Shown piece by piece: positions 1 to 33,622 of a stretch of 33,622 nucleotides of DNA. The stretch spans positions 1-33,622 of the forward strand of contig CALCCK010000046.1 of assembly GCA_937899995.1 (NCBI GenBank). Direction: 5' to 3'. The translations under genes and the position numbers were made by a program. The first letter of the stretch is position 1, and each line of letters begins with the position of its first letter. Below the pieces are notes generated by a model, which saw only the letters and a list, made by a program, of their open reading frames with translations, did not search any database and was not told the DNA's origin. This DNA is from an uncultured Gammaproteobacteria bacterium (lineage in GTDB: Bacteria > Pseudomonadota > Gammaproteobacteria > PS1 > Pseudothioglobaceae).

Positions 1-82
1 GAATAACGAGCGAAAGGAGGGATAGGCGAGGTTGATGATGAAAAAAGGTAGTAGACGGAGTGAGGAGAAGGTGTTTTTTTTT
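1..82. other. Artificial read-through sequence outside the 5' adapter
   Basis: Purine-rich low-complexity sequence ending in a T-run directly before the Illumina adapter. In a read that runs off the end of an adapter, such bases are noise. It has no coding potential in keeping with the rest of the contig and should be trimmed, not interpreted. Confidence 0.9.
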
Positions 83-140
83 AATGATACGGCGACCACC
101 GAGATCTACACTCTTTCCCTACACGACGCTCTTCCGATCT
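83..140 (+). other. Illumina universal (P5-side) adapter
   Basis: These 58 bases match the well-known TruSeq universal adapter from its first base (AATGATACGG) to its last (CTTCCGATCT), from memory and without a database search. The genomic insert starts at 141. The lepA reading frame is open from 142, directly after the adapter, which confirms the junction. Confidence 0.97.
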
Positions 141-141
141 A

Positions 142-1179
142 AAAGCGGGTGAAGTTGGTTTTCTAATTGCTAGTATTAAAAATATTGATGGCGCACCTGT
201 GGGTGATACTATCACCAGCGCTAAAGACCCGGTAACGGAACCTTTAAAAGGGTTCAAGCCAGTACAGCCTCGAGTCTTTGCAGGTCTATTTCCAATCTCA
301 GGTGAAGATTATGAAAAATTCCGTGATGCCTTAGCAAAGCTTCGTCTGAATGATGCAGCACTGCAATATGAGCCTGAAAATTCCGATGCCTTAGGTTTTG
401 GTTTTCGTATTGGTTTTTTAGGTTTGTTACATATGGAGATAGTTCAAGAGCGTTTAGAGCGTGAGTATGATCTTGATCTCATTACCACTGCACCAACAGT
501 AATTTATGAAATTCTTGACACTAAAGGCAATCTTCATTATGTAGACAGCCCTTCAAAGATGCCAACTAATCAATCGATTGCTGAATTTAGAGAGCCAATT
601 ATCACTGCCAATATCTTGGTAACCGATGAATTTGTAGGTGCTGTCATTAACCTTTGTATTGAAAAACGTGGTGTACAAAAAAGCCTTACTTATATGGGTA
701 GGCAGGTACAACTGGTGTACGAATTACCACTGAATGAAGTGGTACTTGATTTCTTTGATCGACTCAAATCAGTTTCCCGTGGTTTTGCGTCAATGGATTA
801 TAAATTTGAGCGCTATCAAGAGTCTGATTTGATTCGACTAGATATTATGATTAACCAAGAGCCAGTCGATGCTTTAGCACTTATTATTCACCGAGATGAT
901 TCAGTGCGTAAGGGGAGAGAGATTGCTGAGAAAATGAAAGAGCTAATTCCACGTCAAATGTTTGATGTGGCGATTCAGGCTTGTATTGGTGTGAAAATCA
1001 TCTCACGCGTCAATGTTAAGGCGCTTAGGAAGAATGTAACGGCCAAGTGTTATGGTGGTGATGTCTCACGTAAGCGTAAATTGCTCGATAAGCAGAAAAA
1101 AGGTAAAAAACGCATGCGTAGTGTTGGTAGGGTAGATATACCACAGGAAGCGTTCCTGGCTGTCCTGCACATCGACTAA
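142..1179 (+). CDS. lepA: Elongation factor 4 (LepA), 3' part, 5' end cut by adapter
   Basis: The frame is open from the adapter junction (K-A-G-E-V-G-F...) to TAA at 1177-1179. That gives 345 residues of a family usually about 600 long, so the N-terminal GTPase domain is missing. What remains is the end of domain II, the EF-G-like domains and the LepA-specific C-terminal domain. The family signatures [44 protein letters not shown] and [17 protein letters not shown] are easy to recognise. LepA is a translational GTPase that binds the ribosome and aids initiation or stalled elongation. The GTG at 199 is only an internal codon. Truncation is a contig-end artefact. No lepB follows; the next gene is convergent. 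Confidence 0.96.
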
Positions 1180-1321
1180 TAAGAGTATTCGTTTGCTGAT
1201 ATTTGCGATATAAAGAATTTTTTAAAAAGTTGTTTATATTTTATAAATACCAATTTTTTATTTTCTTAAAGCCTTGATCTAAACAATAATCATCACCTGT
1301 TGAGATGTGATTTATTTCTTT

Positions 1322-2107
1322 TTAAGAAAGTAGTCTTTCTAGGACAAACTTAGAGCCAAAATACGCAACCACCAAAAATCCAAAACCAACCTGTGTTGCA
1401 GTAATAGCCTGATTTCCACGCCAGCCAAAGAGTTTTCTGCCAAAGATTAGCGCTGCAAAAACAAGCCACGCAACTAAAGATAAAATAGTTTTATGCATCA
1501 AATGCTGTGCAAAGAAATCATCAATAAAGATAAAGCCGGTAATGAGTGACAAGGTTAGCAAGTAAAAACCAATTCTTAGGCTTTGGAATAATAATCGCTC
1601 CATAGTCTGTAAAGGCGGTAATTTGTTGATGAAACCATTTATGTTATGTGCATGTAAATGCTGTTCTTGAATTTTTAATAGAATTGATTGACATACTGCC
1701 AAGGCGAGTAGAGCATAGGCGGTAATAGATAGGAACACATGAGAAGCCAAGCTTATCGGAATAATTTTTCCAGCAGTATCAGGAAAAGCAATACTAAAAA
1801 TTAAAGTAATGGCTACTAGCGGGTAAACAATAATACCTAGTGCATGCACTGGTTTAGAGATTGAAGATAGAAATAGCAAAATAGCAATCAGCCATGCAAC
1901 GAAAGAAGCGCTATTAGCCAAACCAAACACAATACCTTCCGCCACCCAAAAGTCTGTAAAGTTGAGTGCTTGCATAATAATGGCAAAACTGATTAAAAGC
2001 GAGGTGGTTTGCTGATGACGATGTTGAATTTCATCTTTGGTGAAATAACGCGCTAATATTAGTGCTGCAGCTAAATAAGCGATAATGGCAAGATAAGATA
2101 AAAGCAT
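1322..2107 (-). CDS. ypjD: Inner-membrane protein of the cytochrome c assembly (CcsA/CcmC-like) family, YpjD type
   Basis: A 261-residue protein that is almost wholly hydrophobic, with about eight membrane segments. The C-terminal half carries the family pattern PPLQTMERLLF, a TGFIF turn, HKTILS and GWRGNQAI, seen in the YpjD/CcsA-like cytochrome c assembly proteins. It lies head to head with ffh, 62 bases apart, which is the usual gammaproteobacterial arrangement for ypjD. The exact function is not established; the family relationship suggests heme handling at the membrane. It is convergent with lepA, and the 142-base gap between them (1180-1321) is AT-rich with only a weak possible hairpin near 1288-1311. 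Confidence 0.85.
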   Translation of the reverse strand: MLLSYLAIIAYLAAALILARYFTKDEIQHRHQQTTSLLISFAIIMQALNFTDFWVAEGIVFGLANSASFVAWLIAILLFLSSISKPVHALGIIVYPLVAITLIFSIAFPDTAGKIIPISLASHVFLSITAYALLALAVCQSILLKIQEQHLHAHNINGFINKLPPLQTMERLLFQSLRIGFYLLTLSLITGFIFIDDFFAQHLMHKTILSLVAWLVFAALIFGRKLFGWRGNQAITATQVGFGFLVVAYFGSKFVLERLLS

Positions 2108-2134
2108 CAGTAACTATGATTAATACAAAAACAC

Positions 2135-2140
2135 TATAAT
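2135..2140 (+). promoter_or_regulatory. Probable -10 element for ffh in the ypjD/ffh divergent gap
   Basis: A perfect TATAAT lies 29 bases before the ffh start in the only intergenic space between the two divergent genes. No clear -35 hexamer is seen 16-18 bases upstream, so the call rests on the -10 match and location. Confidence 0.4.
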
Positions 2141-2169
2141 ACGATACTTTAGTCATATTTATTTAAAAA

Positions 2170-3594
2170 ATGTTTGATAATTTAACCGATCGTCTCTCCA
2201 ATAGCTTTAAAGTTTTACAAGGCAAACACAAACTTTCTGAGTCGAATATTAAGGATGCTATTCGTGAAGTGCGTCGTGCACTATTAGAAGCTGATGTTGC
2301 ACTTGATGTAATTAAAGTATTCTTAGATCAAGTTCAAACTAAGGCATTAGGTTTAAAAGTAAATGAAGGGTTGAACCCATCCCAAGCTTTTATCAAGTTG
2401 GTTGAAACTGAATTAACGCAAATTATTGGTGGTGAGAATGAATCACTCGATTTAAAAACACAACCACCAGCTGTGGTGATGGTGGCCGGCCTGCAAGGTG
2501 CGGGTAAAACTACTTCAATTGCCAAATTAGCGCTTTATTTAAAAGAGCGTGAGAACAAGAAAGTATTGGTGGTGAGTGCTGATGTTTATCGTCCAGCAGC
2601 GATTGATCAATTAGAAGTACTAGCCAAACAAGTTGGGGTAGATTTTTACCCATCAACAACTTCGGATAAGCCAGAAAAAATCGTTGTCGCCGCCAAGAAG
2701 CATGCACAAAAACAATTCTTTGATGTTTTATTAATAGATACCGCGGGTCGTTTACACGTAGACGAAGAAATGATGGGCGAGATTAAAGCCCTGCAAAACA
2801 AAGTTAACCCGATTGAAACCCTATTTGTGGTTGATTCAATGACCGGTCAAGATGCCGCTCATACAGCTAAAGCCTTTGCTGATGCATTACCATTGACAGG
2901 TATCATCCTAACCAAAACTGATGGTGATGCCAGAGGTGGTGCTGCACTGTCTGTTCGCCATATTACCGGTAAGCCAATTAAGTTTTTAGGTGTTGGTGAA
3001 AAAATTGACGCGCTAGAACCATTCCATCCCGATCGTGTAGTTTCACGCTTACTTGGTATGGGTGATGTATTGTCACTAGTGGAAGAAATCTCTCGTAAGG
3101 TTGATCATAAAAAAGCGGAAAAATCTGCCAAGAAAATGGCCAAAGGTCAGTTTGATTTAGAAGATATGCGTGATCAACTCTTACAAATGGAACAAATGGG
3201 CGGTATGGAAGCTTTAATGGATAAGCTACCTGGCATGGGTCAGATTCCTCAAAGTGTTAAAAATCAAATGATGGGTGGCGCACAAACCACACAAATGGTG
3301 GCAATTATTAATTCAATGACGCCTAAAGAGCGCTCACACATCAAACTCATTAAAGGTTCACGTAAAAATCGTATTGCCAGAGGCTCTGGCAGCAGTCCTC
3401 AAGCAGTGAACAAGTTGCTCAAACAATTTGAAAAAATGCAAAAACAAATGAAAAAAATGGGCGGTGGTAAGATGCAGAAAATGATGGCTAAAATGAGCAA
3501 AATGCAAGACGCTGGTCAAGCTCCAAGTGGCATGCCAGATTTGTCTAAAATGAAATTACCCGGAATGGGTGGTGGCAACAAGTTTCCTTTTTAA
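2170..3594 (+). CDS. ffh: Signal recognition particle protein Ffh (SRP54 homologue)
   Basis: A 474-residue GTPase that binds 4.5S RNA and directs ribosomes making membrane proteins to the receptor FtsY. The N domain (about 1-90) is followed by the G domain with the P-loop GLQGAGKT at 107-114, DVYRPAAIDQL, DTAGRLHVDEEMM near 190 and TKTDGDARGGAALS. The M domain from about 300 is rich in methionine (for example MEQMGGMEALMDKLPGMGQ), as expected for signal-sequence binding, and ends in a Lys/Met/Gly tail. Length is slightly above the usual ~450. No Shine-Dalgarno sequence is visible before the ATG; the upstream leader is A/T only. Confidence 0.97.
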   Translation: MFDNLTDRLSNSFKVLQGKHKLSESNIKDAIREVRRALLEADVALDVIKVFLDQVQTKALGLKVNEGLNPSQAFIKLVETELTQIIGGENESLDLKTQPPAVVMVAGLQGAGKTTSIAKLALYLKERENKKVLVVSADVYRPAAIDQLEVLAKQVGVDFYPSTTSDKPEKIVVAAKKHAQKQFFDVLLIDTAGRLHVDEEMMGEIKALQNKVNPIETLFVVDSMTGQDAAHTAKAFADALPLTGIILTKTDGDARGGAALSVRHITGKPIKFLGVGEKIDALEPFHPDRVVSRLLGMGDVLSLVEEISRKVDHKKAEKSAKKMAKGQFDLEDMRDQLLQMEQMGGMEALMDKLPGMGQIPQSVKNQMMGGAQTTQMVAIINSMTPKERSHIKLIKGSRKNRIARGSGSSPQAVNKLLKQFEKMQKQMKKMGGGKMQKMMAKMSKMQDAGQAPSGMPDLSKMKLPGMGGGNKFPF

Positions 3595-3639
3595 AGCATT
3601 AGATACAGCTTCTAAATAACAAGTATTTTAATAATATAA

Positions 3640-3653
3640 CACCGTAGAAGGTG
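3640..3653 (-). terminator. Weak hairpin between convergent ffh and hisD
   Basis: CACC and GGTG flank a 6-base loop just beyond the hisD stop. On the minus strand it is followed by TTATATTATT. The stem is short, so this is only a possible terminator for the minus-strand operon. Confidence 0.25.
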
Positions 3654-3664
3654 AAAAGACGAAG

Positions 3665-4957
3665 TTATTTAATGCGGTAACGGGCAGATTGTGCATGAGC
3701 TTGTAAACCTTCGCCATCCGCTAAGGTTGCGGCGATATCGCCTAAGATATTTGCACCCTCATCAGACACCATAATTAGTGAAGACTTCTTTTGAAAATCA
3801 TACACACCGAGTGGTGATGAAAAACGCGCCGTACCTGAGGTTGGTAGTACGTGGTTTGGACCCGCACAATAGTCACCCAAGGCTTCACAAGTATTTCTAC
3901 CCATAAAGATAGCGCCAGCGTGTTTAATATTGTCAAGCATGCTTTGTGGATCTTCGACAGATAGCTCTAAGTGTTCTGGGGCAATTTGATTGGAAATGGC
4001 GACAGCCTCATCCATATTTTTGGTTTGAATTAAAGCACCACGATTTTTGAGTGCAGTTTTGATGATATCTCGCCTGTCCATGGTAGGTAGTAGCTTGGTA
4101 ATGCTGGCTTCAACTTCAGTAATAAAATCAGCATCTGGACAAAGTAGAATAGATTGTGCATCTTCATCGTGCTCAGCTTGTGAAAATAGATCCATCGCAA
4201 TCCAATCAGGATTAGTTTTTCCATCACAAATAATCAGTATTTCACTTGGGCCTGCAATCATATCGATGCCTACTTGGCCGAAGACTACGCGCTTGGCTGT
4301 GGCTACATAAATATTACCTGGGCCAACGATTTTATCAACCTTAGGAATGGTTTCAGTGCCATAAGCCAGGGCGGCGATAGCTTGTGCGCCACCCACAGTA
4401 AACACCTTATTTACGCCAGAAATGTAAGCAGCAGCTAACACTAATGGGTTAGTGATACCGTTTGGTGTTGGCACTACCATGATTAAATCTTCTACACCTG
4501 CTACTTTAGCTGGAATAGCGTTCATAAGTACCGAAGAGGGGTAGGAAGCCTTGCCACCAGGAACGTACAAGCCCACGCGATCTATCGGTGTGATCTTTTG
4601 ACCAAGCATGGTGCCGCTATCATCCACGTAAGTCCAAGTGTCTTGCTTTTGCTTTTGGTGATAATCACGCACACGATCAGCCGCACTTTGCAGTGCTGAT
4701 TTTTCCTTTTCAGCTAAAGAGTCAAAGGCTTTTTTAAGGGCTGATTGGTCAACGGTGAGCGCCGATATATCGGATACATCCATACCATCAAATTTATTGG
4801 TGTAGTCAATAAGCGCTTGATCACCATTCTGACGAATGTTGGCAATAATGTCGTCGACAGTTTTAGCAACATCAGTGTTAGAAATACTTTCCCAAGTTAA
4901 TAATTTGGATAACTTTTCTCGGAAATCAGCCTGAGTTGAAGATAGCTGAGTGATCAT
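3665..4957 (-). CDS. hisD: Histidinol dehydrogenase
   Basis: A 430-residue enzyme for the last two steps of histidine synthesis: zinc-dependent oxidation of L-histidinol to L-histidine with two NAD+. Family signatures are [28 protein letters not shown], the [12 protein letters not shown] block, [29 protein letters not shown] (with the catalytic Glu-His pair) and [14 protein letters not shown]. Full length. Its ATG overlaps the hisG TGA (ATGA), so the two are probably translated together. It is the last gene of the mlaC-mlaC-murA-hisG-hisD run. Confidence 0.97.
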
Positions 4958-5571
4958 AAGTTTTGTTCGATGCCTTTAACCCAAGTTTTAATTTGAGCAT
5001 TCTTAGTTTTGAACAACGCAGCATTAACTATCAATCGAGAAGAAATATCTTCAATGTGTTCAAGTGGTACTAGGCCATTGGCTTTAAGTGTATTTCCGGT
5101 ATCAACTAAATCAACAATGCAGTGCGCTAAACCAACCACAGGTGCAAGTTCCATCGCACCATAGAGCTTAATGATTTCAATTTGTTGGCCTTTGGTTTCA
5201 AAATAACGTTTGGCTGAATTGACATATTTAGTGGCAATTTTTAAAGTATTTTGCTCTAGTTTATTTTTATCGATAGCTGCAACCATGAGCTTACATTTAG
5301 CAATGCCTAAATCTAATAATTCAAACAAACCATTCGCGCCGTGCTCAAGTAAAACATCTTTACCAGTAATACCCATATCAGCAGCACCATGCTGTACAAA
5401 AACGGGTACATCAGTAGCACGGATAACAATCACTTTAACATCGTCAAGATTGGTATCGAGAATGAGTTTTCTAGAGTTGAGTTCCTCATCGGCAATTTCT
5501 AATCCGGCTTTTTTTAATAGGGGTAGGGTTTGTTCAAGAATTCTGCCTTTAGAGAGTGCGATGGTTAACAT
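4954..5571 (-). CDS. hisG: ATP phosphoribosyltransferase, short form
   Basis: At 205 residues this is the short (HisG-S) form of the first enzyme of histidine synthesis, which joins ATP and PRPP. It starts with the typical [23 protein letters not shown] and has the PRPP-binding block [14 protein letters not shown]. Short HisG lacks the C-terminal regulatory domain and, in characterised cases, works with the HisRS-like subunit HisZ. No hisZ is present in this window. It sits 11 bases after murA and overlaps hisD by 4. The murA-hisG-hisD order is common in gamma- and betaproteobacteria. Confidence 0.95.
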
Positions 5572-5582
5572 AATATTTGTTT

Positions 5583-6842
5583 TTAATCCTGTACTCTTTC
5601 AATCTGAGCGCCTAGTAATTTTAATTTTTCTTCAATGGTTTCATAACCACGATCTAAGTGATAAACACGATCGATGGTGGTTTCTCCTTCGGCGACCAAT
5701 CCTGCTAAAACCAACGATGCTGAAGCTCGAAGGTCGCTAGCTATTAGGTGCGCGCCAGTCAACGATTTTACACCTTTGCAAACTATCGTGTTACCTTCTA
5801 AGGTCAAGTCAGCACCCATGCGTACAAGTTCAGGCACATGCATAAAACGATTTTCAAAGATATTTTCAGTAATACTACAAGATCCATCAGCGATACTATT
5901 GAGTGCAGTAAATTGAGCCTGCATATCGGTTGGAAAGTTTGGATAGGTACCGGTATCAATATTGACAGCCTTAGGTTTTTTACCCTTCATGTCCAATTTG
6001 ATGGAATTATTAGTGATGGTGATTTCAGCACCTGCTTCGGTAAGCTTTTCCAAAATCGACTTCATTGATTCAGCTTTGGCACCATTGACGGTGATTGACC
6101 CTTTAGTTATGGCAGCAGCGACTAAATAAGTGCCAACTTCAATACGATCAGGACAGACTGAATACTGAACACCATTTAGATGTTTAACACCTTCTATCGT
6201 CAATGTTGAAGTGCCGATACCTGATATTTTTGCGCCCATCTTATTTAAACAAGTGCTTAAGTCGTAAATTTCCGGCTCTTTGGCAGAGTTGTAAAGAATA
6301 GTAGTTCCTTCAGCAAGTGTAGCAGCCATAATAATATTTTCGGTAGCTGTCACTGAAACTTGGTCAAAGTAGATATTTTTGCCGACCAATTTTTTTGCTT
6401 TAGCAAAAATATAGCCATTTTTTACTTCGATAGTAGCGCCCAACTCTTTTAATGCTTGTAAGTGTAGGTTAATCGGGCGTGAGCCGATTGCACAACCACC
6501 AGGTAATGACACTTTGGCTTCACCATATTTTGCCAGCATTGGACCTAATGTTAGAATTGAAGCACGCATAGTTTTAACCAGATCGTAATCGGCAACTAAA
6601 TTGGTGAGCTTAGACGAATCAACGAATAAAGCACCGTCAGATTCTAAAATAAATTCAGCGCCCATGTCCATTAACAATCTAAGTGTGGTGGATATATCGC
6701 TTAAATGTGGCGTATTATTTAAGATTAATGGGCCATCAGCCAGAATGGATGAAAATAGAATAGGTAGGGATGAGTTTTTAGAGCCAGAAGCTTTAATAGT
6801 CCCCTTTAAGATCTTCCCGCCTTGAATAATTAGCTTATTCAC
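5583..6842 (-). CDS. murA: UDP-N-acetylglucosamine 1-carboxyvinyltransferase
   Basis: A 419-residue enolpyruvyl transferase that performs the first committed step of peptidoglycan synthesis (PEP plus UDP-GlcNAc). The substrate loop [15 protein letters not shown] contains the catalytic cysteine, Cys117, the residue targeted by fosfomycin. Other signatures are [42 protein letters not shown] and [13 protein letters not shown]. It starts with GTG, overlapping the TGA of the upstream mlaC-like gene (GTGA), so translation is likely coupled. The link between outer-membrane lipid transport genes and murA is a known gammaproteobacterial arrangement. Confidence 0.97.
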
Positions 6843-7495
6843 TGTTTAATCTTATTAGAGATCTTGCTCAACAAACTATCCATACCTTTACGTCTGATAT
6901 GTGAATTAAATTGGGCTCGGTAATTTTTTATTAAACTAACACCGGAAAAAACCAAATCATAAGCATGCCATTGGCTAGATCGAATCATCTTTAAAGAGAC
7001 GTTGATAGGCTTAGGGTTGTCACTGAAATGAATAATTAGTTTGACAATAGCTTTGTTACCTTTTCGTCTTATATTTGGATCGACAGAAATATTGATACTA
7101 TCTAGCTTGTCATAAGCTCCCAATATACTTGCATAGTCTTTAATTAAAGATTGGACAACGTAAGTCTGGAAGATTAATTTTTGTTGTAGGTTGAGTTTAT
7201 GCCAGTGTTCTTTTAGTGCCAATTCTGTTGATATAGCAACTGCAATATTAGGCAATAATTTTACTTTGATTAAGTGCTCGATATTTTCAACTGATGCTAA
7301 ATTATTTTTCTTAAGCTCTTTGAGAGAAGACAGATTGCTGACAATGATATTTAGTGCGGCTGTGCCGGGTGGATCAATAATTTCTGCTATTGAATCGTTG
7401 AGTATTTTTGCTGGATTTGGTATAGAAGGCATGCCCTCAGCTGCCAATGCAAAATTGACATAAAAAACAGTTAAAGCAAGAATATTTTTTAACAT
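6839..7495 (-). CDS. MlaC/Ttg2D-like periplasmic phospholipid-binding protein, copy 1
   Basis: A 218-residue exported protein. The N-terminus (MLKNILALTVFYVNFALA) is a signal peptide. The rest follows the MlaC fold pattern: LLPNIAVAISTELAL, LIFQTYVVQSLIKDYASIL, then a beta-rich part ending in WHAYDLVFSGVSLIKNYRAQF and the C-terminal GMDSLLSKI. MlaC shuttles phospholipids between the outer membrane and the MlaFEDB transporter. Unlike standard mla operons, neither mlaFED nor mlaB/ibaG is adjacent; instead a second mlaC-like gene lies directly upstream. The stop codon overlaps the murA GTG start. Confidence 0.85.
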   Translation of the reverse strand: MLKNILALTVFYVNFALAAEGMPSIPNPAKILNDSIAEIIDPPGTAALNIIVSNLSSLKELKKNNLASVENIEHLIKVKLLPNIAVAISTELALKEHWHKLNLQQKLIFQTYVVQSLIKDYASILGAYDKLDSINISVDPNIRRKGNKAIVKLIIHFSDNPKPINVSLKMIRSSQWHAYDLVFSGVSLIKNYRAQFNSHIRRKGMDSLLSKISNKIKQ

Positions 7496-7504
7496 AGTGT
7501 TGTA

Positions 7505-8104
7505 TTAATTGTTATTTACAATAGCAATTAGGCCGTCCATGCCTCTGCGCTTAATAATAGAGTCAAAGCTTGCCTGGTAATGTATGAGTATGCTAATACC
7601 TGGGAATACAGCATCATAGATATACCAACGATTATGCTTGACCATTTTTAAAGTAATAAAAGATTGATAATTATTTTTATTGAAAGCAATATGTAATTTA
7701 ACTGATGCTTTATTACCATTAATTGTGCTACCATCTTCAATTTGAATACTAAGGTCATCTAGATTTTCATAAGAACTTAAAAGCCCGACGTAGTCTTGCA
7801 CAATAGAGCGTGTAATATAGTCTATAAATATTATTTGTTGTTTAGGGCTTAAATCATCCCAACGATCTCTAAGAATGATTTTGGTGGCAAAATCTATGTC
7901 AATATTTGGCATTAACTTGCTTAAAACCAAATTCTCAATATTTTTCAAAGAGTTTTTATTTTGTTCTTGTAGGATTTTTAGTGATAATAAAACACTCTCC
8001 ATAACATTAACTGCTACCGAATGAGGTGTGGTTTCATTAGAACGCTCTGCAAATGCAAGATTCATGTAAACAATAGTCAATATAATGACAAGTCGTTTCA
8101 ACAT
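7505..8104 (-). CDS. MlaC/Ttg2D-like periplasmic phospholipid-binding protein, copy 2
   Basis: I place the start at the ATG whose first base is 8104, giving 199 residues, because it begins a clear signal peptide (MLKRLVIILTIVYMNLAFA). The longer open frame to 8176 would run into the uvrC start. It aligns throughout with the downstream copy: LMPNIDIDFATKIIL, IIFIDYITRSIVQDYVGLL, WYIYDAVFPGISILIHYQASF and GMDGLIAIV. The two are diverged tandem paralogues 9 bases apart. It is the first gene of the five-gene minus-strand run, so the promoter should lie in the 64-base gap to uvrC; no strong SD is seen. Confidence 0.82.
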   Translation of the reverse strand: MLKRLVIILTIVYMNLAFAERSNETTPHSVAVNVMESVLLSLKILQEQNKNSLKNIENLVLSKLMPNIDIDFATKIILRDRWDDLSPKQQIIFIDYITRSIVQDYVGLLSSYENLDDLSIQIEDGSTINGNKASVKLHIAFNKNNYQSFITLKMVKHNRWYIYDAVFPGISILIHYQASFDSIIKRRGMDGLIAIVNNN

Positions 8105-8168
8105 ATTTTTTTTGTAAGGATTAAAAATTAACTTGATTTTACCGTTTTTTTTAAGATATAAATACATA

Positions 8169-9953
8169 GTGCCCATTAAAGAAAAACTGAATAATTTAAG
8201 CCAACAACCTGGTGTCTATCAAATGCTTGATAATAATGAGCAGGTGATTTATGTAGGTAAGGCAAAGAACCTTAAAAAAAGGGTGTCTAGCTACTTTAGT
8301 AAGCAACACTTAGATGGAAAAACTAGGGCTTTAGTCGCTAATGTTAAGAATTTTGAGGTGATTGTAACAGAGACTGAAACCCAGGCTTTATTATTAGAAA
8401 ACGAGCTTATTAAGCAATACAAACCGCGTTATAACATCTTACTAAAGGATGCAAAAAGCTATCCTTACATCTATATCACTAGTGACAAACACCCGAGAGT
8501 GAGTTTTTATCGTGGTCAAAAAAATAAAGATTATCAATTTTTTGGACCATATCCGTCTGCACACGTGGTGCGAGACTCATTAGCCATATTAAAAAAAATA
8601 TTCAAAGTTCGTCAATGTACCAATAGTGTTTATCGATCTCGATCTCGCCCTTGTTTAGAATACCAAATAGGTCTTTGCACAGCGCCTTGTGTAGGAAAAA
8701 TTAGCGATGAGAATTACGAGCAAGATGTGGCGATGATGTCACTATTTTTAAGTGGCAAAGGCAAAGAAACACTAGGCAAAGTGTCAGATAAAATGCAGCA
8801 AGCATCAATTGATTTAGATTTTGAACTGGCTGCACATTATCGCGATCAGTTGATCGGGTTGCGCACCATTCAAGAGCAACACAGTTCGCAAAGTATGGGT
8901 GATATGGATGTGGTCAGTATTGTTGAAAAAGAGGGGATCCATGCTGTTGAAGTGTTGTTTATTCGCTCCGGAAAGCAAATAGGGCAAGACTGTATTTTTC
9001 CTAAACACGCAAAAGGAAAGCCATCTAAAGAAGTTTTATCCTCTTTTTTACCACTATATTATTTAGGCAAAGATAGGCCAAAACAATTATTACTGAGTGA
9101 AAAATTAATCGATAAAACCCTAATCGCCTCTGCCTTAAATACACAAATTATTGACGCCCCGAAAAAAGACAAGCGTCATTTTTTAAAGATTGCCACTTTA
9201 ACGGCTGAGGAAAATTTGAAACAACACTTAATTTCAAGATTTACCAAGCGTTCACAATTAATACAATTACAAAAAACGCTTAATTTGAGTTCATTGCCAA
9301 ACACTATGGAGTGTTTTGATATCAGTCACACCATGGGTGAAGCCACTACGGCTTCTTGTGTGGTGTTTGAAAAAGGCCTACCAAAAGTCAGTAAATATCG
9401 TCAATTTAATATTACAGACATTACGCCAGGGGATGATTACGCAGCCATGAATCAAGCGGTATTTAGGCGTTATTCTCGATTGTTGAAAGATGATAAGCTT
9501 TTGCCTGACGTGGTGTTTATTGACGGTGGATTGGGCCAACTTAATCAAGCCATTATGGTGATGGATTCGATTGGCATTGAATCGATTCAACTTGTTGGCG
9601 TGGCCAAAGGTGAAGGTAGAAAAGCAGGGTTGGAAACATTAATTATGGTCAAGGAAGGCAAAACTCAAAAGATTAACCTTCCACCGCACGATCAAGCGTT
9701 GATGCTGGTGAATCATATTCGTGATGAATCTCACCGTTTTGCTTTAAAAAATCATCGAAAAAAACGTGCTAAAAAACGCCAAACTTCTTCTCTTGAAAAT
9801 ATTAAAGGTGTGGGTAAATTACGTAGAATGGCGTTACTGAATTATTTTGGTGGCTTGCAAGAGGTTCAAAAATCTAGTTGTGACGAGCTACAAAAAGTCA
9901 GTGGTATTAACTTAGCATTAGCGACTAAAATAGCTAATAGTTTTAAAAAATAG
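8169..9953 (+). CDS. uvrC: UvrABC excinuclease subunit C
   Basis: Nucleotide excision repair nuclease that makes both cuts around a UvrB-bound lesion. I choose the GTG at 8169 (594 residues) over the longest frame at 8133: M-P-I-K-E-K-L-N-N-L fits the family N-terminus and avoids overlapping the divergent gene. Domains in order are the GIY-YIG nuclease (PGVYQMLDNNEQVIYVGKAK), a UVR motif (DLDFELAAHYRDQLIGLR) that contacts UvrB, the RNase H-like nuclease (ECFDISHTMGEATTASCVVF, VFIDGGLGQLNQA, DESHRFA), and the C-terminal helix-hairpin-helix (IKGVGKLRR, VSGINLALATKIA). Complete. Confidence 0.96.
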   Translation: MPIKEKLNNLSQQPGVYQMLDNNEQVIYVGKAKNLKKRVSSYFSKQHLDGKTRALVANVKNFEVIVTETETQALLLENELIKQYKPRYNILLKDAKSYPYIYITSDKHPRVSFYRGQKNKDYQFFGPYPSAHVVRDSLAILKKIFKVRQCTNSVYRSRSRPCLEYQIGLCTAPCVGKISDENYEQDVAMMSLFLSGKGKETLGKVSDKMQQASIDLDFELAAHYRDQLIGLRTIQEQHSSQSMGDMDVVSIVEKEGIHAVEVLFIRSGKQIGQDCIFPKHAKGKPSKEVLSSFLPLYYLGKDRPKQLLLSEKLIDKTLIASALNTQIIDAPKKDKRHFLKIATLTAEENLKQHLISRFTKRSQLIQLQKTLNLSSLPNTMECFDISHTMGEATTASCVVFEKGLPKVSKYRQFNITDITPGDDYAAMNQAVFRRYSRLLKDDKLLPDVVFIDGGLGQLNQAIMVMDSIGIESIQLVGVAKGEGRKAGLETLIMVKEGKTQKINLPPHDQALMLVNHIRDESHRFALKNHRKKRAKKRQTSSLENIKGVGKLRRMALLNYFGGLQEVQKSSCDELQKVSGINLALATKIANSFKK

Positions 9954-9961
9954 ATGACCCT

Positions 9962-10141
9962 ATGTTTCTTATTAGAATTTTAATTATTGCTTTTATTATT
10001 GGCTATATTGTGTGGTTTGTAAATAATCGCATCTTAGGCAGAAATCTTGCCTTAGCTAGAGTAATTTCTGCCACCTTAGTGATTACCAGTGTGGTGTATT
10101 TGTTATTAGGTAGCCTGTCTTACTTGGTGGAAGGCTTTTAG
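9962..10141 (+). CDS. Small two-segment membrane protein, unknown
   Basis: A 59-residue ORF nine bases after uvrC: it starts M-F-L-I-R-I-L-I-I-A and ends S-L-S-Y-L-V-E-G-F. It has two hydrophobic segments (about 2-20 and 33-55) separated by a basic turn, NNRILGRNLALAR. It fills the whole gap between uvrC and the convergent HAD gene, whose last codon it overlaps by 4 bases (TAG at 10139-10141). Its position suggests co-transcription with uvrC. I do not recognise the family. The hydrophobic pattern and full use of the gap favour a real gene. Confidence 0.6.
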   Translation: MFLIRILIIAFIIGYIVWFVNNRILGRNLALARVISATLVITSVVYLLLGSLSYLVEGF

Positions 10142-10779
10142 TTTTTTCGAGATAAAATCAGCGTATTTAAGTGCTGTGTTCTTTTAACCACTTTGTCTGA
10201 CACATTAACCAAAATTGATAAATTAGATGCCTCCCAAACAGGCAAATCACGCATATGGTCTCCCATATAATCAAACTGTTTCTTACCAAAGCGCTCAATG
10301 AGTTTTTGCGCTTTGTTGTGTGAAGATAAGTTAAAGTCGGCATTGCTGGCCATCACATCGTCAAATAAAGAATTGTTGGCTAATTTGCTTTTTAAGATCT
10401 CGGTTTTTTCAGCAAAGAGGTCTAAATTTTGCTTATTGTTAACGATAGTTTCGTTATTTTTACGCGTTTGAAAATGTTTTACCACTTCAAATGCATAATC
10501 TTTGTGTGAAGCAGTTGCCAGTATGATGGGCGAGCCTTGTTTTTTGCGCTCAATAATATAATTAATGGTGTCTTGAATGTAGGGTAATGTTTGTGCGTCA
10601 ATACTATAGCGTTTAACCAGTTGCTCTTTTAAATAACCTTTGCCTTTAGTAAACCAAAAAAGATACAGTGGTATTAACCACGGGCTTTTTTTAAGTACTG
10701 CCATGGAGGATTCATACAATAAATCGGTATCAATCAATGTATGGTCTAAATCAACAATGAGGGGAATGTTGTTACTCAC
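10138..10779 (-). CDS. HAD-superfamily phosphatase related to the HAD domain of UbiA fusions
   Basis: A 213-residue protein with all four HAD motifs: DLDHTLIDTD at 10-19 (nucleophile Asp10, acid Asp12), ATAS at 88-91, the conserved Lys in NKAQKL, and GDHMRDLPVW. The N-terminal pattern (SPWLIPLYLFW, KGKGYLKEQL) matches the HAD module that in many proteobacteria is fused to a UbiA-type prenyltransferase; here it stands alone. Compared with my memory of that family, residues about 104-137 are an extra polar segment (nt 10369-10470) between AFEVVKHF and LFDDVMAS. It starts with GTG overlapping the uup stop. The substrate is unknown. Confidence 0.8.
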   Translation of the reverse strand: MSNNIPLIVDLDHTLIDTDLLYESSMAVLKKSPWLIPLYLFWFTKGKGYLKEQLVKRYSIDAQTLPYIQDTINYIIERKKQGSPIILATASHKDYAFEVVKHFQTRKNNETIVNNKQNLDLFAEKTEILKSKLANNSLFDDVMASNADFNLSSHNKAQKLIERFGKKQFDYMGDHMRDLPVWEASNLSILVNVSDKVVKRTQHLNTLILSRKN

Positions 10780-12626
10780 TCTAATTCACTCCATTTTTCA
10801 TAATAACGTTTCAAGTCTGATTCTAGTCTAGCCAGTCTAATCAATGCATCTTGAGATTCAGGCTGCTGAAAAAATTCAGGATCTGATAATTGTAATTGAA
10901 TTTCACCAATTTCAATTTCTGTTTTATCAATTTTATCGGGTATTTTTTTGAGCTCTTGCTGCTGCTTATAGCTGAGTTTTTTACTATCAGGCTTACTTTT
11001 AAGTTTAACCTTAGGTGCTATTTTGGATTTTTGCTCACTAAGATTGTCTTGCTTTTGAATGAGATAATCATCATAACCACCTGCATATTGGTTGATTACA
11101 CCATCACCATCCATAACTACGGTAGAACTAACTACGTTGTTTAAGAAAGTCCTATCATGCGAGATTAAAATCAAGGTGCCAGTATAGTCAACCAGCATTT
11201 CTTCTAGTAATTCTAGGGTTTCCACATCCAAATCATTCGTGGGTTCGTCGAGTATAAGTAAATTGGCAGGTTGTGAAAGGATTTTGGCCAACATGAGACG
11301 GTTCTTCTCACCACCAGAAAACATTCTAATGGGTGCCATGGCTTGTTTTCCAGTGAATAGAAATTGGCGTAAATAACCAATAATGTGCTTACTTTTTCCA
11401 CCAATATCAATATACTCACGTCCACCAGAAACAAAATCCATGGCCTTCATATTTAGATCAAGATTTTCACGCATTTGATCAAAATAAGCCAGCTTGATAG
11501 TTTTTGAGCGACGAATAGTGCCGCTATCAGGCTGTAATTCATCTAATAGCAGTTTGATAAAAGTAGATTTTCCTGTACCGTTACCACCGATAATACCAAT
11601 TTTTTCACCTTTCAATATCATCATCGAAAAGTCTTTGATTAAGGTCAGTCCGGCAATTTGATAGTTAATTTTTTTGACTTCGAATACCAATTTAGAGACG
11701 CGTTTTTCATCACCTTCTACCGAGTGAATCTTAACGCCCCCTTGCTTTTTCCGACGATTGATAAAAGAGGATCGCATAGATTCTAAAGCACGCACTCGCC
11801 CTTCATTACGAGTACGCCTGGCCTTAATACCTTGGCGAATCCAAACTTCTTCTTGAGCGAGTTTTTTGTCAAAGCGTGCATTGGCCATCTCTTCGGCATG
11901 TAATCGCTCGTCTTTACGTTTAACGTAGTCTTTATATCCACAATCAAACACTGATAAGTGCCCACGGTCTAAGTCAAAGACCTTGTTAACAATACCTGCA
12001 ACAAATGAGCGGTCATGGCTGATTAATATTAAAGTGCCATGGAATTCTTTTAGCATTCTTTCAAGATCAAGAATGGCAGTGATGTCCATATGGTTAGTAG
12101 GTTCATCAAGTAATAATACATCAGGCTCTTGAATTAGAGCTCTTGCTAGCATGACGCGTCTACGCCAACCACCAGAAAGTGTGGATAAAATTGCCTCAGG
12201 GTTGAGTGTGAAGCGATTTAAAATTGTCTCGATTTTATGCAGGTATTGCCAAGCATCCAACTCGTCAATTTTTGTTTGTAAATCGCTTGCTGCCTCCAGC
12301 TCCCCACTATTGGTAAGTTGTTGGTAATCACTTAAGATTAGCCCAATATCGCCTAAGCCTTCGGCAACAATATCAAATAATTTTTTTTCATTATCTTCAG
12401 GTGGCGTTTGTTCAAGATAACTGATTTTTGTACCATTTTTAATTTTTAATTTGCCATCATCAGCATTGATTGTACCTGCCAAGATGCTCATAAAGGTTGA
12501 CTTTCCTTCACCATTGCGTCCAATCAGTGCAATTTTGTCACCTTTATGAATAGTTGAACTAACACCATCAAGGATTGGCTTATCTGAAAATCTAAGAGAA
12601 ATATTATCTAGCGTGATTAGTGGCAT
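10776..12626 (-). CDS. uup: ABC-F ATPase Uup
   Basis: A 616-residue protein with two ABC ATPase domains and no membrane segments. Domain 1 has Walker A GRNGEGKST, signature TLSGGWRRRVMLARAL and Walker B LLLDEPTNH. Domain 2 has GGNGTGKST, MFSGGEKNRLMLAKIL and LLILDEPTND. A linker rich in Arg/Lys lies between them. The tail (KLSYKQQQELKKIPDKI..., ending YYEKWSELE) is the coiled-coil C-terminal DNA-binding domain that marks Uup rather than EttA, YbiT or YheS. Uup is linked to ribosome function and to DNA repair and transposon excision. It overlaps the HAD gene by 4 bases (GTGA) and is divergent from ccmH. Confidence 0.93.
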   Translation of the reverse strand: MPLITLDNISLRFSDKPILDGVSSTIHKGDKIALIGRNGEGKSTFMSILAGTINADDGKLKIKNGTKISYLEQTPPEDNEKKLFDIVAEGLGDIGLILSDYQQLTNSGELEAASDLQTKIDELDAWQYLHKIETILNRFTLNPEAILSTLSGGWRRRVMLARALIQEPDVLLLDEPTNHMDITAILDLERMLKEFHGTLILISHDRSFVAGIVNKVFDLDRGHLSVFDCGYKDYVKRKDERLHAEEMANARFDKKLAQEEVWIRQGIKARRTRNEGRVRALESMRSSFINRRKKQGGVKIHSVEGDEKRVSKLVFEVKKINYQIAGLTLIKDFSMMILKGEKIGIIGGNGTGKSTFIKLLLDELQPDSGTIRRSKTIKLAYFDQMRENLDLNMKAMDFVSGGREYIDIGGKSKHIIGYLRQFLFTGKQAMAPIRMFSGGEKNRLMLAKILSQPANLLILDEPTNDLDVETLELLEEMLVDYTGTLILISHDRTFLNNVVSSTVVMDGDGVINQYAGGYDDYLIQKQDNLSEQKSKIAPKVKLKSKPDSKKLSYKQQQELKKIPDKIDKTEIEIGEIQLQLSDPEFFQQPESQDALIRLARLESDLKRYYEKWSELE

Positions 12627-12679
12627 GCTTAGGTCTCATGGGTTAAAATCGTATTTTATTTAATTAAATTATATTTTGT

Positions 12680-13150
12680 ATGCGATATTTTATACCTCTC
12701 AAAACACTAATGAGTATCGTTAGTATGATCTTATTACTTAGCTGGACGCAATTGACCTATGCAGAGAGCATTGAAGCCAATAAGTTTTCAAGTAATATAC
12801 AAGAAGCACGTTACCGTGTTTTAATTGACGAGATCCGTTGCCCAGTTTGTCAAGGCCAAAGTATTGGCGGGTCAAATGCGGGGCTGGCTAAAGATTTACG
12901 CGAACAAGTTCGGAAAATGATCATTAAAGATAACAGTAATGATGAAATTCGACAATTCATGGTAGATCGTTACGGTGATTTTGTGGTGTATAAGCCACCT
13001 ATGAATATAAACACCTATTTGTTGTGGTATGCACCATTTACATTTTTAGTGTTGGGCTTGTTCTTCTTTATTAGATCTTTATCAAGTAAAAAGAAAACTA
13101 CGAAAAATCAAACAATAGACACCTCGAAAGCTAAGGATTTATTAAAGTGA
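12680..13150 (+). CDS. ccmH: Cytochrome c biogenesis protein CcmH
   Basis: A 156-residue periplasmic thiol oxidoreductase anchored to the inner membrane. It keeps apocytochrome CxxCH cysteines reduced for heme attachment. It has an N-terminal signal segment, the redox motif in DEIRCPVCQGQSIGGSNA, the block LREQVRKMI...DEIRQFMVDRYGDFVVY, and one C-terminal membrane helix (YLLWYAPFTFLVLGLFFFI). No other ccm gene is next to it; it heads a tightly packed plus-strand run. The start is uncertain (12680 or the ATG at 12710). Its stop overlaps the yjbQ GTG. Confidence 0.93.
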   Translation: MRYFIPLKTLMSIVSMILLLSWTQLTYAESIEANKFSSNIQEARYRVLIDEIRCPVCQGQSIGGSNAGLAKDLREQVRKMIIKDNSNDEIRQFMVDRYGDFVVYKPPMNINTYLLWYAPFTFLVLGLFFFIRSLSSKKKTTKNQTIDTSKAKDLLK

Positions 13151-13557
13151 GTCATCAGCAAGCGCTACTGATTAAAACTCACAATCGAGGCGCAACAGAA
13201 ATCACCCAACTGGTGAATGCTATTGTTACTGAATTTTCACAGAGTCATACTTTGTGTCATGTTTTTGTTACACATACGTCAGCTTCACTCATGATTACGG
13301 GTAATGAAGACTCAGACGTTTTATTAGATATTGAAGATTATTTTCAAGCTCAAGTAACAGATGCCAATCCAAATTATCGACATAATAATGAAGGTGATTT
13401 TGACATGTCAGGGCATATTCGTTCGATCCTAACAGGAGAGAGTAAAACCATTCCAATTCAAGTTGGTCGATTGGCTTTAGGTAAATTTCAAGGCTTGTTT
13501 TTATACGAACACCGTGCTGGTGAAAACAGTCGAAAACTTATTGTAACTCTATCGTGA
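13147..13557 (+). CDS. yjbQ: YjbQ family protein (UPF0047, secondary thiamine-phosphate synthase type)
   Basis: A 136-residue protein whose family patterns are all visible: HVFVTHTSASLMITGNEDSD, YRHNNEGDFDMSGHIRSIL and IPIQVGRLALGKFQGLFLYEHR. Members are small trimeric proteins; some show weak thiamine-phosphate synthase activity, but the true role is unclear. It starts with GTG in a GTGA overlap with ccmH and ends in another GTGA overlap with the TPR gene, so it is translated within the ccmH-to-cmk run. Confidence 0.92.
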   Translation: MSHQQALLIKTHNRGATEITQLVNAIVTEFSQSHTLCHVFVTHTSASLMITGNEDSDVLLDIEDYFQAQVTDANPNYRHNNEGDFDMSGHIRSILTGESKTIPIQVGRLALGKFQGLFLYEHRAGENSRKLIVTLS

Positions 13558-14219
13558 GCTCTGAATTAGAGCTTAGCAAGCTAATGGTGGATGCTTACAC
13601 GTATCAGAAAAATGGCGAATTGTCTTTGGCGATCCAAGCATGGAATGCACTGCTTAATCATCAAGCTGTTGATAAAGATTTAAAAGCTAATGCGCACTTA
13701 AGCTTGGGTAATTTACATCAATTACAAGGCAATGACGAGTTGGCGATTGAAAGCATGTCTAGCGCCATTAAAGCTAATCCAAATAGCGCAGAAGCTTATT
13801 TTTGCCTGGCTTATATGGAGCAAGAGAAAGACAACTTCCCTTTGGCAATCGAATATTTTGAAAAAGCCCTGGCACTTAATATGAATGATTCGGGTGCTTT
13901 TAATAATTTGGGTAATTGCTATGATCGGTTAGAGAAAAGCACTGAGGCGATCAACGCTTATTCTCAAGCAATTACTTTGGATGAAAATTACATTGCAGCG
14001 ATTTACAACCGTGGTAACGCTTATATGAAGATTGCAAAAGACGATCTCGCCCTAGAAGACCTGAATAAAGTCATTGAATTGGATGCAATTTTTTACCAAG
14101 CCTATTATAATCGTGGCACTTTATTCAAGCGCATGGGAAAATCCAACGAAGCTGAAGAAGACTTAACCAAAGCAAAAGCATTGGCACAACAAGAATTAGA
14201 AGAAAAAGGAAAGCAGTGA
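13554..14219 (+). CDS. TPR-repeat protein
   Basis: A 221-residue soluble protein built of 34-residue tetratricopeptide repeats from about residue 40 on: [78 protein letters not shown] and [19 protein letters not shown]. No signal peptide is seen, so it is probably cytoplasmic. TPRs form protein-binding superhelices; the partner is unknown. GTG start in a GTGA overlap with yjbQ, and a GTGA overlap into lysS. Confidence 0.9.
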
Positions 14220-15706
14220 GCGACCAAGACGATAACAAATTAATTACTGAACGAAGAGCAAAATTAGCCATCTTAAGAGAAGCGGGCAACCCTTTTATTA
14301 ATGATTTCAAACCATCCAATTTAGCTCAAGATATTATTAATGATTACAACGGTTTTTCTAAAGAAGATTTAGAAGAAAAAAACATCGAGGTGTCCATAGC
14401 AGGGCGCATGATGCTTAAGCGAGTAATGGGCAAGGCAAGCTTTGCTCACATACAAGATTCTAGTGCACAAATCCAATTATTTGTGACGCGCGACAAACTA
14501 CCTGAAGGTTTTTATAACGAACAGTTTAAAAAATGGGATATTGGTGATATTATTGGTGCAACCGGCACTTTGTTTAAAACCAAAGTAGGTGAGCTTTCTA
14601 TTCGTATTAGTGACATAAAATTATTGACTAAATCCTTACGACCATTGCCAGAAAAATTCCACGGATTATCTAATCAAGAAATTCGCTATCGTCAACGCTA
14701 TGTTGATCTCATCACTAATGAACAAGCGCGTAATACCTTTAAACGCCGTTCTCAGATTGTGACCTATATTCGTAATTTCTTTAATGACATTGACTTTATC
14801 GAAGTAGAAACACCGATGTTGCAAACCATTCCAGGTGGTGCGACAGCCAAACCATTTGAGACTCATCATAATGCACTTGATATTGATATGTATTTGCGTA
14901 TTGCGCCAGAGCTTTACCTTAAGCGTTTAGTTGTTGGTGGGATGGATAGGGTGTTTGAAATCAATCGTAATTTTAGAAATGAAGGCTTATCAACGCGCCA
15001 TAATCCAGAGTTCACCATGATTGAGTTTTATCAAGCTTATGCGACTTACCATGATCTTATGGATCTGACTGAGCAACTTTTCCGCGGTATTGCTCTTGAT
15101 GTCTGTGGCAGCTCAATTATTCATTACCAGGGTGATGATTTCGATTTTTCAAAATCGTTTGATCGTATCAGCGTATTTGATTCAATCTTGCAATACAACC
15201 CAACACTAACAGCGGATGATCTTAACGAAGATAACGCTAAGAAAACAGCTGAAAATCTTAACATTCAAGTCAAAGACAATTGGGGTTTAGGTAAGATCCA
15301 AATTGAGATTTTTGAAGCAACGGTCGAGGAAAAACTCATACAGCCAACCTTCATTACCGAATACCCAACCGAAGTATCACCACTGGCACGTCGTAACGAC
15401 GACAATCCATTTATTACCGATCGTTTCGAGTTGTTTATTAGTGGTCGTGAGATTGCTAATGGCTTCTCTGAGCTTAATGATGCTGAAGATCAAGCAGCAC
15501 GATTTAAAGCCCAAGTGGCTGAGAAAGATGCGGGTGATGATGAAGCCATGCATTATGATGCAGACTACATTCGCGCTCTAGAATATGGCATGCCACCAAC
15601 GGCAGGTGAAGGTATTGGTATTGATCGATTAGTAATGCTATTTACTAACTCCGCGTCGATTCGTGATGTATTGTTGTTCCCGCACATGCGCCCAGAGGTT
15701 AAGTGA
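14216..15706 (+). CDS. lysS: Lysyl-tRNA synthetase, class II
   Basis: A 496-residue class II enzyme that charges tRNA-Lys; the window also carries a tRNA-Lys(UUU) at 18516. The N-terminal OB-fold anticodon domain ([11 protein letters not shown]-like: [20 protein letters not shown]) is followed by the catalytic core: motif 1 around [21 protein letters not shown], motif 2 [20 protein letters not shown] and motif 3 [18 protein letters not shown]. Full length. GTG start overlapping the TPR stop; it overlaps cmk by GTGA. Confidence 0.97.
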
Positions 15707-16374
15707 GTTTAATTCCTGTTTTAGCCATTGACGGCCCCAGTGGTGTTGGCAAAGGTACGGTTGCCCGTATCATGGCACAAAAATTAGGTTGGCATTTGTT
15801 AGATTCTGGTGCGATTTATCGTGCTTTTGCATTGGCAGTTGACGCCAGAAATATTGATGTTACAGATGAATCTGCCTTAGTAGAAGTTGCCAATAATCTT
15901 AATTTAGAGTTTAAAACTGAAACCGATAGTGAACTGGTGAGTGTGTATCTAGATGGTAAAGATGTATCTAAGGTTTTACGCACCGAACAAACCGGCGAAA
16001 TGGCCTCTAAAATCGCCTCAATTGGTGTAGTACGCGCGGCACTTTTAAAACGTCAACAAGCGTTTGCAAAGTCGCCTGGATTGGTGGCCGATGGTCGTGA
16101 TATGGGCACGGTTGTTTTTGCCGATTCTCCCTTTAAAGTTTTCTTAACAGCGAGTGCACAAGAGCGCGCCAATAGACGCCTAAAACAATTGCAAAACCAA
16201 GGGTCTGAGGGTATAATTTCGGACATCTTAGCAAATGTTGTGGCTAGAGACGAACGTGATTCTTCACGCAAACACTCACCACTTAAACCTGCCAAAGACG
16301 CCTTAATCATTGATACCACTGAGTTATCGATTGATGGGGTAATCACTCAAGTGAGTGAATTAATTAAAGCTTAA
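15703..16374 (+). CDS. cmk: Cytidylate kinase
   Basis: A 223-residue nucleoside monophosphate kinase that phosphorylates CMP and dCMP. It has the P-loop [13 protein letters not shown] near the N-terminus, [42 protein letters not shown] and the lid region [18 protein letters not shown] start overlapping the lysS stop. The cmk-rpsA-ihfB order is the usual gammaproteobacterial one. A 9-bp hairpin covers the stop codon. Confidence 0.96.
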
Positions 16375-16387
16375 GCGGTTAAGCTTT
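16366..16387 (+). promoter_or_regulatory. Perfect 9-bp hairpin over the cmk stop, upstream of rpsA
   Basis: AAAGCTTAA and TTAAGCTTT flank the loop GCGG. It is not followed by a T-run, so it is not a classic terminator. It may mark mRNA processing or attenuation between cmk and rpsA. Confidence 0.45.
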
Positions 16388-16464
16388 ATAAATAAACTAA
16401 CCCGATAATCACCCAACTTACACCGTTGTTGGAATATTTACCGGTCAATATCAAAGAAGAAAAC

Positions 16465-18141
16465 ATGTCAGAATCATTTGCAGAGCTGTTTGAAAACAGC
16501 GTTGAACAACAAAACGTAAAAGTTGGTGCTTTATTAATGGGTACTGTCATTAGCATTAATCGTGAAAAAGCGATTGTTAATGTTGGACTAAAATCAGAGG
16601 GTTTTATCTCTCTAGACGAATTTAAAAATCCACAAGGTGAAATAGAAGTTGCAGAAGGCGACATTGTAGAAGTCGCTCTAAAATCAATCGACGATGGCCT
16701 AGGTAATACATTATTGTCATATGCTGATGCTAAGCGCATCAAGTTGTGGCAGTCTCTTGAAACTGCAATGAACTCTAAAGAAGTAGTAACAGGTATTGTT
16801 ACTGGCGCTGTTAAAGGCGGTCTTACAGTTGATATTGGCGTGGTTAAAGCATTCTTACCAGGCTCATTGGTTGATGTACGTCCTGTTAAAGATTTCTCAT
16901 ACCTTACGGGTCAAGAAATTGAAGCGATCGTTATTAAAATGGACGAAGTTAGAAACAACATCGTTATTTCTAGAAAAGCAGTTATGCAAGAAGCTAATTC
17001 AGCTGATCGTGAAGCCTTACTTGAAACACTTGAAGAAGGTAAAGAAATCGATGGTATCGTTAAGAACTTGGCTGATTACGGCGCATTCGTTGATCTTGGA
17101 GGTGTTGATGGTTTACTACACATTACAGATATCTCTTGGACACGTGTTAACCACCCATCTGAGAAATTGACTATCGGTGATAAGATTAGAGTTAAGATTC
17201 TTAACTACGACAAAGAAAAGATGCGTGTATCATTAGGCCTTAAACAGCTTACTGCTAGTCCTTGGGATAACATCTCTGATCACTTACCTATCGGTAAGAA
17301 AGTTACAGGTACGGTATCTAACTTAACTGACTACGGAGCTTTTGTACGTATCGAAGACGGTGTTGAAGGTTTGGTTCACGTATCAGAAATGGACTGGACA
17401 AACGCAAATGCACGTCCTTCTAAAATTGTTAAACTAGGTCAAGAAGTTGACGTAGTGGTATTAGACGTTCAAGAGTCTAAACACCGTATTTCATTATCAA
17501 TGAAACAAGCACAAGAAAACCCTTGGGAAGCATTTGAAGCAACGCGCAACAAAGGTGATAAGATTGATGTAATAGTTAAATCAATTACTGATTTCGGTTT
17601 ATTTGTTGGCCTTCCAGGCGGCATTGACGGTCTTATCCATTTAGCAGATATCTCATGGGAAAAGCAATCATCAGAAGTATTAGTGTCTAATTACTCTAAA
17701 GGCCAAGAGCTGGAAGTGGTTATTCTAAATATTGATGCTGAAAAAGAGCGTATTTCTTTAGGTATTAAGCAATTAGAAAAAGATGACTTTATGTCTTATG
17801 CATCATCTAACAGTAAAGGTTCTATTGTTAAAGGTGTGATCGCTGAAGTTGACCCAAGAGGTGCAGTTATTACATTGGCTGACGGCATTACTGGTTACTT
17901 AAAAGCAGGTGAAATCTCACAAGAGCGTGTTGAAGATGCAACAATAGTATTAAAAACTGGTGCTGAAGTTGAAGTAGTTATTGTTAATATTGACAGAAGA
18001 TCTCGTAATATTTCAGTCAGTATGAAAGCTAAAGATTCTGTTGAAGAGCAAGCGGCAATGGCTGATTACAATAAGCAATCTTCTGATGAGGTAACTGGCT
18101 CTACATTAGGTGATTTGTTGAAAAAAGCAAAAGATAAATAA
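16465..18141 (+). CDS. rpsA: Ribosomal protein S1
   Basis: A 558-residue protein with six S1 (OB-fold) RNA-binding repeats, the usual proteobacterial number. The first two bind the ribosome (MGTVISINREKAIVNVGLK, VTGIVTGAVKGGLTVDIG). Repeats 3-6 show the canonical form, for example IVKNLADYGAFVDLGGVDGL, VSNLTDYGAFVRIEDGVEGL and IVKSITDFGLFVGLPGGIDGL. I chose the ATG at 16465 (MSESFAELFE) over the longer frame at 16426. The start is preceded by a purine stretch with GAAG, not a full Shine-Dalgarno; the E. coli rpsA start region also has a GAAG-type site and is autoregulated by S1. The 90-base leader may act likewise. Confidence 0.97.
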   Translation: MSESFAELFENSVEQQNVKVGALLMGTVISINREKAIVNVGLKSEGFISLDEFKNPQGEIEVAEGDIVEVALKSIDDGLGNTLLSYADAKRIKLWQSLETAMNSKEVVTGIVTGAVKGGLTVDIGVVKAFLPGSLVDVRPVKDFSYLTGQEIEAIVIKMDEVRNNIVISRKAVMQEANSADREALLETLEEGKEIDGIVKNLADYGAFVDLGGVDGLLHITDISWTRVNHPSEKLTIGDKIRVKILNYDKEKMRVSLGLKQLTASPWDNISDHLPIGKKVTGTVSNLTDYGAFVRIEDGVEGLVHVSEMDWTNANARPSKIVKLGQEVDVVVLDVQESKHRISLSMKQAQENPWEAFEATRNKGDKIDVIVKSITDFGLFVGLPGGIDGLIHLADISWEKQSSEVLVSNYSKGQELEVVILNIDAEKERISLGIKQLEKDDFMSYASSNSKGSIVKGVIAEVDPRGAVITLADGITGYLKAGEISQERVEDATIVLKTGAEVEVVIVNIDRRSRNISVSMKAKDSVEEQAAMADYNKQSSDEVTGSTLGDLLKKAKDK

Positions 18142-18186
18142 AGATTTTTTTAATCAATCGTATAGCAATATATGATTGATTTAATC

Positions 18187-18465
18187 ATGAAAAAAACCGA
18201 TCTTATTTCAAACTTATCTAATCATTCTGGACTTTCTAAATCAGATGTTAAAGTTTCTGTTGAAGTGATTCTAGAAGCATTAACACAAGGTATTGTCACC
18301 GGTGAAGGTGTTGAAGTTAGAGGTTTTGGTGGTTTTCATAAGAAGCACCGAAAAGCACGTTTAGGTATTAATCCTAAGACCAGCGAAAGAACACAAGTTG
18401 GTGAGAAATATGTGCCATTCTTTAAGCCAGGTAAATCACTTAGAGAAGTTGTAAATAAAGACTAG
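18187..18465 (+). CDS. ihfB: Integration host factor beta subunit
   Basis: A 92-residue DNA-bending protein of the HU/IHF family, taken from the ATG at 18187 (MKKTDLISNLS); an in-frame ATG at 18172 would add five residues. Motifs are VEVRGFGGFHKKHRKARLGINPKTSERTQV-type DNA arm residues (GFGGF, R-NPKT) and VPFFKPGKSLR. Its place straight after rpsA is typical for ihfB rather than HU. An 8-bp inverted repeat (18152-18159/18174-18181) lies directly before the start and could occlude it. Confidence 0.93.
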   Translation: MKKTDLISNLSNHSGLSKSDVKVSVEVILEALTQGIVTGEGVEVRGFGGFHKKHRKARLGINPKTSERTQVGEKYVPFFKPGKSLREVVNKD

Positions 18466-18472
18466 TTTTTGA

Positions 18473-18502
18473 TTGATTATTGAAGTGACGTTGATGTATA
18501 AT
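18473..18502 (+). promoter_or_regulatory. Promoter of the tRNA-Lys gene
   Basis: -35 TTGATT at 18473-18478, an 18-base spacer, and a perfect -10 TATAAT at 18497-18502. The tRNA begins 13 bases after the -10. Confidence 0.65.
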
Positions 18503-18515
18503 TTCACTTTTTTAT

Positions 18516-18591
18516 GGGGCGTTAGCTCAGTTGGTAGAGCACCGGACTTTTAATCCGATGGTCGAGCGTTCAAATCGCTCACGCCCCACCA
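18516..18591 (+). tRNA. tRNA-Lys (anticodon UUU)
   Basis: A complete 76-base cloverleaf. The acceptor stem GGGGCGT pairs with ACGCCCC and the CCA end is encoded. The D arm is AGCTCAGTTGGTAGAGC. The anticodon loop CTTTTAA has TTT at 18549-18551. The T stem GAGCG/CGCTC encloses TTCAAAT. The outermost anticodon-stem pair is C-A, a small irregularity. It stands alone after ihfB and is the left neighbour of the accessory stretch; tRNA 3' ends are common integration sites. Confidence 0.97.
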
Positions 18592-18603
18592 TATTATTTA
18601 AAG

Positions 18604-18626
18604 CCTGCAGTGATGCGGGTTTTTTT
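18604..18626 (+). terminator. Rho-independent terminator after tRNA-Lys
   Basis: Stem CCTGCA/TGCGGG with loop GTGA, followed by seven T residues, 12 bases after the tRNA. Confidence 0.8.
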
Positions 18627-18671
18627 ATGTCTGTTCAATTATTAGAGATGATTTTTAGGCGTGTAATAAAG

Positions 18672-18705
18672 TTTTTAACCCCATTTTTAACCCCATTATT
18701 TACCC
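18672..18705. repeat. Tandem 12-bp AACCCC repeats next to the tRNA
   Basis: TTTTTAACCCCA occurs twice in direct succession, followed by a degenerate third unit (TTATTTACCCA). Runs of this type are seen near tRNA-integrated elements, where they can be arm-type integrase sites. No integrase gene is present here, so that role is an inference. Confidence 0.55.
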
Positions 18706-18854
18706 AAACAATCACAAGTCGGGGTAGGGGGGCACATAAACTGAGAAGGAACCTGCATAGGCTTTTGCATCATGTTCCACATATTAAACATTGCATAGGT
18801 TGATGCAGTGATCAACATTCCTGATATAAATATCACAATACATTTATGCTTCAT
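18696..18854 (-). CDS. Tiny exported or membrane-anchored Cys-rich ORF, unknown
   Basis: A 52-residue ORF: MKHKCIVIFISGMLITAST begins a hydrophobic segment, and the C-terminus is Cys/Pro-rich (MCPPTPTCDCLGK). It is preceded by AAAGAAG a few bases before the ATG, and its start overlaps the end of a 24-residue ORF. Its stop lies inside the AACCCC repeats. The tight packing on one strand resembles small phage genes. I do not recognise the family. Confidence 0.35.
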   Translation of the reverse strand: MKHKCIVIFISGMLITASTYAMFNMWNMMQKPMQVPSQFMCPPTPTCDCLGK

Positions 18855-18918
18855 GCTTCTTTAGTACGTGGTGAACGTATGTCCAAACTGGATTATCTTT
18901 TGTGCCAAAGTTAATCAT
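18844..18918 (-). CDS. Possible 24-residue ORF
   Basis: The ATG shares its A with the TGA of the 78-residue ORF upstream (TGATG). It runs M-I-N-F-G-T-K-D-N-P-V-W to a TAA that overlaps the next ORF by 11 bases. The stop-start chaining argues for reality, but the product is too short to judge on its own. Confidence 0.25.
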   Translation of the reverse strand: MINFGTKDNPVWTYVHHVLKKHEA

Positions 18919-19154
18919 CATGCCTTGGCTGCTTGGGAGCCAACGTAAAACTCAACGATTAATGTACACCACTGGAAAATCTCTTCAAACTTAATCAGGC
19001 CATGTACCGTTACAAACTCCGTGGTGTCTTCTGTTAGCTGAATTCCCAAGAAAGACGCGCCTTTGTGTAAAACGGGGACTACGGTCTCCACATCGAGGAA
19101 TACAGCGCTAAGAGGATATAAGGCAACAAGACCCAAAATAGTAAATATAAGCAC
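18918..19154 (-). CDS. Small membrane protein ORF, possibly holin-like or a remnant
   Basis: From a GTG at 19154 this gives 78 residues with an N-terminal hydrophobic helix (LIFTILGLVALYPLSAVFL), a middle part with GIQLTEDTTEFVTVHG, and a C-terminal hydrophobic stretch ending in EFYVGSQAAKA. The ending recalls the last helix of some phage holins, but that is only a resemblance. The frame stays open upstream to a TAA near 19240 with no ATG, encoding G-L-E-E-R-S-A-L-N-R-R just before the GTG, so the true N-terminus may be lost. No good ribosome site is seen before the GTG. Confidence 0.4.
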   Translation of the reverse strand: MLIFTILGLVALYPLSAVFLDVETVVPVLHKGASFLGIQLTEDTTEFVTVHGLIKFEEIFQWCTLIVEFYVGSQAAKA

Positions 19155-19243
19155 ACGCCTATTGAGTGCCGACCTCTCTTCTAAACCAAGGGAAGGCGTT
19201 GTGGAGGCAATTCCGCCTAAGTAGTTCAGTAAAGAGGTTTACA

Positions 19244-19525
19244 ATGATGCTTATGAACTTAAAAGCACCACTATTAATTTCGCTCTTAACATTGTCTTCA
19301 TTGAGCTTAGTCAATGCAACTGAGAATCAAATTACTCAACAAGAAATTAAATATTTTGAAAATACAGAAGATATAAATAGTATGTATCGAACTTCTAAAT
19401 TTAAAAAAAATAGCTCTCAACAAAGCGCCATCCAAACATCAAAATCGAAGTTAAATAAAGACACAGTCTCATTTGATATTAGTTATACGTGCGAAGGCAT
19501 AATAATCGATGGGGTTGAGCTGTGA
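19244..19525 (+). CDS. Small exported protein, unknown
   Basis: A 93-residue ORF taken from the ATG at 19244, which has a good Shine-Dalgarno (AAGAGG, 19232-19238); the longer frame to 19166 has none. The N-terminus is a signal peptide (NLKAPLLISLLTLSSLSLVNA). The mature part is polar, rich in Ser, Lys and Gln, and ends near SYTCEGIIIDGVEL with one Cys. No family is recognised. It is followed with a short gap or overlap by a small membrane protein and then the MORN protein, all on the plus strand. Confidence 0.6.
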   Translation: MMLMNLKAPLLISLLTLSSLSLVNATENQITQQEIKYFENTEDINSMYRTSKFKKNSSQQSAIQTSKSKLNKDTVSFDISYTCEGIIIDGVEL

Positions 19526-19557
19526 TTTATTCAAGGCTAACTAAGCAGGAACAAACA

Positions 19558-19725
19558 ATGGATTTAGAGATTTCAAAAGTAGAAATAACCGATATTAATA
19601 TGCCATTCTTCTCAATGGTATTGTTTATGGTTAAGTGGGCAATAGTATCAATCTCAGCAATAATCATATTGTGGATGCTGTTTGTAATGTTTGGTGGTTT
19701 GATTGGTGGATTAACTCGTATTTAA
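19558..19725 (+). CDS. Small single-helix membrane protein, unknown
   Basis: I choose the ATG at 19558, with AGGA eight bases upstream, giving 55 residues. A GTG at 19522 overlapping the previous stop (GTGA) would give 67. An N-terminal acidic part (MDLEISKVEITDINMPF) precedes one or two long hydrophobic helices (VLFMVKWAIVSISAIIILWM, then FVMFGGLIGGL). The family is unknown. It sits between the small exported protein and the MORN protein, perhaps in one transcript. Confidence 0.6.
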   Translation: MDLEISKVEITDINMPFFSMVLFMVKWAIVSISAIIILWMLFVMFGGLIGGLTRI

Positions 19726-19774
19726 TGAAACAGCTAATGGTATAGTTAATTTCATCAGTATTTTCCTATAATCA

Positions 19775-21127
19775 ATGCAAGCGTTTAAAGTCTTACTAAT
19801 TTCTTTTATCTTAATCTCTGTCGCTGGTGTTAATGCGACTAGTAATATTTTTCTTAAAAATATAAAAGATTCACAAACTCTATTTTTATCTAAAGGGGTG
19901 AACTATCAAGGTCAAATAAAAGCAAAATTACCCCACGGCAAAGGCGTTTTAACTGACGAGAGTGGTATCTATTATGAGGGCGACTGGATAGAGGGAAAAT
20001 TTGATGGTATTGGGCTTTATATTTGGGCTGATGGTACGCGCTATCAAGGCCAACTCAAAAATAGCAATGCGCATGGAAAAGGTACAAAAACCAATACTAA
20101 TGGCGATCGCTATCAGGGGCTTTTTGTTCAAGGGAAAGAGCAAGGCAAGGGTATTTATACATGGAAAAATGGTGATCGATATGAGGGTGATTGGCATTCG
20201 GGAAAATCTCATGGAGAAGGGGTAATGACATATGCTCTTGGTGGCAGTTATGAGGGTGATTATCAGCACGGAAAATTTCACGGAAAAGGTGTTCGATTAT
20301 TTGCAGATGGTACGCTTTATCAAGGCGACTTTAAACAAGGAAAATTTGAAGGAAGAGGCGCTACCATATTTGCAAATGGCGCACGCTATCAAGGCGATTA
20401 CCAGCAGGGTAGAGAGCATGGAAAAGGTGTCTATACCTGGGAAAATGGAGATCTTTACGAGGGCGACTGGCGTAATGGCAAGTTCCATGGTAAAGGTGTG
20501 ATCAGTTATATCAATGGTATGCGCTATAAGGGTGAGCTACAACATGGCAACGCCCATGGAAAAGGCATTATGAATTATGCCAGTGGATCTCGTTATGAAG
20601 GACAATACCAGCATGGTAAGTATCATGGTCAAGGGGTGATGAATTATAGCAACGGTACACTTTATCGAGGTGCATATCAAAATGGTAAAGCACACGGTAA
20701 AGGCATGGCAACTTTTATTAATGGCGATCGTTATGAGGGTGATTATCAGTATGGCAAATTTCACGGCAAAGGCATTATGAATTTTGCCAATGGTACGCGT
20801 TATGTTGGCGAATATCAAAATGGTAAACCACACGGCAAGGGTATGGCTACTTTTACAGATGGATCTCGTTATGAGGGTGAATATAAAAATGGACAATTTC
20901 ACGGAAAGGGTGTTAAAAACTTTGCAGATGGATCTCGTTATGAGGGCGACCACAAAGCCGGCAAGTTCCATGGTCAAGGGTTTTATATTTGGGCAGGTGG
21001 TACTCGATTTTACGAAGGCGAATATCAGCAAGGTGTTGCAGATGGTAAAGGTGTAAAAACTTTGTCAGATGGTTCTCGATATAAAGGGGTCTGGGTTAAT
21101 GGCAAGCCATTAAAACCACTTAAATAA
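19775..21127 (+). CDS. Exported MORN-repeat protein (17 repeats)
   Basis: 450 residues: a signal peptide (MQAFKVLLISFILISVAGVNA), a short linker, then from residue 43 seventeen 23-residue MORN units of the form RYEGDYQHGKFHGKGVxxFANGT and a final partial unit. Unit 17 carries one extra residue (RFYEGEY). Units 11-12 and 13-14 resemble each other as pairs (NGKxHGKGMATF occurs in both 12 and 14), showing growth by 46-residue duplication. MORN repeats form long beta-hairpin rods that bind lipids or proteins; no catalytic domain is attached. The signal peptide places it in the periplasm or outside the cell. Its partner is unknown. Confidence 0.9.
   Translation: MQAFKVLLISFILISVAGVNATSNIFLKNIKDSQTLFLSKGVNYQGQIKAKLPHGKGVLTDESGIYYEGDWIEGKFDGIGLYIWADGTRYQGQLKNSNAHGKGTKTNTNGDRYQGLFVQGKEQGKGIYTWKNGDRYEGDWHSGKSHGEGVMTYALGGSYEGDYQHGKFHGKGVRLFADGTLYQGDFKQGKFEGRGATIFANGARYQGDYQQGREHGKGVYTWENGDLYEGDWRNGKFHGKGVISYINGMRYKGELQHGNAHGKGIMNYASGSRYEGQYQHGKYHGQGVMNYSNGTLYRGAYQNGKAHGKGMATFINGDRYEGDYQYGKFHGKGIMNFANGTRYVGEYQNGKPHGKGMATFTDGSRYEGEYKNGQFHGKGVKNFADGSRYEGDHKAGKFHGQGFYIWAGGTRFYEGEYQQGVADGKGVKTLSDGSRYKGVWVNGKPLKPLK
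19901..21079 (+). repeat. Array of 69-bp coding repeats (MORN units)
   Basis: Seventeen in-frame units of 69 bases, one of 72, encode the MORN array. They are diverged at the DNA level, but the GG-AAA-GG core (HGKG) recurs. Such arrays can gain or lose units by recombination and may be mis-assembled from short reads. Confidence 0.85.
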
Positions 21128-21208
21128 AAAAAGTAAAGTGTTATACGGTAAAATGACTCACAGCCTTTTTTAGGTAGATTATTAAAATTAGTAAACAGGA
21201 GTATAACA

Positions 21209-21691
21209 ATGACAGTAAAAAAAGACGCAGTTGTAGAGATGCATTACACTTTAAAGAATGATTCTGGTGATGTAATTGACTCATCACAAGGTAATGATCC
21301 AATGCCATTTATTCAAGGCCATGGCAATATTATTCCTGGTTTAGAAAGCGCATTAGAAGGCATGAAAGTTGGCGAATCTTGTGACGTATCAATTAAGCCA
21401 GAAGAGGGTTACGGTATACATCACCCTGAAGCCATTCAAGAGATTCCTAAAGAAGCATTACAAGGCATTGACAATCTAGAAATTGGTATGGAGTTGCAAT
21501 CTCAAGATGAGCAAGGCAATCCGTTTGTTGTGCATGTTAAATCAATCAATGAAGACACAGTAACCATTGACGCTAACCATCCATTGGCAGGTGAAACATT
21601 ACATTTTAATGTGAGCATCGAGAAAGTGAGAGAAGCAACAAAAGATGAGTTAGAGCATGGTCATGTACATTCTGGCTCTTGTTCACACTAG
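21209..21691 (+). CDS. slyD: FKBP-type peptidyl-prolyl cis-trans isomerase, SlyD type
   Basis: A 160-residue protein that speeds proline isomerisation and acts as a chaperone. The FKBP core (MTVKKDAVVEMHYTLKNDSG, FIQGHGNIIPGLESALEGM, EEGYGIHHPEAIQEIPKEAL) is split by the SlyD insert-in-flap domain (about 70-130). The tail HGHVHSGSCSH is a short His/Cys metal-binding end, much shorter than in E. coli SlyD, and may bind nickel less well. A strong Shine-Dalgarno (CAGGAG) precedes the ATG. It could equally be named FkpB/SlyD-like. Confidence 0.9.
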   Translation: MTVKKDAVVEMHYTLKNDSGDVIDSSQGNDPMPFIQGHGNIIPGLESALEGMKVGESCDVSIKPEEGYGIHHPEAIQEIPKEALQGIDNLEIGMELQSQDEQGNPFVVHVKSINEDTVTIDANHPLAGETLHFNVSIEKVREATKDELEHGHVHSGSCSH

Positions 21692-21712
21692 AATTACCAT
21701 TTAAGCGACATA

Positions 21713-22348
21713 ATGGCTGATCAGTGTCCATTATGTTGTTCTAAGCAAATACAACCTTATTTCAAAAATAAGGGTGCTAGTTATTTTTCATGTTCGTCTT
21801 GTGATTTGGTTTTTACACCCAAAGAATTTCATTTGAGCGAAGCAGCAGAAAAAATTCGTTACGACTCTCATCAAAACAATCCTGAAGATAAGCACTATCG
21901 TGCATTTTTATCTCAAGTATTTAATCCAGTTATGGATTGTATTCAACCAGGTGACAAAGGTCTAGATTTTGGCTGTGGTCCAGGGCCGACTTTATCTGTT
22001 ATGTTTGAAGAGCAGGGTTATGAGGTAGATTTGTTTGATAAATTTTATGCTAATGATCGCTCGATTTTTAGCAATAAATACGACTTTATTACTGCCACTG
22101 AAGTCGCTGAGCACTTAGATAGTCCTGGCGATGAACTGACTAAGCTATTTAATATGTTAAGTGTGGGGGGTGTCTTAGCTGTAATGACTAAAATCCTAGA
22201 TGAACAGGTTGATTTCAAATCTTGGTACTATAAGGATGATCCAACACATGTTTGTTTTTTTAGTCGAAACACAATTAAACACCTTGCTAAAGCATGGGGC
22301 GCACGTTCTCAATTTTATGGCAACGATGTTGTTTTGTTTTTCAAATAA
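21713..22348 (+). CDS. Class I SAM-dependent methyltransferase with N-terminal zinc ribbon
   Basis: 211 residues. The N-terminus has two Cys pairs (QCPLCCS and CSSCDLVF), a likely zinc ribbon. The Rossmann methyltransferase core follows: motif I GLDFGCGPGPTLSVM, the acidic turn YEVDLFDKF, DFITATEVAEHL (motif II region) and LSVGGVLAVMT. The substrate is unknown. It lies 21 bases after slyD and is probably co-transcribed. A 13-bp perfect hairpin covers its stop codon. Confidence 0.85.
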   Translation: MADQCPLCCSKQIQPYFKNKGASYFSCSSCDLVFTPKEFHLSEAAEKIRYDSHQNNPEDKHYRAFLSQVFNPVMDCIQPGDKGLDFGCGPGPTLSVMFEEQGYEVDLFDKFYANDRSIFSNKYDFITATEVAEHLDSPGDELTKLFNMLSVGGVLAVMTKILDEQVDFKSWYYKDDPTHVCFFSRNTIKHLAKAWGARSQFYGNDVVLFFK

Positions 22349-22359
22349 AACAAAACAAC
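22328..22359. terminator. AT-rich 13-bp hairpin between convergent genes
   Basis: GTTGTTTTGTTTT pairs perfectly with AAAACAAAACAAC around a 6-base loop, over the stop of the methyltransferase gene and 8 bases before the stop of the convergent gene. It is probably a two-way transcription or decay barrier. The long T runs inside the stem are unusual for a normal terminator. Confidence 0.5.
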
Positions 22360-22366
22360 CAATTAC

Positions 22367-22789
22367 TTAAGCGACGCTTTTGTCCAAATTTTCAACATAG
22401 AAACGACCATAATAACGAATCCCTTTAGCATGATGTGATCTTAGAATTTTTGCCACTTTATTACGTGAAGATTCTGTCAAAGCTGGAATACTTAGAATCG
22501 CATGACCTTCTTTTAAGCCCTTTTTAATACGCTTCAAGTATTTCAATTCTTCACCTTGTGCAAGGAATTGCCATTTGCGAATCAATTTAGTCATTAGTCC
22601 ATGGTTGAGACCATCTGGATCAAGGAATTGCAATCCTTCTTTGCCAACTGCTTCATCAATCTCAGCGCTATCAAACCCAGCATCCATTAATTCACAGCAT
22701 ACTTCATCAGCTTCCATTTTGCTATCTACGACCGCAACAATACGATTGGTTGGATAGGTTTCAAAGTTTTTCTTTGTATGAGCTAACAT
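22367..22789 (-). CDS. Stress-protein-like cytoplasmic protein, unknown
   Basis: I take the ATG at 22789, which has GGAG eight bases upstream, for 140 residues. The N-terminal part (NRIVAVVDSKMEADEVCCEL, DAGFDSAEIDEAVGKEG) looks like the ferredoxin-like domain of YflT-type stress proteins, and the C-terminal part (ILRSHHAKGIRYYGRFYVENL) matches a pattern I associate with the same group. There is no signal peptide or membrane segment. The function is unknown. It is convergent with the methyltransferase and divergent from the DUF423 gene. Confidence 0.65.
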   Translation of the reverse strand: MLAHTKKNFETYPTNRIVAVVDSKMEADEVCCELMDAGFDSAEIDEAVGKEGLQFLDPDGLNHGLMTKLIRKWQFLAQGEELKYLKRIKKGLKEGHAILSIPALTESSRNKVAKILRSHHAKGIRYYGRFYVENLDKSVA

Positions 22790-22852
22790 TTCATATCTCC
22801 TATATTGTTCAACATTCTTCAATGTACTTAACAAACATTGACTTATCCTTAA

Positions 22853-22919
22853 TATACGCCTTATTGGATAGCCTCAAAAACACACTAAACGTCACTATTA
22901 TTTATAAATCAGGCGTATA
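22853..22919. promoter_or_regulatory. Inverted repeat in the divergent promoter gap
   Basis: TATACGCC (22853-22860) and GGCGTATA (22912-22919) form an 8-bp inverted repeat with 51 bases between them, in the gap between two divergent genes. A TATAAA follows at about 22922. It may be an operator or coincidence. Confidence 0.25.
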
Positions 22920-22953
22920 GTTATAAAATTTAACCTTTTTTATTAAACCTTCA

Positions 22954-23316
22954 ATGAAAAAAATCTGGATTTTTATTGCTCTTAGTGGCGCACTGGCAGT
23001 CATCATGGGTGCGATGTCGGCGCACATGCTAAAAGATGTATTAGAGGTTAAAGATATTGCTAGAATTCAAACGGCGGCAACATATCAGATGTATCACACA
23101 TTAATCATAGCCATGCTTGCTGTGTATTATCAATATAAGCCACTCAAAGTCATACAGCAAAGTGCATGGATATTTGTATTGGGAATTATTTTATTTTCTG
23201 GTAGTTTGTATCTGTATACCTTTAGTAAGATTCATGCACTTGTATTTATAACACCTATTGGCGGCATACTTTTGATATTCGGGTGGTTAAGCCTTGTAAG
23301 ACTGAGCAATAAATAA
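22954..23316 (+). CDS. DUF423 (YgdD-type) inner-membrane protein
   Basis: A 120-residue protein with four membrane segments. It has the DUF423 pattern: an early GAMSAHMLK, the QTAATYQMYHTLII block in the second segment, LFSGSLYLYTF, and PIGGILLIFGWLSL near the end. The family is common in proteobacteria and its function is unknown. It is followed by a strong two-way terminator. Confidence 0.9.
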   Translation: MKKIWIFIALSGALAVIMGAMSAHMLKDVLEVKDIARIQTAATYQMYHTLIIAMLAVYYQYKPLKVIQQSAWIFVLGIILFSGSLYLYTFSKIHALVFITPIGGILLIFGWLSLVRLSNK

Positions 23317-23333
23317 ACAAGATTTGATAGACG

Positions 23334-23364
23334 AAAAAAAAGCCTGCAAATGCAGGCTTTTTTT
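23334..23364. terminator. Bidirectional rho-independent terminator
   Basis: GCCTGCA-AA-TGCAGGC flanked by eight A residues before and seven T residues after. It serves the DUF423 gene on plus and the DUF302 gene on minus. Confidence 0.92.
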
Positions 23365-23382
23365 GTAATTCTAAGTTTGGAT

Positions 23383-23889
23383 CTAGATATCGCCTACTTT
23401 AGCGCCAGCTAGAATTCGTTCTATTTTTGCAGCAACTTCTTCAGCCATCTCTTTGGCACCTGGTGGTAAGTTTAATACAGCCATCACATCGGGGTTCATG
23501 CTAAACATTCTAATTATGCCATCTTTGCCTTCAACTACAGCGATTTTACAAGGTAGGATAACTGTGAAACGATCGTCAACATCAGCAATAACGCCTGCTG
23601 TCTTTGCATCACAAATATTATGAATGCTCAAGTGTCTGTAGTCTGTACCAGTTACATTTCCAATTTGCTCACTAAGTGGGAACATTGCAACATGGAGGAT
23701 GTTCTCGGTAGTTGCCAAAGATTTGATTGATTCGTCTACTTCTTTACCAGTAATGCCTTTGTCAACTACAGTAATTTGAATCATAGCCATAAATTGTTCA
23801 GGCATAATTTCTACTTTTTCTGCATTTACTGCACTAGACATCGCCAAGATATTAAAAAATGCTAAGATAGCAATTAGTTTATTTTTCAT
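23383..23889 (-). CDS. Exported DUF302 protein
   Basis: A 168-residue protein with a signal peptide (KNKLIAILAFFNILAMSSAVNA) and a DUF302 domain: KSLATTENILHVAMFPLSEQI, the LSIHNICDAKTAGVIADVDDRF segment, LPCKIAVVEGKDG and FSMNPDVMAVL. DUF302 proteins are often found near sulfur-oxidation and cytochrome genes; the role is unknown. Two Cys (in NICDA and LPCKI) may form a pair. A good Shine-Dalgarno (GGAG) precedes it. It is divergent from the rhodanese-MBL pair, suggesting a shared regulatory gap of 108 bases. Confidence 0.88.
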   Translation of the reverse strand: MKNKLIAILAFFNILAMSSAVNAEKVEIMPEQFMAMIQITVVDKGITGKEVDESIKSLATTENILHVAMFPLSEQIGNVTGTDYRHLSIHNICDAKTAGVIADVDDRFTVILPCKIAVVEGKDGIIRMFSMNPDVMAVLNLPPGAKEMAEEVAAKIERILAGAKVGDI

Positions 23890-23997
23890 GTGTTATTCTC
23901 CTTAAAGTGTGTTTGGAACAGTTGTGTATTTTATCATAAACTTAAAAACTGTATGGGTTGATACTAACCTAAAATAGGCTATTTAAAGGGAATTATC

Positions 23998-25323
23998 ATG
24001 AATCGTTATTTATTATTGATTAGTTTGTTATTTTCTGTGATTAACCTTGTACAGGCAGATGCTGGAGTCCATGTAGAAGTAACTAATGGTAATAAAATGC
24101 TTGAAACTATTAACAAAGACATTGTTAATATCAATACCCAGCAACTCAAAGAGATACTTGATAAAGACCCATATACTGTTTTGATTGATGTTCGTACTCG
24201 AGATGAAATTGTGCAACTTGGTGCTATTCGTAGAGGTCAAAATCATAATATCGTTAGAGGCTGGTTAGAATTTCAAATTGGAGAGCATGCTGTTAATTAT
24301 GACACGCCAATTATTGTCTATTGTGGGCTAAATCTACGTTCGCCTTTGGCCACAAAGACCTTAATGAATATGGGTTATATCAATGTTAAGAATTATTCTG
24401 ATGGTTATTTCAAATGGAAAGAAGCCGGACTATCTATCACAGTCAGTGATAAAGCGTTAAAGAGCGCATTGTACTCATTACCAATTAAAGTTGACGAAGG
24501 TGTTTATTCTGCTATTGGTGCCACTCAGCCAGCCACTTATGAAAACGGCAATCATAACAACAATCTCTCGTTTATTGTGACCACAGATGGCGTACTGGTG
24601 TTTAATGCTGGTGGTAGTTACCTACTCGCAAAAGCCCTGCACGATGAGATTAAAAAAGTAACTAATCAGTCTGTTAAACATGTGGTGTTTGAAAATGCGC
24701 AAGGGCATGCCATACTCGGTGCTCCATATTGGAAAGAGCAAGGCGCTAATATTATTGCCCATAAATTAACACTTGAGACTATCGTCAAAAAAGGTGATGA
24801 AATTTATCAGCGTGCAGAGCGACGTTTACGAGACAAGATTGTTGGTTCGGCTGCAATAAAACCAGATCAAATATTTGATGATGGGTTGAGTATTACTATG
24901 GGGAATACTGTTATTGAACTGATGCACCTAGGCGCTTCACATTCTCCAGATGATGTACAACTATGGCTGCCAGCGCAAAAGCTACTTATTAGTGGTGATA
25001 GCGCCTTTAATGAACGCTTATTACCAATCTTGGGGCATACTGACACTCAGGGCTGGATTGAAACTTGGGACAAGATCGAAGCCTTAGAGCCAAATATTAT
25101 AATTCCTGGACATGGCGCTCCAACTGATTTGGCGACAGTCACTAAATTCACTAAGGATTATTTAGTTTATATGCGCTCTGAAATTGAGAAGGTCTTGGAT
25201 AAAGATGGTGGGCTGAATGAGGCTTATGCAATTGATCAGACTAGGTATCATGATTGGGGTACTTATAATGAATTATATAGACAAAATGCATCACGTATGC
25301 TTAAGCAGATGGAGTTTGAATAG
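23998..25323 (+). CDS. Exported rhodanese-metallo-beta-lactamase fusion protein, copy 1
   Basis: 441 residues: signal peptide (1-20), rhodanese domain (about 45-147) with the active-site Cys109 in VYCGLNLRSP, then a metallo-beta-lactamase (MBL) fold (about 170-400). The HxHxDH metal motif that should follow the second strand is replaced by N233-A-Q235-G-H237-A238 in FENAQGHAILG. The later ligands are kept: His315 (GASHSPDD), Asp334 (ISGDSAF) and His372 (IPGHG). The domain resembles SoxH-type MBLs. It has AAGGG before its ATG. It may act on persulfide or thiol substrates in the periplasm (inference). Confidence 0.88.
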   Translation: MNRYLLLISLLFSVINLVQADAGVHVEVTNGNKMLETINKDIVNINTQQLKEILDKDPYTVLIDVRTRDEIVQLGAIRRGQNHNIVRGWLEFQIGEHAVNYDTPIIVYCGLNLRSPLATKTLMNMGYINVKNYSDGYFKWKEAGLSITVSDKALKSALYSLPIKVDEGVYSAIGATQPATYENGNHNNNLSFIVTTDGVLVFNAGGSYLLAKALHDEIKKVTNQSVKHVVFENAQGHAILGAPYWKEQGANIIAHKLTLETIVKKGDEIYQRAERRLRDKIVGSAAIKPDQIFDDGLSITMGNTVIELMHLGASHSPDDVQLWLPAQKLLISGDSAFNERLLPILGHTDTQGWIETWDKIEALEPNIIIPGHGAPTDLATVTKFTKDYLVYMRSEIEKVLDKDGGLNEAYAIDQTRYHDWGTYNELYRQNASRMLKQMEFE

Positions 25324-25460
25324 TGTCTAAATTTTTTTTAGAAAATTTAACTATATTTATTAGACTCTAACCTGATTTTTTAAAATTTATCTTAAAATTA
25401 TCAATATATTTACCAATAGATAAATCCGGACATTACAGTTAAAATTAAATTATTTTTCTT

Positions 25461-26762
25461 ATGAAACATTTTCTATTATTTTTCTTTTTATTTGTTAACA
25501 CCTTCGTGCACAGTGTATTGGTTGATGTTGATAAGATGCTTGAGACTGTTAACAAAGAGATTGTTAACATTAATACCCAGCAACTCAAAGAGATACTTGA
25601 TAAAGATCCGTATACTGTTTTGATTGATGTTCGTACTCGAGATGAAATTGTACAATTTGGTGCGATTCATCGTGGACAAAATAAACACGTTCCTAGAGGA
25701 TTTTTAGAGTTTCAAATAGGGGAACATGCCGTTAGTGAAGACACGCCTATTATTGTTTATTGCGACCGCAGTAGACGATCTCCTTTGGCGGCAAAAACAT
25801 TGATGAATATGGGTTATACCAATGTTAAGAATTATGCTGATGGATTTTCTAAGTGGAAAGAGGCCGGCCTACCTTATACAATAAGTGATCAAGCACCGGA
25901 GAATGCCCTATATTCAAATCCAGTTGAAGTTATTAAGGGTGTTTATTCTGCGATTGGTGCAACACAGCCTGCTAGCTATGAAAACTCTGGACATAACAAT
26001 AACTTATCTTTTATTGTTGCCGACGATGCAGTGGTTGTTTTCAATGCTGGAGGTAGTTACCTATTAGCAAAAACCCTGCATGATAAGATTAAGGAAATAA
26101 CCAGTTTACCGGTTAAATATGTGGTGTTAGAGAATGCACAAGGTCATGCCATGCTAGGTTCTAATTATTGGAAAGAGCAGGGCGCTATTATTATTGCGCA
26201 TGCGTATGCTGCTAAGATTATTAAAAACAGAAATGAAGATATCTTTGATCGCTCCTATCGCCGTTTAAAAGACAAGATGTACAAAACAAAGGTTGTTATG
26301 CCTGACCAAACCTTTGAGGATCACCTGGTGTTAGATGTAGCAGGAAGAAAGATAGAATTGTTACACTTGGGTCCTTCACATGGACCGGCAGATATACAAC
26401 TGTGGATGCCAGAAGAGCGACTATTAATATCGGGTGATTTGGCTTTTAATGTTCGATTATTGCCAATCCTTGATCATACCGATATTAGAGGCTGGATCCA
26501 GACGTGGGATAAATTAGAAGCACTAAATGCGAGTGTGATTATTCCTGGTCATGGTGGCCCCACGGACATTAAAACTGTGACTAAATTCACCAAAGATTAT
26601 TTGCTTTATATGTTGACAGAGGTGGAAAAAGTGATAGATAATGATGGTGAGTTGATTGACGCTTATAAAATTGACGTCAGTCGCTTTATCCAATGGGATA
26701 CGTTTAATGAATTGTCAAAACGTAATGCTGAGAGAATTTTTAGAAAGCTAGAGTTTGAATAA
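25461..26762 (+). CDS. Exported rhodanese-metallo-beta-lactamase fusion protein, copy 2
   Basis: A 433-residue tandem paralogue of the gene upstream, with the same architecture: signal peptide (to about 18), rhodanese with Cys101 in VYCDRSRRSP, and an MBL domain. The MBL motif is again N225-A-Q227-G-H229-A230 in place of HxHxDH, while His307 (GPSHGPAD), Asp326 (ISGDLAF) and His364 (IPGHG) are kept. The change is thus shared and not random decay. The rhodanese loop differs (DRSRR instead of GLNLR), suggesting different substrates. The double-thioredoxin gene follows 18 bases later. The 137-base gap before it is AT-rich with nested inverted repeats (25325-25365). Confidence 0.88.
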   Translation: MKHFLLFFFLFVNTFVHSVLVDVDKMLETVNKEIVNINTQQLKEILDKDPYTVLIDVRTRDEIVQFGAIHRGQNKHVPRGFLEFQIGEHAVSEDTPIIVYCDRSRRSPLAAKTLMNMGYTNVKNYADGFSKWKEAGLPYTISDQAPENALYSNPVEVIKGVYSAIGATQPASYENSGHNNNLSFIVADDAVVVFNAGGSYLLAKTLHDKIKEITSLPVKYVVLENAQGHAMLGSNYWKEQGAIIIAHAYAAKIIKNRNEDIFDRSYRRLKDKMYKTKVVMPDQTFEDHLVLDVAGRKIELLHLGPSHGPADIQLWMPEERLLISGDLAFNVRLLPILDHTDIRGWIQTWDKLEALNASVIIPGHGGPTDIKTVTKFTKDYLLYMLTEVEKVIDNDGELIDAYKIDVSRFIQWDTFNELSKRNAERIFRKLEFE

Positions 26763-26780
26763 ACTTTATAAGGGGAGTGT

Positions 26781-27797
26781 ATGAAATATTTTAAATTGAT
26801 ATTGGCTATTTTTATGTTGAGTGGTTTGTTTACTCATGTAAATGCAATTGAGCCTGGGAAAATTATTGGTGGAAAGGTATCTGAACTACCTGAGTGGTTT
26901 AAGGATAGTTTTTTAGACATTGCTGAAGATGTAGAAGAAGCGAAGGATGAAAATAAGCACCTAATGCTTTACATGCACTTAACGGGCTGCCCATATTGTT
27001 ACAAGATGGTGGAAGAGGGTTTTAAAAACAATACCAATACTCAAATCATTAAAGATAACTTTGATGTGGTGGCGATCAACATTCGTGGCAATAAAGAAGT
27101 TGCATTAAATGAAGATTTGATCATGACCGAAGAAGAGGTCAGAAACCACTTTAAAGTTAACTTCACCCCAACCATTGTTTTCTTAGATCAAAACAATAAA
27201 TTAGTCTATAAAGTTAATGGTTATCGTTCGGTTGAGAATTTTAAGCACATCCTTAATTTTGTAAAGAGTCGTGCCTATCAAAATATTACGTTAGCTGAGT
27301 TTATTTTGCAGCAAAAACGCACCAAACATTATCAATTTAAAGGTCACAGTAGTTTTCAATCAATTACAGATTTAAGCGTAAAAAGAGACAAGCCATTATT
27401 GGTGTTGTTTGAAGACCAATATTGTGTAATGTGTAATCGATTGCATGATGGGCACTTAAAAAATCCTGAAATTTTAAAAGAATTAGATTTGTTTGATGTG
27501 GTGCGCTTCGATGCAGAGTCTGATCAAGTCATTATTGATGTTGATGGTAATAAAACCACACCAAGACAGTACGTTAAGAAATTAAGTTTGAATTATCGAC
27601 CAGGCATTGTCATGTTTGATCAAGGCGTTGAAGTAATGCGTATTGATGCATTATTGTACACTTATCATTTTGCAGGCCATCTGCGCTATATTGGTGAGAG
27701 ACACTATAAACAATACCCAGATAGTGTATTTGATTATTTACGTGTTTACCGACAAAAGATACTCGATGCTGGGCAAGATATCGATTTATCTAAATAG
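26781..27797 (+). CDS. Exported double-thioredoxin-fold protein (SoxW-like)
   Basis: 338 residues: a signal peptide (to about 22), then two thioredoxin folds. The first has C70-P-Y-C73 in LTGCPYCYKM with a cis-Pro in FTPTIVFLD. The second has C215-V-M-C218 in DQYCVMCNRLHDG with a YRPGIVMFD strand. The first resembles periplasmic SoxW-type thioredoxins. Two redox sites in one chain suggest electron relay or thiol exchange in the periplasm. A strong Shine-Dalgarno (AGGGGAG) and an 18-base gap place it in one operon with the rhodanese-MBL pair. Its stop is one base from that of the convergent gene. Confidence 0.85.
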   Translation: MKYFKLILAIFMLSGLFTHVNAIEPGKIIGGKVSELPEWFKDSFLDIAEDVEEAKDENKHLMLYMHLTGCPYCYKMVEEGFKNNTNTQIIKDNFDVVAINIRGNKEVALNEDLIMTEEEVRNHFKVNFTPTIVFLDQNNKLVYKVNGYRSVENFKHILNFVKSRAYQNITLAEFILQQKRTKHYQFKGHSSFQSITDLSVKRDKPLLVLFEDQYCVMCNRLHDGHLKNPEILKELDLFDVVRFDAESDQVIIDVDGNKTTPRQYVKKLSLNYRPGIVMFDQGVEVMRIDALLYTYHFAGHLRYIGERHYKQYPDSVFDYLRVYRQKILDAGQDIDLSK

Positions 27798-27798
27798 C

Positions 27799-28386
27799 CT
27801 ATTGTTTTATCCAGTGTAATATTCGATTATTAGCTGGCATTACATAATCGGTCACTAGGCTCAATCCTGATTTTTGAGCTAGCTGATTAAGCGCTTCAAA
27901 GTCACGAATAGCACTACTTGAGTCTTTGTCTTTTAACCACAGGTCAAAATTAGCATTACTTTGAGAGGTGTACTGGCCATTGTAGTTAAATGGCCCGTAT
28001 AAGATAAATATACCGTCAGTATCGAGACTGCGACCAACGCCATTAAAAAAATCAACTACTATCTCCCAACTCATAATATGAGTAGTATTGGCGGAGAATA
28101 TTGCTTCTACTTTAGTGTCAGCCCATGGTTGAGTAACATCAAGTTCAATAGCGCCAGGAAGATTATCCAGATCGGCTTCATTTATCCAGGCATTAATGCT
28201 GGGCAGGTATTGAGATTGGTCACTGGCTTGCCAAGTGAGGTGTGGCATTTGTTTGGCAAAAAATACCGCGTGTTGCCCTGTACCACTACCAATTTCTAAT
28301 ACTGTCGAAGCATTAAGTAATAGCGGTCTGATAATGTTCAAAATAGGGCTTTGATTTTGAACGCAAGATTCTGAAAATTGTTTCAT
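27799..28386 (-). CDS. DUF938 SAM-dependent methyltransferase
   Basis: 195 residues. Motif I VLEIGSGTGQHAVFFAKQMP and the following WQASDQSQYLPSI, IFSANTTHIMSWE, LYGPFNYNGQYTSQSNANFD and DFEALNQLAQKSGL are the family pattern of DUF938 proteins. They have a SAM-methyltransferase fold with unknown substrate. The ATG overlaps the upstream FemAB-like stop (ATGA), so it is translationally coupled. It ends one base from the thioredoxin gene stop. Confidence 0.9.
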   Translation of the reverse strand: MKQFSESCVQNQSPILNIIRPLLLNASTVLEIGSGTGQHAVFFAKQMPHLTWQASDQSQYLPSINAWINEADLDNLPGAIELDVTQPWADTKVEAIFSANTTHIMSWEIVVDFFNGVGRSLDTDGIFILYGPFNYNGQYTSQSNANFDLWLKDKDSSSAIRDFEALNQLAQKSGLSLVTDYVMPANNRILHWIKQ

Positions 28387-29516
28387 AGTGTTTTTTCTTT
28401 GTATGGGTTGTGTGCATTAACTTGCTCTATGTATTGCTGAATATGCTTGGCTTCTTGTTCGCAAAAATGCTGAATAGGCGCTTTGAATCCGTCATCTCTA
28501 ATCCAATGGGCTGATGTTGTTTGTATAGGGATAAAGCCTCTAGCTACTTTATGCTCACCCTGTGCGCCAGGTTCAAATACTTGAAGATTATGCTTAATAC
28601 AATACTCAATACCTTGATAATAGCAGGCTTCAAAATGCAGATAATCCACTTGTTGATTACAGCCCCAATGTCGTCCATATAGGTGGGTATCACTGGCAAA
28701 CATTAAAGAGCCTGCAATGCATTCCCCACTGAGATCGGCCAAAAAAAGCAGCACTTGATTAGGCATGGTTTTGGCGATTTGTTTAAAAAAATCTAAGTTA
28801 AGCGTGGGTGTACCGCTTTTTTCTAAAAAAGTCTGTCTGTAAAAATTTGAGAAATTTTGCCAATCAGCATCTGTAGCCGTATTACCATCTAACTGCCTAA
28901 TGGTTACTCCTGCATTAGTCACCTTGTTTCTCTCTTGTCGAATGTTTTTACGTTTTTTTTGCTTTAGATTATCCAAGAAATCATCAAAACAACCGTAATT
29001 TTGATTATGCCAATGAAATTGGCAATCACGGCGTATGCTAAGCGCTTGTTTGGCTAGCCAAGGCGTTTCATTAGGAGCAAATAAACAATGAAAACTACTG
29101 GCATCAATTTTTTCGCAAATTTTTTGAATGGCGTCTAGTAGTATTGGATAAACTGTGTTTATTTGATCTTTTTTAGCTAAAAATCGAACCCCGTTCGCAG
29201 GTGTGTAGGGGATCGCTGATACTAATTTTGGATAATAATTAAGGCCATATTTTTCGTAGGCACTGTGCCACACATGGTCAAACACAAACTCACCATAATT
29301 ATTGTATTTTTCATACAAGATTGCCGCACCAATAAGCACTTTTTCATCATACACAGCCACATGTCTAGGAATCCAGCCAAATTGCTCTCCTACACAGTGA
29401 TTATGCTCAAGCGCTGACAAAAATTCATGCCGACAGAATGGGTTGTTATCCGGGGTTAAATCGTTCCAGCTTTGCGCATCAATTTCATCAATCGCATTAA
29501 CAACTTTGATGTCCAT
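28383..29516 (-). CDS. FemAB-like/GNAT acyltransferase (peptidogalycan biosynthesis/recognition family)
   Basis: 377 residues with the pattern of PF04339 (DUF482), a FemAB-related GNAT group: NPFCRHEFLSALE near the N-terminus, LVSAIPYTPANGVRFL, SSFHCLFAPNE, KRKNIRQERNKV, and the acyltransferase core LFLADLSGECIAGSLMF, LYGRHWGC, HFEACYYQGIEYCI, FEPGAQGEHKVARGF. The true substrate is unknown. It is 4 bases after rsgA and overlaps the DUF938 gene, so rsgA-femAB-DUF938 is one operon. Confidence 0.88.
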   Translation of the reverse strand: MDIKVVNAIDEIDAQSWNDLTPDNNPFCRHEFLSALEHNHCVGEQFGWIPRHVAVYDEKVLIGAAILYEKYNNYGEFVFDHVWHSAYEKYGLNYYPKLVSAIPYTPANGVRFLAKKDQINTVYPILLDAIQKICEKIDASSFHCLFAPNETPWLAKQALSIRRDCQFHWHNQNYGCFDDFLDNLKQKKRKNIRQERNKVTNAGVTIRQLDGNTATDADWQNFSNFYRQTFLEKSGTPTLNLDFFKQIAKTMPNQVLLFLADLSGECIAGSLMFASDTHLYGRHWGCNQQVDYLHFEACYYQGIEYCIKHNLQVFEPGAQGEHKVARGFIPIQTTSAHWIRDDGFKAPIQHFCEQEAKHIQQYIEQVNAHNPYKEKTL

Positions 29517-29520
29517 TAAA

Positions 29521-30483
29521 TTAAGTAATTAAGTTAAGATAGTTTTGATAACGTTGCGTGTGAATATCACCACTTTCTACCGCTTGTTTGATGGCACATT
29601 TAGGCTCGTTAATATGGGTGCAATTTCTAAATTTACACTGGCCAATAAAAGGTTTAAACTCTCTAAACCCGCTAAGAATTTCTTTGTCAGTTAGATCATC
29701 TAGTTGAAACTCACGAATACCTGGGGAGTCAATCAAATCACCCCCTGAAGGGATATGGTATAGCGTGGTATTAGTCGTGGTGTGTTTACCTAATTTACTT
29801 TTAACCGATATTTCATTAATACGCAGATTTAGATTGGGAATCAGCTCATTAATTAAAGAGGATTTACCCACGCCAGACTGCCCTAAAAAGATATGAGTTT
29901 TGTCATCAAGTAAAGCTTTAAATGAATCGATATTAGTTTGTTCTTTAACACTCAAATACGCCACTGAATAACCGGCTGATTCGTACATAGAAAAATCAGT
30001 TTTAATCTGTTCAAAATCCTGACTTAATTCAATTTTATTGACCACAATATTAATCGGCAATCCTGCATTTTCTGCCACTACTAAATAGCGATCAATCAGT
30101 TCAAATTGATAATGCGGCTCAACCGCAACCACCAGCCAAAGCTGATCAATATTCGCAGCGATTAATTTGTAAGAGCGACTAAGCTGATTATCACGCTTGA
30201 GTAGGGCGGTAACCACACCCTCGCTTTCTCCAGTTGGCTGAAAAATAACTTGATCACCGGCAACAGAGAGTTCAATATTTTGTCGCCCCGTACATTGGCG
30301 CAGTTCACCTGATTCATCCTCTACCAATAAACGCTGGCCATAGCGTGTAATCACTAAGCCAGTTTGCGCCTCACCTGCTTCATCAAGTAAAGATTCAGAA
30401 TCACTTGATGCGCGTTGCGCGCGGGCAATACGGTCAGCTTGGATTTTTTCGATGCGCCATTGTTGGCGTCGTGTTAGGCTCAA
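29521..30483 (-). CDS. rsgA: Ribosome small-subunit GTPase RsgA
   Basis: A 320-residue circularly permuted GTPase that acts in late 30S maturation. Order: N-terminal basic tail and OB fold (TGLVITRYGQRLLVEDESGE), G4 NKIEL, then G1 GQSGVGKSSLINEL, G2 (GKHTTTNTTLYHI) and G3 DSPGIREF, and the C-terminal zinc site FKPFIGQCKFRNCTHINEP with its Cys/His ligands. It follows the cytochrome gene by 13 bases and precedes the acyltransferase. Confidence 0.96.
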   Translation of the reverse strand: MSLTRRQQWRIEKIQADRIARAQRASSDSESLLDEAGEAQTGLVITRYGQRLLVEDESGELRQCTGRQNIELSVAGDQVIFQPTGESEGVVTALLKRDNQLSRSYKLIAANIDQLWLVVAVEPHYQFELIDRYLVVAENAGLPINIVVNKIELSQDFEQIKTDFSMYESAGYSVAYLSVKEQTNIDSFKALLDDKTHIFLGQSGVGKSSLINELIPNLNLRINEISVKSKLGKHTTTNTTLYHIPSGGDLIDSPGIREFQLDDLTDKEILSGFREFKPFIGQCKFRNCTHINEPKCAIKQAVESGDIHTQRYQNYLNLIT

Positions 30484-30496
30484 TGCTAGCTAGCTA

Positions 30497-30763
30497 TTAT
30501 TTTTTAAACTTATAATACTGGCCATTTAGATAATCAACCACTGATTTTTCTTCATCAGGAAACCAGCCAGTGCCTAAATTACTAGCACAAAAACTGACTT
30601 GAGATCTTAAATCAAAATTATTTTGAATTTTACTGTTATCTCGTGTATACATTTCACTGCCATGGCAGCGCATGCAAGATTCTTCGTGTAGTTCTTTACC
30701 TTCTTCGTTGGCAAAGATTACATTAGAAGATAATAGTAGGGTCATAAGTAATAGTTTTTTCAT
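30497..30763 (-). CDS. Small c-type cytochrome, copy 1
   Basis: 88 residues: a signal peptide (KKLLLMTLLLSSNVIFA), then one heme-binding CMRCH and a second Cys in QVSFCASNLGTGWF, ending with VVDYLNGQYYKFKK. It belongs to a small monoheme family in gammaproteobacteria with the consensus C-x2-CH ... C ... W-F ... YLN-x-YY. It may carry electrons in the periplasm. It is a paralogue of the gene upstream (30797-31072), 33 bases away. A clear GGAG precedes its ATG. Confidence 0.88.
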   Translation of the reverse strand: MKKLLLMTLLLSSNVIFANEEGKELHEESCMRCHGSEMYTRDNSKIQNNFDLRSQVSFCASNLGTGWFPDEEKSVVDYLNGQYYKFKK

Positions 30764-30796
30764 GTTTTTCTCCTGAGAATATTATAAGTATACCTT

Positions 30797-31072
30797 TTAC
30801 TTGTCAAGCTGAAAGAACTTGGTGTTTAAATAATGCGTGGTGTCTGTTATGTCTTGCTGGTTCCAATTCAGTCGAAAATGTCTTGCACAAGCTCTAACCA
30901 TATAAAACAACTCTGTTGTATTGGTCATTTCATCTAGGCCACTACTCGAGTATGGATCGCCATGGCAGTTTATGCAACTCTCTTCATACAAGAGCTTACC
31001 ATCTTCTATGTTAGGCTGTGCCAATACTAGGCCAGGCAATAAAGAAAACAACAAAATTTTATTGAGATTCAT
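30797..31072 (-). CDS. Small c-type cytochrome, copy 2
   Basis: 91 residues: a signal peptide (MNLNKILLFSLLPGLVLA), heme motif CINCH, and a second Cys in MVRACARHF, ending near THYLNTKFFQLDK. Same plan as the downstream copy, with divergent sequence. Its start lies inside the end of the M48 protease gene (14-base overlap), so it is probably translated from the same message. A heme attachment site without an obvious distal Met suggests a His/other or five-coordinate heme. Confidence 0.86.
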   Translation of the reverse strand: MNLNKILLFSLLPGLVLAQPNIEDGKLLYEESCINCHGDPYSSSGLDEMTNTTELFYMVRACARHFRLNWNQQDITDTTHYLNTKFFQLDK

Positions 31073-32312
31073 GCTGTTTAAGCTGTGCTATACGAATAGA
31101 AGCACTTGGGTGTGAATCATGAAAAGCAGAATAAAGCTTATCAGGTGTGAGTGTGGCTGCGTTGTCACGGTAAAGTTTAACCAAGCTTGATACTAAATCA
31201 TCCGCATTGGTATTCTTGGCGGCAAAGGCGTCAGCTTCAAACTCATGCTTGCGTGATAGGTAATTACTAATAGGGGCGATGAAGAAGCTAAACATAGGCA
31301 AGGTTAAAGCAAACAAAACTAATGCAGTATGGCTAGACATTGTTTGCACGCCCAACCCATGGAAAAACCAAGGTTGATTAATTAAATAACCGAGCAGTGC
31401 CAGCCCTAAAAGCGAAATGGTGAACGAAGTAATCATATGCTTACGAATATGCTTGTGATGAAAGTGCCCCAGTTCATGTGCAAGGATCGCTTCTACTTCT
31501 TGATCTTTCATGCCATCAAGTAGCGTGTCAAAAAAAACAATGCGTTTATTTTTACCAATGCCAGTAAAGTAAGCATTACCATGTGAAGAGCGCTTTGAGC
31601 CGTCCATTACAAACACACCATCACTTTTAAAGCCAGTACGCTCTAATAGACTATCAATTTTAGTTTTAAGCTCAAGATTATCCAAAGGCTTAAACTTGTT
31701 AAAGATCGGTGCGATATAAGTAGGGTAAAGCCAAAACATCAGCAGAGAAAACCCAGTAAGCACCAGCCAAACGTAAACCCACCAATATTCACCCATCGCT
31801 CCCATTAGATAGAGGATGGCATAGATAAGCGGTAGGCCAACAATAAGCGTAAGTAAGATTTCTTTAAGTAAATCACCAGCAAAGATTTTACCAGTCATTT
31901 TGTTAAAGCCAAATTTTTGCTCTAATATAAAAGTACGATACAGACTAAAAGGTAAATCAATCAAACTGCCTAGAATCATCAAGCTGATAATAAAGCCTAC
32001 ACCGATATAGAGCAGATTGTCAGTTTGCATTCGCCAGAGTTCATCCAGCCAATTCATGCCACCACCAATGGTCCATACTAATAACACGACAGTAGAAAAT
32101 ATAACTTCAAAGTGATTAACCAGTAATTTAGCTTGCGTGTATTCGGCAGCTTTTTGATGATCTTTTAAAGTAATTTTTTCACTAAACTCACTAGGCACTA
32201 CATTAAAAGACTGAGTAACCGCCTTATCTTGTCGAAGGTTTAGCCATAGTAGGGTGACCACATAGCTAAGTGTGGCGATCAGGAAGATTAGGGTAAAGAG
32301 ATTGAATTCCAT
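31059..32312 (-). CDS. M48 (Ste24-type) membrane metalloprotease
   Basis: I start at the ATG at 32312 (MEFNLFTLIFLIATLSYVV), giving 417 residues; the longer frame to 32351 adds an unusual 13. It has several membrane helices, the zinc site HELGHFHHKHI with the third ligand in the EFEADAFAAKN block, and the conserved SSHGNAYFTGIGKNKRIVFFDTLL. It resembles CAAX prenyl protease 1 (Ste24) homologues and bacterial peptidases for membrane protein quality control. It overlaps the cytochrome start by 14 bases, so it is the first gene of this minus-strand operon. Confidence 0.9.
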   Translation of the reverse strand: MEFNLFTLIFLIATLSYVVTLLWLNLRQDKAVTQSFNVVPSEFSEKITLKDHQKAAEYTQAKLLVNHFEVIFSTVVLLVWTIGGGMNWLDELWRMQTDNLLYIGVGFIISLMILGSLIDLPFSLYRTFILEQKFGFNKMTGKIFAGDLLKEILLTLIVGLPLIYAILYLMGAMGEYWWVYVWLVLTGFSLLMFWLYPTYIAPIFNKFKPLDNLELKTKIDSLLERTGFKSDGVFVMDGSKRSSHGNAYFTGIGKNKRIVFFDTLLDGMKDQEVEAILAHELGHFHHKHIRKHMITSFTISLLGLALLGYLINQPWFFHGLGVQTMSSHTALVLFALTLPMFSFFIAPISNYLSRKHEFEADAFAAKNTNADDLVSSLVKLYRDNAATLTPDKLYSAFHDSHPSASIRIAQLKQHESQ

Positions 32313-32424
32313 AATGAGATTGAATAATAATACATAAGCACATGTTACCATTTATATGTCCAATGTAATAATTGTGGTAAGTACCCATACATGTTGATGG
32401 AAATATCAATTTGTAAAATAAAAA

Positions 32425-32437
32425 CAACATATTGTTG
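32425..32437. promoter_or_regulatory. Inverted repeat upstream of the LolA-like gene promoter
   Basis: CAACA-TAT-TGTTG, a 13-base palindrome, lies 19 bases before the -35. It is a candidate operator or activator site; no protein is known to bind it. Confidence 0.3.
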
Positions 32438-32456
32438 ATTTATTACAAGATAAGTC

Positions 32457-32484
32457 TTGATTGTGAATAGATTTACTGTATATT
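32457..32484 (+). promoter_or_regulatory. Promoter of the LolA-like gene
   Basis: -35 TTGATT at 32457-32462, a 16-base spacer, TG directly before the -10 TATATT at 32479-32484. The start codon is 34 bases further and has a strong ribosome site (AGAGGGGAG). Confidence 0.55.
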
Positions 32485-32518
32485 ACAAGTTTAATTGAAC
32501 TTAAAGAGGGGAGTAAGA

Positions 32519-33469
32519 ATGAAAAAAGTATTATCAATTGCATTGGCAGCGGGCCTTGCATCCACTGTTACGATGGCAACAGTATCTAAAGATTTGGCAT
32601 ATCCATCAGGCGCTTTAACCAGTGCAGACGACATTATTAACCAAAACTATTTTGTTAATCATTTTTATTCATTTGATAATATGGGAATTGGTAAAGTAGG
32701 TAATGATATTACTGCTTTAATTCTAAGACCTAAAGGCGCTAACCCGCTAACATTAACCCTAGAGCGCATGTTAAATAACAAGCCAACTGCTGACGGCGTT
32801 AACGCACAAGATTTAGCCATCTTTCGTTCAGGCAAGTTAAAAGGTACAGGCATGTTAATTACTGACTTCGTTGATGCCAGTAAATCACAAACTTATGAGA
32901 TCTTCATTCCATCTATTCGTAAAGTTCGTCGTTTCGCCGAGCCTGCACGTGACGATGCATGGGGCGGTTCAGACTTTACATTTGGTGACGTAACATTACG
33001 TAAACCAGGTCATGAGACACACACATTAACAGCAACAGATAAATTATCAGGTTGTTTAGGAATAATGGAAAACATTAAACGTAATAAGTACACACAAAAT
33101 GCTGATATTAAAGCAGCATGTTACCCAGATGGTAAAGATGTATACATTGTTGCATCAACACCGAAAGACAGTAGCTGGTGGTACGATAAGCGTATAAGTT
33201 ACATCGACACCACAACTTTTGTTGACTACCGTACTGAGTACTTTAAAGGCGGCGATAAAGTTAAAGTAATTGATAGAGACTGGGTTTCTGCTGGTTTAGC
33301 AGACAAGCGTGCTAACTACTGGGGTTACTGGTACGGCAAGACAATGGCAACAGGTCATGAAACAGTGGCTTTCATCCCTGCAAACGTAACAAAAGTTAAC
33401 CATACCTATGCTAAGAAAGATTTATGGTCAACCGCTACATTAAGAAAGATGCCTAAGAATATCAAATAA
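32519..33469 (+). CDS. Exported LolA-like outer-membrane lipoprotein-sorting family protein
   Basis: I choose the ATG at 32519 (316 residues), 6 bases after a very strong Shine-Dalgarno (AGGGGAG); the frame to 32495 adds nothing homologous. Signal peptide MKKVLSIALAAGLASTVTMA. The rest follows the PF17131 LolA-like pattern: TGMLITDF, QTYEIFIPSIRKVRRFAEP, the GGSDFTFGDV block, WWYDKRISYIDTTTF and FKGGDKVKV. The role is unknown, probably envelope lipid or lipoprotein traffic. The strong promoter and ribosome site suggest abundant expression. The following partial ORF starts 30 bases later and is likely its operon partner. Confidence 0.88.
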   Translation: MKKVLSIALAAGLASTVTMATVSKDLAYPSGALTSADDIINQNYFVNHFYSFDNMGIGKVGNDITALILRPKGANPLTLTLERMLNNKPTADGVNAQDLAIFRSGKLKGTGMLITDFVDASKSQTYEIFIPSIRKVRRFAEPARDDAWGGSDFTFGDVTLRKPGHETHTLTATDKLSGCLGIMENIKRNKYTQNADIKAACYPDGKDVYIVASTPKDSSWWYDKRISYIDTTTFVDYRTEYFKGGDKVKVIDRDWVSAGLADKRANYWGYWYGKTMATGHETVAFIPANVTKVNHTYAKKDLWSTATLRKMPKNIK

Positions 33470-33499
33470 TTTAACGAATTAAAAAAACAAGGAAATATA

Positions 33500-33532
33500 A
33501 TGAAAAAGAATAAAATATTAACAATAGCTCTT
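33500..33532 (+). CDS. First 11 codons of an exported protein, cut by adapter
   Basis: ATG at 33500 with AAGGA upstream, then M-K-K-N-K-I-L-T-I-A-L, which looks like the start of a signal peptide. The adapter begins at 33533, so the rest of the gene is outside this contig. No family can be named from 11 residues. Confidence 0.6.
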
Positions 33533-33596
33533 AGATCGGAAGAGCACACGTCTGAACTCCAGTCACAAGCCTATCTCGTATGCCGTCTTCTGCTTG
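33533..33596 (+). other. Illumina indexed (P7-side) adapter
   Basis: Begins AGATCGGAAGAGC and ends CGTCTTCTGCTTG, in the known TruSeq layout, with the six-base index AAGCCT at 33567-33572. This is the mate of the 5' adapter. Confidence 0.97.
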
Positions 33597-33622
33597 AAAA
33601 AAAAAAAAACAACAACAACAAA
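33597..33622. other. Artificial A-rich read-through after the 3' adapter
   Basis: A poly-A run and CAA repeats directly after the adapter: sequencer read-through noise. Not genomic. Confidence 0.92.

Follow-up and report, generated by a model that had tools for sequence, protein, structure and literature searches.

Two tandem rhodanese-MBL fusion genes

The window, i.e., the whole stretch of 33,622 nucleotides that was analyzed, contains two tandem genes which each encode a rhodanese domain followed by a metallo-beta-lactamase (MBL) domain of the SoxH type. The genes, their neighbors and the residues discussed below are located as follows (MBL positions in brackets):

23383..23889, minus strand: DUF302 protein, divergent neighbor of copy 1
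23998..25323, plus strand: copy 1 (P0001, 441 aa; ORF, Pfam), putative signal peptide, rhodanese and SoxH-type MBL
24136..24426, plus strand: copy 1 rhodanese domain, aa 47-143 (PF00581, E 7.6e-12)
24322..24324, plus strand: copy 1 rhodanese Cys109 in the loop CGLNLR
24463..25320, plus strand: copy 1 SoxH-type MBL domain, aa 156-441
24604..24606, plus strand: copy 1 Asn203, replacing the motif I Asp of MBLs
24694..24711, plus strand: copy 1 NAQGHA at the HxHxDH position (N233, Q235, H237, A238)
24940..24942, plus strand: copy 1 retained ligand H315 (H196 position)
24997..24999, plus strand: copy 1 retained ligand D334 (D221 position)
25111..25113, plus strand: copy 1 retained ligand H372 (H263 position)
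25461..26762, plus strand: copy 2 (P0002, 433 aa; ORF, Pfam), putative signal peptide, rhodanese and SoxH-type MBL
25575..25865, plus strand: copy 2 rhodanese domain, aa 39-135 (PF00581, E 5.6e-15)
25761..25763, plus strand: copy 2 rhodanese Cys101 in the loop CDRSRR
25902..26759, plus strand: copy 2 SoxH-type MBL domain, aa 148-433
26043..26045, plus strand: copy 2 Asn195, replacing the motif I Asp
26133..26150, plus strand: copy 2 NAQGHA at the HxHxDH position (N225, Q227, H229, A230)
26379..26381, plus strand: copy 2 retained ligand H307 (H196 position)
26436..26438, plus strand: copy 2 retained ligand D326 (D221 position)
26550..26552, plus strand: copy 2 retained ligand H364 (H263 position)
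26781..27797, plus strand: double thioredoxin-like protein (CPYC, CVMC), 18 bp downstream of copy 2

In both fusions, the Pfam domains Rhodanese (PF00581) and Lactamase_B (PF00753) score above the gathering threshold. Hydrophobic N-termini were spotted by eye in both sequences, and both genes are predicted to encode exported proteins with a periplasmic location. At the start of the rhodanese domain (25551-25640 in copy 2 versus 24112-24201 in copy 1), the DNA of the two copies is 94% identical and, therefore, gene conversion between the tandem copies is probable in this part of the sequence; third positions are 83% identical in this stretch, compared to about 50% elsewhere.

The altered motif is real and conserved

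The original prediction was that both paralogs carry NAQGHA in place of HxHxDH, so that both N-terminal His ligands and the Asp-His pair are changed, while the later His, Asp and His ligands, the surrounding fold and the rhodanese Cys are kept. The motif was found exactly at 24694-24711 and 26133-26150. In ungapped profile alignments, N-x-Q-x-H-A falls on N116-x-H118-x-D120-R121 of CphA-type enzymes and on HxHxDH of canonical relatives, which confirms the loss of all four residues and rules out a misalignment by one residue. A hidden canonical motif is likewise ruled out, as HxHxDH is absent from the rest of both proteins. The later ligands are indeed present (H315, D334 and H372 in copy 1; H307, D326 and H364 in copy 2), and so is the rhodanese Cys in both window copies. 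For the latter, a qualification is necessary: Cys is retained in most fusions, but Ser is found in the orthologs L006:5001-6305 (VYSGQNLRSP) and L030 (VYSNDSKRSI), and sulfur transfer by the rhodanese domain is therefore not universal.

Homologs were gathered from genomes and contigs, resulting in 92 MBL domains which fall into three motif classes: class A with EN[GAS]QxH[AS], class B with TGxQDHR, and class C with the canonical THxHxDH. Five positions are invariant (100%) across the 54 distinct rows of class A, namely N(116), H(120), H(196), D(221) and H(263), while Q(118) is conserved in 98% and A(121) in 94%. The Asp of MBL motif I is found in every class B and class C row and is replaced by Asn in 98% of class A. 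Thus, five usual site residues changed together in class A and three were kept. Codons at the fixed sites are mixed (AAC/AAT 24/30, CAA/CAG 27/27, CAT/CAC 39/15), and dN is well below dS both between copy 2 and L006 (0.11 versus 0.97) and between the two copies (0.26 versus 1.33). By these measures, the fusion genes are under purifying selection, and a pseudogene or random drift is ruled out by the low dN/dS and the residue conservation. Since the residues are invariant or nearly so in 54 homologs despite synonymous codon variation, with a low dN/dS, the sequence comparison indicates that the motif is not due to chance. The only truly decayed copy seen is L033 (G009:C1:674053-675216), a fusion gene with about nine stops from a genus of the window's family; soxB and dsrA are present in this genus, and no intact fusion copy was found in those of its genomes which were searched.

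The domain architecture of class A is variable. N-terminal rhodanese domains are found in 28 of the class A rows listed, two of which are the window's own copies, and about half of the family has no rhodanese. In three proteins of approximately 600 aa (L046, L051, L052), a dienelactone-hydrolase domain takes the place of the rhodanese, as assigned by Pfam for L046/L112 and L051 and by length and similarity for L052.

The fusions group with SoxH of Paracoccus

SoxH has been listed to date as an accessory Sox protein without an assigned function, and it shares its name with zinc hydrolases of PQQ-alcohol-dehydrogenase clusters. The genes of Paracoccus pantotrophus DSM 11072, assigned by similarity, are arranged in the order soxR-S-V-W-X-Y-Z-A-B-C-D-E-F-G-H. 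A canonical MBL of 303 aa (soxG) follows soxF, and next to it lies a class A MBL of 317 aa (soxH) with the motif ENGQGHAMLG; both lengths presumably match those published for the two proteins. The window domains are 47% (copy 1) and 45% (copy 2) identical to P. pantotrophus SoxH over almost the whole domain length.

In a tree calculated without the motif columns, classes A, B and C each occupy one side of a branch. Classes A and B are joined (SH-aLRT 95), with the class A clade being sister to the TGxQDHR clade and apart from the canonical HxHxDH proteins. The window MBL domains and Paracoccus SoxH form one clade of 58 rows (SH-aLRT 90), or of 57 rows (SH-aLRT 97) when the most divergent row is omitted. 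As a location in a sox cluster does not define a sequence, membership of the window pair in SoxH rests on this tree, and the pair is counted as a fusion variant because of its N-terminal rhodanese. We consider it very likely that the two proteins are rhodanese-SoxH fusions. Because the class A clade includes P. pantotrophus soxH, the sequences identify E-N-[GAS]-Q-x-H-A, rather than T-H-x-H-x-D-H, as the ordinary first-motif signature of true SoxH. Two parts of the original prediction consequently have to be revised: SoxH had been proposed as a canonical comparator, yet true SoxH, as encoded in the sox cluster of Paracoccus, has the same motif, and the change is not peculiar to two paralogs but the normal state of the whole SoxH family. 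The suggestion that the proteins form a conserved subfamily whose metal site differs is supported by the single clade, the fixed residues and the linked Asp-to-Asn change in motif I. As to whether a known family normally has NxQxHA, a named family with the motif exists in SoxH, but no text on an NxQxH motif was found in the literature searched, a scope without the founding SoxH paper.

It is extremely improbable that the window proteins are ordinary two-zinc quinoprotein-relay metallohydrolases (TIGR04558/TIGR04559) whose sequence has drifted. These families are the best NCBIfam matches and span the full domain, but the scores are only 120-136 and 147-176 bits compared to cut-offs of 300 and 280. 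Further, 23 of the 24 above-cut-off members were readable by script; all of these have the canonical TH.H..DH, and they cluster with the canonical proteins in the tree. The motif, the score and the tree therefore all rule out membership. SoxH probably differs from the standard two-zinc hydrolase for which its relatives are named. The profile of subclass B2 beta-lactamases reaches 69-73 bits (cut-off 240), with NxQxHA in the window proteins versus NxHxDR in B2.

Some class B proteins deserve mention in their own right. In L064 and L065, the later His and Asp are also gone (VGPAYGPGD, TGPAG), and their site is likely dead or very different, judging from these residues. On a Pseudosulfitobacter plasmid, a class B MBL (TGGQDHR; L183:7914-8834) is part of an operon with the order ArsR-permease-thioredoxin-MBL-OsmC-cation transporter, which adjoins genes annotated as arsenate reductase (azurin) subunits.

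Linkage to sox genes

The window genome (1.24 Mb) contains soxB and dsrA, which suggests a sulfur oxidizer. The fusion genes lie outside any sox cluster, and soxB is found on another contig. Outside the window's family, 29 of 30 genomes with class A have soxB compared to 16 of 30 controls (Fisher p 1.7e-4, for hand-picked controls and a test which treats genomes as independent of kinship). Within the family, class A is present in 20 of 27 soxB-positive and none of six soxB-negative genomes; the latter come from only two genera and hence represent at most two independent events.

A class A gene is located in or near a sox cluster in several relatives (L179, L180, L181, L126, L128). Its distance to soxB is 2 kb in one gammaproteobacterium, where both genes have the same orientation, and 5.5 kb in one alphaproteobacterium. 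Class A genes of Paracoccus, Ruegeria and Limimaricola were detected in a translated search of plasmids. The gene of Paracoccus sp. SMMA_5_TC marks one end of a region which also contains soxCBAZYX, YeeE, DUF302, thioredoxins and CcdA; the Ruegeria gene adjoins YeeE, hemA, DUF302, SoxF and soxCBAZYX. A matching order was described in a survey of Sulfitobacter, in which DUF302, 5-aminolevulinate synthase and YeeE are located between soxF and soxH (PMC11034169). The Limimaricola gene (L182:11902-12858) lies near dsbD, TlpA and DsrE genes and adjoins an IS21 element, which suggests that it is mobile.

The neighbors of the fusion genes were also compared. DUF302 genes occur in sox clusters with soxH both in the published survey (PMC11034169) and in loci of this study, and four related loci likewise have the double thioredoxin next to the fusion. 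The correspondence with Paracoccus is by domain only, as no alignment was obtained between the two DUF302 proteins and the thioredoxins are 22% identical. Neighborhoods outside the window's family contain no universal gene partner, and DsrE, SCO1 and RoxA-like neighbors of class A are isolated cases.

Predicted structure and metal site

The full-length model had only moderate confidence around the active site (pLDDT 68-76) and the model of the MBL domain was used in its place (pLDDT 85, pTM 0.86). In this model the MBL fold around the site is retained, with a strand before the motif and a helix after it, as is usual for MBLs. The closest solved fold among the 50 matches listed is chlorothalonil dehalogenase (6uxu; Z 32.4, rmsd 2.4 Å, 277 aligned residues, 17% identity), tied within 1 Z among these matches by 8d2z; B1/B2 lactamases are also among the closest folds. 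Structures of persulfide dioxygenases are absent from these 50 matches, which carries no weight against a relationship to them. The structure 8d2z is a Burkholderia cenocepacia MBL with HYHAVR and PGRG, i.e., an altered metal site in a close relative. Chlorothalonil dehalogenase was suspected from the fold match to be a member of the TGxQDHR clade, which was rejected since its Asp116-His117 are the usual DH positions.

By MBL numbering, both motif His ligands of site 1 and, in site 2, the pair of Asp and His are missing from class A, which has acquired a His at 120. A single-metal enzyme is favored since 6uxu works with a single Zn and CphA, which has Asn116, is a single-zinc enzyme. We put the chance that one metal would be bound by H120, H196, D221 and H263 at roughly even.

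Possible function of the fusions

Taken together, we assign a probability of about 0.8 to the reading that the window pair are rhodanese-SoxH fusions with an altered metal site. Most likely, the fusion would act in the periplasm on protein-bound sulfur, using a site with a single metal (His, His, Asp, His). In copy 2, H229, H307, D326 and H364 would hold one metal, and the Asn and Gln of the motif would be weak ligands or second-shell residues. Sulfane sulfur would be brought to the metal site by the rhodanese Cys, a sulfur group bound to a protein or thiol would be split off there, and the adjacent double thioredoxin might return thiols to the reduced state. A sulfur substrate as such appears likely, whereas any specific reaction is doubtful.

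Several other roles were weighed. The fusion could be an analog of sulfur dioxygenases, in which a mononuclear Fe(II) site uses O2 to oxidize the persulfide on the rhodanese to sulfite, similar to fusions of persulfide dioxygenase (PDO) and rhodanese. Two His and one Asp are available in the window site. Nevertheless, every class A member has Asn in place of the first motif His, which binds iron in PDOs, and the closest folds among the matches listed are chlorothalonil dehalogenase and B1/B2 lactamases. PDOs are generally cytoplasmic, but the fusions have a putative signal peptide. PDOs are themselves MBL-fold enzymes with one Fe on two His and one Asp, rhodanese-PDO fusions exist, and those of cable bacteria also have a broken motif, HxQADY (PMC13047784). 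On balance, we regard a dioxygenase as unlikely. A domain without catalysis, i.e., a metal-free or structural MBL fold on which SoxYZ or thioredoxin would dock as a partner for the rhodanese, would agree with the loss of four of the seven usual metal-site residues and of the motif I Asp. However, all 54 sequences share the three later ligands and the new His, a conservation for which a dead site would have no need, and many class A members have no rhodanese, making this role similarly improbable.

A hydrolase freeing sulfate from the SoxYZ carrier, similar to SoxB, is somewhat less improbable than these two, although we still do not expect it. SoxH of Sulfurimonas/Sulfurovum was proposed to hydrolyze sulfonate from SoxY (PMC11237559, PMC10045233, PMC9122950), and the location in sox clusters of relatives and the co-occurrence with soxB are in agreement with such a role. 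On the other hand, SoxB is already present in almost all these genomes, the Asp which normally positions the hydrolytic water is replaced in class A, and the campylobacterial 'SoxH' on which the proposal is based may belong to another motif class.

Returning to the single-metal reading, the rhodanese fusion hints, in the Rosetta-stone sense, at a sulfane-sulfur carrier as the partner of SoxH, and the residues named here are open to direct tests. More tentatively, true SoxH may be a distinct single-metal class of the MBL fold with a 3-His/1-Asp center, processing sulfane sulfur from a sulfurtransferase, with donor and enzyme joined in one chain in the window proteins; if true, this would give SoxH a function. 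The principal new finding is the SoxH identity of these proteins. The data also set true SoxH apart from the canonical zinc hydrolases which share its name. The metal site of true SoxH was remade once and is now fixed. This separation argues against moving 'zinc metallohydrolase' labels or SoxB-like roles onto SoxH without testing.

Comparison with known systems

TIGR04558/TIGR04559 proteins resemble the window proteins in the overall domain and the C-terminal extension but have the canonical HxHxDH and an association with PQQ dehydrogenases, in contrast to NAQGHA here. Class B, the sister group of class A, shares Gln at 118 and His at 120, but has Gly at 116 and Arg at 121 and retains the motif I Asp. 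CphA (subclass B2), a single-zinc enzyme of related fold, shares Asn116; it has His118 and Asp120 where the window proteins have Gln and His. Chlorothalonil dehalogenase, the closest fold, is a mononuclear-Zn MBL-fold enzyme whose Zn is bound by Asp116, His117, Asn216 and His257, whereas the window proteins have His-Ala at the first two positions by MBL numbering. The rhodanese-PDO fusions of cable bacteria and Bacillota also combine an N-terminal rhodanese with an MBL domain and have a broken motif in Desulfobulbales (PMC13047784), but HxQADY of the latter keeps the first His, and these proteins are PDO-like rather than SoxH-like. Finally, Paracoccus SoxH belongs to the same clade and has the ENxQxHA motif and the later ligands of the window proteins; it is a single-domain protein, while the window proteins are fused to rhodanese, duplicated in tandem and located outside a sox cluster.
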